Positions 1 through 64,000 of a DNA stretch of 64,000 bases are shown here, one piece after another. Below the pieces are notes generated by a model. The model saw only the letters and a program-made list of their open reading frames with translations, was not told the origin of the DNA and ran no database searches. Origin of the DNA: Desulfococcus multivorans (GTDB lineage Bacteria > Desulfobacterota > Desulfobacteria > Desulfobacterales > Desulfococcaceae); contig NZ_CP015381.1 of the NCBI RefSeq assembly GCF_001854245.1, forward strand, positions 1,360,001-1,424,000, given 5' to 3'. Position 1 is the stretch's first letter, and every line of letters starts with the position of its first letter. Both the position numbers and the translations under genes were made by a program.

Positions 1-795
1 CACAGCCGCGTTTTACCGGAAGACATCGAGTTGATCATTTTAGCGACCATCACCCCCGATATGACCGTACCGAGCGCTGCCGCCATCGTCCAGAAAGAAT
101 TGGGCGCCAATCGATCCTGGGGGTTCGATCTGAACGGCGGATGTACAGGGTTCATATACGCCATTGCTACGGCATCGCAGTTTATAGAAACGGGAAGATA
201 TAAAAACGCTCTGGTGATCGGGGCTGATAAGATGAGCAGTATCATCAATTACGAAGATCGGAACACCTGCGTCATCTTTGGCGATGCCGCAGGAGCGGTG
301 CTTCTCGAACGATCCGAAGACAATGATTTAGGCATTGTTGATTTTGACCTTCATATGGACGGCATTGGTGTGGAATATCTGAACGTTCTAGGCGGCGGCA
401 GCCTGCATCCGGCAACAGCGGAAACGGTGAGGAAAAGGATGCACTACGTCTATCAGGACGGTAAGACCGTTTTCAAATATGCCGTCAAGGGCATGACCAA
501 TGTATCGGAAGCATTGTTGAAGCGAAATGGATTGACAGGAAATGATCTACATCATTTGATTCCTCACCAGGCCAATTATCGGATCATCGATGCCGTCGCG
601 AAAAAGCTTGGTTTGACTTCGGAGCAGGTTGTTATCAATATTGAAAAATATGGTAACACAACCGCCGCAACTATTCCGCTTGCCATGTCTGAAGCGCATC
701 AGATGCATCGTTTTCAAAAGAATGACTGGATGCTTCTTACCGCTTTTGGCGCCGGCTTCACTTGGGGAAGTGTTCTGCTCAAATGGGCGATTTGA
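1..795 (+). CDS. fabH: 3-oxoacyl-ACP synthase III (KAS III), 5'-truncated
   Basis: Condenses acetyl-CoA (or another acyl-CoA starter) with malonyl-ACP to start fatty acid synthesis in the cytosol. The reading frame is open from base 1, so the start and about 60-70 N-terminal residues lie outside the window. The family's catalytic triad is visible: the nucleophile Cys in GGCTGF (near base 150), His in IPHQAN (near base 565) and Asn in YGNTT (near base 652). The C-terminal AFGAGFTWGS motif is intact and the frame ends with TGA at 793-795. The downstream gene is convergent, so no operon partner is visible on this side. Identification is firm; only the missing 5' part limits it. Confidence 0.93.
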   Translation, partial: HSRVLPEDIELIILATITPDMTVPSAAAIVQKELGANRSWGFDLNGGCTGFIYAIATASQFIETGRYKNALVIGADKMSSIINYEDRNTCVIFGDAAGAVLLERSEDNDLGIVDFDLHMDGIGVEYLNVLGGGSLHPATAETVRKRMHYVYQDGKTVFKYAVKGMTNVSEALLKRNGLTGNDLHHLIPHQANYRIIDAVAKKLGLTSEQVVINIEKYGNTTAATIPLAMSEAHQMHRFQKNDWMLLTAFGAGFTWGSVLLKWAI

Positions 796-977
796 CTTCG
801 ATTCAATATATCATAATTCAAATTTCGGCATTCAGCGCCCGGTGCCGGCGCAAGTCGACCCATCCCCCCCCCCCCCCACGCGGTATCGGTCAGGAATGGT
901 GAACTCAGGATCGGACGATAAATACCCATGGGGATCCGAGGTGTTGATGTTATTCCGGTAGCACTGGATTCAAGATC
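796..977. other. Intergenic gap with a 14-C homopolymer
   Basis: This gap lies between the convergent 3' ends of fabH and the membrane J-like gene. It carries an uninterrupted run of 14 C at 864-877. No gene, promoter or hairpin with a T-tract was recognised. Because the tract sits between two stop codons it cannot switch either reading frame. Confidence 0.8.
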
Positions 978-3713
978 TTATCTGACCGCCAGTACCGACC
1001 CGCAATTTTCGATTTTTTTGGATTCCTTTTTCCATTTCAGGGTGCTGTCGGGGGTGAAGACATAGGCCATTTTGTTCCAGCCATGCCAGAAGAGTTCCGA
1101 TGTCCAGAAAAAATGGGTACGGTTTACGGGAAACGGGGTTTGGGCTTGAAGAATAATCTGCAACTCTTCCACTGAAGGGATGCGCCAGTCGTTATATCCC
1201 CCAGCGTTGAGATTTTTGACATATTGAAGCGCTTCACGGTGGGTAATGCATTGATTGCCCGTATCTGTCGTATCGAAAAGGCACCACGTCAATCCGGTTC
1301 GCCGGTCTGTAGCCGTACCGTTTTTGTTGTCGATAAAGGATATTCCAGCGCTTCGCAGCCATTGGCTGATCCGGTGCTTCTCTTCGGATTTCAGGACGGC
1401 ATTGCTCATATCCCGGCGACGTTGACGCTCCTCGATCTGTTTGTGTTTGACGAGAGCGGCGAGAATGATTTTCGCTTTTGGAGTATAACTGCCCTGGGGA
1501 TGGTTTCGGATAAAGGTCTCGACCCTGGCTATGCGATTCGACAGGCTTGTCCGGCGGTCTTGAACATAGGTTGTCACCGCTTTCCAGTCATGTATTTCCC
1601 TTTCTGTTTCATGTTGCCTGTTTTTCAAATTCTCCAGTTTTTCCATCTGGATCAATAGATATCGTGCTTCTTCGCCGAACCAGTCCTGAGGATATTTGGA
1701 GATAAAGCTCCTGATATCCTGGATACGTTTCGTGAGGTTCGATCGATCGTTGGGGATGTCCGCCGAAAGGCGCTTCCAATTCCGCTCCGCCTGCTTGAAG
1801 GTCTCGATCTGCCGATCGTAGCGGCGTATTTCGTCAACGATGGTTTTTTTGATGACCAAGGGCAGTTCCGGATTGAGTTCAAGATACGATAGATATATTT
1901 GTCTGGCCCCTTCAAAATCGAGTCCTTTTTTTTCCGCATCCTGTTTCATGGACACCAACTCTGATTGGCTTTGCAGGATCTTCTCATATTTTGTTTTCAG
2001 CATCGCGACATTTTCAGTGCGCTCGGCTTGGGGATATCTTTCAATGAAATGGCTGCAGAGTATAATGCAATCCCTCCAGGTTTCCTGCGCTTCACAGTCC
2101 GTGAGTTTTTCCTGGAGGATCTTGTAGTTTCGTTCTTCCAACGTGTTGGTAATTTCCAGAAGTCTTGTTTTCGCTGCTTCTTGATGGTGTCCGCCTGGAT
2201 ATTTCTCGAGATATCGGCGAAAAAGCGATTTGGCCATGGGCAGTTGCCCGCTCTGGATGAGAGTTTCAGACTCTGTGAGGACCTGATGGTAATCCCGGTC
2301 TTCGATAATCTTCTGAACGGATAGCAGCATGCTTTCCACTTCAGGCGTAAAATCGCTTTTGGGATATTTCTCCAGAAACGCGCGAAAAATCGTCTCCTTT
2401 TGTTCCGGTTTTCGTAGTTGCTCCGAACGCGCTATGACATTTCTGAATTCCTGGGCCAGCAGCTTCTTTTTGGCGGTAATGAAAAAAAAGACGGATGCCG
2501 ATACCAGAACCATTGCTGCAATGATGGGGATCGGGCGAAGGAATACGGGCCGCCGTTTGGCAATGAACGGCTTGGGTTTCTCGATTTTCCGGTTTCTTTT
2601 GCGTAAATACCCTTCAATATGTAATCTCGCTTCATCAATATCCATTCCGAGTTTGAGAGCGTTTTTCATCAGAATTGAAAAATATTCCGCATGGATTTTT
2701 TTGCTGATGCCCGTGATATCCATGTCCGCCTCGAGTTCCTTGAGACGCGACAAGGTCAAACTGCGATCGTAGGCGCTCCGGTTTTCCTCGCTTTTGAAGA
2801 TAAATATGCAATGTCCCGCCAGCGTTCCGCCGGCAGTCGTCCTGGCATCCTTCTGTCCGATTTTCCGGATCTCTATCTCCTTGTCGTGGGCCCTTTCCTG
2901 TAAAATACTCAAATCTGCGCTCGGTAAAACATCCAAAAAATCATAGAGAGAGGATTTCCCGACGAGTTTCAAGTTGTCTTCGATGAGCTTTTCTGTGCTT
3001 TTTTCCAGCGGTTCAGGTCGGTCTCGAAGAGGCGAAGCGTTTTTCTTGATGACGCACCGTATTCGGCGGACAATATTGTCCTCGGATATCAGATAAAGCC
3101 GGGACAGAGCCGTTATCTCTTGTCGAGCAATATAGCCTCTCCGGTTGCAGCGTTTGAGATAGGTGTCTATTTTCCTTCTTTTTTCGTCTTCTTTTTTTTG
3201 AATCCACTCTGACGCTTTTTCCGGTGTCAGAGCAAACTCCTTAATCAGACGCTTATGATATTTCGGATCGGTTTTCCCGGTTCGGATCAGTTCCTCGATG
3301 ACATAGTTGATGAGAAAAAGATGTTGTTTTTGCGCAAGCCGCTCCTGAATGCATTCCCTGGAAACCCCATTCAGGCAAGCCAGTTTGGAGATTTCATCAT
3401 TGGTGATGTGTCCTTTGCTCAACAGGAGAGCGATATGTCGATCGATTTTGATGTTGGATTTTTTTTCGTGCTCGATCAGAAGGTCTTTGGCCGCTTCAGC
3501 CTCCTTTTTCCGAAGGGCATCGTCCATCATGATTTTTCGGATTTCGGGGATGAGCCCCATGTAGTGTTGTGCTTGGGTACCTTTGGTCGGATGATTACGA
3601 AGACGACTCCAAAGTGCCTGCTTTTTTTGGATCGCATCCTCAATGACCTTTGGGTCATTTTCCGGAGGATCGATGGAAAGCTCCAAAATAAAGTAATAGT
3701 TTTTAACGTCCAT
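978..3713 (-). CDS. Membrane protein with two HPD-less J-like domains and a C-terminal DUF1566 domain
   Basis: Large protein (911 aa from this start) encoded last in an operon with GrpE-like and Hsp70-like genes, so a role as co-chaperone or client adaptor is inferred. Residues about 5-65 resemble a J domain (YYFIL start), but the HPD position reads HPT. Residues 90-225 hold about three helical repeats of roughly 40 residues. Residues 255-320 form a second J-like segment ending in a SEENRSAYDR motif, again without HPD. A single membrane helix lies near 394-413, preceded by KRR, suggesting N-in/C-out topology. The outer half has six short motifs of the FLEKYP type, as in TPR-like repeats, and ends (about 800-905) in a DUF1566/Lcl domain with DNKNGTATD and GGYNDWRIPS motifs. 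An upstream in-frame ATG at 3734 is the alternative start; neither start has a strong ribosome site. Function is unknown. Confidence 0.72.
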   Translation of the reverse strand: MDVKNYYFILELSIDPPENDPKVIEDAIQKKQALWSRLRNHPTKGTQAQHYMGLIPEIRKIMMDDALRKKEAEAAKDLLIEHEKKSNIKIDRHIALLLSKGHITNDEISKLACLNGVSRECIQERLAQKQHLFLINYVIEELIRTGKTDPKYHKRLIKEFALTPEKASEWIQKKEDEKRRKIDTYLKRCNRRGYIARQEITALSRLYLISEDNIVRRIRCVIKKNASPLRDRPEPLEKSTEKLIEDNLKLVGKSSLYDFLDVLPSADLSILQERAHDKEIEIRKIGQKDARTTAGGTLAGHCIFIFKSEENRSAYDRSLTLSRLKELEADMDITGISKKIHAEYFSILMKNALKLGMDIDEARLHIEGYLRKRNRKIEKPKPFIAKRRPVFLRPIPIIAAMVLVSASVFFFITAKKKLLAQEFRNVIARSEQLRKPEQKETIFRAFLEKYPKSDFTPEVESMLLSVQKIIEDRDYHQVLTESETLIQSGQLPMAKSLFRRYLEKYPGGHHQEAAKTRLLEITNTLEERNYKILQEKLTDCEAQETWRDCIILCSHFIERYPQAERTENVAMLKTKYEKILQSQSELVSMKQDAEKKGLDFEGARQIYLSYLELNPELPLVIKKTIVDEIRRYDRQIETFKQAERNWKRLSADIPNDRSNLTKRIQDIRSFISKYPQDWFGEEARYLLIQMEKLENLKNRQHETEREIHDWKAVTTYVQDRRTSLSNRIARVETFIRNHPQGSYTPKAKIILAALVKHKQIEERQRRRDMSNAVLKSEEKHRISQWLRSAGISFIDNKNGTATDRRTGLTWCLFDTTDTGNQCITHREALQYVKNLNAGGYNDWRIPSVEELQIILQAQTPFPVNRTHFFWTSELFWHGWNKMAYVFTPDSTLKWKKESKKIENCGSVLAVR

Positions 3714-3875
3714 GGATTGGCCTATCGATGGCATTCATTCACGTCTGTATGTTTATGGAGTGTGTCAGGTTTGGCAGTATCGAAATTGAAAAACGGCGCC
3801 TTTGCTCCGATAATCGTTGTCATGAACCATCAGAGAAGGGCGTGGTGCTATGCGAAAGGGGATAAAGAGAGTTGG

Positions 3876-5549
3876 CTATATGACAACAATGTGTTTGGCT
3901 CGCGCTTTGGCTTCTTCGAACTCTTTTCCTCGAATTACCGATCGGGTTTCAATGGTCACACTGACGGATCGATGCGCGTCGCTCATCTCTTCCGCCGTTA
4001 TCTCCATGCGGCCTTCCCGATTGAGTTTGAAGATAATCTCTATTGGGGTATTGGCAGCGATATCGGGCGGCAGATTCAGAACCGCCGTTCCGATAAGTAT
4101 GGAGTTCTCCAAAGTCGCGACAACATCATTTTCTTCGTTTTCCATGATCTGAATCGAGGCAATCTCTTGATTGTCAACCGCCGTCCCGAATGTTTTTTTG
4201 GTGTTCACGGGAACATCGTTGTTTTTGAGAATAAGGTTATAGACAATTTCATTGCCATTCTGGTCATGTGCGACCACACCAAAGCTTTTGCTGGTGACGT
4301 TTTTGATTTTGAGTTTCGCGTTTTGAATATCCTCGATGGAGTATCCGGTGTCGTTGGCGACGAGTTGTTCAACTTCCTCAATTATGTCGTCCAGGTCCAG
4401 TGCGCTGAAATCTTCAAGCTCATGAATCTTTTTTCCTGTTTTCTGTGAGATATGCTCTCGAACCTCATCTTGCAGAAACAGTTTCCAACCATAGATGGCA
4501 GCCCCCTTGGCGACAGCTTCATCCGGATCAAAAAGTTTTGGTTCTATACCAAATTCCTTCTTGATCCGTTGAACCACCATAGGCATCCGGGTCGATCCTC
4601 CGACCAGAATGATTTCATCGAAGTGTTTGTATCCCTTCTTCACAGCTTCTTCGAGCATATCGTGGGTAAGGGCGATCGTTCTTTCGAGGAGATCCTGGGT
4701 CAGACGTTCAAACACCTTGCGTTCAAATTGAAGCTTGATGCGTTCGCCGCCGTGAGTGATCAGAACCTTGGTGCTTTCCAACTGCGTGAGATTTTTTTTC
4801 GCTTTTTCAGCCGACAGCTGCAAGTCCTGACAGGTATCGGCATCCGCGAGGATATCCTCCCGTATACCGGTCTGGTTTTGAAATTCTTCCACAAGGTAAG
4901 CGATCACCCGATCGTCGAAATCCTTGCCGCCGAGGTTGTGGTCGCCTCCTGTGCAGATGACTTCGATACTCTCATCCGGCTTTATGTCGATCATGGTGAT
5001 GTCAAAGGTGCCTCCCCCCAGATCATATACAAGGATAACGCGCTCTTCATCTGTCTCAATCGAACCGTAAGCAATCGCGGCGGCAGTGGGTTCATTGATG
5101 ATCTGCCGGACGTCGAATCCGGCAATTTCACCGGCTCTTTTTGTCGCTTCTCGTTCATTGATGCCGAAGTAGGCCGGACACGTTATGACAAGATTTTCCG
5201 TTCCGGATAATCCCAGATAGTGTTCGGCATCCTGAACGATTTTTCGAATGATAAAGCTCGAAATCTCCTCGGCACGATAGCGTACGGCATTATGTTCGAA
5301 AATGAAATTGGGTTCTCCCATTGAGCGTTTGACAAAACTCACGACATCGTTGGGATAGAGCTTTGAGTTCTCCTTTGCGATATCGCCGACAATGATATTG
5401 TTTCCGTTGAAGAAAACCACTGACGGGGTCAGCCGTTGACTTTCCGAATTCGGGATGACGACGGTTTTCCCGTATTCGTCAACGCATGCGATGGAAGAGT
5501 ATGTGGTACCGAGATCAATACCAAATATTCTTTTTGGATGACCACTCAT
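3876..5549 (-). CDS. Divergent Hsp70 (DnaK-like) chaperone with short C-terminus
   Basis: ATP-dependent chaperone of the Hsp70 family, 557 aa against about 640 for DnaK. The nucleotide-binding domain (1-355) is complete, with IDLGTTYSS at 11-19, YDLGGGTFD at 175-183 and LVGGSTRMP at 315-323. The hydrophobic DVLLLDVTP-type linker is missing; an acidic insert of about 55 residues (356-411) stands in its place. A beta substrate domain follows (412-530), and only about 25 residues of lid remain. The start ATG at 5549 is chosen because it has a GGGGGA site and sits directly before the conserved domain, although the frame is open upstream. It overlaps the 3' end of the GrpE-like gene by 35 nt. Probably a specialised Hsp70 rather than the housekeeping DnaK. 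Confidence 0.9.
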   Translation of the reverse strand: MSGHPKRIFGIDLGTTYSSIACVDEYGKTVVIPNSESQRLTPSVVFFNGNNIIVGDIAKENSKLYPNDVVSFVKRSMGEPNFIFEHNAVRYRAEEISSFIIRKIVQDAEHYLGLSGTENLVITCPAYFGINEREATKRAGEIAGFDVRQIINEPTAAAIAYGSIETDEERVILVYDLGGGTFDITMIDIKPDESIEVICTGGDHNLGGKDFDDRVIAYLVEEFQNQTGIREDILADADTCQDLQLSAEKAKKNLTQLESTKVLITHGGERIKLQFERKVFERLTQDLLERTIALTHDMLEEAVKKGYKHFDEIILVGGSTRMPMVVQRIKKEFGIEPKLFDPDEAVAKGAAIYGWKLFLQDEVREHISQKTGKKIHELEDFSALDLDDIIEEVEQLVANDTGYSIEDIQNAKLKIKNVTSKSFGVVAHDQNGNEIVYNLILKNNDVPVNTKKTFGTAVDNQEIASIQIMENEENDVVATLENSILIGTAVLNLPPDIAANTPIEIIFKLNREGRMEITAEEMSDAHRSVSVTIETRSVIRGKEFEEAKARAKHIVVI

Positions 5550-6327
5550 CGCTGTCCCCCGCTTTCTTTTCCAATTCCGGCGTTCTATAAATATAGACCG
5601 ATACCATCTCCGGTCGAATGACCTCGCCGTCCCATACATACCCCGGGCGTAGGCTTTCTGCAACTGTTTTGTCCTTTGCCCTATCCGGCGTGTCGAGTTT
5701 TTTGAGAATTCTCTGTCGACTCGGGTCAAAGGTGTTGTCAGTGCATTTGAAGGGTCTGATTCCCTGTCTGCAACAGATATCTTCGAGATCTTCAGGAATG
5801 GATTTCAATAGATTGATCAGTTTCGTCGCCTGTTGAGGCGTGTTGTCATCCAATTGATGGAGCGTCAGATAATGAGTGATCTTTCGCATTCCGTCGATAA
5901 ATTGGATGATATCCATGATTGTCGGCAGAAAGTATTTCTTGAGATGATTGCTTTTGTATTGCTGGAGTTCCTCGTGCAGATTATCGATGATTTTGTCCTT
6001 GTGGGCATCCGTTTTGATTTTGACCTGAAATTCCTTCCGGAGGACGGACAACTGGTTGGTGATGTCTTCCAGTTTTTGCTCAAAGGGCGTTATAGCCTCT
6101 GCCTTCGAGGATATGGCAAGATCATCTTCGTTGATGCGGTCGCCTGTCACCTGGACCTTCTCCTCAGTTCCTCCCGGGATGTGATGATCGCCCTCGCCGA
6201 CGAAACCCGTCGGTTTTTCGGGGGGCGATTCATTGAGATACCGATCCCATTCCGTTTGGCGAGGGCCAGGGAGCCTCGTCTCGGATTCCGAATTTTCGGG
6301 GTTTTCCAAGGGGGCGTCCTGGGGCAT
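5515..6327 (-). CDS. GrpE-like nucleotide exchange factor
   Basis: GrpE proteins release ADP from Hsp70. This 270-aa protein has a disordered acidic N-terminus (about 1-80), a long helix (about 85-150) and the C-terminal GrpE signature with FDPSRQ, LRPGYVWDGEVIRPEMVSV-like residues. It is longer and more divergent than housekeeping GrpE. ATG 6327 is chosen because AAAGGAG lies 9 nt upstream; an in-frame ATG at 6357 has no such site. It is first in the operon and overlaps the Hsp70 start by 35 nt, so the two are probably translationally coupled. Pairing with the adjacent divergent Hsp70 is inferred from this overlap. Confidence 0.86.
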   Translation of the reverse strand: MPQDAPLENPENSESETRLPGPRQTEWDRYLNESPPEKPTGFVGEGDHHIPGGTEEKVQVTGDRINEDDLAISSKAEAITPFEQKLEDITNQLSVLRKEFQVKIKTDAHKDKIIDNLHEELQQYKSNHLKKYFLPTIMDIIQFIDGMRKITHYLTLHQLDDNTPQQATKLINLLKSIPEDLEDICCRQGIRPFKCTDNTFDPSRQRILKKLDTPDRAKDKTVAESLRPGYVWDGEVIRPEMVSVYIYRTPELEKKAGDSDEWSSKKNIWY

Positions 6328-6436
6328 CAGAGAAAGCTCCTTTCTCGTTCCTCGCATAGATGACGGGTTTGGTGATTCAACTATAACGGATAATCTAACT
6401 TTTTATAATAATACAAAAAAATAAATAATAATATAT

Positions 6437-6466
6437 GTTATAAGGTAAACAGATGTGATCTGTCAA
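6437..6466 (-). promoter_or_regulatory. Sigma70-like promoter of the grpE-like/Hsp70 operon
   Basis: Read on the minus strand: TTGACA (6466-6461), an 18-nt spacer and TATAAC (6442-6437). It lies about 110 nt upstream of the GrpE-like start in an AT-rich stretch (about 6385-6460) that contrasts with the GC-rich genes around it. The match to the -35 consensus is perfect. Confidence 0.6.
6449..6463. promoter_or_regulatory. Candidate operator: perfect inverted repeat in the chaperone promoter
   Basis: ACAGAT-GTG-ATCTGT is a perfect 6-bp inverted repeat with a 3-nt centre. It overlaps the -35 hexamer and spacer of the chaperone promoter. The placement is what a repressor site would need. It does not match the CIRCE heat-shock operator. 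The binding protein is unknown. Confidence 0.42.
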
Positions 6467-6528
6467 TGAAAAAGATCCGTTTCGGAATGCTGCGGCACGA
6501 TGCGACAACGGTGCAAAAGAGCATTTTC

Positions 6529-8631
6529 TTAAACGTCCATAGACCGACGAGACAGAGCATTCAAGAGCAACGTGAGCGGTCGACTTTCGTCGATTTCGCT
6601 GGACAGTCTCACGGGCCCGGGGTGTCGGTAGTTATCCTCTCCGGGAAACGCAGCCAACCATGATTCCCGATTTGCCTTAACGGCCTGAAACGCGACGGCC
6701 TCGAGATCGACGATGCTGCGCTCGATGACCAGGGCCAATTTCCCTTTTCGTTCCTCAAGATGCATCAATGGGGCGATGGGAATGCCGATGGGCTCCCAAT
6801 CCGACAGAGCATGCTCCAGATTCTTGATGGCGGCCATCTGGCCGGTGGCCCCGTTGGCAATCAGACTGAAGACGGTAAGACCCAGATTGTAGGTGTATAA
6901 GCAGTCGAAATAGGTGGGATCGCTTCCTCGGCCGTCGTAGCCGTAAAAATGGGTCTGTATTTTGAAGTCGGGAACCGATTTTTTGTATATTTTCTGAATG
7001 GGTGGTGGAATCTCCCTGCCTTCCTCCATGGCATCTTCCTTCAGGAGGGCTTGTTTGAGGGTCTTGAGGGAGATGATATCCGCCTTCATCAGGAGGTATT
7101 CGCCGTCTTCCCAGTTGGAAAACAGCACATGGCCGTATGTTTCGGGATCCATACCGCCTGCCCTGAGGGTTTTGATAAAGTAGTCCCTGCGGATGCCGAT
7201 GCGGTAATGCCCTTGTTCCTGAAGAATCTTGAGGTAGTCCTTGACCAGGTCCATTAACACCTTCTCGGTTTCGACCTGTGAGAAGGGAAAATTTCCATGG
7301 CTGTCTCTTTCCATGAGGAGGCCTTCCTGGAAAAAGTCCGGAATATCGTTGAACAGGTCCTCATCGCGGGTGTTCCAGACAGTGAAGGCGCTCTCGTCTC
7401 TGGACCGTTGGGCCAGGCGCCTCAGGTATTCGAGTTTGTCCGCCAGAAGCGGAAAATCCTGGTGGAAGCTCACGTCGTGGGTTGCGTTGTATTCGGCGAT
7501 GATGGTATTGAGTTTAACGATAAAAATTTGAATTTCATTGATAAATTCCAGTATGCCCTCGGGGATCACCATTACCCCGTAATTTTTTCCCACTGCCGCC
7601 CGCCGGACAATCCCCTCACAGATCACCCGGGAGAGATTGCGGAGCGTCATGCCGTAAGCCGTGTAGTCGATGGTTCCGGTTTTTTCCGCTCGTTCAAGAC
7701 GGGCCGTGTCGACATAATCGGCCAGTTCTTCCCCGATGAACGTCATGTTGGCATGGGTCTGGAGAGCGACCTCCAGAGCCAGATGACTTGCGACCCGCCC
7801 CATGACCTTACAGATATGCCAGTATTTGACATCCGAGCTTCCGTCGGTGCATAGATTCGATATTGCGCCTGCGAAAGCCCTCGCAGCCGAGTGAAAACCG
7901 AAAGACATGGCACACAGGACGTTGCCGGCATCGTCTCTGACCTGGATATCCCCGTCGATGGTCTTGGGAACCCCGATAACCTGGATCCCGTCCGCCAACA
8001 TCTCCTGGGCCAGAAACGCGGCGTTGGTGTTGGAATCATCTCCGCCGACAACCACGAGAGCATTCAGTCCAAGGTGTCTACAGGTTTGTCGGGAAAGTGT
8101 CATTTTCTGGGGCGTGTCGATTTTCGTCCGGCCGGTCTTGATCATGGAGAATCCGCCTATGTTGCGGTACCGGTCGACGGTGTCGCGGGTCAACTCGATC
8201 GCTTCGTTTTCGATAATCCCGTCCGGCCCCATGAGAAAACCATAGATCGTGCTGTCCGGGTTGGCCTTTTTCGCCGCATCAAAAAGGCCGGCGATGACGT
8301 TGTGCCCTCCGGGTGCCGGCCCGCCTGAAAAGACGATGCCGATTTTTCTTGGCTTTTCATAAGATTCCCGATGGGCCGGGTTGTCGGTCTCAACGACACG
8401 CTGGACCCGATTGCCGATGATGCCGGACAATTTGGTCTTTGCTTCTCTGTCGATTCGAAAGGTATAGGTGTCGTCAGTTTCCAACGTGGTGTAAGGCGCG
8501 TGAAACACCTTGCATTTCGGCGGCTCAAATCCCGTTCGTTCGATGAGGGCCGAGGTGACGTTTCCTGTTGCCCGCCGGGCTTCGGATGTTTCAAGGACGT
8601 TTTCAATAGGCGGTGATGTGCTCTCGGGCAT
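6529..8631 (-). CDS. Diphosphate-fructose-6-phosphate 1-phosphotransferase, long form
   Basis: Reversibly phosphorylates fructose 6-phosphate with pyrophosphate instead of ATP, giving a reversible step in glycolysis and gluconeogenesis. The 700-aa protein has FSGGPAPGGHN (101-111), GGDDSN (196-201; the second Asp of GGDD is typical of PPi-dependent enzymes) and PKTIDGD (222-228; Lys in PKTIDGD is the other PPi-type marker). Its length matches the long PPi-PFK clade rather than the short ATP-PFK. The start at 8631 is supported by GGAGG 6 nt upstream. It appears to be monocistronic, with the chaperone promoter region downstream. PPi dependence is inferred from the motifs. Confidence 0.92.
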   Translation of the reverse strand: MPESTSPPIENVLETSEARRATGNVTSALIERTGFEPPKCKVFHAPYTTLETDDTYTFRIDREAKTKLSGIIGNRVQRVVETDNPAHRESYEKPRKIGIVFSGGPAPGGHNVIAGLFDAAKKANPDSTIYGFLMGPDGIIENEAIELTRDTVDRYRNIGGFSMIKTGRTKIDTPQKMTLSRQTCRHLGLNALVVVGGDDSNTNAAFLAQEMLADGIQVIGVPKTIDGDIQVRDDAGNVLCAMSFGFHSAARAFAGAISNLCTDGSSDVKYWHICKVMGRVASHLALEVALQTHANMTFIGEELADYVDTARLERAEKTGTIDYTAYGMTLRNLSRVICEGIVRRAAVGKNYGVMVIPEGILEFINEIQIFIVKLNTIIAEYNATHDVSFHQDFPLLADKLEYLRRLAQRSRDESAFTVWNTRDEDLFNDIPDFFQEGLLMERDSHGNFPFSQVETEKVLMDLVKDYLKILQEQGHYRIGIRRDYFIKTLRAGGMDPETYGHVLFSNWEDGEYLLMKADIISLKTLKQALLKEDAMEEGREIPPPIQKIYKKSVPDFKIQTHFYGYDGRGSDPTYFDCLYTYNLGLTVFSLIANGATGQMAAIKNLEHALSDWEPIGIPIAPLMHLEERKGKLALVIERSIVDLEAVAFQAVKANRESWLAAFPGEDNYRHPGPVRLSSEIDESRPLTLLLNALSRRSMDV

Positions 8632-8863
8632 CGATTTCCTCCATGGCGTTAGGCATACTCAAGATCCTGCACGATCGACATCTCGTGGGAGATGAAGCGG
8701 GCGTTCGTCTATCGCCGTTTCCGCAGATCTTACCGGCAGGGCTTTTACGAGATTCATGAAAATGATAGGCGGCAGACATGACTAAAATACTTGAATATTT
8801 TATCCTCTCATAAATATCCTGTCAAGAGTCTTTAAAATTACTACTAAAAATCAGGAAGTTGTG
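8632..8863. other. Intergenic region, no gene seen
   Basis: First part of the gap between the divergent PPi-PFK and amino acid transporter genes. It should carry the PPi-PFK promoter on the minus strand, but no convincing hexamer pair was picked out. The rest of the gap holds the first MITE copy and the transporter leader (8952-9043). Confidence 0.7.
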
Positions 8864-8870
8864 TTATCAT

Positions 8871-8944
8871 CTAACCTCCGACTTTCACAGCCGTATCCTC
8901 CCGGCACCGCTTTCCGGTCACCATCATGAAAGTCGAAAGTTGAG
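8871..8944. mobile_element. MITE-like element, copy A (74 bp)
   Basis: The right terminal repeat GAAAGTCGAAAGTTGAG is at 8928-8944. The left terminal repeat at 8871-8886 is degenerate (one deletion and two substitutions against CTCAACTTTCGACTTTC). The interior CCTCCCGGCACCGCTTTCC and CACCATCAT are shared with copy B. It is flanked by TTATCAT (8864-8870) and TTATCAG (8945-8951), a 6/7 direct repeat read as an aged target duplication. It lies about 100 nt upstream of the amino acid transporter start. No coding capacity. Confidence 0.8.
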
Positions 8945-9043
8945 TTATCAGTCTCGTATTCGTTCTCAAAAAACCATTTACTTTGTGAGGCGGGCGTTAT
9001 AAATAGATGTAATCTACTTAAATCATTATCAAGGAGGTTGTCG

Positions 9044-9871
9044 ATGAAGCGAAATTTTCACACTGGAGCGATCTTGGTGCTGGCGTTGTTGATGAGTTCG
9101 ATTGGGTCCTCGTGGGCGGCGGATATCGATCTGGCGAAAAAATCGACCATTGAACAAATCCTCCAGAAAGGCGAACTTCGGGTGGGCTTCGAGGCGGGCT
9201 ACATGCCGTTTGAAATGACCGACCAGAAGGGGGAATTCGTCGGCTTCGACATCGACATGGCCAAGATGATGGCCAAGGCCATGGGCGTGAAATTCGTTCC
9301 GGTCAACACTGCCTGGGACGGCATCATTCCTTCACTCATTACCGGGAAGTTCGATATCATCATGAGCGGCATGACCGTCACCCAGGAGCGAAATCTGAAA
9401 GTGAATTTTGCCGATCCTTATATCGTTGTCGGTCAGGCGATTTTGCTCAACAAAAAGCATGAAGGCGCTATAACCTCTTACAAGGATCTGAACGATTCCA
9501 AATACATCGTCACCTCCAAGCTCGGTACGACCGGCGAGCAGGCCGTGAAACGCTACATTCCCAAATGCACCTACAAATCCTTCGAGACCGAGACCGAGGC
9601 CGTTCTCGAGGTCATCAACGGCAAGGCCGATGCCTATGTTTACGATCAGCCCAACTGCGTTGTCATCATGGCACAACAAGGCAGCGGCAACCTGGTGTTT
9701 CTGGATGAGCCGTTTACCTATGAACCCCTGGCATGGGCTATCACCAAAGGTGATCCTGATTTTTTGAACTGGTTGAACAACTTCCTGCGGCAGGTCAAAA
9801 ACGACGGTCGATATGATCAGATTTACAACAAATGGATCAAAAGCACCGATTGGTACCAGAACGTGAAGTAA
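9044..9871 (+). CDS. Polar amino acid ABC transporter, periplasmic binding protein
   Basis: Captures a polar amino acid in the periplasm and delivers it to the membrane permease encoded next. The 275-aa protein begins with a signal peptide (hydrophobic residues 8-21, likely cut after SWA near residue 25), followed by a family 3 solute-binding domain with LRVGFEAGYMPFE and GFDIDMAK motifs. The ATG at 9044 is preferred to the in-frame TTG at 9038 because AAGGAGG (9031-9037) lies 6 nt before it. First gene of a binding protein-permease-ATPase operon. The exact amino acid (glutamine, glutamate or other) cannot be told from sequence alone. Confidence 0.93.
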   Translation: MKRNFHTGAILVLALLMSSIGSSWAADIDLAKKSTIEQILQKGELRVGFEAGYMPFEMTDQKGEFVGFDIDMAKMMAKAMGVKFVPVNTAWDGIIPSLITGKFDIIMSGMTVTQERNLKVNFADPYIVVGQAILLNKKHEGAITSYKDLNDSKYIVTSKLGTTGEQAVKRYIPKCTYKSFETETEAVLEVINGKADAYVYDQPNCVVIMAQQGSGNLVFLDEPFTYEPLAWAITKGDPDFLNWLNNFLRQVKNDGRYDQIYNKWIKSTDWYQNVK

Positions 9872-9981
9872 TTTCAGATCCTTTACAGGCTCGGACGTGT
9901 CTGTCGAGATTCAGGTCCGGAATTTCGCTATCCGGACCTGGGTTGTGATCAGCCGAAACCGCCCAAAAGAAAAACATATAG

Positions 9982-10992
9982 ATGAACTCAACCTTGACGC
10001 TTCAAAAGCTAAGGCAGAAAAGATCGTATTTTACATGGGCTACGGTATTTTTTTTGCTGTTGGCCGCCGCCATTGCCGGACTGTATTATGCCGCTGCCCA
10101 GATCGATTATGTGTGGCGCTGGTATCGAATCCCCAGATATTTTTATTACCAGGAAGACATTGAAATTCGATCGGAGATTGCCGGGGAGGTAACGGCCATA
10201 ACGTATGCGGGGGACGGTGTTTCCATCACCGTCAAGGGAGACAACGGGGAAGAAACCTATAGCGCTCCGACGCGGACCGTACAGGTCAGCGACGGCGATC
10301 TGATTTTTGTCGGCGACACGCTTGCCTCCTACAAAACGTGGAAGGTTGGCATTCTCCTGTTGGGGTTGTGGATTACCATCAAGGTCAGTCTGATCGCCAT
10401 TTTTTTCGGAATCCTGATCGGCGTGTTCGCCGGACTCGCCAGGATATCCACCAATCCCGCCTTGAAGTGGAGCGCCATTACATATATCGAACTGATCCGG
10501 GGATCGCCGTTACTGGTGCAGATTTTTATCTGGTATTTTGTTCTCGGAACGCTGATCAACACACTTCTCATCAAACAACAGGTCGGCATCACCATTCCGC
10601 CCCTGTGGTTCGGCGTTGCTGCCCTGGCATTTTTTACGGGCGCCTATGTCGCCGAGATGGTCCGCGCCGGCATTCAATCCATCCACCGCGGGCAGACCGA
10701 AGCGGCCCGATCCCTGGGGATGACTTATGGTCAGACAATGGTCCATGTCATCCTGCCTCAGGCCATGCGTCGTATACTGCCTCCCCTTGCCGGTCAATTC
10801 ATCAGCCTCATCAAGGATTCCTCGTTGCTGGGGATCATCGCCATACGGGAGCTCAGCAAAGCCACACGAGAGGTGGTAACCACCAGTTTGCAACCCTTCG
10901 AACTCTGGTTCGTGTGCGCTCTTCTTTATCTTGTTCTCACCTTTTCGCTTTCCATGTGGGTGCAGTATCTGGAAAGGAGGACCCTGGTATAG
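9982..10992 (+). CDS. Polar amino acid ABC transporter permease with an extra periplasmic domain
   Basis: Membrane channel of the importer. The C-terminal part (about 115-336) is a normal HisM/GlnP-type permease, including the ATPase-contact EAA loop around [12 protein letters not shown] near residue 240. A membrane helix near 18-38 is followed by a segment of about 75 residues (40-115) rich in beta-type residues that is absent from ordinary permeases of about 220 aa; it should lie outside the membrane. The stop TAG shares its last base with the GTG start of the ATPase gene, so coupling is likely. The start ATG at 9982 has only a weak ribosome site. Confidence 0.9.
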
Positions 10993-11723
10993 TGATTGAT
11001 GTCAGGAATATATCGAAAACCTTTATCGTTCCCCATGAGGTCCGCGCATTGGTCGATGTCTCGAACACGGTCAAAGCAGGGGAAGTCGTGGTGGTCATCG
11101 GTCCGTCGGGATCCGGCAAGAGTACGTTCATTCGTTGCCTGAACCACCTGGAGGTTCCGGACGAGGGGCATATTTTCATTGACGGTGTCGATATTCTGGA
11201 TCCCAAAACCGACATTAATAAGGTTCGCACGGAGGTCGGCATGGTGTTTCAGTCCTTTAACCTCTTCCCCCATAAGACCGTATTGGAGAATGTCACTCTG
11301 GCCCAACGAGTGGTCCGGAAGCGCGGGAAGGAGGAAGCGCTCGACCGGGCCATGATCCTCCTTAAAAAAGTCGGGATCCAGGACAAGGCCAACGTCTACC
11401 CGGATCAACTTTCCGGAGGACAGCAACAGCGGGTCGCTATCGCCCGGGCACTGGCCATGGACCCTAAGATCATGCTTTTCGACGAACCGACATCGGCATT
11501 GGATCCTGAGATGATCGGCGAGGTGCTGGATGTCATGAAGACCCTGGCCAGGGAAGGTATGACCATGGTGGTGGTGACCCATGAGATGGGGTTTGCACGG
11601 GAGGTGGCCGATCGAGTCATCTTCATGGATCACGGTGCCGTCGTTGAGGAAGGGACCCCCGAGCATTTCTTCAGGAATCCGACCCACGATCGGACCAAGC
11701 TCTTTTTAAGCCAGATACTCTGA
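10992..11723 (+). CDS. Polar amino acid ABC transporter ATPase (GlnQ-like)
   Basis: Cytosolic ATPase powering the importer, 243 aa, the usual family length. Walker A is GPSGSGKST, the ABC signature is LSGGQQQR and Walker B is [12 protein letters not shown], followed by the switch His in VTHEMGFA. The GTG start at 10992 is chosen because it overlaps the permease stop by one base (TAGTG), has GGAGG at 10976-10980, and the protein begins with the usual [10 protein letters not shown] lead-in. The frame is open much further upstream, but that part is an out-of-frame reading of the permease gene. Confidence 0.94.
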
Positions 11724-11738
11724 TAAGAAACGATATGG

Positions 11739-11755
11739 CGGCGCGATGAGCGCCG
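11739..11755 (+). terminator. Hairpin after the ABC transporter operon
   Basis: A GC stem CGGCGC / GCGCCG with a 5-nt loop lies 15 nt after the ATPase stop. No T-tract follows, so it may end transcription poorly or only protect the mRNA. Confidence 0.35.
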
Positions 11756-11950
11756 ATGCCCGTTCATATTTCACCAGGATCCATTGAACTCTGCTACCCG
11801 AGGAGAAAGCCGCTTTGTTTTATGGGATCCGGCCATGTTTGTCTTGACGACATTCGACGTTTATTTTGTTGATGCCGAGGACCTGCCTCCCGGATGGATG
11901 AGGCGGGAAGCAAAGCCCTTTTCAAACCACAAACCCGGAGGAGAACCGAT

Positions 11951-12628
11951 ATGTATGTTGGCAGGGTCATGCATACAGATCTCGTTACCGTGACGCCGGA
12001 AACGCCCGTCGCCGAGGCGCGGGACATTCTCGTCGAAAAAAGTATCGACCATCTTTTGGTGGTCGATAAAAAAGGCCGTCTCAAAGGGATCATTTCCGAC
12101 AGGGATATCAAGCAGAGTTGGGCCTCTCCGGCGACTTCCCTCAGCGTCCATGAACTGAATTACCTTCTAAGCCGCCTGACCGTCGATATGGTGATGATCC
12201 GAAAAATTATTTCTATTTCACCCGACACCACCATCGAGCGGGCGGCTCTTCTCATGCAGGAGAATCGAATTCGGTCGCTGCCGGTCATGGAAGACGATCG
12301 ACTGGTGGGGATCATCACCACGACCGATGTCATGGGCGTGCTCCTGTCGGCCATCGGTATCGATCAGGATAGCCGACGGTTCGTCGTGCTTGTCGACCGG
12401 GACCGCATCGGGAGCGTCGCGGAGATCACGAATATCCTGAAAGAGAAGAAGGTCAACATTTTAAGCCTTTTTGCATGGCCGGACAAGGGGGTCCCGGGGG
12501 TGTATCACCTGGTGATGCGGGTGCCTTCGGCAGACGGCGACCGTGCCGTTTCGGCCCTGACGACCGGAGGGTTTAAGGTGTTGACCGGATACGTAAAGGA
12601 TATCACTCCCTATCTGCCGTCTCCATGA
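11951..12628 (+). CDS. CBS-CBS-ACT domain protein (AcuB-like)
   Basis: A 225-aa cytosolic protein with two CBS domains (about 1-60 and 75-135), which in this family bind adenine nucleotides, and a C-terminal ACT domain (about 140-190; VDRDRIGSVAEITNILKEK), which usually binds small ligands such as amino acids. The layout matches AcuB-type proteins. ATG 11951 is preferred because GGAGGAG lies just upstream; the longer open frame from 11894 lacks a site. A sensing role is inferred, and the partner protein is not evident. It sits between the amino acid transporter and the dismutase. Confidence 0.85.
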   Translation: MYVGRVMHTDLVTVTPETPVAEARDILVEKSIDHLLVVDKKGRLKGIISDRDIKQSWASPATSLSVHELNYLLSRLTVDMVMIRKIISISPDTTIERAALLMQENRIRSLPVMEDDRLVGIITTTDVMGVLLSAIGIDQDSRRFVVLVDRDRIGSVAEITNILKEKKVNILSLFAWPDKGVPGVYHLVMRVPSADGDRAVSALTTGGFKVLTGYVKDITPYLPSP

Positions 12629-12678
12629 ATGTCGTCCGTGTCGCGATTCATCACTACCCCCATTCAAGAGAGGAGATT

Positions 12679-13368
12679 ATGAAAAGAAGAGAATTTATAA
12701 AAGTTTCAGTAGGTTTAGGGGCGATCGCAACACTTCAGATGGCCGGCATCAGCTGCAGTGAAAAGCGTGCCGGCGGATCGGTGTCCCTGCCTCCGTTGCC
12801 TTACAAGGCGGATGCGTTGGCGCCCGGTATTTCCGCAAGGACGATGTCTTTCCATTACGGCAAGCACCATCGCGGCTATGTTGACAAACTCAATACACTT
12901 ATCCGCGAAACGTCGCTTGCGAACCTCCCGATCGAGGAGATCATCCGGAAAACCCACGGAAAGACGGACCAGATCGCGGTGTTTAACAATGCGGCCCAGG
13001 TTTACAACCATACCTTTTATTGGAACAGCATGATTCCCGGTGGGGGCGGAAAACCCAGGGGAATCCTTGCCGACAGGATCGACGCGGCTTTCGGTGGTTA
13101 TGATCAGTTCGTTCAAGAATTTACGAACGTGGCGGCCTCACAGTTCGGAAGCGGCTGGGCGTGGCTGGTCCAGGACGAAGCGTCATTGAAGATCGTGGGG
13201 ACATCCAACGCCGATACGCCCATTACGGCAGGGATGAAGCCGCTTTTGGTCATTGACGTATGGGAGCATGCCTATTATCTGGATTATCAGAATCGCCGGA
13301 AGGAGTATATCACGGCTTACCTGAACGACCTGGTCAACTGGAGCTTCGCTGAAAAAAATCTCGTATAA
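12679..13368 (+). CDS. Exported iron-type superoxide dismutase, Tat-type lipoprotein
   Basis: Dismutates superoxide. The catalytic part (about 38-229) keeps all four metal ligands: His in SFHYGKHH, His in YNHTFYW, and Asp and His in DVWEHAYY. The Gln in NNAAQVYNHTF is the Fe-type marker. In front is a 26-residue leader starting MKRREFIKV, which fits a twin-arginine signal, and MAGISC, which fits a lipobox with Cys26 as anchor. The start has AGAGGAG upstream; the open frame extends to 12625 without signal-like sequence. Export means the enzyme would guard the periplasm or outer surface of an anaerobe. A strong terminator follows. Confidence 0.9.
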   Translation: MKRREFIKVSVGLGAIATLQMAGISCSEKRAGGSVSLPPLPYKADALAPGISARTMSFHYGKHHRGYVDKLNTLIRETSLANLPIEEIIRKTHGKTDQIAVFNNAAQVYNHTFYWNSMIPGGGGKPRGILADRIDAAFGGYDQFVQEFTNVAASQFGSGWAWLVQDEASLKIVGTSNADTPITAGMKPLLVIDVWEHAYYLDYQNRRKEYITAYLNDLVNWSFAEKNLV

Positions 13369-13390
13369 TCGACCGATGACACAGCTGATT

Positions 13391-13425
13391 AAAAAGGCAG
13401 GGCCCAAGGCTTTGCCTTTTTCCTT
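13391..13425 (+). terminator. Rho-independent terminator after the dismutase gene
   Basis: Stem AAAAAGGCA / TGCCTTTTT with a 13-nt loop, running into TCCTTTTC, 20 nt after the stop codon. The A-rich and T-rich arms make it potentially usable on both strands. Confidence 0.8.
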
Positions 13426-13548
13426 TTCAGCTGGGTTGTTAAACATTCAAGGTGGTCTTCCTGAAAACATCTTGCTCTTAGAGGAAATCAGAGAAACACC
13501 GGATAAGCGGGAACTGTGCTTTCCGGAATTTCGGCAGCAGGTTGCGGA

Positions 13549-16500
13549 ATGAGACTTAAAAAAATGGAACTTGTCGGTTTCAAATCCTTTGGTGAGAAAT
13601 CGGTGATCGCTTTCCCGCCGGGAATTTCCGCCATCGTCGGTCCCAACGGTTGCGGCAAGAGCAACATTGTCGACGCCCTGCGGTGGGCCATGGGTGAAAT
13701 GAGCGTCAAGCAGCTGCGCGGCAAATCGATGGAGGATATCATTTTCGCTGGTGCGAACGGCAGGCCTCCAATGAACCTGGCCGAGGTTTCCCTGACGCTT
13801 TCCAATGAAAACGGGACGGCTCCTGAAGCGTTCAAACATTTTTCGGAGATCATGTTGACGCGCCGCCTCTACCGTTCCGGGGAAAGTCTCTACATGATCA
13901 ACCGTCAGCCCTGCCGTCTGAAGGATATCCACAATATCTTTCTGGGCAGTGGAATGGGCGCGAAATCCTATGCCGTGATTCAACAGGGCAATATCGGTGC
14001 CATCACGGATGCAGGTCCTGAGGAACGACGCTTTTTCATCGAGGAAGCGGCGGGCGTCACCCGATACAAGCAGCGAAAAAAAGAGACCCTCAGAAAGTTG
14101 GATGCCACCCATCAGAACCTGTTGCGGGTTCGGGACATCGTGTCCGAGGTCGAACGTCAGATGAAAGGCCTCGACCGGCAGGCCAGGAAGGCCGAGCAGT
14201 ACCGAAAATATCAGGAAAAGATTCGAATTCTCGACTTGCATCTGTCCATCACAGCGTACGATGGATATTCAGAGCGGATCAAGCAAAACGACGACCGCCT
14301 CAGGGGCCTGAAGGATGCCGACATCGCGTATACCACCCGCTTGAACCGATTGAATGCGGCTGTGGAGGAGATCAAGCTTCGGCGGTCGCGCAAAAATCAG
14401 GAGATCTCGACACAGCGATCCCATAAATTCGAGCTCCAACGTCGTATCGATCGCGCAGAGAGTGACCTGAGCCATCGCAAGAACGAGATCGATCGCCTGA
14501 TCCAGGAGGCTGTAAATCTGAGAAAGCTTTACGGGGAACTGGCGTCTAAAAATCAAAAAATCATTGAGGAACGGACGACGGTCGATCAACACAACCAGGC
14601 GCTTCGCGAAGAGATCGCACAGATAAAGGATTTGTTGACACAGGAAGAGAAAGGTGCGCTGGCGGTCCGCAACCGGCTCGCGGAACTTCGGGAGGCTGAG
14701 GCCCGGTGTAAAAATCATCTGATGACGGTCGTGGGAGAAGAAGCCAAATTTCAAAACATCTGCCGGAACGCCCTCCATAACCAGGAACATTTGAAGCGGC
14801 GCTTGAGAAAAATAGATGAGGACGAGGCGCTGGCGTCATCCCGACTCAAAGAGATCGAAACTCAGGCAACCCGGATTCAGGAGTCGCTTTCCCTTTCCCG
14901 GAGCGAGATTGGATCCCGGGATCAAAGAATCCTTGAAATCCGTGCATGTATCGACGCGGGGAATCGCACGCTTTCCGATCAGGTCAAGCGCGTTCAAGCG
15001 CTTGAGTACGATCGACATCACACGCATTCCCGGCATGCGGCGCTCAAGAAGATGGCGGAAAATTACGAATGGTATCGGGACGGTGTTAAAACCATCATGA
15101 CGGGTGCCGATCCATCAGAGATTCTTGGCCTGATTGCCGACGTCATCGATCCATCGGCGGGTGTCATACCGGCGATCGAGGCTGTTTTAGGGGAAGCCCT
15201 CGAGTATGTTCTCGTCAGGGACGCCGAAGTCGGCGGTGCGGCCATCGATCGCTTACGGGAGGAAAACGCCGGTCGGGGCGGTTTCGTCCCGGTTGCCGCC
15301 CTGCGTCAGCCGGATTCATGTCTTCCCGGCGAAACGCCAAACCTGTTATTGAATCACCTCAAGGCTAAATCCGGCTTTGAGGATGTCGTTCACAGTCTTC
15401 TGGGGAACGTGGTGCTGACGGATTCCCTGGAAGCGGCGATAGAAAGCCATCGCCGAAATGGAAACGGCGCCACCTTTGTCACCCGGGAAGGCGATGTGGT
15501 TTCCCATCACGGGGTAATGATCGGTGGCAGCAGCGACCGCCTCTCGGGCATCCTGATGAAGAAGCAGGAGATGAGCGCTCTGGAAGGTCGCCTCACTGAA
15601 CTGAATGATGCGCTGGCCGACGCCCGGACCGTCCAGGAGACATTGGAAATCCGGGTCAGAGATTTAGAGAAAAATCTCCATCTGGAAACCGAGGAGAAAA
15701 ACGAAGCCGTGAAGGCAGCCTTTGAGGCTGAGAAATCCCTGATCAAAGTGACGGAGACGTTGAAGCATGCCGGTCAAACGTTGGAACGCCTGCGAATGGA
15801 GCAGGATCAACTTCTGGAAGAGTCGGATCATATTGACGAAGAGATGCGTCGCTGTCATACGGCGTTGTCCCGCACTACGGAAGCGGTCAAGGCCGCTCAA
15901 GCGGAGGTGGTCGATATCGAACGGGACACCGCGGCCGTTTCATCGGATTTCGAAGGGGTCGAAGCGAGAATTGTCGATGTCAAACTTCGCTTGACGGCAC
16001 GGACGGCGGCAATGGAAAATGGTCTCAATGCCGCTCGACGCTTGAAGGAATTTCAGGCCGACGGAGACATTCGGCTGGAGCAATTGCTGAAGGATATCGA
16101 AATCAAGGAAGGGAAGCGCCGAGAGATGAAAGCCGGTCTGGCGACGCTGGAATCGTCCTTACAGGGTCTGCATGAGGAGATCCGGCGTTTGGATGAGGTG
16201 CTGAAAAGCAGCGAAGCGGATTACGAGGAGACCGAAGCCCTCCTGAGAGCACGCGGTGATTTGATTTCAGAGGTGCAGGGTTTGCGAAATGAGACCGTCG
16301 ACAAGATTCGGACGATTGAGATGGAACAGTCTCAGCTTCATATCAAGCGGGAGACCGTCGAAAGCCGAGTGGCGGAGCGTTACCAACGTCCTCTGGCAGC
16401 CTTTCGTCCCGAACTCGCCGATCTTGATTTGGGTCGCGGCATGACCGTGGACGAAACGGCGGCGGCCCTTGAGGAACTCCGACGGAAGTTGGAGCGGATC

Positions 16501-17112
16501 GGGGATGTCCATTTGGGGGCCATCGATGAATACAAGGCACTCACCGAACGGCATGAATTTCTGAAGACGCAGCAGGCGGATCTTGTAAAGGCCGTGGATG
16601 ACCTTCATAAGGTGATCCGAAAAATCAACCGGGTTTCCCAGGACAAATTTCTGGATACTTTCGCCAGGATCAACGAAAAGCTGGAAGAGGTCTTCCCACG
16701 CCTCTTTTCAGGCGGTTCCGCCAGGCTGATCCTGACGGAACCGAACGATCCGCTGGAGACCGGCGTAGAATTCATGGTGCATCCTCCGGGGAAGAAGCTG
16801 ACCCGATTGACGTTGCTGTCCGGCGGAGAGAAGGCCTTGTCGGCCATTGCCTTCGTGTTTTCCATTTTTCTGATCAAACCGGCGTCCTTCTGCATCATGG
16901 ACGAGATTGACGCCCCCCTGGACGAGGCCAATGTTTATCGTTTCAACGAACTTCTCAGGATCATCGGTGAAAATTCACAGATCATTATGATCACCCATAA
17001 AAAGAAAAGCATGGAATTTGCCGATACCTTATTTGGTATCACCATGGAGCAAAAAGGTGTCTCAAGGATCGTTTCGGTCAATCTGGAAGGCCAGGCAGCA
17101 CCGTTCAACTGA
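13549..17112 (+). CDS. smc: Chromosome segregation ATPase SMC
   Basis: Forms the condensin ring that organises and segregates the chromosome. At 1187 aa it has the family length. Order: N-terminal ATPase half with Walker A GPNGCGKSN (31-39), a first coiled coil (about 165-500), a hinge (about 510-670, with glycine-rich GRGGFVPVAAL), a second coiled coil, and the C-terminal half with signature LSGGEKALSA and Walker B FCIMDEIDAPLD. ATG 13549 is preferred because the conserved MRLKKMELVGFKSF start is there; an in-frame ATG 33 nt upstream is possible. ftsY follows after 170 nt. No scpA/scpB nearby. Confidence 0.97.
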   Translation: MRLKKMELVGFKSFGEKSVIAFPPGISAIVGPNGCGKSNIVDALRWAMGEMSVKQLRGKSMEDIIFAGANGRPPMNLAEVSLTLSNENGTAPEAFKHFSEIMLTRRLYRSGESLYMINRQPCRLKDIHNIFLGSGMGAKSYAVIQQGNIGAITDAGPEERRFFIEEAAGVTRYKQRKKETLRKLDATHQNLLRVRDIVSEVERQMKGLDRQARKAEQYRKYQEKIRILDLHLSITAYDGYSERIKQNDDRLRGLKDADIAYTTRLNRLNAAVEEIKLRRSRKNQEISTQRSHKFELQRRIDRAESDLSHRKNEIDRLIQEAVNLRKLYGELASKNQKIIEERTTVDQHNQALREEIAQIKDLLTQEEKGALAVRNRLAELREAEARCKNHLMTVVGEEAKFQNICRNALHNQEHLKRRLRKIDEDEALASSRLKEIETQATRIQESLSLSRSEIGSRDQRILEIRACIDAGNRTLSDQVKRVQALEYDRHHTHSRHAALKKMAENYEWYRDGVKTIMTGADPSEILGLIADVIDPSAGVIPAIEAVLGEALEYVLVRDAEVGGAAIDRLREENAGRGGFVPVAALRQPDSCLPGETPNLLLNHLKAKSGFEDVVHSLLGNVVLTDSLEAAIESHRRNGNGATFVTREGDVVSHHGVMIGGSSDRLSGILMKKQEMSALEGRLTELNDALADARTVQETLEIRVRDLEKNLHLETEEKNEAVKAAFEAEKSLIKVTETLKHAGQTLERLRMEQDQLLEESDHIDEEMRRCHTALSRTTEAVKAAQAEVVDIERDTAAVSSDFEGVEARIVDVKLRLTARTAAMENGLNAARRLKEFQADGDIRLEQLLKDIEIKEGKRREMKAGLATLESSLQGLHEEIRRLDEVLKSSEADYEETEALLRARGDLISEVQGLRNETVDKIRTIEMEQSQLHIKRETVESRVAERYQRPLAAFRPELADLDLGRGMTVDETAAALEELRRKLERIGDVHLGAIDEYKALTERHEFLKTQQADLVKAVDDLHKVIRKINRVSQDKFLDTFARINEKLEEVFPRLFSGGSARLILTEPNDPLETGVEFMVHPPGKKLTRLTLLSGGEKALSAIAFVFSIFLIKPASFCIMDEIDAPLDEANVYRFNELLRIIGENSQIIMITHKKKSMEFADTLFGITMEQKGVSRIVSVNLEGQAAPFN

Positions 17113-17227
17113 ACGTCCTTTCCGGCGCCGAGACCGCCGGCATGTCTGAGCGGCGCACTTTCAGGCATGGACTCAGAGAGCGCCGCCATCGGAATATGCC
17201 GCGCCGGTACCGGCGTCCGCCGAGGAT

Positions 17228-17267
17228 ATCGTCAATAAATCAAGAAAGACATCGTCAATAAATCAAG
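17228..17267 (+). repeat. 17-bp direct repeat in front of ftsY
   Basis: ATCGTCAATAAATCAAG occurs exactly at 17228-17244 and 17251-17267, 23 bp apart. The second copy runs into the AAGGAGG site before ftsY. It may be a duplication or a leader feature; no function is assigned. Confidence 0.7.
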
Positions 17268-17284
17268 GAGGATCGCGTCTGACC

Positions 17285-18358
17285 ATGGGATGGTTTAAAA
17301 AGAAAAACAAGCAGGATCAAAAGGACGAAACAACGTCCAGGCCCGTTGAAGGCCAAGCTGATGAGATCGAAAATCGTCATTCACGTGCGGATGTTTCATC
17401 TCCGGATCACCGGGACTGCGACCCATCGGATGAGGATGCCGGGAGAAAAAAATCAAAGGGATTTTTTCGGCAGTTGAAACGGGGACTCTCCAAAACCCGG
17501 GATGTTCTCACTACCGATATCGACGAGTTGTTTCGCGGCAGGAAAAAGCTGGATGCGGATCTTCTTGAAGAGATTGAGGAACTCTTGATCACATCGGATA
17601 TGGGGGTTGAGACAACCATGACGCTCATCGATCGGATTTCCAAAAAATCAGGAGGGATATCCAACGCCAAAGAGTTGAAGGCGGTCTTGAAGGCCGAGGT
17701 CTGCGCCTTGATGGCCAAGCCCGCTCCGGCAACAGCCTCTCCTCGAAAACCCCATGTCATTATGGTGGTGGGCGTCAACGGCGTCGGAAAGACGACGACA
17801 ATCGGAAAACTGGCTGCCCGATTCGCCGGCGAAGGCAAGGGGGTCATTATCGGTGCGGCAGACACCTTTCGGGCGGCGGCCGTTGAACAACTGACGATTT
17901 GGGCCGAGCGGGCGGGGGTGGATATTGTGAAACATCGAGACAACGCCGACCCGGCGGCCGTGGCTTTCGACAGCGTCGAGGCGGCAACGGCCAGGGGAAA
18001 GGATATTGTCATTATCGATACGGCCGGGCGACTTCATACCAAAGTCAATCTTATGGAGGAACTCAAGAAAATCAAGCGTGCCGTCGCCAAGAAACTCCCC
18101 GACGCACCCCATGACATCTACCTCGTCATCGATGCCACAACCGGCCAGAACGCCCTGTCCCAGGCAAAGCTTTTCAACGATTCCATGGGAATCACCGGTT
18201 TGATACTGACGAAGCTGGACGGCACCGCCAAAGGCGGGGTCGTGATCGGTATCTGCAACACCCTGGATATTCCCCTGACCTATATCGGGGTTGGCGAAGG
18301 CGTGGATGACCTGCAAAAATTCGATCCCGAACAATATGCAGAGGCGCTCTTTAGTTGA
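17285..18358 (+). CDS. ftsY: Signal recognition particle receptor FtsY
   Basis: Membrane-associated GTPase that receives SRP-ribosome complexes and hands nascent membrane proteins to the translocon. The 357-aa protein has a short charged A region (1-60), an N domain (about 60-150) and a GTPase G domain with G1 [19 protein letters not shown] and [10 protein letters not shown]. The ATG at 17285 is 13 nt after AAGGAGG, a rather long spacing. It follows smc on the same strand, and a separate promoter for HU follows. Confidence 0.96.
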
Positions 18359-18456
18359 TATTCAAGAATTTGTAAGCCATGATTGTTGTAAATCCTTAGG
18401 CGAAGGCGATCCATAGACAAGAAGTTGAAAAAAGTGTTGATTGAAGCGGTTTTAGG

Positions 18457-18485
18457 TTGACAACCCCAACAAGCTACTGTATTCA
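18457..18485 (+). promoter_or_regulatory. Sigma70-like promoter for the HU gene
   Basis: TTGACA (18457-18462), 17-nt spacer, TATTCA (18480-18485), about 75 nt before the HU start codon and after the ftsY stop. Confidence 0.62.
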
Positions 18486-18561
18486 GCTGACAATTGCAGT
18501 GCTTAAATGAAACGGCGGACAAGACGGTGTTCAATCAACACGGGGGGCAAGGAGACAGCAC

Positions 18562-18834
18562 ATGACAAAAGCGGATTTGATCGAAAAAATTGCTGAGGAT
18601 ACCGGTATCTCTAAAGCAATGGCGGCAAAGGCTCTGGAGTCGTTCATCGAGGGTATCGGTCAGGCCCTCAAAAAAAAGGACGGGAAGGTGACCCTGGTTG
18701 GATTCGGCAGCTTTTCCAAGATCCGACGGAAAGCCCGGAAGGGCCGCAATCCACAGACCGGCGAGGCGATCCGAATCAAGGCCTGCAACGTCGTGAAATT
18801 CCGGCCCGGCAAAAAACTCAAGGACGCCGTTTGA
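18562..18834 (+). CDS. DNA-binding protein HU
   Basis: A 90-aa histone-like protein that bends and compacts DNA. It has the HU/IHF fold: MTKADLIEKIAEDTGISK start, VTLVGFGSFSKIRRKAR core, and the RNPQTGE beta-arm tip with the conserved proline. GFGSF and the C-terminal FRPGKKLKDAV fit HU more than IHF, though the two are close relatives. An AAGGAG site lies 9 nt upstream. A dedicated promoter and a short 3' hairpin suggest a single-gene transcript. Confidence 0.93.
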   Translation: MTKADLIEKIAEDTGISKAMAAKALESFIEGIGQALKKKDGKVTLVGFGSFSKIRRKARKGRNPQTGEAIRIKACNVVKFRPGKKLKDAV

Positions 18835-18878
18835 CGACATAAAGAACGGAGAAGGGTTTATAGAGACACCGAAATTCC

Positions 18879-18908
18879 AAGAACGACCCAATAAAGAACG
18901 ACCCAATA
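18879..18908. repeat. Tandem 15-bp duplication
   Basis: AAGAACGACCCAATA occurs twice head to tail (18879-18893 and 18894-18908) between HU and the HU terminator hairpin. It looks like a simple replication-slippage duplication. Confidence 0.8.
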
Positions 18909-18934
18909 AAGATCAGAAGCTTTCCCCAGCAGGT

Positions 18935-18965
18935 GTGCCTGTCCGAACATCAGCCCGACAGGCAC
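18935..18965 (+). terminator. Hairpin downstream of HU
   Basis: Perfect 9-bp stem GTGCCTGTC / GACAGGCAC with a 13-nt loop, followed by the T-rich TTGTCTTG. It lies between the convergent HU and acyP genes; the T-tract is weak. Confidence 0.55.
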
Positions 18966-18981
18966 TTGTCTTGAATATTCG

Positions 18982-19260
18982 TCAATAGATGATCTTAAAA
19001 TCGATGAATCCCTCCCGCGCCTCATCCCATTTGACGTCGATATCATCGACACGGGCGCTGGGGGATCCTTTTTTACACCATTCCAGCATGGCGGCGACCG
19101 CTTCCTGGGTGCCTTCGAAAACCGCTTCCACCGTTCCCTCCGGCCGATTTTTCACCCACCCCTTGATCCCGTGAGCGACGGCGGCCCGATGGGTTTCCGC
19201 CCGAAAGAACACGCCCTGGACCTTTCCTGAAATAATGACATGAGCTCTGGTGCCTTTCAT
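18982..19260 (-). CDS. acyP: Acylphosphatase
   Basis: Small cytosolic hydrolase of carboxyl-phosphate bonds, 92 aa, the normal length. The phosphate loop GKVQGVFFR carries the catalytic Arg, and the catalytic Asn is in WVKNRPEGTVEAVFEG. GAGGAAAA lies directly before the ATG. It is the last gene of the long minus-strand run that includes ligA, which starts its 3' end 81 nt upstream. Confidence 0.93.
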   Translation of the reverse strand: MKGTRAHVIISGKVQGVFFRAETHRAAVAHGIKGWVKNRPEGTVEAVFEGTQEAVAAMLEWCKKGSPSARVDDIDVKWDEAREGFIDFKIIY

Positions 19261-19341
19261 TTTTCCTCCCTATGTTTCCGAGGTATACAGGGACAGACGC
19301 CCTGAACCGTTTTTCGTCAGCCCGGTTTCGGATTCCTGCGA

Positions 19342-22124
<2,783 letters not shown>

Positions 22125-22380
22125 CCTTGATTTCGTCGATGGTGTCATAGAACCAAAGAATATCTTCGATGGAAAGGCGGCCGGCCTTGACCGGCGCCCG
22201 TTCCGTTCCGTCTTTTTTTGTCAGGATCCGAGGACCGATCTGTACCTTGGGTTCCCCATCTCCATATTGGTTGATGGTTACGATCAAACCGGTTTCTTCA
22301 CATTTCCATTTCTTCAGAACTTTGTCTTTCGAGGGATCAAAAGCCATAACAACTCCTCAATACGGTGTTTGTTTCATGTG

Positions 22381-22456
22381 CTCAACTTTCGACTTTCGTA
22401 GGCCGTTTCCTCCCGGCACCGCTTTCCGGTCACCATCATGAAAGTCGAAAGTTGAG
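22381..22456. mobile_element. MITE-like element, copy B (76 bp), best preserved
   Basis: Perfect 17-bp terminal inverted repeats: CTCAACTTTCGACTTTC at 22381-22397 and its reverse complement at 22440-22456. The interior is shared with copy A. It is flanked on both sides by TCATGTG (22374-22380 and 22457-22463), a perfect 7-bp direct repeat. The right flank contains the TGA stop codon of glyS (minus strand), so the insertion sits exactly at the 3' end of that gene. No coding capacity; a transcript would fold into a hairpin. Confidence 0.88.
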
Positions 22457-24541
22457 TCATGTGGATATTTTGGAAAAATCGGCGAATCGTTCAAACATCT
22501 TTGCAATCTTTCGGAGCAGGGCAAGGCGGTTGTTGCGGCGCCCGATATGATCCGTCATCACCATAACGCCGTCGAAAAAGGCGTCCACCGGGTTCTTGAG
22601 GGATGCAATATCGAGGAGCGCCTCCTCGAAGCGGCCTTCCGACAACCGATGTTGAACACGGTCGTTTACGGTCTTGAAGGCGGAGAAAAGCCCGGATTCG
22701 CTATCGTGTTCGAACAGGCTTTCGTCCACTCCGGAAAGATCGGCTCCCTCGGCGTCGCTTTTTTTGATGATGTTCACAACCCGCTTGAAAGCCGCCGCCA
22801 GAAGATCGAAGTCGGTTTCGGCCTTGAGTTTCTCGAGAGCCGCAACGCGTTTCCAGACATGGGGAATATGATCGATGGAGATGTCGGTCACCGATGCGAT
22901 AACGTCCCTGGAATAACCGTCCTCTTCAAGGATGTGTGCCATACGTCCCTTCAGGAATCCGTAGACCGCGCCGGCGGTCTCTTCGGCAGGCCGCGTACTC
23001 ACGTCGGCGAAGGCGGCTACACTTCGATCAATCAGTGCTTCCAGGGAAAACGAGAAGTCGTAGGCGTTCATGATCTGCAGGATCCCTATGCCTTGACGTC
23101 TTAAAGCGTAGGGGTCGGAGGCGCCGGTGGGGGCCAACCCGATGCTGAAGCACCCGCAGATGGAATCGATCTTGTCGGCGACGGCGAGCGTCGCACCGGT
23201 CGGTGAAGAGGGTAGGGGCCCCCCGGAGTATGTGGGGCGATAATGTTCTTCAATGGCCGTCGCCACCGCATCCGGCTCTCCGGCGAGCGTGGCGTAGATG
23301 CGTCCCATGATGCCTTGGAGTTTGGGGAATTCGATCACTACCTGGCTGACCAGGTCTGCTTTGCATAGCCGGGCTGCCCGGGAAACGTCCGCCTTGAGGT
23401 CGCCATCAAGGACAGTGGTGTCGGCGATGAATTCGGCCAGTTGCTGAACGCGCCGGCATTTGTCGTAAACGGAACCCAATTGGGCCTGAAAAAGAACCTT
23501 TTTCAGCTTCTCGACCCATTTCTCCATGGGAGTGGCCGTATCCCCTTTGAAGAAGAAATTTGCGTCGGAAAGTCGGGCTCGGATGACGCGTTCGTGGCCG
23601 GTGGTTACCAACGCCATATCCCGCGCTCGAGTATTGTTGACAACGATAAAACAGGGCAGGAGTTTCCGTTGATCATCCACCACTGCAAAATATTTTTGAT
23701 GTTCTCGCATGGCGGTGATGAGTACCTCGTCCGGAACCTCCAGAAAGCGGTCGTCGAATCTGCCGACCGAAACCACCGGAAACTCGATGAGATTCTTGAC
23801 CGTATCAATCAGTTCCGCATCCGGGAGAATGACGCCGCCCAACGCCTTGGCCGTCCGGGAAATTTCCTCTGCGACGTGTTTTCGGCGCTCGTCAAGATCC
23901 GCTATCACGTCCGCGCGTCTCAACGCATCGATATATTCGCCGGGATGATTGATCCGGATCTTGCCGGGGTGCATGAAACGATGTCCACAGGTTTGGTTTC
24001 CGCTTTGTACGTCTCCGTAAACAAAGGGGATGACATCATTGCCGAGAAGGGCGAGGATCCACCTGACGGGACGGGCGAAGGTCACGTTCAGTTCACCCCA
24101 TTTCATGCTTTTGGGGAAGGGTATCGCTGCTATGACGTCCGGTAGTATGCCGGACAGAATTTCCCGGGTAGGGCGGATCGTCTCGATCTTATCGGCGCAG
24201 AGATAACTCCCTTTGTCCGTTTCCTTGATGCGGAGGTCGTCAATGGAAACCCCGGCTTTTTCGGCGAATTTGACGGCGGCCATGGTCGGCTTCCCGGCAT
24301 CGTCGAAGCCGATCTTCCGCGGGGGGCCGGTCAGTTCCGTCACGAGAGGTGTCTGAGCGGCCGCCACATCGACGATTTCAACGGCAAGTCTTCTCGGGGT
24401 GCCGTAAACGATTGCGGCGCCGTGTGTGATGCGGGCATGGGTCAGCTGCCCCGTCATCAATGCGGAAAAGGCCTGCAAGGCGGGCTCGATATAGCCGGCC
24501 GGGAGTTCTTCCGTTCCGATTTCAATTAATAACGTATCCAT
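22457..24541 (-). CDS. glyS: Glycine-tRNA ligase beta subunit
   Basis: Beta chain of the alpha2beta2 glycyl-tRNA synthetase, involved in tRNA recognition; 694 aa. It begins MDTLLIEIGTEELPAGY, as the family does, contains the HD-like central region and YRPTYSGGPLP motif, and ends in an anticodon-binding-like helical domain. The start ATG 24541 has AAAGGGA upstream and lies 2 nt after the glyQ stop; the open frame further upstream reads into glyQ. Its TGA stop lies within the target duplication of MITE copy B. Confidence 0.97.
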   Translation of the reverse strand: MDTLLIEIGTEELPAGYIEPALQAFSALMTGQLTHARITHGAAIVYGTPRRLAVEIVDVAAAQTPLVTELTGPPRKIGFDDAGKPTMAAVKFAEKAGVSIDDLRIKETDKGSYLCADKIETIRPTREILSGILPDVIAAIPFPKSMKWGELNVTFARPVRWILALLGNDVIPFVYGDVQSGNQTCGHRFMHPGKIRINHPGEYIDALRRADVIADLDERRKHVAEEISRTAKALGGVILPDAELIDTVKNLIEFPVVSVGRFDDRFLEVPDEVLITAMREHQKYFAVVDDQRKLLPCFIVVNNTRARDMALVTTGHERVIRARLSDANFFFKGDTATPMEKWVEKLKKVLFQAQLGSVYDKCRRVQQLAEFIADTTVLDGDLKADVSRAARLCKADLVSQVVIEFPKLQGIMGRIYATLAGEPDAVATAIEEHYRPTYSGGPLPSSPTGATLAVADKIDSICGCFSIGLAPTGASDPYALRRQGIGILQIMNAYDFSFSLEALIDRSVAAFADVSTRPAEETAGAVYGFLKGRMAHILEEDGYSRDVIASVTDISIDHIPHVWKRVAALEKLKAETDFDLLAAAFKRVVNIIKKSDAEGADLSGVDESLFEHDSESGLFSAFKTVNDRVQHRLSEGRFEEALLDIASLKNPVDAFFDGVMVMTDHIGRRNNRLALLRKIAKMFERFADFSKIST

Positions 24542-24543
24542 TT

Positions 24544-25416
24544 TTATCCCTTTTGCAGTAACGGGAAACCCATCTCTTCCCGTTGTTTCAGGTATGCTTT
24601 GGCACAGGCCCGGGTCAGATTTCGTATTCTCGCGATGTATCCGGTCCTTTCGGTCACGCTGATGGCACCGCGGGCATCCAGCAGGTTGAAGGTATGAGAG
24701 CATTTCAGACAGTATTCGTAAGCGGGAAGTACCAGGGATTGTTGAATGATGCGCTCGGCTTCGGCCTCGTAAGCATTGAAAAACCTGAAGAGCATGTCAA
24801 CGTCGGCCACCTCGAAATTGTAGGTCGATTGCTCTACCTCCTGCTGGTGATGGACGCGACCGTAAGTGATTCGGTCATTCCATTTCAGATCGTAAACATT
24901 GTCCACCCCTTGTAGATACATGGCGATGCGCTCGAGACCATACGTCAGTTCCACCGGAATGGGATGAAGCTCGATGCTGCCGCAAAGCTGAAAATAAGTG
25001 AACTGAGTGATTTCCATACCGTCCAGCCAGACCTCCCATCCCAGGCCGGACGCACCCAGGGTAGGGGATTCCCAGTCATCTTCCACGAACCGGATATCGT
25101 GCTCCAGGTAGTCGATACCCAGGCGCTTCAGACTTTCCAGGTAGAGCGCCTGAATGTCATCCGGAGAGGGTTTCAATATGACCTGATACTGGTAGTAATG
25201 CTGCAGCCGATTGGGATTTTCACCATATCTTCCGTCCGTCGGACGCCGTGACGGCTGAACGTAGGCAACGTTCCACGGCTCCGGCCCGAGTGACTTCAGA
25301 AGGGTATTGTGGTGAAAGGTCCCGGCACCTACCTCCAGATCGTAGGGCTGGGTCACGACGCATCCCTTTTGCCCCCAATAGGTATTGAGTGATTGAATAA
25401 TATCCTGAAAATTCAT
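24544..25416 (-). CDS. glyQ: Glycine-tRNA ligase alpha subunit
   Basis: Catalytic alpha chain of glycyl-tRNA synthetase, 290 aa, a class II enzyme core. Typical motifs are [55 protein letters not shown] and [28 protein letters not shown] lies 7 nt before the ATG. Followed at once by glyS. No glycine riboswitch was recognised upstream. Confidence 0.98.
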
Positions 25417-25520
25417 TATGTTACCTCATTGAATGGTCGTTTGATATCAGCCGCTCGCCCCCGGTCCGGAATCTTGGATCACCCGGCACTGAAAACGGTG
25501 CAACGTCGGGATGGGTTTTG

Positions 25521-26585
25521 CTATCGACAGCTGTACAGGAGGCCGTCCGAATCGATTTTCACATCCAGGAGACGAGCGTCCTGCCGTTCGGTCAGGATCT
25601 TTTCCCACACATCCCTAAGCCTGTCAATATGTGCCGTTTGCCCCAACGCCCACATGCATCCCCCGCCGCCCGCGCCGGTAAATCGGGCGCCGCAGCCTTC
25701 CTCCCGGGCGGCGTCGGCAAGTCTGTCCGCAGTAACGTCCATAACCTCGGGGGTCATCTCTTTTCTGATCAGGGTTTCACGGTTCATGGCTTCGACGGCA
25801 TCCTGAATGTCCTGCCGTTTGAGCGCATCGGTGAATTTTTGCGTGCAATGGATGATTTCCGCCCACCGGTCTCGGTTGTTTCCGGATATGAATGCCTTTA
25901 CCCAACTCTGATTGATGTTCTTCGACTCGTGAGGAATCCCGCAGTAGGCAAGCAGGAGATGGTTTTCAAAATCCTGGAGGGCGCTCTTCCTGAAGATGGC
26001 GTCCTTTTCGAACACAGCCTCCTTGACACGCCCATGCCACCGCCAGGCGTTGATCCCGCCGTAGGCCGCGGCCAATTGGTCCTGGAGGCCGCAGGGAACG
26101 CCGGCGACGCTTTCCTCCAGGGCATGGGCCAGAATTGCGATCTCACGGCGGTAGAGTTGCCGGGAAACGCCGATGCGGGTGAGAACGTTCGAAAATGCCG
26201 CAATAAGGGCGACGGCGGCGACGGACGAACCGCCCAGTCCGCTTCGTGGAGGAGAGGTCGAGTCTATCCGGATGTGGACGCCTTCGGCTTGGAAATAGGC
26301 TGCGATGGCGAATATCAGACCCATGGGATGGTCAAAAGGAGCGCTGTCGACGGGGTACTCGGCATCGGCAAAGCCTGTTGACGAGACCTTGACCACGGGT
26401 GCATCATAGGGCAGCAGTCGGACGTGCGTTCTCAGGTCTATCGCGATGTTGAACGTCGACGGGTTGAGGTGACGAAGCGGATAATAGAAGGTGCTGATAT
26501 CCAAGGTGCCACCCATGTCGATTCGACAGGGCGCGGAGGTCTTCACCGATTCCGATTCCAAATAACGCTTCAGATTAACCGACAT
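25521..26585 (-). CDS. GHMP-family sugar kinase, heptose 7-phosphate kinase-like
   Basis: Small-molecule kinase of 354 aa. It has the GHMP ATP loop PPRSGLGGSSVAAVALI near residue 115-130, a substrate part with GGTLDI at the N-terminus and the C-terminal GARFTGAGGGGCMWAL motif. This combination resembles D-glycero-D-manno-heptose 7-phosphate kinases (HddA) used in heptose sugar synthesis for the envelope, but other sugar kinases share it. ATG 26585 is chosen (AAGGAAGG upstream). It overlaps the recO 3' end by 11 nt, so coupling is likely. Confidence 0.8.
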   Translation of the reverse strand: MSVNLKRYLESESVKTSAPCRIDMGGTLDISTFYYPLRHLNPSTFNIAIDLRTHVRLLPYDAPVVKVSSTGFADAEYPVDSAPFDHPMGLIFAIAAYFQAEGVHIRIDSTSPPRSGLGGSSVAAVALIAAFSNVLTRIGVSRQLYRREIAILAHALEESVAGVPCGLQDQLAAAYGGINAWRWHGRVKEAVFEKDAIFRKSALQDFENHLLLAYCGIPHESKNINQSWVKAFISGNNRDRWAEIIHCTQKFTDALKRQDIQDAVEAMNRETLIRKEMTPEVMDVTADRLADAAREEGCGARFTGAGGGGCMWALGQTAHIDRLRDVWEKILTERQDARLLDVKIDSDGLLYSCR

Positions 26586-27378
26586 GATAACTGCATCCTT
26601 CCTTTTTTCTATTCCGAATATGTTTGAGAAACACCAGACTCCGGGGGGCATGCCCAAGATGATGGGGGAGGAACGCCTCGAGAAAACAAGCGCATTCTTC
26701 CAGTAAATCCCGGGTGAACCGGATCCGTGACGCTTTGAGGATATCCGCCGTTTCCAACCAGAGCAAAATCTTGACCGCCCCCTTTGAAAGCCGGTACGGC
26801 CCGAGGGTTCGTGAGACGCAATCCCCGCAGATCAAGCCGCCGGATAAGATGTCGACGGCAAGCCCACGGGGAGAGACGTCATCGAGGTGTGTCCTGCAGG
26901 TCTGACAATGGGTCAATTCCGGGAAAAACCCGGAGAGCCTGGTGAATTTCAGCTGGAAAAGCACATGGAGAACCGCTTTGTCCATCATGTCCCGGTCGAG
27001 CGCGGTTAGAGCCTGGTGGAGAAGCGGATAGCCGTTGGGTTTCTGGACGGCGCCTTCCTCCGGGACGATGCCGGCTATTTCGCTCCAATAGCTGGCATAG
27101 GCCGTCTTACGAAGATCGGTGCGGATTGTTGCCAGAGGATCCACCAGGACAGCCTCGGAGAGCAACGAAAGGTTGCCGGATCTGGTTTTCAACACGACCT
27201 TGAGCACGCTGAGGGGCTCAAGCGTACCCGAAAAGCGTCGGGCGTCTTTTCGGGCGGATTTGGCGAATACGGAGATCTTGCCGTGGTCCGGCGTGAACAA
27301 CGTCAGGATCAAGTCATGATCGCCGTAAGGGATTCTCCGGAGCATGATTGCCGATGTGGAAAAATTCTCCATTTTCAA
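26575..27378 (-). CDS. recO: DNA repair protein RecO
   Basis: Loads RecA at gaps with RecF/RecR. The 267-aa protein has the N-terminal OB fold (TSAIMLRRIPYGDHDLILTLF and GKISVFAKSARK), a helical domain, and a zinc-like CQTC / CGDC pair in the C-terminal half. The usual length is 230-270 aa. The gene is followed by the overlapping GHMP kinase and preceded by surA after 45 nt. Confidence 0.93.
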   Translation of the reverse strand: MKMENFSTSAIMLRRIPYGDHDLILTLFTPDHGKISVFAKSARKDARRFSGTLEPLSVLKVVLKTRSGNLSLLSEAVLVDPLATIRTDLRKTAYASYWSEIAGIVPEEGAVQKPNGYPLLHQALTALDRDMMDKAVLHVLFQLKFTRLSGFFPELTHCQTCRTHLDDVSPRGLAVDILSGGLICGDCVSRTLGPYRLSKGAVKILLWLETADILKASRIRFTRDLLEECACFLEAFLPHHLGHAPRSLVFLKHIRNRKKEGCSYHVG

Positions 27379-27423
27379 CTTTTTGAAAAAACAGGAAAAA
27401 TAACCGAATGCTGTCGCCCCGGT

Positions 27424-28443
27424 TTAACGGATAATCTTGATCAGGGATTTTTCCCTCAAATCTGAAAGCCAGGATTGAAATTCCTTGTTGACGACTTCGT
27501 TGTAAAGCTTTTCTTCGATCTCCGGTGCAGCTTCTTCAAGGGATCTCCCCGGGGAGTTGGTGATGTTTTCGATATAAAACAGCTGATATCCCTGGGGTGT
27601 TTCCAGAATATCGGTGATATCGCCGGCGTCCTTGTCGGCGAGAATGGACTGAAGCGTCTCGTTGATTTCTCTGAATTCAAACTCTCCGAGATATCCCCCC
27701 TTTTCGGCCATGGGCGATTCCGAATGTCGTCCGGCCAGGTCGGCAAAGGATTTTCCCGCAAGAAATTCCTCTCGGATGGACGCCATTTTTTCTCTTACAG
27801 CCGCTTTTTCGGCCTCATCGGCCAGTGGAGAGACCGTCAGGATAATGTTTCTGAGGTGATATTTTTTTTCGAAACGATACTCATCGGCATGGGTTTCGAA
27901 ATAATCGGCGATGTCGTCTTTGGTGATCACGATTTTGGATTTGACTTCCAGATTGACCAACTTGGTCCTGAGGATCTGCTCTTTTACACGCGTCCGGTAT
28001 TCGGGGAGGGTCATCCCCTGCTGTTTGAGGGCCTCGATCAGGTCTTCTTCGGTTCTGAACCCCCGTTCCTTGATCCGTTCGACGGCGTTGTCGATCTCTT
28101 TTTCGCTCACCGTGATATTGAGCCGTTTGATCTCCTGGTCGGTAAGCTTCTTGTCGATCAACTGGTTGAGAACATCCTCCCTCAGTTTGTATTGTGCCGC
28201 GATTTCCTGATCCCCGGTGTACCCAAGAGCGTGCATACGCTCCAGATAAGGGATCATTTCCCGGTTCAGTTCATACAGGGAAATCACATCATCATTAACC
28301 ACCGCGGCGATGCGGTCGATGATCTTGGATTCCGCCCGGGCGTCCGATGTGCCGACGATCAGCAGATAAAGCCCAACGAAGACGGCAAGGTATACCCCAC
28401 ACCCGATAAACCGTTTGCAGGGAATGATTTTTTCTTTGAACAT
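27424..28443 (-). CDS. SurA-like periplasmic chaperone / peptidyl-prolyl isomerase
   Basis: Helps outer-membrane proteins fold in the periplasm. From ATG 28443 it has 339 aa: a signal segment (about residues 8-35, ending DARA), a SurA N-terminal chaperone domain (IDRIAAVVNDDVISLYEL onward) and one parvulin domain (about 190-295; HLRNIILTV, FADLAGRHSESP, GGYLGEF). E. coli SurA has two parvulin domains, so this is a single-parvulin form. The frame is open upstream but overlaps the preceding gene. A second SurA-type protein is encoded just upstream. Confidence 0.9.
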   Translation of the reverse strand: MFKEKIIPCKRFIGCGVYLAVFVGLYLLIVGTSDARAESKIIDRIAAVVNDDVISLYELNREMIPYLERMHALGYTGDQEIAAQYKLREDVLNQLIDKKLTDQEIKRLNITVSEKEIDNAVERIKERGFRTEEDLIEALKQQGMTLPEYRTRVKEQILRTKLVNLEVKSKIVITKDDIADYFETHADEYRFEKKYHLRNIILTVSPLADEAEKAAVREKMASIREEFLAGKSFADLAGRHSESPMAEKGGYLGEFEFREINETLQSILADKDAGDITDILETPQGYQLFYIENITNSPGRSLEEAAPEIEEKLYNEVVNKEFQSWLSDLREKSLIKIIR

Positions 28444-28450
28444 TTGTGTC

Positions 28451-29107
28451 TCACTTGGATGAAATTGTCGGTTGCCGGTTAAGGATATGGTGCACTGCCG
28501 CGTCATTGACGTCGACAGGATATTTCCGCCGAAGCTTCCTGATCCAGGAAGGATAGGCGGCTTCCACACCGTCTCTTTGTAATCGTTCTTCCGTCTTTCT
28601 GTCAACATCGGCGACTCCGGGAGCAACGATTTCCGGGATAGCGATATCCTTTTGGAGCAGTTTGTCGATGAGCAGCCGTGTTTTCAGCTCGTTACGCCAA
28701 CTCCGGAAGGAAACGGCGGATTCCAGAAGGGTCTTTTCGAATTCCCCCGGCGGATAGGCTTGTTGAATAGCCTGAACGGCGGCCTCCGTCTCCTGGGGCG
28801 ATATACGGATTCCCGTCTCCCGCGCTCTCTCCAGCATGACGGCCCGAATCATGAGTTCCTTGAAAATATCCTGTCTGACCTGCTTCCACAACACGGGATC
28901 TGCGATAGCATCGCCGTAGGCGATTTTCTGAAAATCGAAGGACTGATCGAAATCTGCTTCGGTCAGGACGGTCCCGCCGATTCGAATGAGATACGCCGAC
29001 GTTTCGGTTGGATTTTCCGGGGAGCATCCAACGCACGAACATTCAAGAGCGATGATGAATATGAGAAAAAGAAGGGGATTCGCTTTTAGGCGGGATTTCG
29101 GAGCCAT
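28451..29107 (-). CDS. Lipoprotein with SurA N-terminal-like domain
   Basis: A 218-aa protein starting with a hydrophobic segment (about 10-25) and a lipobox-like CVGC, so probably a lipoprotein. The rest is the helical chaperone domain of SurA/PrsA type (IGGTVLTEADFDQSF, LLIDKLLQKDIAI) without any parvulin domain. It is 7 nt upstream of surA and probably works with it in outer-membrane protein folding. The role is inferred from family and position. Confidence 0.78.
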   Translation of the reverse strand: MAPKSRLKANPLLFLIFIIALECSCVGCSPENPTETSAYLIRIGGTVLTEADFDQSFDFQKIAYGDAIADPVLWKQVRQDIFKELMIRAVMLERARETGIRISPQETEAAVQAIQQAYPPGEFEKTLLESAVSFRSWRNELKTRLLIDKLLQKDIAIPEIVAPGVADVDRKTEERLQRDGVEAAYPSWIRKLRRKYPVDVNDAAVHHILNRQPTISSK

Positions 29108-29349
29108 GCCTCACTTGTGTTTCTTGTACTTGGGGTTACAATCAAAAAAACATTGTGGAACCGGAATTCGACGGCGTCCTCGTGTTGACGTTTCCATTGC
29201 GGAGGGGCCGGGTGTGCTTCCTGCGGTATCCGGAAAAGGATGGCGGGCGATGTCCTTCTCCCGTCTTCAGGCATGAAGGCTCAGACGGCATCCGGCATTG
29301 TGACCTGAACACCAGCGGTTGTTCGCGGTTCGCCGGAGGGTCGAATCGT

Positions 29350-32300
29350 TCAGCCGTTAACACGCCGGGTAATTTCTTTCAAGATATTTTTTGTTTGGGT
29401 CAGCCGGCTGCCGATGGAATGGCCGGAAAGCTTCACTTTCAGGATCTGGTCAGGCGTAAAGGTGAATCGGTCGGACCGTTCGGTGATCAGGTCTACTATA
29501 CCGAAGGGATTTTTCTGGTGCGCTTCGGAAAAGTGGATTGACAGCGCGTTTTCCAGAAAATCGAGGCGCTTGACGCCGGCTTTTGTCGCAAGGATTTTCA
29601 GCATCATCTTGAGAAGAAGGTTTCCGGTTTCATCGGGCATGGAGCCGAAACGATCGATCAATTCCGTCCGAAAATCGGAGATCTCCTTCAGGGTGCTCAT
29701 CTTTGACAGGCGCCGATAGGTGTTCAAGCGCTGATCAATATCCGGGATATAACCCTCGGAAATGAAAAAGGACATGGGAATGTTGATTTCCGGCTCCAGG
29801 GGCGTCGATATCGGCTCTCCTTTCAACTCGGCGACGGCATCCTCCATCAGCTTCAGAAACATGTCGTACCCGACGGCGGCGATATGACCCGACTGGGAGG
29901 CGCCTAAAATGGTGCCGCCGCCTCGGATTTTCAAATCGCTCATGGCGATCTGGAACCCCGATCCCAGATCACTGTGCTCCATCAATACCTTCAGGCGCTT
30001 CTGTGCGTCTTTGCTGAGGCTGCTCTCTTCCGGAATGAAGAGATACGCGAAGGCCTGCTCCTCGCCCCGTCCGACACGTCCTCTGAGCTGATAAATCTGG
30101 GCAAGGCCCAAACGATCGGCGTGGTTGACCAGGATGGTGTTGGCCGCCGGGACGTCGAGACCGGATTCAATGATGGTCGTGCAGATCAGCATATCGATTT
30201 CCTGGTAGAGAAAGCGCAGCATGACTTTTTCGAGAAGATCTTCACCCATTCTGCCGTGGGCGATGTCCAGGCGGGCTTCGGGAACGATTTTTCTGAGCCG
30301 ATCCGCCATCCGGTCAATGGTTTGGATGTTGTTGTGAACAAAGAAGATTTGTCCCTTCCGCTTCAGTTCCTTCCGGACGGCGTCCCGGATAATGCTGTCT
30401 TCGAGTTCCGAGATGTAGGTGATGATGGGCCGGCGCTGCTCCGGTGGGGTCGAGATGACGGAGATGTCGCGGATTCCCGTCAATGACATGTGCAGTGTTC
30501 TCGGAATAGGGGTGGCGGTCAATGCCAGCACGTCCACGGTGCTTCGAAAGGATTTCAGCCGTTCCTTGTGCTTGACCCCGAAACGCTGTTCCTCATCGAG
30601 AATGATCAACCCCAGGTCTCTGAAGGCAATGTCTTTCTGAAGCAGTCGATGGGTTCCGATCACGATATCCACGCTGCCGGCGGCAACGCCTTCGACGATC
30701 GTTCGCTGTTCCTTCATCGAGCGAAACCGGCTCAGGCATGCGATGTTGATGGGGTAGTTCTGAAACCGTTGGGAAAAGGTTTCGAAATGCTGTTCCGCCA
30801 ACACTGTTGTGGGCACCAGTATCGCCACCTGTTTCTGGTTGAAAACGGCCACGTAAGCGGCCCGAAGAGCGACCTCGGTCTTGCCGTATCCCACATCCCC
30901 GCAGATGAGGCGGTCCATGGCGGTTTCTCTCCGCATATCATCGAGCACATCCTCAATGGCTCTGGTCTGGTCAGGGGTTTCGTCAAAAGGAAATCCGGCT
31001 TCAAATTCCGCGAGATCAACGGTGGCCAGGTTGAACGCGAATCCTTTGTTTACTGAACGTTCCGCATAGATGTTCAGCAGATCTCCCGCGATCTTCTCGA
31101 CCGATTTCTTGACGTTGCTTTTGACCGCGTTCCATGAGTTTCCACCCATTTTGTCCAGAATGGGTTCGATACCGTCGATGCCCATATATTTCTGGATCGC
31201 GTTCATGCGGTCCACCGGCAGATAAAGCTTGTCGTCATCCTTGTAGAGGATCTCGAGAAAATCGTTGGCCATCCGGTTGAGGGTCAGCTTTTTAAGCCCT
31301 TGATATCGGCCGATGCCGTGCTCCGAATGGACGACGAGATCACCGGTTTTCAGTTCCTCCAGGGAGAGCAGCTCTGTCCGGACCTTTCGGGGAGGCGTCT
31401 TTCTCCTGGGGGCGGAGGGGCCGAAAATATCCTTTTCCGCAACGACCGAAAAAGCCTCCGAAGGCCATGTGAATCCGGACGAAAGCCGGCCCTTGAGAAG
31501 GTAGACCCCGCCCTTGACTTTTCGTGTTTCCGGGAACGCCTCCAGCGAGGTGGGCGCGATGCCGTAAGGGGCGAGAAGGGCGGTCAGCCGTGAGGCGCGG
31601 GCTTTGTTGTCGCAGACGAAAACCGTTGTCAGATCATTTTTCCGCTGTTCACCGATCCAGTCCGGCAAGGGAGAAAAGGGCTGTTCGCTTTCCCTGGTGC
31701 GAACGAGCTTTTCCCTGAAGAACGTCGTGTCCGATATGGAAAAATGGTATCGAGCCGCCATGTCGGAACCGGAAGAGGCGGTGAGCGGCAGAAGTCTCAA
31801 ATCCAGACGACGCCTGCCGGCGAGACGCTCCCGGATGTCCGCCCATTCGAGATAGAGTTCCCGGGGCGCCACGCATATCCTGTTGTCGGCATTCGCCGCG
31901 GCGAAGCTTTCCGCGGCCTGGGTAAGAGCCTCCTCTGCCGCGGTTCTGAGCTCCGCGGGCTCGGCCAGGACAAAGAGCGTGTCGGGGGGGATGTATTCGA
32001 AAAGGGTGTCCAGCCGGGGGTAGACGAGGGGCAAAAGTCCTTCGATTCCCGGGAAATGCCCCTTCGTTTTGATGTTGTCGATAAGCTCCCGGGTGCGACC
32101 GGCAGGGATGTTCAGCCGGTTTGCCTGCTTCCGGATTCCGGCGATGATATCGTTGATTTTATCCGGTTTCAGGATGGCTTCCTTTGCCGGAAGGATGACG
32201 ACCTCCTCGACCGCATGGCGTGTGCGTTGGTTTGTGGATGAGAAAAAACGGAGAGATTCAACGAGGTCGCCGAACATTTCGATGCGGACCGGCTCTGGAT

Positions 32301-32862
32301 ATGTCGGCGAAAAGATGTCGATGATGCCGCCTCTCACACAAAAATCTCCCGGTTCCTCCACTACTGCTGTTTGCGTGTATCCCCCGGCGATCAATTTGGC
32401 CGTTAGCTGATCCCGATCCAATTCCTCCCCAACCATGATCAGCTCGGCGAAATCGGTGAGTGCAGATTTTGGGATCAGCCTTCGTTGCAAGGCGTCGATG
32501 GTCGTTACCATGATGTGGGGGAGCCGATCGACGGTCTGTCGATAAAGGGTTCGAAGGCGTTCCGCCGTGGTGCTGTTGTGGTAAGCAACAAATTTGAAGG
32601 GCGACAGGTTGTAGGGTGCGAAATAGAGCAGATTCTGGTCGGTGTCTCCGAAGAAAAACGAAAAATCCTCGATGAACCGCTCCGCATCCCTGGCCGAAGG
32701 CAGAACGACCGTGATGGGGACCGGTTTTTCCCGGAAGATGCGGCCGATCAGATAGGCCTTGCAGGGGGCGGGAAGTCCGGCGCATTCGGCGGCGGTGTTT
32801 TTGCCGATGCGTGAGATGATGGTATCGATGGAAATTTTTTCTTGATTTTGTTTCATAAGCAT
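29350..32862 (-). CDS. mfd: Transcription-repair coupling factor Mfd
   Basis: Removes RNA polymerase stalled at DNA damage and recruits UvrA. About 1170 aa. Order: UvrB-like N-terminal part (about 1-340), RNA polymerase interaction domain (near VVHSEHGIGRYQGL), RecG-like helicase motifs GDVGYGKTEVALRA and LILDEEQRFGVKHKE, the TATPIPRTL motif, and the C-terminal TRCF domain. Start candidates are ATG 32862 and 32856; the open frame beyond runs through the tRNA-Thr gene and is not used. A 242-bp gap separates it from the SurA-type genes. Confidence 0.97.
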   Translation of the reverse strand: MLMKQNQEKISIDTIISRIGKNTAAECAGLPAPCKAYLIGRIFREKPVPITVVLPSARDAERFIEDFSFFFGDTDQNLLYFAPYNLSPFKFVAYHNSTTAERLRTLYRQTVDRLPHIMVTTIDALQRRLIPKSALTDFAELIMVGEELDRDQLTAKLIAGGYTQTAVVEEPGDFCVRGGIIDIFSPTYPEPVRIEMFGDLVESLRFFSSTNQRTRHAVEEVVILPAKEAILKPDKINDIIAGIRKQANRLNIPAGRTRELIDNIKTKGHFPGIEGLLPLVYPRLDTLFEYIPPDTLFVLAEPAELRTAAEEALTQAAESFAAANADNRICVAPRELYLEWADIRERLAGRRRLDLRLLPLTASSGSDMAARYHFSISDTTFFREKLVRTRESEQPFSPLPDWIGEQRKNDLTTVFVCDNKARASRLTALLAPYGIAPTSLEAFPETRKVKGGVYLLKGRLSSGFTWPSEAFSVVAEKDIFGPSAPRRKTPPRKVRTELLSLEELKTGDLVVHSEHGIGRYQGLKKLTLNRMANDFLEILYKDDDKLYLPVDRMNAIQKYMGIDGIEPILDKMGGNSWNAVKSNVKKSVEKIAGDLLNIYAERSVNKGFAFNLATVDLAEFEAGFPFDETPDQTRAIEDVLDDMRRETAMDRLICGDVGYGKTEVALRAAYVAVFNQKQVAILVPTTVLAEQHFETFSQRFQNYPINIACLSRFRSMKEQRTIVEGVAAGSVDIVIGTHRLLQKDIAFRDLGLIILDEEQRFGVKHKERLKSFRSTVDVLALTATPIPRTLHMSLTGIRDISVISTPPEQRRPIITYISELEDSIIRDAVRKELKRKGQIFFVHNNIQTIDRMADRLRKIVPEARLDIAHGRMGEDLLEKVMLRFLYQEIDMLICTTIIESGLDVPAANTILVNHADRLGLAQIYQLRGRVGRGEEQAFAYLFIPEESSLSKDAQKRLKVLMEHSDLGSGFQIAMSDLKIRGGGTILGASQSGHIAAVGYDMFLKLMEDAVAELKGEPISTPLEPEINIPMSFFISEGYIPDIDQRLNTYRRLSKMSTLKEISDFRTELIDRFGSMPDETGNLLLKMMLKILATKAGVKRLDFLENALSIHFSEAHQKNPFGIVDLITERSDRFTFTPDQILKVKLSGHSIGSRLTQTKNILKEITRRVNG

Positions 32863-32870
32863 ATTAATAG
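32842..32870 (+). promoter_or_regulatory. Probable tRNA-Thr promoter overlapping the mfd start
   Basis: TTGATT (32842-32847), 17-nt spacer, TAATAG (32865-32870), ending 12 nt before the tRNA. The spacer covers both candidate mfd start codons on the other strand. Confidence 0.5.
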
Positions 32871-32882
32871 AGAGCTTCCTAT

Positions 32883-32958
32883 GCCGACGTAGCTCAGCTG
32901 GTAGAGCAGCTGATTCGTAATCAGCAGGCCAGCGGTTCAAATCCGCTCGTCGGCTCCA
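32883..32958 (+). tRNA. tRNA-Thr (anticodon CGU)
   Basis: A complete 76-nt cloverleaf: 7-bp acceptor GCCGACG / CGTCGGC, D stem GCTC / GAGC, anticodon stem GCTGA / TCAGC with loop TTCGTAA (anticodon CGT, reading ACG), T stem AGCGG / CCGCT with TTCAAAT loop, and an encoded CCA. A terminator follows. Confidence 0.97.
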
Positions 32959-32970
32959 ATAAAATATTCA

Positions 32971-33012
32971 AAGCCGTTTCGAGAATATATCGCTCAAAAC
33001 GGCTTTTTTTGT
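32971..33012 (+). terminator. Rho-independent terminator of tRNA-Thr
   Basis: Stem AAGCCGTTTCGAG / CTCAAAACGGCTT with one mismatch, then TTTTTTTGTTC. Thirteen nt after the tRNA 3' end. Confidence 0.88.
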
Positions 33013-33254
33013 TCTTTTCTCTGCGCCCATCCCACTGTGCCGCCCATCTCTTTCCCAGAATCTATACCATAAAACAAATGGGAGTCAAAGGCAGACATAT
33101 CCCTCTTCAGGTAATCTCCCGAAATGCGGTATGGGTGTCCATACGATCGATGGGTATGATGAATCCGGAATCAGGATGATGGGTTCGAAGAAACTGTTGC
33201 ATTTGAAGAAAAGATAACGGAAAATTAAAAATGTTGGCGTGAGCAAAGAGGATA
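33013..33254. other. Intergenic region, no convincing gene
   Basis: About 240 bp between the tRNA terminator and MITE copy C. A 71-codon minus-strand frame starts inside the MITE and crosses this stretch, but it has no ribosome site and no recognisable domain. It may be a gene remnant. Confidence 0.6.
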
Positions 33255-33493
33255 CTCAACTTTCGATTTTCATAGGCCGGCACCGGGAGGATACGGCCCA
33301 CGCCCCACGCGGTTTCGTTCAAGTGCCGCTAAAGCTTGCTCCGGGCGGCCCGGAAACTCGCTTGCGCTCAAACAGTCCGGGCCGCTGATCCGCCGCGGCG
33401 CTCAAGCGGCACTAAAACTCACCGCTGAAGGGGCGCGGACCGTATCCTCCCGGCACCTGTATCCGGTTACCATCATGAAAGTCGAAAGTTGAG
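33255..33493. mobile_element. MITE-like element, copy C (239 bp, long form)
   Basis: Left terminal repeat CTCAACTTTCGATTTTC (33255-33271, one mismatch) and right repeat GAAAGTCGAAAGTTGAG (33477-33493). It is flanked by GAGGATA (33248-33254) and GAGGGTA (33494-33500), a 6/7 direct repeat. The outer parts match copies A and B; the centre holds extra nested palindromes, including CACCGGGAGGATACGG against CCGTATCCTCCCGG, AGTGCCGCT against AGCGGCACT, and TCCGGGCGGCCCGGA. No coding capacity. It lies about 130 nt upstream of the decarboxylase start. Confidence 0.83.
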
Positions 33494-33631
33494 GAGGGTA
33501 TTGAAATGTGATCCAACGGACGGCGTTCAGGCCTCCAGCGGATATGTGCGTTCTCCCGGGCGGGCATCCGACAGGTCAAATCTTTGCGGTCCTGGGTGGC
33601 ACCGCCGCAACATAGAGGAAGGATCTTTGCA

Positions 33632-35251
33632 TTGGTTCAAAAAACGACGGAATTGGTGGCGAACTGGGAAACGCTGCAGCGGATTTTCATACGTCCGGAA
33701 GACGAAGCCTCCCGCAGGGCCTTGGTTAAATACATGGAGCAGATCCTTTTCGGTCTCCATGAATTTCTCAGGAAGCATGTCGGCATTACCCGGGAGGCGA
33801 GTCTGGAAGAACTTTCCGAAAGGTTCAAGGAAAGCCGGATCTCCGGCCATCCCCAGAAGAAGCTGGCCGACGTCATCAAAGGGATTATCGAGAATATCGC
33901 CCCCCATGCGGTCAATGTGGCCTCCCCCTATTTTATCGGTCACATGACATCAGCCATTCCGTTCTTCATGGTTCACCTTCATACCATTACGGCGGCGCTC
34001 AACCAGAATGTCGTCAAGATCGAGACATCCAAAGTCGTCTCCATCATCGAACGTCAGGTTCTGGCCAAGCTGCATCGGCTGATTTATGCCAACAGCGGGG
34101 CTTTCTATGAGGCCCATATTCAATCTCCCGAAAGCACCTTCGGCGGATTTCTCCACGATGGGACCCTGGCCAATCTGACCGCCATGTGGGTGGCGCGGAA
34201 CCGTTGTTTTAAACCGAAAGAAGGGTTCAGGGGCATCGAAGCCGAGGGGATAGCCGCAGCCCAGAAGGTTTACGGCGTCGACCGAAGCGTGATTCTGGTC
34301 TCGGGGCTTGCCCACTATTCTCTTCGGAAAGCCGGCGGGGTTCTGGGTATCGGCAACGAGAACGTCATTCGCGTAGCGTCGGGAAGGCGCAACCGGATGG
34401 ATCCCGAATCCCTGGAGACGGTGATCCGTAATCTGAAGGCCGAAAACCCCCGGACGCAGATTCTTGCCGTCGTGGCGATCGCCGGTGCTACCGAAACCGG
34501 AACGGTCGACCCTCTCGATGCCATTGCCGACGTCTGTGCCCGGGAGACGCTTCACTTTCATGTCGACGCAGCCTGGGGCGGTCCGACCCTCCTTTCCGAC
34601 AAATACAGAGGACTGCTCAAAGGGATCGACCGTGCTGATTCCGTTACCATTGACGGCCATAAGCAGTTCTACATGCCCATGGGTTGCGGCATGGTTTTTT
34701 TCCGGGACCCGGGAATCATGGATTTGATCGCCTATCACGCCGCCTATATCAATCGACCCGGTTCGGTGGATTTGGGCATTCGATCCCTAGAAGGGAGTCG
34801 ACCCGCCGCCTCGCTGGTTCTGGGAAGTGCTCTTGAAATCATGGGGACCCGCGGCTATGCCCTGCTCATCGAACACGGAATCGAGACCGCACGCGCCTTT
34901 GCCGATGAGATTGATCGACGCCCCCTCTTCGAGTTGGTCACCCCGCCCGAGCTCAATATCCTGACCTACCGGATCTGTCCCGAAGCAATTCGACAGCGAT
35001 GGGCGGATGCCGGGGCGACGGAGCGAGCCCGATTGATCCGGCAGGTGAATGACCTCAACATTGCCGTTCAGCGCATCCAACGGGAAACGGGCAACAGCTT
35101 CGTCTCCCGGACAACCCTGAATCATCTGGATGAAAAAGTGGTGGTACTGAGGGCCGTTATCATGAATCCGATGACGCACATGGGCATCCTACGCGAGATT
35201 TTGGACGAGCAGGAGAAGATTTATCGTGGGCTGGCGGTGTCGGATGCTTGA
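33632..35251 (+). CDS. panP: PLP-dependent decarboxylase, PanP-like (aspartate 1-decarboxylase)
   Basis: Group II PLP decarboxylase, 539 aa. The N-terminal YFIGHMTSAIPFFM and LNQNVVKIETSK motifs, IQSPESTFGGFLHDGTLAN, the FHVDAAWGG Asp motif and the PLP Lys in TIDGHKQFYMPMG all fit the PanP family, which makes beta-alanine from aspartate for pantothenate and CoA. A glutamate decarboxylase activity cannot be excluded by eye. TTG 33632 is chosen because AGAGGAAGG lies 9 nt upstream; an in-frame TTG at 33584 lacks a site. Preceded by MITE copy C, followed 83 nt later by htpG. Confidence 0.82.
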   Translation: MVQKTTELVANWETLQRIFIRPEDEASRRALVKYMEQILFGLHEFLRKHVGITREASLEELSERFKESRISGHPQKKLADVIKGIIENIAPHAVNVASPYFIGHMTSAIPFFMVHLHTITAALNQNVVKIETSKVVSIIERQVLAKLHRLIYANSGAFYEAHIQSPESTFGGFLHDGTLANLTAMWVARNRCFKPKEGFRGIEAEGIAAAQKVYGVDRSVILVSGLAHYSLRKAGGVLGIGNENVIRVASGRRNRMDPESLETVIRNLKAENPRTQILAVVAIAGATETGTVDPLDAIADVCARETLHFHVDAAWGGPTLLSDKYRGLLKGIDRADSVTIDGHKQFYMPMGCGMVFFRDPGIMDLIAYHAAYINRPGSVDLGIRSLEGSRPAASLVLGSALEIMGTRGYALLIEHGIETARAFADEIDRRPLFELVTPPELNILTYRICPEAIRQRWADAGATERARLIRQVNDLNIAVQRIQRETGNSFVSRTTLNHLDEKVVVLRAVIMNPMTHMGILREILDEQEKIYRGLAVSDA

Positions 35252-35334
35252 CAAACATCTCTCCCCTCCCAATTATTTAAGAAAAAAATTTGATGCAGTT
35301 GCAAGTCAATTTTGATGAATCAACGGGAGGAATG

Positions 35335-37266
35335 ATGCAAGCCGGCAAGGAAACACATCAGTTCAAGACAGAGGTCCAGCAGCTATTAAATCTGATCATC
35401 AACTCGCTCTATTCCAACAAGGATATCTTTCTTCGCGAGCTCATCTCCAATGCATCGGATGCCGTCGATAAATTGCGGTTCAGGTCACAGACCGATCCCG
35501 AGATTCTTGGCGACGATACGGAGTTCAAGATCAGGATCGCCGTTGACCCGGAAGCACGAACGCTTACCGTGTCCGACAACGGCATCGGCATGACGCGCGA
35601 AGAGGTTATGGACAACATCGGCACCATCGCCAAAAGCGGCACTGCAGCCTTTCTGGAGGCGCTTGATAAGGTCAGGGAACAGAATGCGCTGGCGCCCGAA
35701 CTCATCGGTCAGTTTGGGGTGGGATTTTATAGTGCGTTCATAGTGGCCGAGCAGGTAACCTTGATCACCCGGGCTGCGGGATCGGATACGGCGGTCAGAT
35801 GGACGTCCCGCGGGGACGGGGCTTTCACGGTCGAAGCGGCGGAGAAGCCCGAAAGAGGAACCGACGTCATTCTGAAACTGAAGCCAAAAGAGGAGAGCGA
35901 CAACGACTACACGGAGGAATGGGTGGTTCGGGACATTGTGAGAAAACACTCCGATTTCGTAGCCTACCTCATTACGATGATGGTGGAGCGGGATGAGCCG
36001 ATCCCGGAACAGGAACAGATCAAGGACAAGGACGGCAAGCCCATCGGCGGGACCACCCGAAAGGTTCGGGTCGAGGAGACCCTCAACTCGATGAAAGCTA
36101 TCTGGGCCAAAAACAAGAACGACGTCTCGACGGAAGAGTACAATGAGTTTTACAAGCATCTGAGTCATGACTGGAACGATCCGCTGGCGCATCTCCACGT
36201 CAAGCTGGAGGGCGTGACCGAGTACAGTGCCTTGCTTTATGTTCCCGCCAAGGCACCGTTTGATTTGTTTTTCCCGGAGCGAAAGCACGGTATACAGCTC
36301 TACTGCAAGAGGGTGTTCATCATGGACGACTGCAGAGAACTGGTGCCGGAGTATTTGCGGTTCATCAAGGGCGTGGTTGACGCACCGGACCTGAACCTCA
36401 ACGTGAGTCGCGAGATCCTTCAACAGGATCGGTTGGTTCGCAATATCCGTAAAAACCTCGTCAAAAAGGTGCTGGACCTCCTCAAGGGGCTCGACGACAC
36501 CCGGTATGACACTTTTTACCAGGAGTTCGGTCCCGTACTGAAGGAGGGCCTCCATTCCGACTGGGAGAACAAGGATCGGCTTGCCGAGCTTATTCAATTC
36601 AAGACGACCCGTTCCCAGGATAAATTCGTCCGTCTAAAAGATTATGTGGCTAACATGAAGCCGGATCAGGAGGAGATTTATTACATTACCGGCGAAAACC
36701 TCACCATGCTGATGAACAGTCCTCACCTGGAGGCACTGAAGGCGAAGGAGTTCGAGGTCCTCCTCATGACCGACCCTGTGGACGAATGGGTGGTTCAATC
36801 CCTTACGGAGTATGACGGCAAGAAGCTCAAGAGCGCGGAAAAGGGTGATCTGAAGCTGGGCGAGGGGGATGACGAGAAGACGGATGTCTTCAATGCCCTT
36901 TTCGGGCGAATCAAATCCCATCTCGCGTCTCATGTCAAGGATGTCAGGGCGTCATCTCACCTCAAGGCGTCGGTGGCTTGCCTTTCGGGGGATGCTCAAG
37001 ACATGAGTGCTTACATGGAAAAACTGCTCAAAGCCTCGGGAGGGCATGTCCCGGACACCAAGCGGATTCTCGAACTCAATACAGCCCATCCGGTTATCGA
37101 AAAAATCAACACCGTGTTTGAAAAGGATCCGAACGATCCGATCCTCGCGGATTACGGCAGGCTGCTCCTTGACATGGCGATTATCAGCGAGGGAGGAAAA
37201 ATCGATGATCCGTCCCGGTTCAACCAGATGGTCGGCAACCTCATGAATGAGGCACTCGGCAAATAA
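35335..37266 (+). CDS. htpG: Molecular chaperone HtpG (Hsp90)
   Basis: ATP-dependent Hsp90 chaperone, 643 aa. Bergerat ATP-site motifs are visible: [27 protein letters not shown], and [11 protein letters not shown]. The middle domain has the catalytic Arg in [10 protein letters not shown], followed by the dimerisation part. ATG 35335 follows GGGAGG by 4 nt; the adjacent ATG 35332 and an open frame back to 35290 are less likely. A bidirectional hairpin separates it from convergent gspB. Confidence 0.97.
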
Positions 37267-37314
37267 AGAGATCCGGCCGGAACGCGCTTTCCGGAGACCC
37301 CGAAAAGGGTCGGC

Positions 37315-37348
37315 ACCCCGGGTCGCTTGATACGAAGCGGCTCGGGGT
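37315..37348. terminator. Hairpin between convergent htpG and gspB
   Basis: A 14-bp stem (ACCCCGGGTCGCTT against AAGCGGCTCGGGGT, two G-U wobbles) with a 6-nt loop. No T-tract on either side, so termination strength is uncertain. Confidence 0.45.
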
Positions 37349-37351
37349 CGG

Positions 37352-38221
37352 CTACTTCAGCTGAAACCTCAGCTTCCATTTCTCCCCGTTTTGCGTCACA
37401 ACGATATAGTCCTCTCCAATGGTGCTGATCGTCGCGCCTTTGATGGCACCGCCTTCCTTCAGAATATTGCCGTTGACGACCACCAATCGATTTTCGGGCG
37501 CGGTCGACCAGACGAGTGCCTGAATGGCGAGCCCGGCGTCATCCTGTGATTTCAAGGGGATATCTTCATGGCTTCCGGCGGAGGAGCGCGCCGTGACGGG
37601 CAAACGGTTTTTTGCCGGCAGGTCTGCATGGACGGGCGGAGCGTCGATTCGAGCTTTCGGGACCGAGCGCGTCTCCTGGATCTGTTTCGAGGGCGGCATC
37701 GGAGAAACGGCGTCGGATTGAACCGGTCGATCTGAAGCAACAGGGACCTTTGAGGGCTTGGAGACAGGCGTAGCAAGCGATTTGACCTGCGAACTCACGG
37801 GGGGCTTGGCGGTCGACGGAGAAATCGAAGGCGACGGCATCGAGGGCGGTTTAAGGTTTTTCTTATGGTTTTGAGCGGCGTTATCAGGCGAGTTGAAGGC
37901 CGGCGGGGGAGGTGGAGAAACCGACAGGTCGATGGAAGAGGGTGCAGCGGTTGACGCATTCGAATCTTCTGCGGCAGGAGCTGCCTTTTCTGGAATGCTT
38001 CGGATTTCGAGGACAGGATAACGCCAGAGGGTCCATGAAACAGCCCCTAAAAACATGGCGACAAAAACCCCGAAAACGGTATTTCGAATCAGCAAACCGC
38101 GGGATCGCCTCGCCATTTTCCGAGGAACGAGGCCGCGGAGTGACTGGAGAGGGTTCTCTTGCTGTCGGGCGTCCAGGCTTTCCCGCTCGAGCTTCCGAAG
38201 CGCTTTCAGTATGGCGCTCAA
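37352..38221 (-). CDS. gspB: Type II secretion GspB-like protein
   Basis: A 289-aa inner-membrane protein. It begins MSAILKALRKLERES (a cytosolic start typical of GspB), has a membrane helix near 45-65, a long Pro/Ser/Lys-rich periplasmic linker (about 80-225) and the C-terminal GspB domain (LAIQALVWSTAPENRLVVVNG). With GspA it helps the secretin pass the peptidoglycan. The gene overlaps gspA by 4 nt (ATGA). No other secretion genes are in the window. Confidence 0.88.
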   Translation of the reverse strand: MSAILKALRKLERESLDARQQENPLQSLRGLVPRKMARRSRGLLIRNTVFGVFVAMFLGAVSWTLWRYPVLEIRSIPEKAAPAAEDSNASTAAPSSIDLSVSPPPPPAFNSPDNAAQNHKKNLKPPSMPSPSISPSTAKPPVSSQVKSLATPVSKPSKVPVASDRPVQSDAVSPMPPSKQIQETRSVPKARIDAPPVHADLPAKNRLPVTARSSAGSHEDIPLKSQDDAGLAIQALVWSTAPENRLVVVNGNILKEGGAIKGATISTIGEDYIVVTQNGEKWKLRFQLK

Positions 38222-40158
38222 TGGATCGCCTCCTTACCACTGATACCATGGACGGTGTCGAGGCGAGGTATCCCGGCCGCCCCTGTTTCGTTGTAAAGCG
38301 CGATCAACGTAAGGGGGCCCACGATACCGTCAACGGGCAGGCCATGCCGGGCTTGAAATTCCCTGACTGCGGTTTCGGTCGCTTCGTCGAAGGCCGGCGT
38401 GATCAGTATATCTTTATATCCGATGTCCCTGAGAATCATTTTCAGCGCCGTTACCGACGCCTCCGGTGCATCGAAGGGAATGACCCCGGTCAGCCCCTTA
38501 AGATTTTTCCAGGGAATATAGGCAGTTCTCGTCCAGTAAATCCTCAGTTGATCCCATCTTCCGCTTGCCGTGTGGGCCCCGTTTGTAAATTCCATGGTGT
38601 CGTCGCCCGCAATCCGAATCAGTGAAAGGAATACCGCTTCTTTCGCGGCAGGAGAACGACATTCAAAAATCACCGGTAAATTCAGGCGACGGATGAGGCC
38701 AACATTGAGGTTTGGATCGAGGGTGTGAAGAGAAAGCCCTTTTTCCGCCGCAGCCAACCGGAAAAAGAGCTCTGCGTCATCGATTTCTTCCAGAGCGGGA
38801 TGGAGATCGGTGTCGGCTTCCCACTGGGTCAGAACAGCCTCGAGCGCCTGCTGACGGGAGGTTGTCCGATCCGTGGCGGCCAGGATTCCCGCGATGTCCT
38901 GAGCAGGCGTTTTTTGAAAGGGTTCCGTTTCGACGACAGCCGATTCGGAGGCTGTCGTCGATTCTGCTCCTGTCGGGAGCGGCGTGGGCGCATCAGGCCT
39001 GACAGTGGGATCCGCATCCAGCGTCTTGCGGCGCTTCGTTTCCGGAATTGTAAGATTCGGTCCTGCCGACGACGGCATTGCCCTCAGCGCCGCCGGCAAC
39101 CGGGCCGGCCCGAAGGTTTCCCCGGCCGATTTTCCCCTGGGCGCGGCGTCGGTATCTCTTTGGGTCGCTGTAACCGCGGTCGCGGGGTTCGCCCCCGCTT
39201 TTTCTCCGACGTCTTCGAGAGTGAACAGGCGGCGTTCGATGGGCATGTCGAAAGGTTTGTTCAGATGAAAGGCTACCGCCGAAAGAGCGACACAGACGAG
39301 AACGGCCGATACCCATGTCCATCGTTTCCATCCCCATCGGGTTTCATGACCGCCGCGTGAAGAGATTTCCTGAATGGCGGCCGCGGTGATCCGGCCTGTG
39401 ATGTTCCGTCGGCCGAGACCGTAAGCCGTGAGCAGCGCCCGATCGGCGACAATGTTGACAAGCCGCGGTATCCCTCTTGAATAGCGGTATATGGCCTTCA
39501 GGGCGTTCCGGGAGAATTTTACCCCGGGCTTTTGAGCGGCGATCTGGACGCGGTGCCTGACATAGTCACCCGTCTCCTTCAGGGTGAGGGGCTTGAGGTG
39601 GCAGCTCAGGGTAATCCGTTGTCTCAGTTGGCGCAGTTCGTATGAGTCCAGAACGTCTCTGAGTTCCGGCTGTCCGACCAGAATGATCTGGAGAAGCTTG
39701 CTGGTATCGGTTTCGAGATTGGACAGGAGCCGAAGCTGCTCCAGGACGCCCGTGTTGAGGTTCTGGGCTTCGTCAATCAACAGGAGCACGGGCTTAGCCT
39801 GTCGCTTTTTTTCGATGAGGAAACGGTTCAGCCCGTCAATCAGATCTTTGGCGCTGTCCGCTGCCGAATCGATGCCGAACTCTTCGTTGATCGTTTTCAA
39901 CAGTTGCACGGCGTTAAGCATGGGATTGAAGATATAAGCGACTTCAGCGCCCTCTTCCAGACTCCCCAGAAAAGCGCGGCAGAGGGTTGTTTTACCCGTC
40001 CCCACTTCGCCGGTAATCTCAACAAAACCGTCACCCTGGGAGACCGCGTAGGTCAGATGAGCCAGAACATCCTCATGGCTTTGGCTCAGAAAGAGATAGG
40101 CGGGATTGGGGACGAGTTGAAAGGGCCTCTCCTTGAACCCGAAAAATTTTTCGTACAT
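38218..40158 (-). CDS. gspA: GspA/ExeA-type AAA ATPase with peptidoglycan-binding domain
   Basis: A 646-aa ATPase anchored in the inner membrane. AAA domain (1-270) with Walker A GEVGTGKTT and Walker B LLLIDEAQNL, a membrane helix near 280-300, a low-complexity periplasmic linker (about 310-420), a middle domain and a C-terminal peptidoglycan-binding 1 domain (FDEATETAVREFQARHGLPVDG). This is the ExeA architecture. The AGGGG site lies just before the ATG. Confidence 0.92.
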   Translation of the reverse strand: MYEKFFGFKERPFQLVPNPAYLFLSQSHEDVLAHLTYAVSQGDGFVEITGEVGTGKTTLCRAFLGSLEEGAEVAYIFNPMLNAVQLLKTINEEFGIDSAADSAKDLIDGLNRFLIEKKRQAKPVLLLIDEAQNLNTGVLEQLRLLSNLETDTSKLLQIILVGQPELRDVLDSYELRQLRQRITLSCHLKPLTLKETGDYVRHRVQIAAQKPGVKFSRNALKAIYRYSRGIPRLVNIVADRALLTAYGLGRRNITGRITAAAIQEISSRGGHETRWGWKRWTWVSAVLVCVALSAVAFHLNKPFDMPIERRLFTLEDVGEKAGANPATAVTATQRDTDAAPRGKSAGETFGPARLPAALRAMPSSAGPNLTIPETKRRKTLDADPTVRPDAPTPLPTGAESTTASESAVVETEPFQKTPAQDIAGILAATDRTTSRQQALEAVLTQWEADTDLHPALEEIDDAELFFRLAAAEKGLSLHTLDPNLNVGLIRRLNLPVIFECRSPAAKEAVFLSLIRIAGDDTMEFTNGAHTASGRWDQLRIYWTRTAYIPWKNLKGLTGVIPFDAPEASVTALKMILRDIGYKDILITPAFDEATETAVREFQARHGLPVDGIVGPLTLIALYNETGAAGIPRLDTVHGISGKEAIH

Positions 40159-40340
40159 CTATCCCCTCCGTTGCCTGTATTCTGAATTCGCCGTGGGCGG
40201 ACCGTCGGGACTGAACGCGGCACGACATGCATCAAGGGCGATGGCGGCGCAACAGGACGGTAGATCGAGGAATGCATCGTTGACGGCAATCATCTCAGAT
40301 AAAAAGGGGGCCGCCGCTCTGGCGCATCCCCCGGGAGCAA

Positions 40341-41456
40341 TCAATTTTTTTGTTTTTTGGACGCCGGCTGATAGGTGCACAGGGGCTCCTCACTCAGGTA
40401 GTCGCCGGTGGCTTCATAAGCCCTGGCGCGACATCCGCCGCAGACCCGACGGTACTCGCAGCATCCGCATTTTCCCGTGAGGTTGTCAACGTTTCTCAGG
40501 GCGAGAAACGGCTCGGCGTGGTTCCAGATCTCCTTGAACGAAGTCCGCTTTACGTTGCCGCAATCGAGTTCGAGAAAGCCGCACGGTTGAACGGTGCCGG
40601 TGTGGGAGATGAAGCAGAAACCGGTTCCGCCGAGGCAGCCCCGGGTTACGGCGTCCAGGCCGTGGGTCTGAAAGGTCACCTGTTTTCCTTCTTCGCTCGC
40701 GCGCTGCCGGAGAATACGGTAGTAATGGGGTGCGCAGGTGGCCTTCAGCTGGAGAGGCGTTTTGTCACGCTGGTCGTAAAACCAGTTCAGGGCTGTTTCA
40801 TATTGGGCGGCGTCAATAGCCTGATCGGCGATATATTTCCCCCGGCCTGTCGGGACCAGGAGAAAGATGTGGTGCGCTACCGCCCCCAATTCAACCGCCA
40901 GCGCCTGGATTTTGGGCATTTCATCCAGGTTGGATTTCGTGATGGTCGTATTGATCTGGAATTCGATTCCGACGGCCTTGGCGATGCGGATGCCTTTCAG
41001 CGCGCCCTCGAAGGCACCCGGGACGCCGCGAAAGGCATCGTGTTTTTCACGGGTTGCGCCGTCAAGGCTGATGCTGATCCGGCGGATGCCGGCATCCGCC
41101 ATTCTTTTGGCTGCCGCCTCCGAGATCAGGGTGCCGTTGGGGGCCATGACCATTCGAAGCCCCTTGTCCGTTCCGTATCGGGCGATCTCGAAAATGTCCG
41201 GCCTCAAAAGCGGTTCTCCGCCGGTGAGGATGACGATCGGATCACCCGTCTCCTTGATGTCGTCAATGAGGCTCAGGCAGGCGTCGGTTTCCAGCTCGCC
41301 GGTGTAGGGGCCCATGGTGGCCGACGCTCGGCAGTGAACACATGAAAGATTGCAGTTTCGGGTGACTTCCCATGCGACCAGGCGGAGTTCACTACCTTTC
41401 TTTTCGGCATGGGGATGATGGCCGTGGTGTGGATGCGTGTGGGTATGTTCGGTCAT
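40341..41456 (-). CDS. ahbD: Radical SAM heme synthase AhbD-like
   Basis: In the siroheme-dependent pathway AhbD turns Fe-coproporphyrin III into heme by oxidative decarboxylation. The 371-aa protein has the radical SAM Cys triad CNLSCVHC near residue 40, GGEPLLR, and a C-terminal second-cluster Cys set (CGFLELDC, CGCCEYRRVCGGC) as in SPASM proteins. Distinctive: a His-rich start (HTHTHPHHGHHPH). ATG 41456 is preferred, but ATG 41498 is possible; neither has a strong site. Position after hemB and ahbC supports the call over other SPASM enzymes. Confidence 0.85.
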   Translation of the reverse strand: MTEHTHTHPHHGHHPHAEKKGSELRLVAWEVTRNCNLSCVHCRASATMGPYTGELETDACLSLIDDIKETGDPIVILTGGEPLLRPDIFEIARYGTDKGLRMVMAPNGTLISEAAAKRMADAGIRRISISLDGATREKHDAFRGVPGAFEGALKGIRIAKAVGIEFQINTTITKSNLDEMPKIQALAVELGAVAHHIFLLVPTGRGKYIADQAIDAAQYETALNWFYDQRDKTPLQLKATCAPHYYRILRQRASEEGKQVTFQTHGLDAVTRGCLGGTGFCFISHTGTVQPCGFLELDCGNVKRTSFKEIWNHAEPFLALRNVDNLTGKCGCCEYRRVCGGCRARAYEATGDYLSEEPLCTYQPASKKQKN

Positions 41457-41527
41457 GAATATCCAAATTCCGGAATGTTGAATCCCGGGAAAAATCATGT
41501 TTCAGGTCGAAGCGTCTTCGATGGTTG

Positions 41528-42520
41528 TCAGGACGCCTTCATCGAGTCATTTCGGAGGATTTTGGCGGCCTCCATGGCGAAATAGGTCAGAATGATATCG
41601 GCTCCGGCCCGCTTGATGCTCATCAGGGTTTCCATCATCACGCGCTCGCCGTCGATCCAACCCATTTTTTCCGCTGCCTTGATCATGGCGAATTCGCCGC
41701 TGACGTTGTAGGCGGCGACCGGCAGGTCCACCTCCTCCCGAACACGGTGGATGATGTCCAGATAGGAAAGGGCGGGTTTGACCATAACGATGTCGGCGCC
41801 CTCCTCCACATCCATGCTGACTTCCCGGATGGCCTCCAGCGCGTTGGCCGGGTCCATCTGGTAGGTCTTGCGGTCGCCGAACCGGGGAGCGGAATCGGCA
41901 GCTTCACGAAATGGTCCGTAGTAAGCCGAGCAGTATTTGACGGCGTATGACATGATGGGCACGTGGCTCAAGCCGTTATCGTCCAGCACGTTTCGGATTT
42001 CGGTAACGCGGCCGTCCATCATGTCCGAGGGGGCGACCATGTCCGCTCCCGATTGGACGTGAGAAAGTGCGGTACGTGCCAGGAGATCCAAGGTGGCGTC
42101 GTTATCGACGATATTTCCCTCGACAATGCCGCAATGACCGTGATCGGTATACTCACACAGGCAGACATCGGTGATGACCATCAGGTCCGGCAGTTTGTTT
42201 TTGATCTCGCGGACGGTTTTCTGCACGATGCCGTTTTTGGCGTAGGCCTGGGTGCCCAGGGGATCCTTTTTGTCCGGGAGACCGAAGAGAATGATGGCCG
42301 GAATTCCCAACTCATAGGCCTCCCGGGCGGTTTTGACAATATTGTCGACGGAGAGTTGAAAGTGCCCCGGCATGGAAGGGATGGGGTTTTTTACACCTTT
42401 TCCGCCGATGGCGAACAGCGGTAGAATCAGGTCGTCCACCGAGAGACGGGTTTCTCTGATCATGCGGCGAAAAGCTTCGTTTCGGCGGAGTCGCCGGGGG
42501 CGATAATCAGGGAAGAGCAT
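41528..42520 (-). CDS. hemB: Porphobilinogen synthase (delta-aminolevulinate dehydratase)
   Basis: Joins two 5-aminolevulinate molecules to porphobilinogen, an early step shared by heme, siroheme and cobalamin synthesis. The 330-aa protein has the two Schiff-base Lys motifs ([17 protein letters not shown] and [10 protein letters not shown]) and the zinc-binding [19 protein letters not shown] precedes the ATG, which shares one base with the ahbC stop (TGATG). The hemB-ahbD gap is 71 nt. Confidence 0.97.
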
Positions 42521-43710
42521 CAGTCAGCCTCCTTGGCGATTTCTTCGTCGGTGAGGTAGCAAGCCGGATCGGGGGCCCATACGTCGTCGTACACCGCTTC
42601 GGCGCGGACCCTGAAATTCCCCGCACAGATGTTGAGCCAGTTGCAGTCGGCGCAACGGCCTTTTACATAGCGCTTCTTGTCCTTCAGTTTTTTCATGAGC
42701 GGCTCGGACTCATCCGTCCATATTTCCGAGAAGGGGCGATTTCGGACATTGCCGAAGCTGTGATGACGCCAGAACTGATCTGCGTGAACTTCACCGTCCC
42801 AACTGATGCAACCGAACCCCCTTCCGGAGCTGTTGCCTTCGTTCATCTTGAGAAGTTCAAGCACCTCGTTCGCGCGTTCCGGTTGTTCCCGCAGCATCTT
42901 CAGGTAGAGATACGGACCGTCGGCGTGATTGTCCACGGTGAGGACCTCTTTTTCGATGCCCCGGTCGTAAAGATCCTTGGTCCGCTGTATGATGACGTCC
43001 ACGGCTCTTCGGGTTTCCTCGTGACTCAAGTCATCCTTGACCAGTTCTGAGCCGCGGCCGGCGTAAACCAGATGATAAAAGCAGATCCGGGGAATCTCTT
43101 TTTCCTCCAGAAGGTCGAAAATCGCCGGGATTTCACCCACGTTGAACTTGTTGATGGTAAAGCGAAGACCGACCTTGATGCCGACGTCTTGACAACTGCG
43201 GATGCCGGACATGGCCTTTTGAAAAGCCCCCTTCATTCCTCTGAACCGGTCGTGAATCTCTTCCATGCCGTCAAGACTGACGCCTACGTATGATAATCCG
43301 ATCTCTTTCAGAATTTTCGCTTTTTCAGGGGTAATGAGTGTTCCGTTGGTGGAGATTACCGCCCGAATGCCCTTCTCGACGGCATATCCGGCCAGATCCG
43401 GAAGATCCTTGCGCACCAGAGGCTCGCCTCCGGAGAAGAGAATGACCGGAACGCCAAAATCGGCAAGATCGTCTATAAGCGCCTTTCCTTCATCGGTGGA
43501 GAGCTCGTTTTCAAAGGGGATGTCCTTGGCGTGGGCATAACAATGAATACATTTCAGGTTGCATCGACGGGTGGTATTCCACACGACGACCGGTTTTTTA
43601 TCGATGGAAAATTGGAGCAGGTGGGAAGGCAGCTTTCCGGAATGACGTCCGTAACGAATGGCATCCGAGGGCTCCACTGTTCCGCAATAAAGTTTGGAGA
43701 TTCCTATCAT
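42520..43710 (-). CDS. ahbC: Radical SAM enzyme AhbC-like (12,18-didecarboxysiroheme deacetylase)
   Basis: In the siroheme pathway AhbC removes acetate side chains of didecarboxysiroheme to form Fe-coproporphyrin III. The 396-aa protein starts [21 protein letters not shown], has the radical SAM triad CNLKCIHC near residue 48, [10 protein letters not shown], and C-terminal Cys clusters ([26 protein letters not shown]). ATG 43710 is chosen; an in-frame ATG at 43746 lacks a site. First gene of the ahbC-hemB-ahbD run, which by itself supports the pathway assignment. Confidence 0.87.
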
Positions 43711-43755
43711 CGAATTTTTTGCCTTGTCTGGTAGAGGTTGAATCAAAATAGCGCT

Positions 43756-45528
43756 CTATGGTATCGTCAGCCTCTGCTTCAGGAGACCGGCGATGTAGTC
43801 TTCCGGAAATCTTAACGCATCCTGGTTGATAAAGAAACGTTTTTTTCCGGTCTTCTCCCGCACGAGTTTCAGGCCCAACTCGAAATCCTTGTTGAGCCGA
43901 TCGCGGAGCTCTGGAAGTTGTATCTCTCCGTTGATCAATTTCTCCATGAGAAAGTCGATGGCATCTTCCTCCAGGACTATGTTGATGTCATGCTGTTTGT
44001 AAAAGGAGAGCTCAGCGTTTTTGATCTCATCCGAGTAAAGCTTCATTTTCTTGAAAATGCGTTCGACGTCCAACGTATTCTTGCTGTAATAATGGGCGAA
44101 GATAGCCGTTCGCGAGGGCGTCAGCGTGAGATTGTGCTTGTGGGACAGGTATTTTTGATTGGTGTCGATATAGTTTTGGATCGTTCGTCTTTCCGCTACA
44201 ACCAGTTGGTCGAAAGCGGCCTTCAAAGATGAAACGGCTGACGAGCCGGCCGGATCGCCGGCTGCATGAATCATGTCGTCCAGCAATGCTTTGGGGTTCT
44301 GAATCAAGGCTTCGGTCACCGGCAGAATGCCGATCGTCGTAGAAGGCAGCACTTTCTCGAAGGGGAGAAGCGCCTTCTCAACGGCGCTCACCAACCCTCT
44401 GGCTCCCGTTTTTTCCGTGTAGGCCTGTTTCGCCAGAAGTGCGAGGGCGCCTTCTGAAAACTTCACCTGGATGCCGTAGGCCGCAAAATCGAGTTTCTTG
44501 CCCAGAATGACCGGGTTGTTGGGGTTCTTGAGAATTTCCAGCAGGTCCGCCTCGTTCAGATGCTCAAGGACGGCATGCACCGGCAAACGGCCAACGAACT
44601 CCGATTCAAAGCCGAATTGGATAAGGTCTTCGGACCTTACTTGCCGCAGTAATTCGTCTGTAGATTGGGATCCTTTGACCTGGGAGCCGAACCCAATCTC
44701 CTGGCGCGTCACCCGCCGGTTGATGATCTCGGCGAGATCGGCGAAGGCACCGCTCATGATAAACAAGATGTTTTTGGTATTGACGGATTGCTTTTCCCGC
44801 TTACCCGTTTTCCGAAACCGCTCGAGTTCCTGAAACATGGAAATGGGATCATGGGGAACCTTGAGGTCGACGTCGGTCTCCTCCATGGGCTTGAGCAGTG
44901 CGCGCTGAACACCCGTTCTCGACACATCGGCGCCGACAATGTTCCGGCTTGAGGCAATCTTGTCGATCTCGTCGATATAGATGATGCCGTATTGGGCAAG
45001 TTCAATGTCGTCATTGGCCTCTCTCACGAGATCTCTCACAAGATCTTCAACATCTCCGCCGACATAGCCGGTCTCACTGAATTTGGTCGCATCCCCCTTC
45101 ACAAAGGGTACGCCCAGCTTTTTGGCGATCAGCTTGATCATATAGGTTTTGCCGACGCCTGTGGGGCCGATCATCAAAACATTGTTCTTGATTCGGCCCA
45201 CCAGAAGTTCCTGATCCTCAGGATGAGATTCGGCATGCTTGATGCGGTTGAAGTGTGTGCAGATTTTCGTCGCGAGAATGGCCTTGGCCTCTTCCTGCCT
45301 GACGATGAACTGATCCAGGTAGGCGATCAATTCTTCGGGTTTGAGCTCGAAGTTGATCCGCCGCGTCTGCCGCGAGCGTTTTTCCTCGGCGGGACTGTCT
45401 TGAGGCTTTCCGGCCGGAGAGATGATCCTGACTTCTCCCCCGAATTTTTTGGATAAAAATTCCCCGATTTCCTTTTCTATTTCTTTGGGGTCCGGAATCT
45501 TCCCATTATATTCTTTATCTGATTTCAT
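43756..45528 (-). CDS. ClpX-like AAA+ unfoldase without zinc-binding domain
   Basis: A 590-aa AAA+ ATPase resembling ClpX. It has Walker A GPTGVGKT (121-128), the pore loop GYVGGD (154-159), Walker B IIYIDEID (182-189), the IGFG loop (278-281) that docks ClpX on ClpP, and GARGL sensor 2 (375-379). The N-terminal Cys-rich ClpX domain is absent, and about 185 residues follow the AAA core instead. No clpP lies nearby, so partner and substrates are unknown. The start is uncertain: ATG 45528 is used, ATG 45558 is possible. Confidence 0.82.
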   Translation of the reverse strand: MKSDKEYNGKIPDPKEIEKEIGEFLSKKFGGEVRIISPAGKPQDSPAEEKRSRQTRRINFELKPEELIAYLDQFIVRQEEAKAILATKICTHFNRIKHAESHPEDQELLVGRIKNNVLMIGPTGVGKTYMIKLIAKKLGVPFVKGDATKFSETGYVGGDVEDLVRDLVREANDDIELAQYGIIYIDEIDKIASSRNIVGADVSRTGVQRALLKPMEETDVDLKVPHDPISMFQELERFRKTGKREKQSVNTKNILFIMSGAFADLAEIINRRVTRQEIGFGSQVKGSQSTDELLRQVRSEDLIQFGFESEFVGRLPVHAVLEHLNEADLLEILKNPNNPVILGKKLDFAAYGIQVKFSEGALALLAKQAYTEKTGARGLVSAVEKALLPFEKVLPSTTIGILPVTEALIQNPKALLDDMIHAAGDPAGSSAVSSLKAAFDQLVVAERRTIQNYIDTNQKYLSHKHNLTLTPSRTAIFAHYYSKNTLDVERIFKKMKLYSDEIKNAELSFYKQHDINIVLEEDAIDFLMEKLINGEIQLPELRDRLNKDFELGLKLVREKTGKKRFFINQDALRFPEDYIAGLLKQRLTIP

Positions 45529-45817
45529 AGTCTCTGTATAGTAATCATACCTGCCCATGGATGCAAGATTGCCGAGGTTCGTCTTGCGTCGGTTTCGGTG
45601 AACCCTCCGGATGCAATTCAAAAGTAATGCCGGATCAAGACAATTGCGAAGCGTCTTCCCGTACCGTCAACTGTCGGGAGCAGTCGAGAATCGAAACCTT
45701 GAGGATAAAGTTGAAAGATGTCTGGGTTGCCGCCGGGGAATCAATCTTGCTTTGGCTTGCTTTGAGGTGGTTGAGCGCCGGGGGCGGAAGTAACGGCGAA
45801 TGACGCAGCGAGATGGG

Positions 45818-45893
45818 TGGTACGCCCGGCTGGGTTCGAACCAGCGGCTTTCAGCTCCGGAGGCTGACGCTCTATCCACTGAGCTACGGGCGC
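45818..45893 (-). tRNA. tRNA-Arg (anticodon CCG)
   Basis: Complete 76-nt cloverleaf on the minus strand: acceptor GCGCCCG / CGGGCGT (one G-U pair), D stem GCTC / GAGC, anticodon stem TCAGC / GCTGA with loop CTCCGGA (anticodon CCG, reading CGG), T stem GCTGG / CCAGC with TTCGAAC loop, discriminator A and an encoded CCA. Confidence 0.97.
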
Positions 45894-45941
45894 GTAAGGG
45901 GTCTTATAGCCAACTGAAAAGCGTTAGTCAAGTTTGAAAAA

Positions 45942-47252
45942 TCAATGTCCGGTTTTTCGCTGGAAAGAGGGAATCCCCTGGGTTTCAAGGTAGGCTTTTG
46001 CCTCACCGACCACATAAAGGGATCCGGCGATGCAAACGGCGTCATTGTCGGCGGCATTGGACATGGCATGCTTGACAGCCTCGCCGACGTCGGGAATGAC
46101 CGTAATATCCGACGTCAGGGTCCGGACGTATTCATGGAGAGTTTCCACTGGAAGCGCCCGGTGAATCCTGGGTGTCGTCAAAATGATTTTCCGGCAGAGC
46201 GGCACCAATTCCTGAAGCATCTCTTTGTAGGGTTTGTCGGCGAGGATCCCGACCACCAGAGTCAGGTCCCTGGTGCGTAATTCCTCGCGCAGAAACGTGG
46301 CCAGGTTTCGCGCCGCCGCGAGATTGTGGGCGCCGTCGATGATGACGAAAGGCGCCGTCGAGACGATTTCCAGTCTCCCCGGCCATCGGTTCCGGCCAAG
46401 CCCTTCGCGAACGGTTTCCCGGCTGAGGCGAGGGTGGCGTCGGGCGAGGAGTTCGCAACCGGCCAATACCATGGCCGCATTGTCGAGCTGGTACCTGCCC
46501 GCCAGCCCGGTCCGCATATGGCGCCAGGTGTTATCGATGCCGACATGGGTGAATTCTCCGCCGACTTCCGGTTCGACGTGGAAATCGACGTTCAATCGGT
46601 AAAGCGGCGCTTCCTTGGCAGCCGCTGCCTGTGTGATAACGACGACGGCTTCCGCCTGGTCGACACCGGTGACGACGGGGATTCCGGTCTTGATGATTCC
46701 TGCTTTTTCGGCAGCGATCTGCGGAATTGTCTCGCCAAGATATTCCGGGTGTTCGATGGAGATATTGGTAATGATGGAAAGCTCGGGGCGCACTACGTTG
46801 GTGGCGTCAAGACGCCCGCCCATTCCCGTCTCGACAACCGCCCAGTCGACGTTTTGTCGGCCGAATTCGTAAAAGGCCATGGCTGTCGTGAATTCAAAGA
46901 AGGTGGGTTGCCGATCGCCCTTATGAACCTCCCGAACGCGCTTATAGGCTCGAACGACGTCTTCATCCGCGATGGGACGCCCGTCGATGCTGATGCGCTC
47001 GTTGAATCGGACGAGGTGTGGCGAAGTGTAGAGTCCGGCTTTGTACCCCGCCGTTGTCAGGATATTTGCCAGCGCGGAGGCGACGGAGCCTTTGCCGTTG
47101 GTGCCGGCGACGTGGATCACTTTGTAGCGGTCCTGGGGATTGCCGAGGGCTGTGAGGATGTCCTGAATGGTTTCAAGGCCGAGTTTGATTCCGAATCTTC
47201 TGAGACCAAACATGGTCTTGAGACACGCTGAATAACGATCACTCTCTGTCAT
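45942..47252 (-). CDS. folC: Dihydrofolate synthase / folylpolyglutamate synthase
   Basis: Adds glutamate to dihydropteroate and then lengthens the glutamate tail of folates. The 436-aa Mur-ligase-type enzyme has the P-loop HVAGTNGKGSVASAL, SPHLVRFNERI, VETGMGGRLDATN and DGAHN motifs. ATG 47252 is chosen; a TTG 27 nt upstream is an alternative. The rpsU terminator lies just upstream, so folC may be read through from rpsU or use its own promoter. Confidence 0.94.
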   Translation of the reverse strand: MTESDRYSACLKTMFGLRRFGIKLGLETIQDILTALGNPQDRYKVIHVAGTNGKGSVASALANILTTAGYKAGLYTSPHLVRFNERISIDGRPIADEDVVRAYKRVREVHKGDRQPTFFEFTTAMAFYEFGRQNVDWAVVETGMGGRLDATNVVRPELSIITNISIEHPEYLGETIPQIAAEKAGIIKTGIPVVTGVDQAEAVVVITQAAAAKEAPLYRLNVDFHVEPEVGGEFTHVGIDNTWRHMRTGLAGRYQLDNAAMVLAGCELLARRHPRLSRETVREGLGRNRWPGRLEIVSTAPFVIIDGAHNLAAARNLATFLREELRTRDLTLVVGILADKPYKEMLQELVPLCRKIILTTPRIHRALPVETLHEYVRTLTSDITVIPDVGEAVKHAMSNAADNDAVCIAGSLYVVGEAKAYLETQGIPSFQRKTGH

Positions 47253-47272
47253 CTCAATGCCGTGGCCCGATT

Positions 47273-47311
47273 GACGCAAAAGCCCGGAAGATCGGGGACG
47301 ATCTTCCGGGC
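47273..47311 (-). terminator. Rho-independent terminator of rpsU
   Basis: Read on the minus strand: perfect 11-bp stem (GCCCGGAAGAT / ATCTTCCGGGC) with an 8-nt loop, then TTTT. It lies 20 nt after the rpsU stop. Confidence 0.85.
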
Positions 47312-47329
47312 ATGCTTCAATGGCGCTGT

Positions 47330-47536
47330 TTATCTGCCGTAACGCTTTTTGGCGGCGGCAATACGTTGACGCCTCAGGGCTTCTCGTTGCTTGCGTCGCC
47401 GGTATTCACTCGGTTTTTCGTAGCTTTTCTTCAGCTTGAGCCGCTTGAAAAGGCCGTCATTCTGAATCTTTTTCTTCAGAATGCGCATGGCTTTTTCAAG
47501 GTCGTTGTCATAGACTTTAACTTCGATAGCCTTCAA
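47330..47536 (-). CDS. rpsU: 30S ribosomal protein bS21
   Basis: Small basic protein of the 30S subunit; 68 aa from TTG 47536. It has the S21 pattern KAIEVKVYDNDLEKAMRILK-type start, LKLKKSYEKPSE in the middle and an Arg/Lys-rich tail. TTG 47536 is chosen because GGGGGCGAG lies about 7 nt upstream and family members start just before this motif; ATG 47560 would add eight residues. Promoter and terminator suggest a single-gene transcript. Confidence 0.93.
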   Translation of the reverse strand: MKAIEVKVYDNDLEKAMRILKKKIQNDGLFKRLKLKKSYEKPSEYRRRKQREALRRQRIAAAKKRYGR

Positions 47537-47635
47537 ATTGTCTCGCCCCCTTTTTACCATCGGTTTTCACGGGTATGTATCATTTCGTTATTTTCAAACG
47601 ACGGCTATAAACCGATGTTAATCATTAATCAAATT

Positions 47636-47664
47636 ATATTATCCGGGAATTATGATTTTTGCAA
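47636..47664 (-). promoter_or_regulatory. Sigma70-like promoter of rpsU
   Basis: Minus strand: TTGCAA (47664-47659), 17-nt spacer, TAATAT (47641-47636), in an AT-rich stretch about 100 nt before the rpsU start. Confidence 0.6.
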
Positions 47665-47737
47665 GAAAAAAACACATCCCGCGTTTCGGGAATCATCAAA
47701 GACCCGATGCGGCCAGGATGCGGATTAACATTATATC

Positions 47738-47766
47738 TTGACACATTATCCGCTTTCGGTCATATT
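47738..47766 (+). promoter_or_regulatory. Sigma70-like promoter of adk
   Basis: TTGACA (47738-47743), 17-nt spacer, CATATT (47761-47766), about 130 nt before the adk start. Together with the rpsU promoter it accounts for the 363-bp divergent gap, in which no gene is seen. Confidence 0.6.
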
Positions 47767-47884
47767 TCCTCTGCTATAGACTTCCAGGCAATGGTTTTTG
47801 AACGGCGCCATCCCCTGCCGATCGACAGGGCGAAGGGCTTCAAAGATCCGGTAACCCCTGACGAACAATGGACGGGTAACTTAA

Positions 47885-48565
<681 letters not shown>

Positions 48566-48650
48566 AGGATTCCTCGTCTCGGCGTGAGGCGGCAGCGTGT
48601 CGTCTCACGCCGGTCGTATGCATTCGGGGCGGAGGCCGGCTCCCGGGAGT

Positions 48651-50135
48651 TCAACCGGGACGGTCGCCGCCCCTTTTTTTGTGCGGCAATCCCGTCTTTG
48701 TTCGGCCGGACGGTGTATCTATACCGGGTTGACGGTCTCCGATGCATGTTTTTAGAAGCTCCGATACGATTTCCAGGCCGTTTTCGCGGGTGACCGCCTC
48801 GCCGGAAAGCCTTGCTGCTTCGACGCGATTCAGGATGAATTTGAAATCAGGGCCGGGCTTGAGATCGAATTCCGAAATCAGGTCGTGACCGGTCAGCAGG
48901 GGGCGCCGGTTTTTTCTTTCCTGATACTCTGTAAAATACGCTGTCAACAGGTTCAGGATGAAGCGTGAAAAATCATCTTCCGGCAGTGTCCCCCGGGGGC
49001 GCTTGCCCCGATGATCCGCCAGGGCGTGCAACAGGATGAGCGGGGTCAGGGTCTCGCATCGCATGAAGAATCGCGTGACGGCCTTTCGGGAAAGGGCCCC
49101 TTTTTCGGCTTGGATCCATAGTCGGAGCGGTCCAAGGTGATGACGGATGATCTGGGTCACGATCCGAGTCTCATGGACTGAAAATCTGAGTCGAGCCGAG
49201 ACGGCCTCCGCCATTTCGGCGCCTGTTTCGTGGTGACCGTAAAACACCGGTCCTTTCGTGTGGATGATTTTTCGAGTGGCGGGCTTGCCGATATCATGGA
49301 GGAGGGCGGATATTTTGAGCAGTACCGGTATGCCGCCTTTGAGGCAGGCCGAAAGCGCAGGCGAGTCGGCCGCCGACAAAAGCCTGGGGGGGCGGTTCAG
49401 AATCGCCTCCATCTCCTCGACGACCTTCAGCGTATGGATCCAGGCGTCGAATGCGTGGTGCCGGTTCTGAAGACAGCCGACCAACGGTTCGAGCTCCGGA
49501 ATGACGGCAAAAAGGAGCCTTTCCCGCGACATCTGCTCGAGCCGGAGACAGGCGTTCTCGACTTCCAGAAGCTTGAAAAGTTCGAGGCGGATTCGTTCGC
49601 CGGCTACATTCCGGATCTTATCGGCATGTCTCGCAACGGCGGCGGACGTTGCGGTATCGATCCTGAAATTGAGAATCGCGGCCAGTCGGTAGGTCCGAAG
49701 CAGGCGAAGAGGATCCGCTATGAAGGACTGGTCCGACACCATACGGATTATTTTTTGTTCAAGGTCCCGTATTCCCCCGGTGCAGTCGATAATTTCTCCT
49801 GATGAGAGACGCCGGGCCAGTGCATTTATGGTGAAATCCCTTTTGGCGAGATCGCTTTCGATGGAGGGGCCGTTAATGGGCGCCACATCTACCTGGGGCC
49901 TGCCGGAAACGATCCGAATGACCTGTCGACCCGGTTTCCCCAGTTCGACACAATGACCGCCGATCCTGCGGGCGATATGTTCGGCGAAATCCCGAACAGG
50001 GGGGGGTGCTGCAATGTCAAAATCCTGCGGGCGAAGCCCGATAAGGCGATCCCGGACGCATCCACCCACAAGGTAGGCGTTTTCCGCTCCCGGGATATCG
50101 TGCAAGTTGTCGAACGGCATCATATCGAAAAACAT
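48651..50135 (-). CDS. CCA-adding / poly(A) polymerase family nucleotidyltransferase with HD domain
   Basis: Class II nucleotidyltransferase, 494 aa. The head domain has LVGGCVRD and DFDIA (catalytic Asp pair), then KRDFTINALA and an RNA-binding helical part; a C-terminal HD phosphohydrolase domain follows (LLHDIGKP near residue 290). The HD domain fits tRNA CCA-adding enzymes more than poly(A) polymerase I, but the two cannot be separated by eye. Both tRNA genes in this window already encode CCA, so repair is the likely tRNA role. ATG 50135 is chosen for the AGGA upstream; several other starts exist up to 50213. Confidence 0.86.
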   Translation of the reverse strand: MFFDMMPFDNLHDIPGAENAYLVGGCVRDRLIGLRPQDFDIAAPPPVRDFAEHIARRIGGHCVELGKPGRQVIRIVSGRPQVDVAPINGPSIESDLAKRDFTINALARRLSSGEIIDCTGGIRDLEQKIIRMVSDQSFIADPLRLLRTYRLAAILNFRIDTATSAAVARHADKIRNVAGERIRLELFKLLEVENACLRLEQMSRERLLFAVIPELEPLVGCLQNRHHAFDAWIHTLKVVEEMEAILNRPPRLLSAADSPALSACLKGGIPVLLKISALLHDIGKPATRKIIHTKGPVFYGHHETGAEMAEAVSARLRFSVHETRIVTQIIRHHLGPLRLWIQAEKGALSRKAVTRFFMRCETLTPLILLHALADHRGKRPRGTLPEDDFSRFILNLLTAYFTEYQERKNRRPLLTGHDLISEFDLKPGPDFKFILNRVEAARLSGEAVTRENGLEIVSELLKTCIGDRQPGIDTPSGRTKTGLPHKKRGGDRPG

Positions 50136-50611
50136 TCCGATCCTGCTGAAAGATTGCATAAAAGATTTGTTCGTGAGGGGCAATGCCGCGTGCCGTGACG
50201 CATTCGTCGACACCGTTGATGGCGCGCCTTGCCGGAACCTTTAAAAAGTCGCGCTTTCCATGCCGAAAAATCTTGACAGGCATGGCGGCATTGTATAATC
50301 GTTAATCGATTACGGCACACCCGCCCTGGAGAAAACACCTTAAATCTTCAACCATAGACCTTAATTACAAAACATCCAGATTTCTCCTTAACACCATGGA
50401 AACCATCTAAAATTTATGTGTGTCCCATGCCAGTGCCGGCGGCGTGGCGTGGCGTAACTCTCAAGTGCGCCTAATTTAAGCAGTTTTGTCGTCCACGTAC
50501 ACCCAAAAGCGAAAAAAAACGGGTGAACCGGGCTTGCAAGCCGGACTCTCGCCCAGAAACATACCTATTCCATATATCATTCCATTAACGTTTTACACGG
50601 GGTAATGCCTG
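50136..50611. other. Divergent intergenic region upstream of rho
   Basis: 476 bp between the nucleotidyltransferase and rho. It holds a candidate promoter for rho (TTGACA at 50273-50278, TATAAT at 50294-50299) and a small GGCGTGGCGTGGCGT repeat near 50441-50457. A long rho leader of about 300 nt is implied. No gene is seen. Confidence 0.6.
50273..50299 (+). promoter_or_regulatory. Candidate promoter for rho
   Basis: Perfect TTGACA and TATAAT hexamers, but separated by only 15 nt, which is short for sigma70. They lie about 310 nt before the rho start. Confidence 0.45.
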
Positions 50612-51859
50612 ATGAATATCACTGAACTCAAGGAAAAAAAAATTAACGAGCTGACGCAGATGGCCAGAGACTTCAAGATCGAAGGGGCCGCCGGGATGCG
50701 AAAGCAGGAGCTGATCTTCGCTTTATTGCAGGCGCAGATTGAAAAAAACGGCTTGATTTACGGAGAGGGCACCCTGGAGATTCTGCCGGACGGTTTTGGT
50801 TTCCTGAGGGCGCCAAACTACAACTATCTCCCGGGGCCCGACGATATATATGTCTCTCCCTCCCAGATTCGCCGCTTCAATCTGCGGACGGGAGACACGG
50901 TGTCCGGACAGATTCGTCAGCCCAAGGAATCCGAACGCTACTTTGCGCTATTGAAGGTCGAAGCCATCAACTATGAAGATCCCGAGATCGCGCGGGAAAA
51001 GATTCTTTTTGACAACCTGACCCCACTTTATCCCAACCGCAAGATCAATCTCGAGCATGATCCCGAAAACTATTCCACCCGGATTATGGACCTGATGACG
51101 CCCATCGGGTTCGGTCAGCGCGGACTTATCGTCTCTCCGCCAAGATCCGGCAAGACCATGCTGCTTCAGTTCATCGCCAACAGCATCACCGCCAACCACA
51201 AGGAAATCGATTTGTTTGTCCTTCTGATCGACGAGCGACCCGAAGAAGTGACCGATATGCAGCGGTCCGTCAAGGGCGAGGTGATCAGTTCGACCTTTGA
51301 CGAACCGGCGGAGCGGCATGTCCAGGTGGCCGAGATGGTCATCGACAAGGCCAAACGGCTGGTGGAGCACAAGAAAAATGTCGTCATCCTTCTGGACAGC
51401 ATCACGCGCCTGGCGAGGGCTTACAATTCCGTAGTTCCCCCCAGCGGCAAGATCCTTTCCGGCGGCGTCGACTCCAATGCCCTGCAGCGGCCTAAACGAT
51501 TCTTTGGCGCGGCCCGAAATATCGAGGAAGGTGGAAGCTTGACCATCATCGCCACGGCGCTTATCGATACGGGGAGCCGAATGGACGAGGTGATCTTCGA
51601 AGAATTCAAAGGCACCGGAAACATGGAGCTTCAATTGGACCGGCGCTTGGCCGACAAGCGATTGTTCCCGGCCATCGACATCAAAAAGTCGGGTACCCGA
51701 AAGGAGGAACTCCTTATGGATAAGGACACCTTGAACCGTGTCTGGATTCTGCGGAAATTGTTGTCATCCCTGAATCCTGTGGACAGCCTCGAATTTTTAC
51801 TTGAAAAAATGCAGGGTACGGGTAATAATAAAGAGTTTCTAGAGGCAATGAATACTTAA
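50612..51859 (+). CDS. rho: Transcription termination factor Rho
   Basis: Hexameric RNA helicase that ends transcription. At 415 aa it has the compact length of E. coli Rho. Order: N-terminal helical Rho-N ([19 protein letters not shown]), cold-shock-like RNA-binding domain (about 48-120, [16 protein letters not shown]), then the ATPase core with Walker [10 protein letters not shown] and Walker [15 protein letters not shown] lies about 8 nt before the ATG. rpmE follows after 26 nt. Confidence 0.98.
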
Positions 51860-51885
51860 AGAACCTACAGGAGGCTGGAATCGAA

Positions 51886-52107
51886 ATGAAAAAAGACCTA
51901 CATCCCGAATATCGACAGACGGAAATCAAGTGTGCCTGTGGATACGTCATGAACGTGGGATCGACCAAATCGGATATCACCGTTGAAATCTGCTCCCAGT
52001 GCCATCCGTTCTTTACGGGTAAGCAGAAGCTCGTGGATACGGCCGGTCGGATCGAACGTTTCAGAAGAAAATACGAGAAGTTCAATCAGGCGAAGGAAGG
52101 CAAGTAA
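51886..52107 (+). CDS. rpmE: 50S ribosomal protein bL31
   Basis: Zinc-containing protein of the large subunit, 73 aa. The metal-binding Cys set (CAC near 16-18 and CSQC near 37-40) is complete, so this is the zinc (C+) form. The family hallmark [17 protein letters not shown] is present. AGGAGG lies 11 nt before the ATG. Cotranscription with rho and prfA is likely. Confidence 0.97.
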
Positions 52108-52171
52108 ACCGTTTTGTGGGGTAACTTTCTGAGGCATTCGCAGTCGGGATGCACAGCCTGCCGGATATCTT

Positions 52172-53272
52172 ATGTTTGACAGATTGGAAGGAATAGAGGC
52201 GCGGTTCATGGAAGTTGAGGCGCTCTTGAGCGATTCAAAGATCGTTCAGGACAGGGATGCCTATCAAAAATATATGCGAGAGCATTCCGACCTCGACAAG
52301 ATCGTCACCGTGTACAGGGAATACAGGAAAACGCTGGCGGATCTTAACGACAGCATGGAACTCCTGAAAGACGCTGATCCGGAAATCAAGGAGTTGGCCC
52401 GCGACGAGATACAGCTGCTTAACCGGAAAAAAGAGCAGACCGAAACGGCTCTCAAAAAACTTTTGATTCCCAAGGACCCGAGTGACGACAAAAACGTGAT
52501 CATTGAAATCCGGGCGGGTACGGGGGGTGAGGAGGCCGGACTTTTCGCAGCGGATCTATATCGGATGTACGATCGATATGCTGAAAACAACCGGTGGCGG
52601 ATCGAGGTGTTGAGCCATCACACCACGGGTGTCGGCGGACTCAAGGAGGTGATCGCGCTGATCAAGGGCAAGGGCGTCTACAGCCGGCTCAAATACGAGA
52701 GCGGCACCCATCGCGTTCAGCGCGTCCCCGAAACGGAGACCCAGGGAAGGATTCATACCTCTGCGGTCACCGTGGCGGTGTTGCCCGAGGCCGAAGAGGT
52801 GGACGTCCAGATCGACCCCAATGAGATTAAGGTGGATGTCTATCGTTCGACAGGTCCCGGCGGCCAATCCGTGAACACCACCGACTCCGCCGTTCGACTG
52901 ACCCACCTGCCCACGGGACTGGTGGTGACCTGTCAGGACGAGAAGTCTCAACTCAAGAACAAGAACAAGGCGCTCAAGGTTCTGCGGGCACGACTTCTCG
53001 ACAGGATGGTTCGGGAGCAGCAGGAAAAGCGATCCGAGGAACGAAAAAGCCAGATCGGGAGCGGCGACCGAAGCGAGCGCATCCGGACGTACAACTTCCC
53101 ACAAGGACGCGTAACGGATCACCGGATCGGGCTCACCCTCTACAAACTCGAGACGATTCTGCAGGGGGATCTCGACGTGGTGATCGATGAATTGATAACC
53201 TACTACCAGACCCAGGCATTGCAGCATGCCGAATCCGAAGCAGACCGAAGCGCCGCCGTGGACCATTCTTAA
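52172..53272 (+). CDS. prfA: Peptide chain release factor 1
   Basis: Reads UAA and UAG stop codons and triggers peptide release. The 366-aa protein has the codon-reading PxT motif (PET in [14 protein letters not shown]) and the catalytic GGQ in [13 protein letters not shown]. The ribosome site is weak. It overlaps the start of prmC by 47 nt, the usual pairing with the methylase that modifies its GGQ. Confidence 0.98.
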
Positions 53273-54131
53273 CATCCTCAAGTGGACGACGTCTTATTTT
53301 ACATCCCATAACGTTGAAAACCCCAGGGCCTCTGCGGAGATTCTCCTTGCGCATGTGTTGGGGGTCAAGCGGATTGACCTGTATATTCGGTATGACCAAC
53401 CCTTGATCCCCGCCGAGCTATCCCGGTTCAAGGCTACGATACGCCGGCGGGTTCGTCGGGAACCGGTCGCTTACATCGTTGGGGAGAGGGAGTTCTGGTC
53501 CATGCCCATCGCGGTTACACCGGACGTGCTGATCCCGCGTCCTGAAACCGAGTGCCTGGTTGAGACAGCTCTTGCAACGTTGTCGTCAGGCCCCGGCGAA
53601 CACCAGGGGGCGCCGACCGGAATTCTCGAACTCGGCACGGGCTCAGGGGCCGTAGTGCTGGCACTGGCGGCCGAACTCAAGAAAGCGGTATTCACCGCAA
53701 CGGACCGATCCTTAAGAGCGATTGCAGTCGCCCGGCGGAATGCCCGGCGTTTCAGCCTGGAGCCGCGGATCCGTTTTTTTTGCGGCGACTGGTTCGCATG
53801 CCTGCGTCCGCAAGGATTGCACTTCGATATGATCCTGTCCAACCCGCCTTATATCCCGACGGCTGAAATCGACCGTCTTCAGCCGGAGGTGGCCCGGTAT
53901 GAACCCCGCGGCGCGCTGGACGGCGGTGCGGACGGACTGACGTCGATTCGTGCCATCATTGGGCGTGCCCACCACTATCTCAGATCGGGTGGGTATCTTC
54001 TGCTCGAGATCGGATATGACCAGAAGGCGGACATCGAGAGCCTGGCGGGAGAGCATTCGACGTACGTTCAACTCGATTTTATCCGGGATTACAGCGGACA
54101 TGATCGTGTCGTCCGTCTGCTGCGCAAATGA
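53226..54131 (+). CDS. prmC: Release factor glutamine methyltransferase PrmC
   Basis: Methylates the Gln of the GGQ motif in release factors. The 301-aa protein has a helical N-terminal domain (1-90), SAM-binding [15 protein letters not shown] and the catalytic NPPY motif (SNPPYIP). It overlaps prfA by 47 nt, which supports coupled synthesis. Confidence 0.96.
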
Positions 54132-54156
54132 GGGGCTTTCGGGGTCCAAAAAAAAG

Positions 54157-54185
54157 TTGCGGAATAAAATTAAGTTTGTTAAACT
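54157..54185 (+). promoter_or_regulatory. Candidate promoter of the rpsB-tsf run
   Basis: TTGCGG (54157-54162), 17-nt spacer, TAAACT (54180-54185), about 115 nt before rpsB. A T6 run at 54230-54235 follows a weak GCAC/GTGC stem and might be part of a leader control, but the stem is too poor to call. Confidence 0.48.
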
Positions 54186-54301
54186 ATTTTGATTTGAAAT
54201 CGCACGCCTCTGGACCGGGTATCGGGTGCTTTTTTGTGTGAAAGTCGGTGCCGGGGAAGAAAGAGGCGGTGGAAAAACCAACATTAAGGGAGAATTCAAT
54301 T

Positions 54302-55198
54302 ATGGCGTATGTTACGATGAAGGAACTGCTGGAGGCAGGCGTTCACTTCGGTCATCAGACCAAACGATGGAACCCGAAAATGAAACCCTATATTTTCGGT
54401 GCCAGAAACGGGATCTATATTATAGACCTTCAGAAGACGGTCCGGATGTTCAGGACGGCCTACGACTTTATCCGGGACACGGTTGCCGACGGCGAGTCGA
54501 TCCTTTTCGTCGGAACGAAGAAACAGGCGCGTGACGCCATATACGAAGAGGCCAACCGCGCTGAAATGTTTTATGTCTACAATCGTTGGTTGGGCGGTAT
54601 GATGACCAATTTCCAGACCATCAAGCAGAGTATCGATCGCCTGAATCATCTGAACGACATCCTGAACGACGAAGAGATGAGCAATCTCTATACCAAGAAA
54701 GAACGGCTTCGACTGGGTAAGGAACGACTCAAACTGGACAACAATTTGGGGGGGATCCGGAACATGACGCGCTTGCCGGGCGCGCTGTTCATCGTGGATC
54801 CCAAGAACGAAGCCATCGCCGTGAAGGAAGCGAAGCGTTTGGGCATTCCCACCATCGCCATAGTCGATACCAACTGTGACCCCGACGAGATCGATTACAT
54901 TATTCCCGGGAATGATGACGCCATCCGGGCCATTCGTCTGATTACGTCCAAAATGGCCGATGCTTGTCTGGAGGGGAGGGAACTCTTTTCGGAGAAACAG
55001 ATGGCCCAGGCTGAGGAGATCGAGGAAGATCTTCCCGAAGTCACGGTTGCCAGCGCCGATTTGAAGCCGGGAGAGAGAAAAGTGATCTCCGACGGTACCG
55101 ACGGGCCGGTTGTGGAGATCATCAAGCGAACGGCCTCGGAAACCACCGATACCGATAATGTTGACGCAGAAAATGTTGCAGAGGGCACAGGAGAATAA
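54302..55198 (+). CDS. rpsB: 30S ribosomal protein uS2
   Basis: Protein of the small ribosomal subunit. 298 aa, longer than the usual 230-260, because of an acidic C-terminal tail (about 235-298) with no ribosomal motif. Hallmarks are [26 protein letters not shown] and [13 protein letters not shown] 54302 is chosen (AAGGGAG upstream); the open frame back to 54248 has no site. tsf follows after 2 nt. Confidence 0.97.
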
Positions 55199-55200
55199 CG

Positions 55201-55797
<597 letters not shown>

Positions 55798-55803
55798 TTT
55801 ATT

Positions 55804-56577
55804 TTGACGACGCCAAGATACAAACGAATCCTGCTGAAATTGAGCGGCGAAGCCCTGATGGGCGATCAGGGCTTCGGCATTTCTCCGTCGATGATCAAGT
55901 ACGTTGCCCGTGAAATCCGATCGATTACCGACATCGGGTGCGAGGTGGCCGTCGTCGTCGGCGGCGGAAACATCTTCAGGGGGATTGCCGCCAGCTCCTA
56001 CAATATGGACCGCGCCTCAGCCGACCATATGGGGATGCTGGCCACGGTCATCAATAGCCTGGCCCTTCAGGACGCCCTTGAACATTCAGGGGTCCAGACC
56101 CGAGTCCAGACCGCCATTTCAATGCACGAGGTGGCTGAACCCTACATCCTGAGACGCGCGGTCCGGCATCTGGAGAAAGGGCGTGTCGTCATCTTCGCCG
56201 CCGGTACGGGAAATCCCTATTTTACCACGGACACAGCGGCCGTTCTGAGGGCTCAGGAGATTCACGCCGAAATGTTGATGAAGGCGACCAAGGTCGACGG
56301 GCTGTACGATTCGGATCCGGCAATCAACGAAAATGCCGCCTTCATTAAGCACATCAGTTATATGTCCGTGTTGGAGCGGCAACTCAAGGTGATGGATATG
56401 ACCGCCATCTCACTGGCTATGGATAACGATCTTCCCTTGGTGGTCTTCAATCTGAGCGACGAGGGCAGCATGTTGCGTGTTGTCTGCGGCGAATCCGTCG
56501 GATCGAGAATCGACAATGTCACAGACGGTAAAAACCGCGTCGATCGAACGGCGGCCGTTTCCGAAAGTTATCATTGA
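55804..56577 (+). CDS. pyrH: Uridylate kinase
   Basis: Phosphorylates UMP to UDP, feeding RNA, DNA and envelope sugar synthesis. The 257-aa amino-acid-kinase-fold enzyme has [22 protein letters not shown] and the [12 protein letters not shown] motif. It starts at TTG 55804 with GGGGGAA upstream. About 17 residues extend past the usual C-terminus. A 268-bp gap without a recognisable gene separates it from frr. Confidence 0.95.
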
Positions 56578-56845
56578 CAGGCCGATGCGCCCCGGATGCG
56601 GCTCCGTCGTCGGGCCTTGTCAGGGAGGCGACCCGAAGGATGGACACGAATCGCGATACATCCCTGATACGTCGATTTTCAGACGGTTGGGAACAAGGCC
56701 GAGATCACGGTTTGCCGATCGGGAGGGAATGCGGTGCATTGACGATTGCTCATGCCGTGAGGCATGGATACGCTTAACTGCGTTATCGGATTTTTTGCGG
56801 AACCGTCAAACATGGAACAACGATACATGAATTGGGAGAACCGCT

Positions 56846-57403
56846 ATGCTTGAGTCAACCTACCAGGAAACCCGAGAGCGGATGAAAAAATCCATCGAGG
56901 CTCTCAAAGCAGATCTGAAGCGGGTCCGCACCGGTCGTGCGTCTCTGTCGCTCCTCGACGGTATAAGGGCGGACTATTACGGTACCCTTACACCCTTGGC
57001 CCAAATGGCGTCCCTTTCGGTACCCGAAAGCAGAATGATCACCATCCAGCCGTGGGATGTCACCGCCATCAAGGAGATCGAGAAAGCGATCCTGAAATCC
57101 GATCTGGGACTCACCCCTACAAACGACGGCAAGATGATCCGCATCACCATTCCTCCTCTTACCGAACAACGGCGGAAAGAATTGGTCAAAATTGTCAACA
57201 AGACCTGTGAAGAGGCCAAGGTCGCCATTCGCAATATTCGAAGAGACGCCAACGAGCTGATCAAGGGATTCAAAAAAGACGGAGATATCTCAGAGGATGA
57301 TGCCTTCAAGGCCCAGGATCAGATTCAGAAGATCACCGACGAATTCGTCAGGAATGTCGACGAAATTTACAAGGACAAAGAGAAAGAGATCCTTGAGTTC
57401 TGA
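56846..57403 (+). CDS. frr: Ribosome recycling factor
   Basis: Splits the ribosome after termination together with EF-G. 185 aa with the family's helical pattern: [43 protein letters not shown], and [16 protein letters not shown] lies 8 nt upstream of the ATG. The next gene, uppS, starts before or at its stop codon. Confidence 0.98.
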
Positions 57404-58136
57404 TGATTTTGTGATCGAACAAGGCCTGGACCCGGGAAGAATGCCGGGTCATATCGCCATGATCATGGACGGCAACGGTCGCTGGGCAAAAAAACGGCTG
57501 TTGAACCGGATCAAGGGCCACGAAAAGGGAGCGGATGTCGTCCGGGAAATGGTCCGGGCATGCCGGAAACTCGGTATCTCCATTTTGACCCTATACGCTT
57601 TTTCCACGGAGAATTGGGGGCGACCCAAGACTGAGGTCGGGGCATTGATGCTGTTGTTGCGGCGATTTCTGGTTTCCGAGCAGGAAGAGCTGATCCGCAG
57701 CAATATCCGATTCAACACCCTCGGCCGGACGGAGCATCTTCCGGATGACGTGCAAGCGTCTATCCATGTCGTCAAAAAACTGACCCGGCACAACGACGGC
57801 ATGACGCTCAATCTGGCGCTCAGCTACGGCGGCCGGGAGGAAATTACCCGCATGGTGAGGCAAATCGCCCGCATGGTCGATTCAGGTCTCATGACGGCCG
57901 ACGCCATCACCGAGCGTACCGTGGCGGAGCATCTTTACACAACGGGGATGGCGGATCCGGACCTTTTGATTCGGACCAGCGGAGAGATGCGCCTCAGTAA
58001 TTTCCTCCTATGGCAGATCGCCTATGCCGAACTTTTTTTTACCCGCACCCTGTGGCCGGATTTCAACGAAGCGGAATTGATCCGGATCCTGAAGGATTTT
58101 CAGTCCCGAGATCGTCGTTACGGCCAGGTGGATTGA
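57393..58136 (+). CDS. uppS: Undecaprenyl diphosphate synthase
   Basis: Makes the C55 lipid carrier for peptidoglycan and surface polysaccharides. The cis-prenyltransferase motifs are clear: [24 protein letters not shown] and [19 protein letters not shown]. The start is uncertain: TTG 57393 is used (11-nt overlap with frr); GTG 57411 or ATG 57441 are possible. Followed by cdsA and dxr, a common envelope cluster order. Confidence 0.95.
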
Positions 58137-58215
58137 CCTCTCCAAAATTTTGCGCTTTCGTTCCGGGCAGACATCCCGGGAGAACCCTATACGCCCTGTT
58201 CATCCGGAGCAATCA

Positions 58216-59037
58216 ATGCATTTAAAAAGATGGATCACCGGTCTTGCAGCGCTTCCGTTCCTTGTCTACCTGATCTATTCGGGAGGGGCTCTTTTTACGC
58301 TCTTTATCGCCGCCGTGAGTGTCGTCTCGCTGTGGGAGTACTTCAAAATCCTTTTTGAGGATTCGGCGCTGTCCGATCCGCCCAGACCGGGTTGGGGGAT
58401 CATTCCGAGCGTGGGAATCGCGATCGCGCCGGTCATGGTTTGGACGGCGCATACATGTTCGATGGACGCGGTCCTCTTCGCTCTTGTCCTGCATCTGATC
58501 CTATGCGCCCTGATATCTCTGGTGCGGTTCAAGACAAACCCACGAATTATCGAAACCGTCGTGAAGTCGAGTCAGGGGATGATCTACATTCCCCTGATGC
58601 TGGCCTTCGCCGTATGGATTCGGGACGGGGTCGACGGCATGCGTTGGGTTTTTTTTATTCTGGCCGTCGTGTTCGCCGGAGATATCGGTGCCTTCTACGC
58701 GGGGACTTACTGGGGCCGTCACAAGTTGTGTCCGTCGGTCAGCCCCGGAAAGACCATCGAAGGCGCCGTGGGAGGGTTGACCGGGAACCTGATCGTGGGT
58801 ACGATCGTCAAGTTGATGCTCTTTCCCCGACTTCCATGGGCCGGCAGCCTCGTGTTATTTCTGGTGCTGGGCGTCGTCGGGCAGATCGGGGATCTCTACG
58901 AATCGGAATTCAAGCGCACGGCCGGAGTCAAGGATTCGGGGAGCCTGCTTCCGGGCCACGGCGGCTTGCTGGACCGCATCGATGCACTGCTTTTTGCCCT
59001 TCCGGTTGCATATTTTTTTATAAAATTTATATTATGA
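58216..59037 (+). CDS. cdsA: Phosphatidate cytidylyltransferase
   Basis: Makes CDP-diacylglycerol, the branch point to all phospholipids. The 273-aa integral membrane protein has about seven to eight hydrophobic helices and the CdsA signature near the C-terminus (QIGDLYESEFKRTAGVKDSGSLLPGHGG region). ATG 58216 follows CCGGAG; the longer open frame from 58150 is unlikely. Confidence 0.96.
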   Translation: MHLKRWITGLAALPFLVYLIYSGGALFTLFIAAVSVVSLWEYFKILFEDSALSDPPRPGWGIIPSVGIAIAPVMVWTAHTCSMDAVLFALVLHLILCALISLVRFKTNPRIIETVVKSSQGMIYIPLMLAFAVWIRDGVDGMRWVFFILAVVFAGDIGAFYAGTYWGRHKLCPSVSPGKTIEGAVGGLTGNLIVGTIVKLMLFPRLPWAGSLVLFLVLGVVGQIGDLYESEFKRTAGVKDSGSLLPGHGGLLDRIDALLFALPVAYFFIKFIL

Positions 59038-59092
59038 TTTCAAGTTGTACCGTTATGTCGGTTGCGACTCCGGACGGTCCGGGAGTACCGAA

Positions 59093-60265
59093 ATGAAGCG
59101 ATTATCCATATTGGGATCTACAGGATCCATCGGCCGCAACGTACTGAACATCGTCGATATGTTTCCGGAGCGCTTTCGGGTGGAGGCTCTTACGGCCAAA
59201 GACAACGTCCAACGCCTGGCCCGCCAGATTGAATATTTCCGGCCGAAAATTGCGGCGGTGTTTGACGGCGATGCCGCGGATCGCCTGAAGCGGCTGCTTC
59301 CGCCGGAGGTTCGGGTGGAGATTTTCTGGGGGGAGGATGGATACCGGATCGCTGCAGCGAACGAGGAGACCGACATGGTCGTCGCCGCCATGATGGGGGC
59401 TGCGGGTCTTTCGCCCACCCTCGCCGGCATTTCCGCCAAAAAAGATATCGCACTGGCCAATAAGGAAACCCTGGTCATGGCCGGATCGCTCGTCATGGCG
59501 CGTGCGGCGGAAAACGGCGTGGTCGTCCGGCCCATAGACAGTGAGCACAGCGCCATTTTTCAATCGCTGGCGGGCCAGCGTCGGGAGGATTTGGCCCAGA
59601 TCCTTCTGACGGCATCCGGCGGACCGTTTCGTCTGACGCCGGCGACGGAGCTTGCGAAGATCAGACCCGAGGATGCCTTGAAACATCCCAATTGGGATAT
59701 GGGCCCGAAGATCACCATCGATTCGGCGACATTGATGAACAAGGGACTTGAAGTTATCGAAGCCAAATGGCTTTTCGGGGTATCGGAAGAGCAGATCCAG
59801 GTCGTTGTCCACCCCCAGAGCATCGTGCACTCCATGGTCGCCTACCGTGACGGGTCGGTGATCGCCCAACTGGGGATTCCCGATATGAGAGGCGCCATCG
59901 CCTATGCCTTGTCCTGGCCAGAACGATTGCCGATTCAACAGCCGGCGCCCGATTTCACGGCGTTGGGGGCACTTACCTTCGAAGCCCCGGACAGGGTCAG
60001 GTTCCCTTGTCTGGACATGGCCTTCAGTGCGTGCGAGATCGGGGGAACAATGCCGGCGGTCCTGAATGCCGCCAATGAGTCGGCGGTGGCGGCCTTTCTG
60101 AAGAAGCGGATTTCTTTCACCGCTATACCTGAAGTGATTGCCTGGGTCATGGATCGGCATGTCCGGACGGATCAACCTTCCCTTGACGACATTCTCGATG
60201 CCGACGGGTGGGCGAGGCATGCAGCTTCCGAGCGGATTATGGCAATAGGGAGGTCGATGCCATGA
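59093..60265 (+). CDS. dxr: 1-deoxy-D-xylulose 5-phosphate reductoisomerase
   Basis: First committed step of the MEP isoprenoid pathway, supplying the precursors used by uppS. The 390-aa enzyme has NADPH-binding ILGSTGSIGRN, ANKETLVMAG, the metal-site DSEHSAIFQ, and SATLMNKGLEVIEA. GGGAG lies 7 nt before the ATG. Its stop overlaps the rseP start by 4 nt (ATGA). Confidence 0.97.
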   Translation: MKRLSILGSTGSIGRNVLNIVDMFPERFRVEALTAKDNVQRLARQIEYFRPKIAAVFDGDAADRLKRLLPPEVRVEIFWGEDGYRIAAANEETDMVVAAMMGAAGLSPTLAGISAKKDIALANKETLVMAGSLVMARAAENGVVVRPIDSEHSAIFQSLAGQRREDLAQILLTASGGPFRLTPATELAKIRPEDALKHPNWDMGPKITIDSATLMNKGLEVIEAKWLFGVSEEQIQVVVHPQSIVHSMVAYRDGSVIAQLGIPDMRGAIAYALSWPERLPIQQPAPDFTALGALTFEAPDRVRFPCLDMAFSACEIGGTMPAVLNAANESAVAAFLKKRISFTAIPEVIAWVMDRHVRTDQPSLDDILDADGWARHAASERIMAIGRSMP

Positions 60266-61332
60266 GTACAAGTATTGTCGCGTTCATCATCGTGTTGGGC
60301 GTACTGGTTTTTTTTCACGAAATAGGACATTTTCTCGTCGCCCGACTGTGCGGCGTTGGCGTGGAGATTTTCTCTCTGGGGTTCGGCCCCCGGATCGTGG
60401 GGAAAACTGTCGGCCGCACCGATTATCGCATCTCGGCCATTCCACTGGGCGGTTTCGTAAAGATGGTGGGTGAGGAGCCTGACGCCGATATCGATCCGGC
60501 CGACATGCCGCTGTCGTTCACCCATAAGTCGGTCTATAAGCGGATCCTGATCGTTGCCGCCGGCCCCATGTTCAACCTCATTCTCGCCCTTCTGATTTTT
60601 TTCGGCATCTTCCTGGTTTCCGGTACGTATGTCCTGGAACCGGTGGTGGGCTCCGTCGCCGAAGGCGCCCCGGCCCAGGTGTCGGGCCTCCGGGAGGGAG
60701 ACCGCATCACCGCCATTGACGGCCGGCCCATCGCGACATGGGAAGAAATGGCCGAGGCCATCACGAAGAGCCGTGGAAAGGCGTTGTCGGTAAGTTTCCA
60801 ACGGGGTGACGAAGGCCGGACCGTGACCATAACCCCCCAGACGACCACCATGAAAAATTTTTTTGGCGAGGAGACCGAGCGGTACATTATCGGCATCACC
60901 TCCGGCGGGGTTGTGCATCAACGGGACCTGACCCCTGGACAAGCTGTTGTCGAAAGTTTCGCCAAGACGTACGAGATCACCCGCCTCACCGTTCTCAGCA
61001 TCGTCAAGCTTATCCAGGGCGTCGTCTCCACCAAGACCCTGGGCGGGCCGATCATGATCGCCCAGATGGCCGGAGAACAGGCGCGGGAAGGAGCCACCAA
61101 TCTGGTCTTCTTCATTGCCCTTTTGAGCATCAATCTCGGCATCCTCAATTTCCTCCCTATTCCGGTGCTAGACGGCGGACACCTCGTCTTTTTCTTTATC
61201 GAGGCCGTGACGGGCAAGCCCGTCAACCGACGGGTGAGGGAGGTGGCACAGCAGGCCGGCATTTTTGTCCTGCTCCTGTTGATGATATTTGTCTTCTACA
61301 ACGACCTTTCCCGGATTTTTGCAACGAGTTGA
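60262..61332 (+). CDS. rseP: Site-2 intramembrane protease RseP
   Basis: Zinc protease that cuts proteins within the membrane, such as anti-sigma factors in envelope stress. The 356-aa protein has the zinc motif HEIGH in the first helix (near residue 19), one PDZ domain (about 120-190, EGAPAQVSGLREGDRI) and the second catalytic motif PVLDGGH near the C-terminus. E. coli RseP has two PDZ domains; this has one. ATG 60262 overlaps dxr by 4 nt. Confidence 0.95.
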   Translation: MSTSIVAFIIVLGVLVFFHEIGHFLVARLCGVGVEIFSLGFGPRIVGKTVGRTDYRISAIPLGGFVKMVGEEPDADIDPADMPLSFTHKSVYKRILIVAAGPMFNLILALLIFFGIFLVSGTYVLEPVVGSVAEGAPAQVSGLREGDRITAIDGRPIATWEEMAEAITKSRGKALSVSFQRGDEGRTVTITPQTTTMKNFFGEETERYIIGITSGGVVHQRDLTPGQAVVESFAKTYEITRLTVLSIVKLIQGVVSTKTLGGPIMIAQMAGEQAREGATNLVFFIALLSINLGILNFLPIPVLDGGHLVFFFIEAVTGKPVNRRVREVAQQAGIFVLLLLMIFVFYNDLSRIFATS

Positions 61333-61359
61333 CCTTAACCCCAAAGCTCTCATGACATT

Positions 61360-64000
61360 ATGCCGTATCGATTAGAAATCACATCCCGATCCGATATCCC
61401 GGATCCGGAAGGCCAAGGCATCCGCCGAAAGGCGAAGGACTATTTCGGCATCGACATTGCGGACGTTCGGATCATCCAGGTCGTCACCATTGATGCCGAT
61501 CTGACACCCGACCAGCTGACAATGCTTCAAAGGGATCTTTTTACCAATCCCGTCACCCAGGTGTCGTCTTTTGACCCGCTTCCGACGCCGTTCGACTTCA
61601 CACTGTGGGTCGGCTATCGCCCCGGCGTCAAGGACAATCCCGGCGCCACCGCCGTGGAGGCGATGGCCGATGTGTTGGGGACGGCCTTTCCCCCGGAGGC
61701 GGCGGTCTATACCTCCAAGCGCTATTGTCTCACGGGCGCCGCGCTGACCGCCGAGCAGGTGGACCTGCTGGCCGCGGAACTCCTGGCCAACGACATCATC
61801 CAACAGTGGCGGGTGATCGGAAAAGATCGCTGGGACCCCAGAACGGGGATCGGCATCATCATCCCCAAGGTCACGTTGAATCATACCCCGACCCTTCAGA
61901 TCGTCCCCATCGACAGCGATGCAGCCCTTCAACAGGTCAGCGATGCCCGGAATCTCGCGCTCAATCCCAACGATATTCCCATCATCCGCGCCTATTTCCT
62001 GAGGCCCGACGTTCGGGAAGCGCGGTCGGTGATGGGCCTTTCGGACCCGACCGACGTTGAGCTCGAGTACATCTCCCAGGCCCGGAGCGATCATTGCAAT
62101 CACAACACCTTTGGCGGTCGGTTCCGCTATCAGGCCGGTCCTGATGCGCCGGTGGAATTCGTGGACAACCTTTTCAAGACCTTTATCCAGGAGCCGACCC
62201 TGACCCTTGCGGCCAAAAAGCCATGGGTTGTTTCCGTACTCTGGGACAACGCCGGCGCCGGCCGGTTTGACGCGGATCATTACTACGTGATCACCGGTGA
62301 GACCCACAACTCTCCCTCCAACATGGAGGCCTACGGGGGGGCCATCACCGGCATCGTCGGGGTCTACCGGGATCCCATGGGGACGGGAAAAGGGGCGCGC
62401 CTGGTAATGGGCACCTACGGGTATTGTGTCGGCCCGCGGGATTACGACGGCCGCCTGAAGCCCCGCCTTCACCCGCGAAGGCTTCTGGACGGCGTGGTCG
62501 AGGGCGTTCGCGACGGCGGAAACAAGAGCGGGATTCCCACGACCTTCGGTCAGGTAACCTTTCATCCCGGGTACCTCGGGAAATGCCTGGTTTTCGTCAC
62601 TGCCGTGGGCATCATGCCCGCCGTTGTCGACGGGGAGCCGAGTGATCGGAAAACGACGTCCCCCGGCGATCTGGTGATCATGTGCGGCGGCCGGGTGGGT
62701 AAGGACGGCATCCACGGCGTCACGGCGTCGTCGGAGGTCTTCTCCGAACATACACCGGCGGGTCACGTCCAGATCGGTGATCCCTACACCCAGAAGAAGA
62801 TGCACGATTTTCTGCTGGAGGCCCGGGACGAAGGACTCATCGCCTTTATTACCGACAACGGGGGCGGGGGGCTTTCCTCTTCGGTGGGGGAGTCGGCCCG
62901 CTACAGCAACGGGTGCGAAATCCAGCTGGAAAAGGTGCCTCTCAAGTACGAGGGCCTCGATCAGTGGGAGATCTGGGTTTCCGAGTCTCAGGAGCGCATG
63001 ACCGTCGCCGTCAAACCCAATCATATCGACCGGTTCATGGCGCTGTCGAAAAAACACGCCGTCGAGAGTACGGTCATCGGGCGATACACCGATACGGGCA
63101 TGCTCCACATCACCTACGAGGGGGAAACCTGCGCCTGCGTGCACATGGATCTGCTTACCGCCGGTTTTCCCCAATGGGAATTCGATGCCGTATGGCTCTC
63201 CCCGGAAGCGCGGGGTCTGACGGAGCCGGTTCTCGAGCCGCCCATGAACTACGGCCGTCTGCTTCTCGATCTTCTCGCACGACCCAACATCTGTTCAAAG
63301 GAGTGGATCATCCGACAGTATGACCACGAGGTGCAAGGGGGGAGTGTCATCAAACCCCTGGTGGGCGCCCAGCGGGATGTGCCCGCCGATGCGGCGGTGA
63401 TCCGCCCGGTTCTGGCTTCAACGAAAGGGCTTGCCGTTTCCCAGGCCTTGCTGCCGTATTATTCGGCCATCGACGCCTATCACATGACCGCCTGCACCAT
63501 TGATGAGGGCGTGCGGCGGCTCATTGCCGTCGGCGCCGGTGTCGACCATATCGGCGGCGTCGACAATTTCTGCTGGCCCAACATCCAGCATCATCCGGAA
63601 AAGAATCCCGACGGCCGTTTCAAGGCGGCGCAGCTGGTCCGCGCCTGTCGCGCGCTGAAGGATCTCTGTCTGGTCTATGGGATTCCGCTCTTATCGGGAA
63701 AGGACAGCATGTATGTCGACGGTCATCTGGTGGGGCCATATGGAGAGAGCCACAAGGTGTCGGCTCTCGAGACGCTTCAGTTTTCCACCATCGGCGTGGT
63801 TGACGACATCGACCTGTGCATGACCCCGGACAGCAAGGCGCCCGGAGACCGGGTCTACGTTCTGGGAGAGACCCGGAACGAGATGGGGGCTTCGGAATAC
63901 TATGCCCACTTGGGTTATTTAGGGCGCAACGTGCCCCGGGTCCGTCCCGACGAGACCCTGCCCCGGTACGCGGCCCTGGCCGATGCCGTGGCCGACGGGC
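61360..64000 (+). CDS. purL: Phosphoribosylformylglycinamidine synthase with PurS-like N-terminus (3' end beyond window)
   Basis: Converts FGAR to FGAM in purine synthesis. The frame is open from ATG 61360 to the window end (880 codons). Residues 1-65 (YRLEITSRSD onward) and about 75-150 both look like the small PurS subunit, so this is a PurS-PurL fusion, possibly with two PurS-type units. The PurL core has ARSDHCNHNTF, TGETHNSP, the ATP-site DNGGGGLSSSVGE and LLSGKDSM. No PurQ glutaminase domain is seen so far; it may follow or be separate. The ribosome site is weak. Identification is firm. Confidence 0.94.
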   Translation, partial: MPYRLEITSRSDIPDPEGQGIRRKAKDYFGIDIADVRIIQVVTIDADLTPDQLTMLQRDLFTNPVTQVSSFDPLPTPFDFTLWVGYRPGVKDNPGATAVEAMADVLGTAFPPEAAVYTSKRYCLTGAALTAEQVDLLAAELLANDIIQQWRVIGKDRWDPRTGIGIIIPKVTLNHTPTLQIVPIDSDAALQQVSDARNLALNPNDIPIIRAYFLRPDVREARSVMGLSDPTDVELEYISQARSDHCNHNTFGGRFRYQAGPDAPVEFVDNLFKTFIQEPTLTLAAKKPWVVSVLWDNAGAGRFDADHYYVITGETHNSPSNMEAYGGAITGIVGVYRDPMGTGKGARLVMGTYGYCVGPRDYDGRLKPRLHPRRLLDGVVEGVRDGGNKSGIPTTFGQVTFHPGYLGKCLVFVTAVGIMPAVVDGEPSDRKTTSPGDLVIMCGGRVGKDGIHGVTASSEVFSEHTPAGHVQIGDPYTQKKMHDFLLEARDEGLIAFITDNGGGGLSSSVGESARYSNGCEIQLEKVPLKYEGLDQWEIWVSESQERMTVAVKPNHIDRFMALSKKHAVESTVIGRYTDTGMLHITYEGETCACVHMDLLTAGFPQWEFDAVWLSPEARGLTEPVLEPPMNYGRLLLDLLARPNICSKEWIIRQYDHEVQGGSVIKPLVGAQRDVPADAAVIRPVLASTKGLAVSQALLPYYSAIDAYHMTACTIDEGVRRLIAVGAGVDHIGGVDNFCWPNIQHHPEKNPDGRFKAAQLVRACRALKDLCLVYGIPLLSGKDSMYVDGHLVGPYGESHKVSALETLQFSTIGVVDDIDLCMTPDSKAPGDRVYVLGETRNEMGASEYYAHLGYLGRNVPRVRPDETLPRYAALADAVADG

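Follow-up and report, generated by a model that had tools for sequence, protein, structure and literature searches.

Three short elements with inverted ends in the genome of Desulfococcus multivorans very probably belong to one MITE family that is restricted to its genus and mobilised in trans. They lie in the window, the 64,000-nt stretch analysed here, which spans positions 1,360,001-1,424,000 of a genome consisting of a single contig of 4,455,399 bp. An earlier note had attributed them to MITE-like transposition. This reading is now supported by 7-bp duplications surveyed across 131 copies, by a target consensus, by an empty site at one of the three copies and by identical copies at different sites.

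Results

The three copies, A, B and C, were all found with the ends and flank repeats described for them, and the interior that they share is real. Copy A (8871-8944, + strand), recognised by its ends and the shared interior, is a MITE 74 bp long that falls into the 76-bp class and has a degenerate left end, CTAACCTCCGACTTTC. Its target duplications, which like the others are recorded without strand, are TTATCAT (8864-8870) and TTATCAG (8945-8951) and differ by one mismatch. Copy B (22381-22456, + strand), recognised by its ends, is a 76-bp MITE in which both 17-bp ends are perfect; it forms a compact hairpin (fold z -6.6) and is flanked by a perfect duplication, TCATGTG, at 22374-22380 and 22457-22463. 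It sits between glyS (glycyl-tRNA synthetase beta, 22457-24703, - strand) and a small downstream frame, and since the glyS stop codon (TGA on the - strand) lies inside the right duplication, the stop was preserved. Copy C (33255-33493, + strand), recognised by its ends and its fold, belongs to the full-length class: it is a 239-bp near-perfect palindrome with a GC-rich core and a DNA fold of -78.8 kcal/mol (z -10.4), between GAGGATA (33248-33254) and GAGGGTA (33494-33500), again with one mismatch. The 17-bp end occurs five times in the window at up to 3 mismatches, against 0.29 expected, and 0 shuffles reached five. The inverted ends run about 3 bp beyond these 17, to CTCAACTTTCGACTTTCAT, and their outermost base is C or T.

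Across the whole genome, the end CTCAACTTTCGACTTTC was found 360 times at up to 2 mismatches, whereas the reversed control pattern was found once. At no more than 1 mismatch there were 248 ends, and the exact query CTCAACTTTCGASTTTC gave 98. Within stretches fetched round the end sites we paired 131 elements of 53-258 bp, 15.3 kb in sum, with inverted ends of 17-20 bp; the identical pairing procedure applied to the reversed control returned 0 pairs. The fetched sequence amounted to 1.10 Mb for the duplication counts and 1.23 Mb finally, so that about 28% of the genome was read directly, and because sampling was aimed at end sites the density of elements in it is no genome average. Half of the 360 ends suggests a genome-wide total of perhaps 180 elements. 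The main size classes are 59 bp (17 copies), 63 bp (16), 66 bp (8), 76 bp (22), 142 bp (4) and 238/239 bp (21), with singletons besides. As is characteristic of MITEs, the elements are short and non-coding with terminal inverted repeats (TIRs), and Rfam held no match to them. Short simple-repeat arrays, such as GGCTGAAGACTGAAG, adjoin MITEs in intergenic sequence near C1 positions 620420, 1270850 and 2430350.

The flanks of the 131 elements carry exact repeats of 7 bp in 41 cases, of 6 bp in 15 and of 8 bp in 5; exact repeats of 4 or 5 bp were absent. When one mismatch was allowed, 68 of the 131 had matching 7-bp flanks, compared with a mean of 1.7 and a maximum of 5 in shuffled sets, and in about half of the elements a recognisable duplication is gone. 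The target duplication is thus of fixed length (7 bp, some 6 or 8), as expected of MITEs. At sites with exact 7-bp repeats the target is a symmetric TWWWWWA within an AT-rich stretch of about 17 bp. Only 18 of 113 testable insertions fall inside long stop-to-stop frames; of 2000 positions drawn at random from that sequence, 1494 do. Insertion targets are AT-rich and mostly intergenic.

The 238-bp form is a nearly perfect hairpin, and every shorter main class corresponds to this form less one internal block. Aligned to the 238-bp consensus, the class consensuses agree with it at 58/59, 58/63, 63/66 and 74/76 positions, and the deletion junctions share 2-5 bp of microhomology in four of five classes. 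By these alignments, the main size classes are nested deletions of one 238-bp hairpin. Movement has been recent: the 238-bp copies at 237211 and 496637 are identical but have different duplications, both perfect (TAATTGA and GTTCAATG).

Two TIR-bounded copies of 1927 bp are 238-bp MITEs interrupted by a 1689-bp IS110-family element, inserted in both copies at one identical internal position of a MITE that is otherwise normal. These inserts (C1:401943-403631 and C1:887573-889261; L267 and L268) have 1 difference between them and entered the MITE core at GCAAGCTTTAG^CGGCACTTG, where ^ marks the junction. In this IS110 group the four left junctions have the sequence TAG^ACATAATG, which is what RNA-guided targeting by IS110 with a CT/AG core should produce. 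Beside one IS110-bearing MITE, at C1:889425-890769 (L091), the right half of the MITE and the start of the adjacent gene are in tandem repeat, with junctions at CT (GGGACG^CTAAAGC and CATACCG^CTAAAGC). These repeats are possibly duplications made by the IS110 recombinase, or else an assembly artefact.

We compared D. multivorans with its sister species, the other genome of the genus (G001, the uncultured Desulfococcus sp. MAG CAJXSB01). At the copy B locus the sister species reads GTTTCATGTCAGATGGATATC, whereas D. multivorans reads GTTTCATGTG[76 bp]TCATGTGGATATTT; the former has a single target without the element, and this one site is hence an empty site. Copy C is likewise missing from the sister genome, in an intergenic flank too diverged for base-by-base alignment. 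A search for paralogous empty sites within the D. multivorans genome yielded a few weak matches, which by eye lie in repeat-rich flanks. The earlier note had named two results that would speak against transposition, the lack of an empty site and further copies without 7-bp duplications; neither occurred, with copy B as the one clean empty-site test.

The sister species has elements of its own, of 59, 68-70, 75 and 85-87 bp along with 238-bp forms. One common position of their ends is altered from C to G, giving CTCAACTTTCGAG[T/A]TTC, and by this comparison the set is a separate expansion with a changed end. In one orthologous gap both species have an element but the duplications differ, indicating independent insertions in the two species.

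Neither the 389 genomes of the order nor a GTDB-wide scan revealed the family in any other genome, save for isolated single ends. With paired 11-bp ends, the GTDB scan matched only the uncultured Desulfococcus MAG and one palindrome in Lachnoclostridium. The latter, the sole match outside the genus (Lachnoclostridium sp. MSJ-17, L232:64-136), is short, has the ends TTCAACTTTCGAT and is probably due to chance. Plasmid and phage collections held no match to the 238-bp element, and the core motif was absent from viral contigs. From this distribution, the MITE family appears to be restricted to the genus.

Discussion

What moves these elements? A DDE transposase, we infer, acts on the family. Supplied in trans, it would bind the inverted ends of about 20 bp, excise or copy the MITE, and join it to a staggered cut in an AT-rich, mostly intergenic target, which would leave the duplication of 7 bp (6-8). 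Of the common forms the longest, the near-perfect palindrome of 238/239 bp, is very probably the parent of the other classes. The 59-, 63-, 66-, 76- and 142-bp classes very probably arose from it by internal deletion, mostly at 2-5-bp repeats, and each spread afterwards.

It had been noted that the window holds no transposase and that a partner element must lie elsewhere; our search found none bounded by these ends, which, like the elements that lack a recognisable duplication, weighs against the proposed mechanism. MITEs usually have the same ends as an autonomous IS, although this is no strict requirement. No transposase lies between paired ends in the sequence read, which covers 155 of 158 exact ends and, for nearly all of these, 1.5 kb or more of flank. 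The model PF01609 should cover IS4-type transposases, and a whole-genome scan with it recovered only IS1634, IS1182 and IS1380 types plus fragments, with no IS4 partner and no transposase that has MITE ends. The IS4_1 model found no cognate transposase in the sister genome, and a search of 58 relatives with PF14706 (Tn5/IS50-like) gave none in D. multivorans or the sister genome. Multi-copy IS4 elements from two genomes of the same family (G002 and G005) were set aside; their ends are of CAATGCC- or CATACG-type and differ from those of the MITEs. The genomic islands of D. multivorans named in PMC5109826 contained no partner. We also rejected a 1433-bp TIR-flanked stretch (C1:2346106-2347538, L108), which lacks a duplication and holds an ordinary-looking gene, by eye ATPase/HTH/cupin-like, between two inverted MITE ends. 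We infer that the source element was lost, that it sits in a part of the genome that was not read, or that its ends no longer match. It is unlikely that the MITEs are driven by a resident or domesticated transposase that has itself lost its ends, in the way that RAYTs drive REPINs but as a DDE enzyme that leaves target duplications.

The earlier note could tie the ends to no named IS family. By a published consensus they can now be tied to the ISPepr1 subgroup of IS4. This subgroup has ends of the form YT-AA-YTT---A, 7-8-bp duplications and AT-rich targets (PMC2266710, Table 1). The MITE ends, (C/T)TCAACTTT, match 7 of the 8 conserved positions, including C or T at base 1, and the MITE family shares both the 7-8-bp duplication and the AT-rich target. 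In contrast to ISPepr1, the MITEs have no transposase and differ at position 13, where the A of the consensus is unmatched; the link runs through the published consensus alone, and no cognate transposase of IS4 (YREK) type that shares these ends was found, either by PF01609 in the MITEs' own genome or by IS4_1 in the sister genome. The match is thus a lead and no proof of membership, and we put the chance that the putative transposase is of the IS4-family ISPepr1 type at about even.

Other movers can be weighed against the same evidence. That resident IS1634-family elements mobilise the MITEs is improbable: their duplications are exactly 5 bp in five readable copies (TACTC, TTCAT, TACAA, TCTAT and CCTTG) and never the 7 bp of the MITEs. 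These elements are nonetheless present in several copies in D. multivorans, with ends that also start with C or T and have TTT at positions 7-9, and 9 of 15 positions of one of their TIRs, CTCGGGTTTCGGGTC, are common to the MITE end, from which their TIRs otherwise differ. The 1927-bp forms, with MITE TIRs at both ends, a TTATAA duplication on one copy and one intact 368-aa transposase frame, might be taken for autonomous elements whose IS110-family transposase moves the family. However, each of the two is a 238-bp MITE, otherwise normal, with the insert at one and the same point, and a relative of the insert was found elsewhere without a MITE, which refutes their autonomy. IS110 recombinases are not known to make 7-bp duplications at long TIRs, and we give this idea almost no weight.

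Compact hairpins (copy B, z -6.6) that are intergenic and of high copy number could also be REP/REPIN-like palindromes that a RAYT (Y1 HUH) transposase moves, or else RNA hairpins under selection and no transposons. As is well established, Y1/RAYT movement leaves no target duplication, whereas 7-bp duplications are strongly enriched here, and the nested deletions remove interiors while retaining both ends; we consider these explanations very improbable. The likeness to REPs and REPINs lies in being intergenic high-copy hairpins that are also struck by IS110-family insertion sequences (compare PMC1525189). REPINs differ in lacking target duplications and in depending on RAYTs.

Trans-mobilised MITEs remain the reading that we favour, and known examples are similar. 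MITEAba12 (PMC6382973) and the P. gingivalis MITEs (PMC4596501) are likewise short, non-coding, TIR-bounded and present in many copies; the D. multivorans family differs in that its partner IS was not found and in having five nested deletion classes, each of which has spread. The element is well formed but of an ordinary kind, and it stands out mainly for its recent movement and for a mover gene that was not found.

Altogether, this is a clean and populous bacterial MITE family with a readable history, in which one palindromic parent underwent repeated internal deletions followed by separate waves of spread. The expansion in the sister species, with its altered end, is an independent part of that history. 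Given copies this recent and a partner that is missing, the source of the transposase becomes a testable question.
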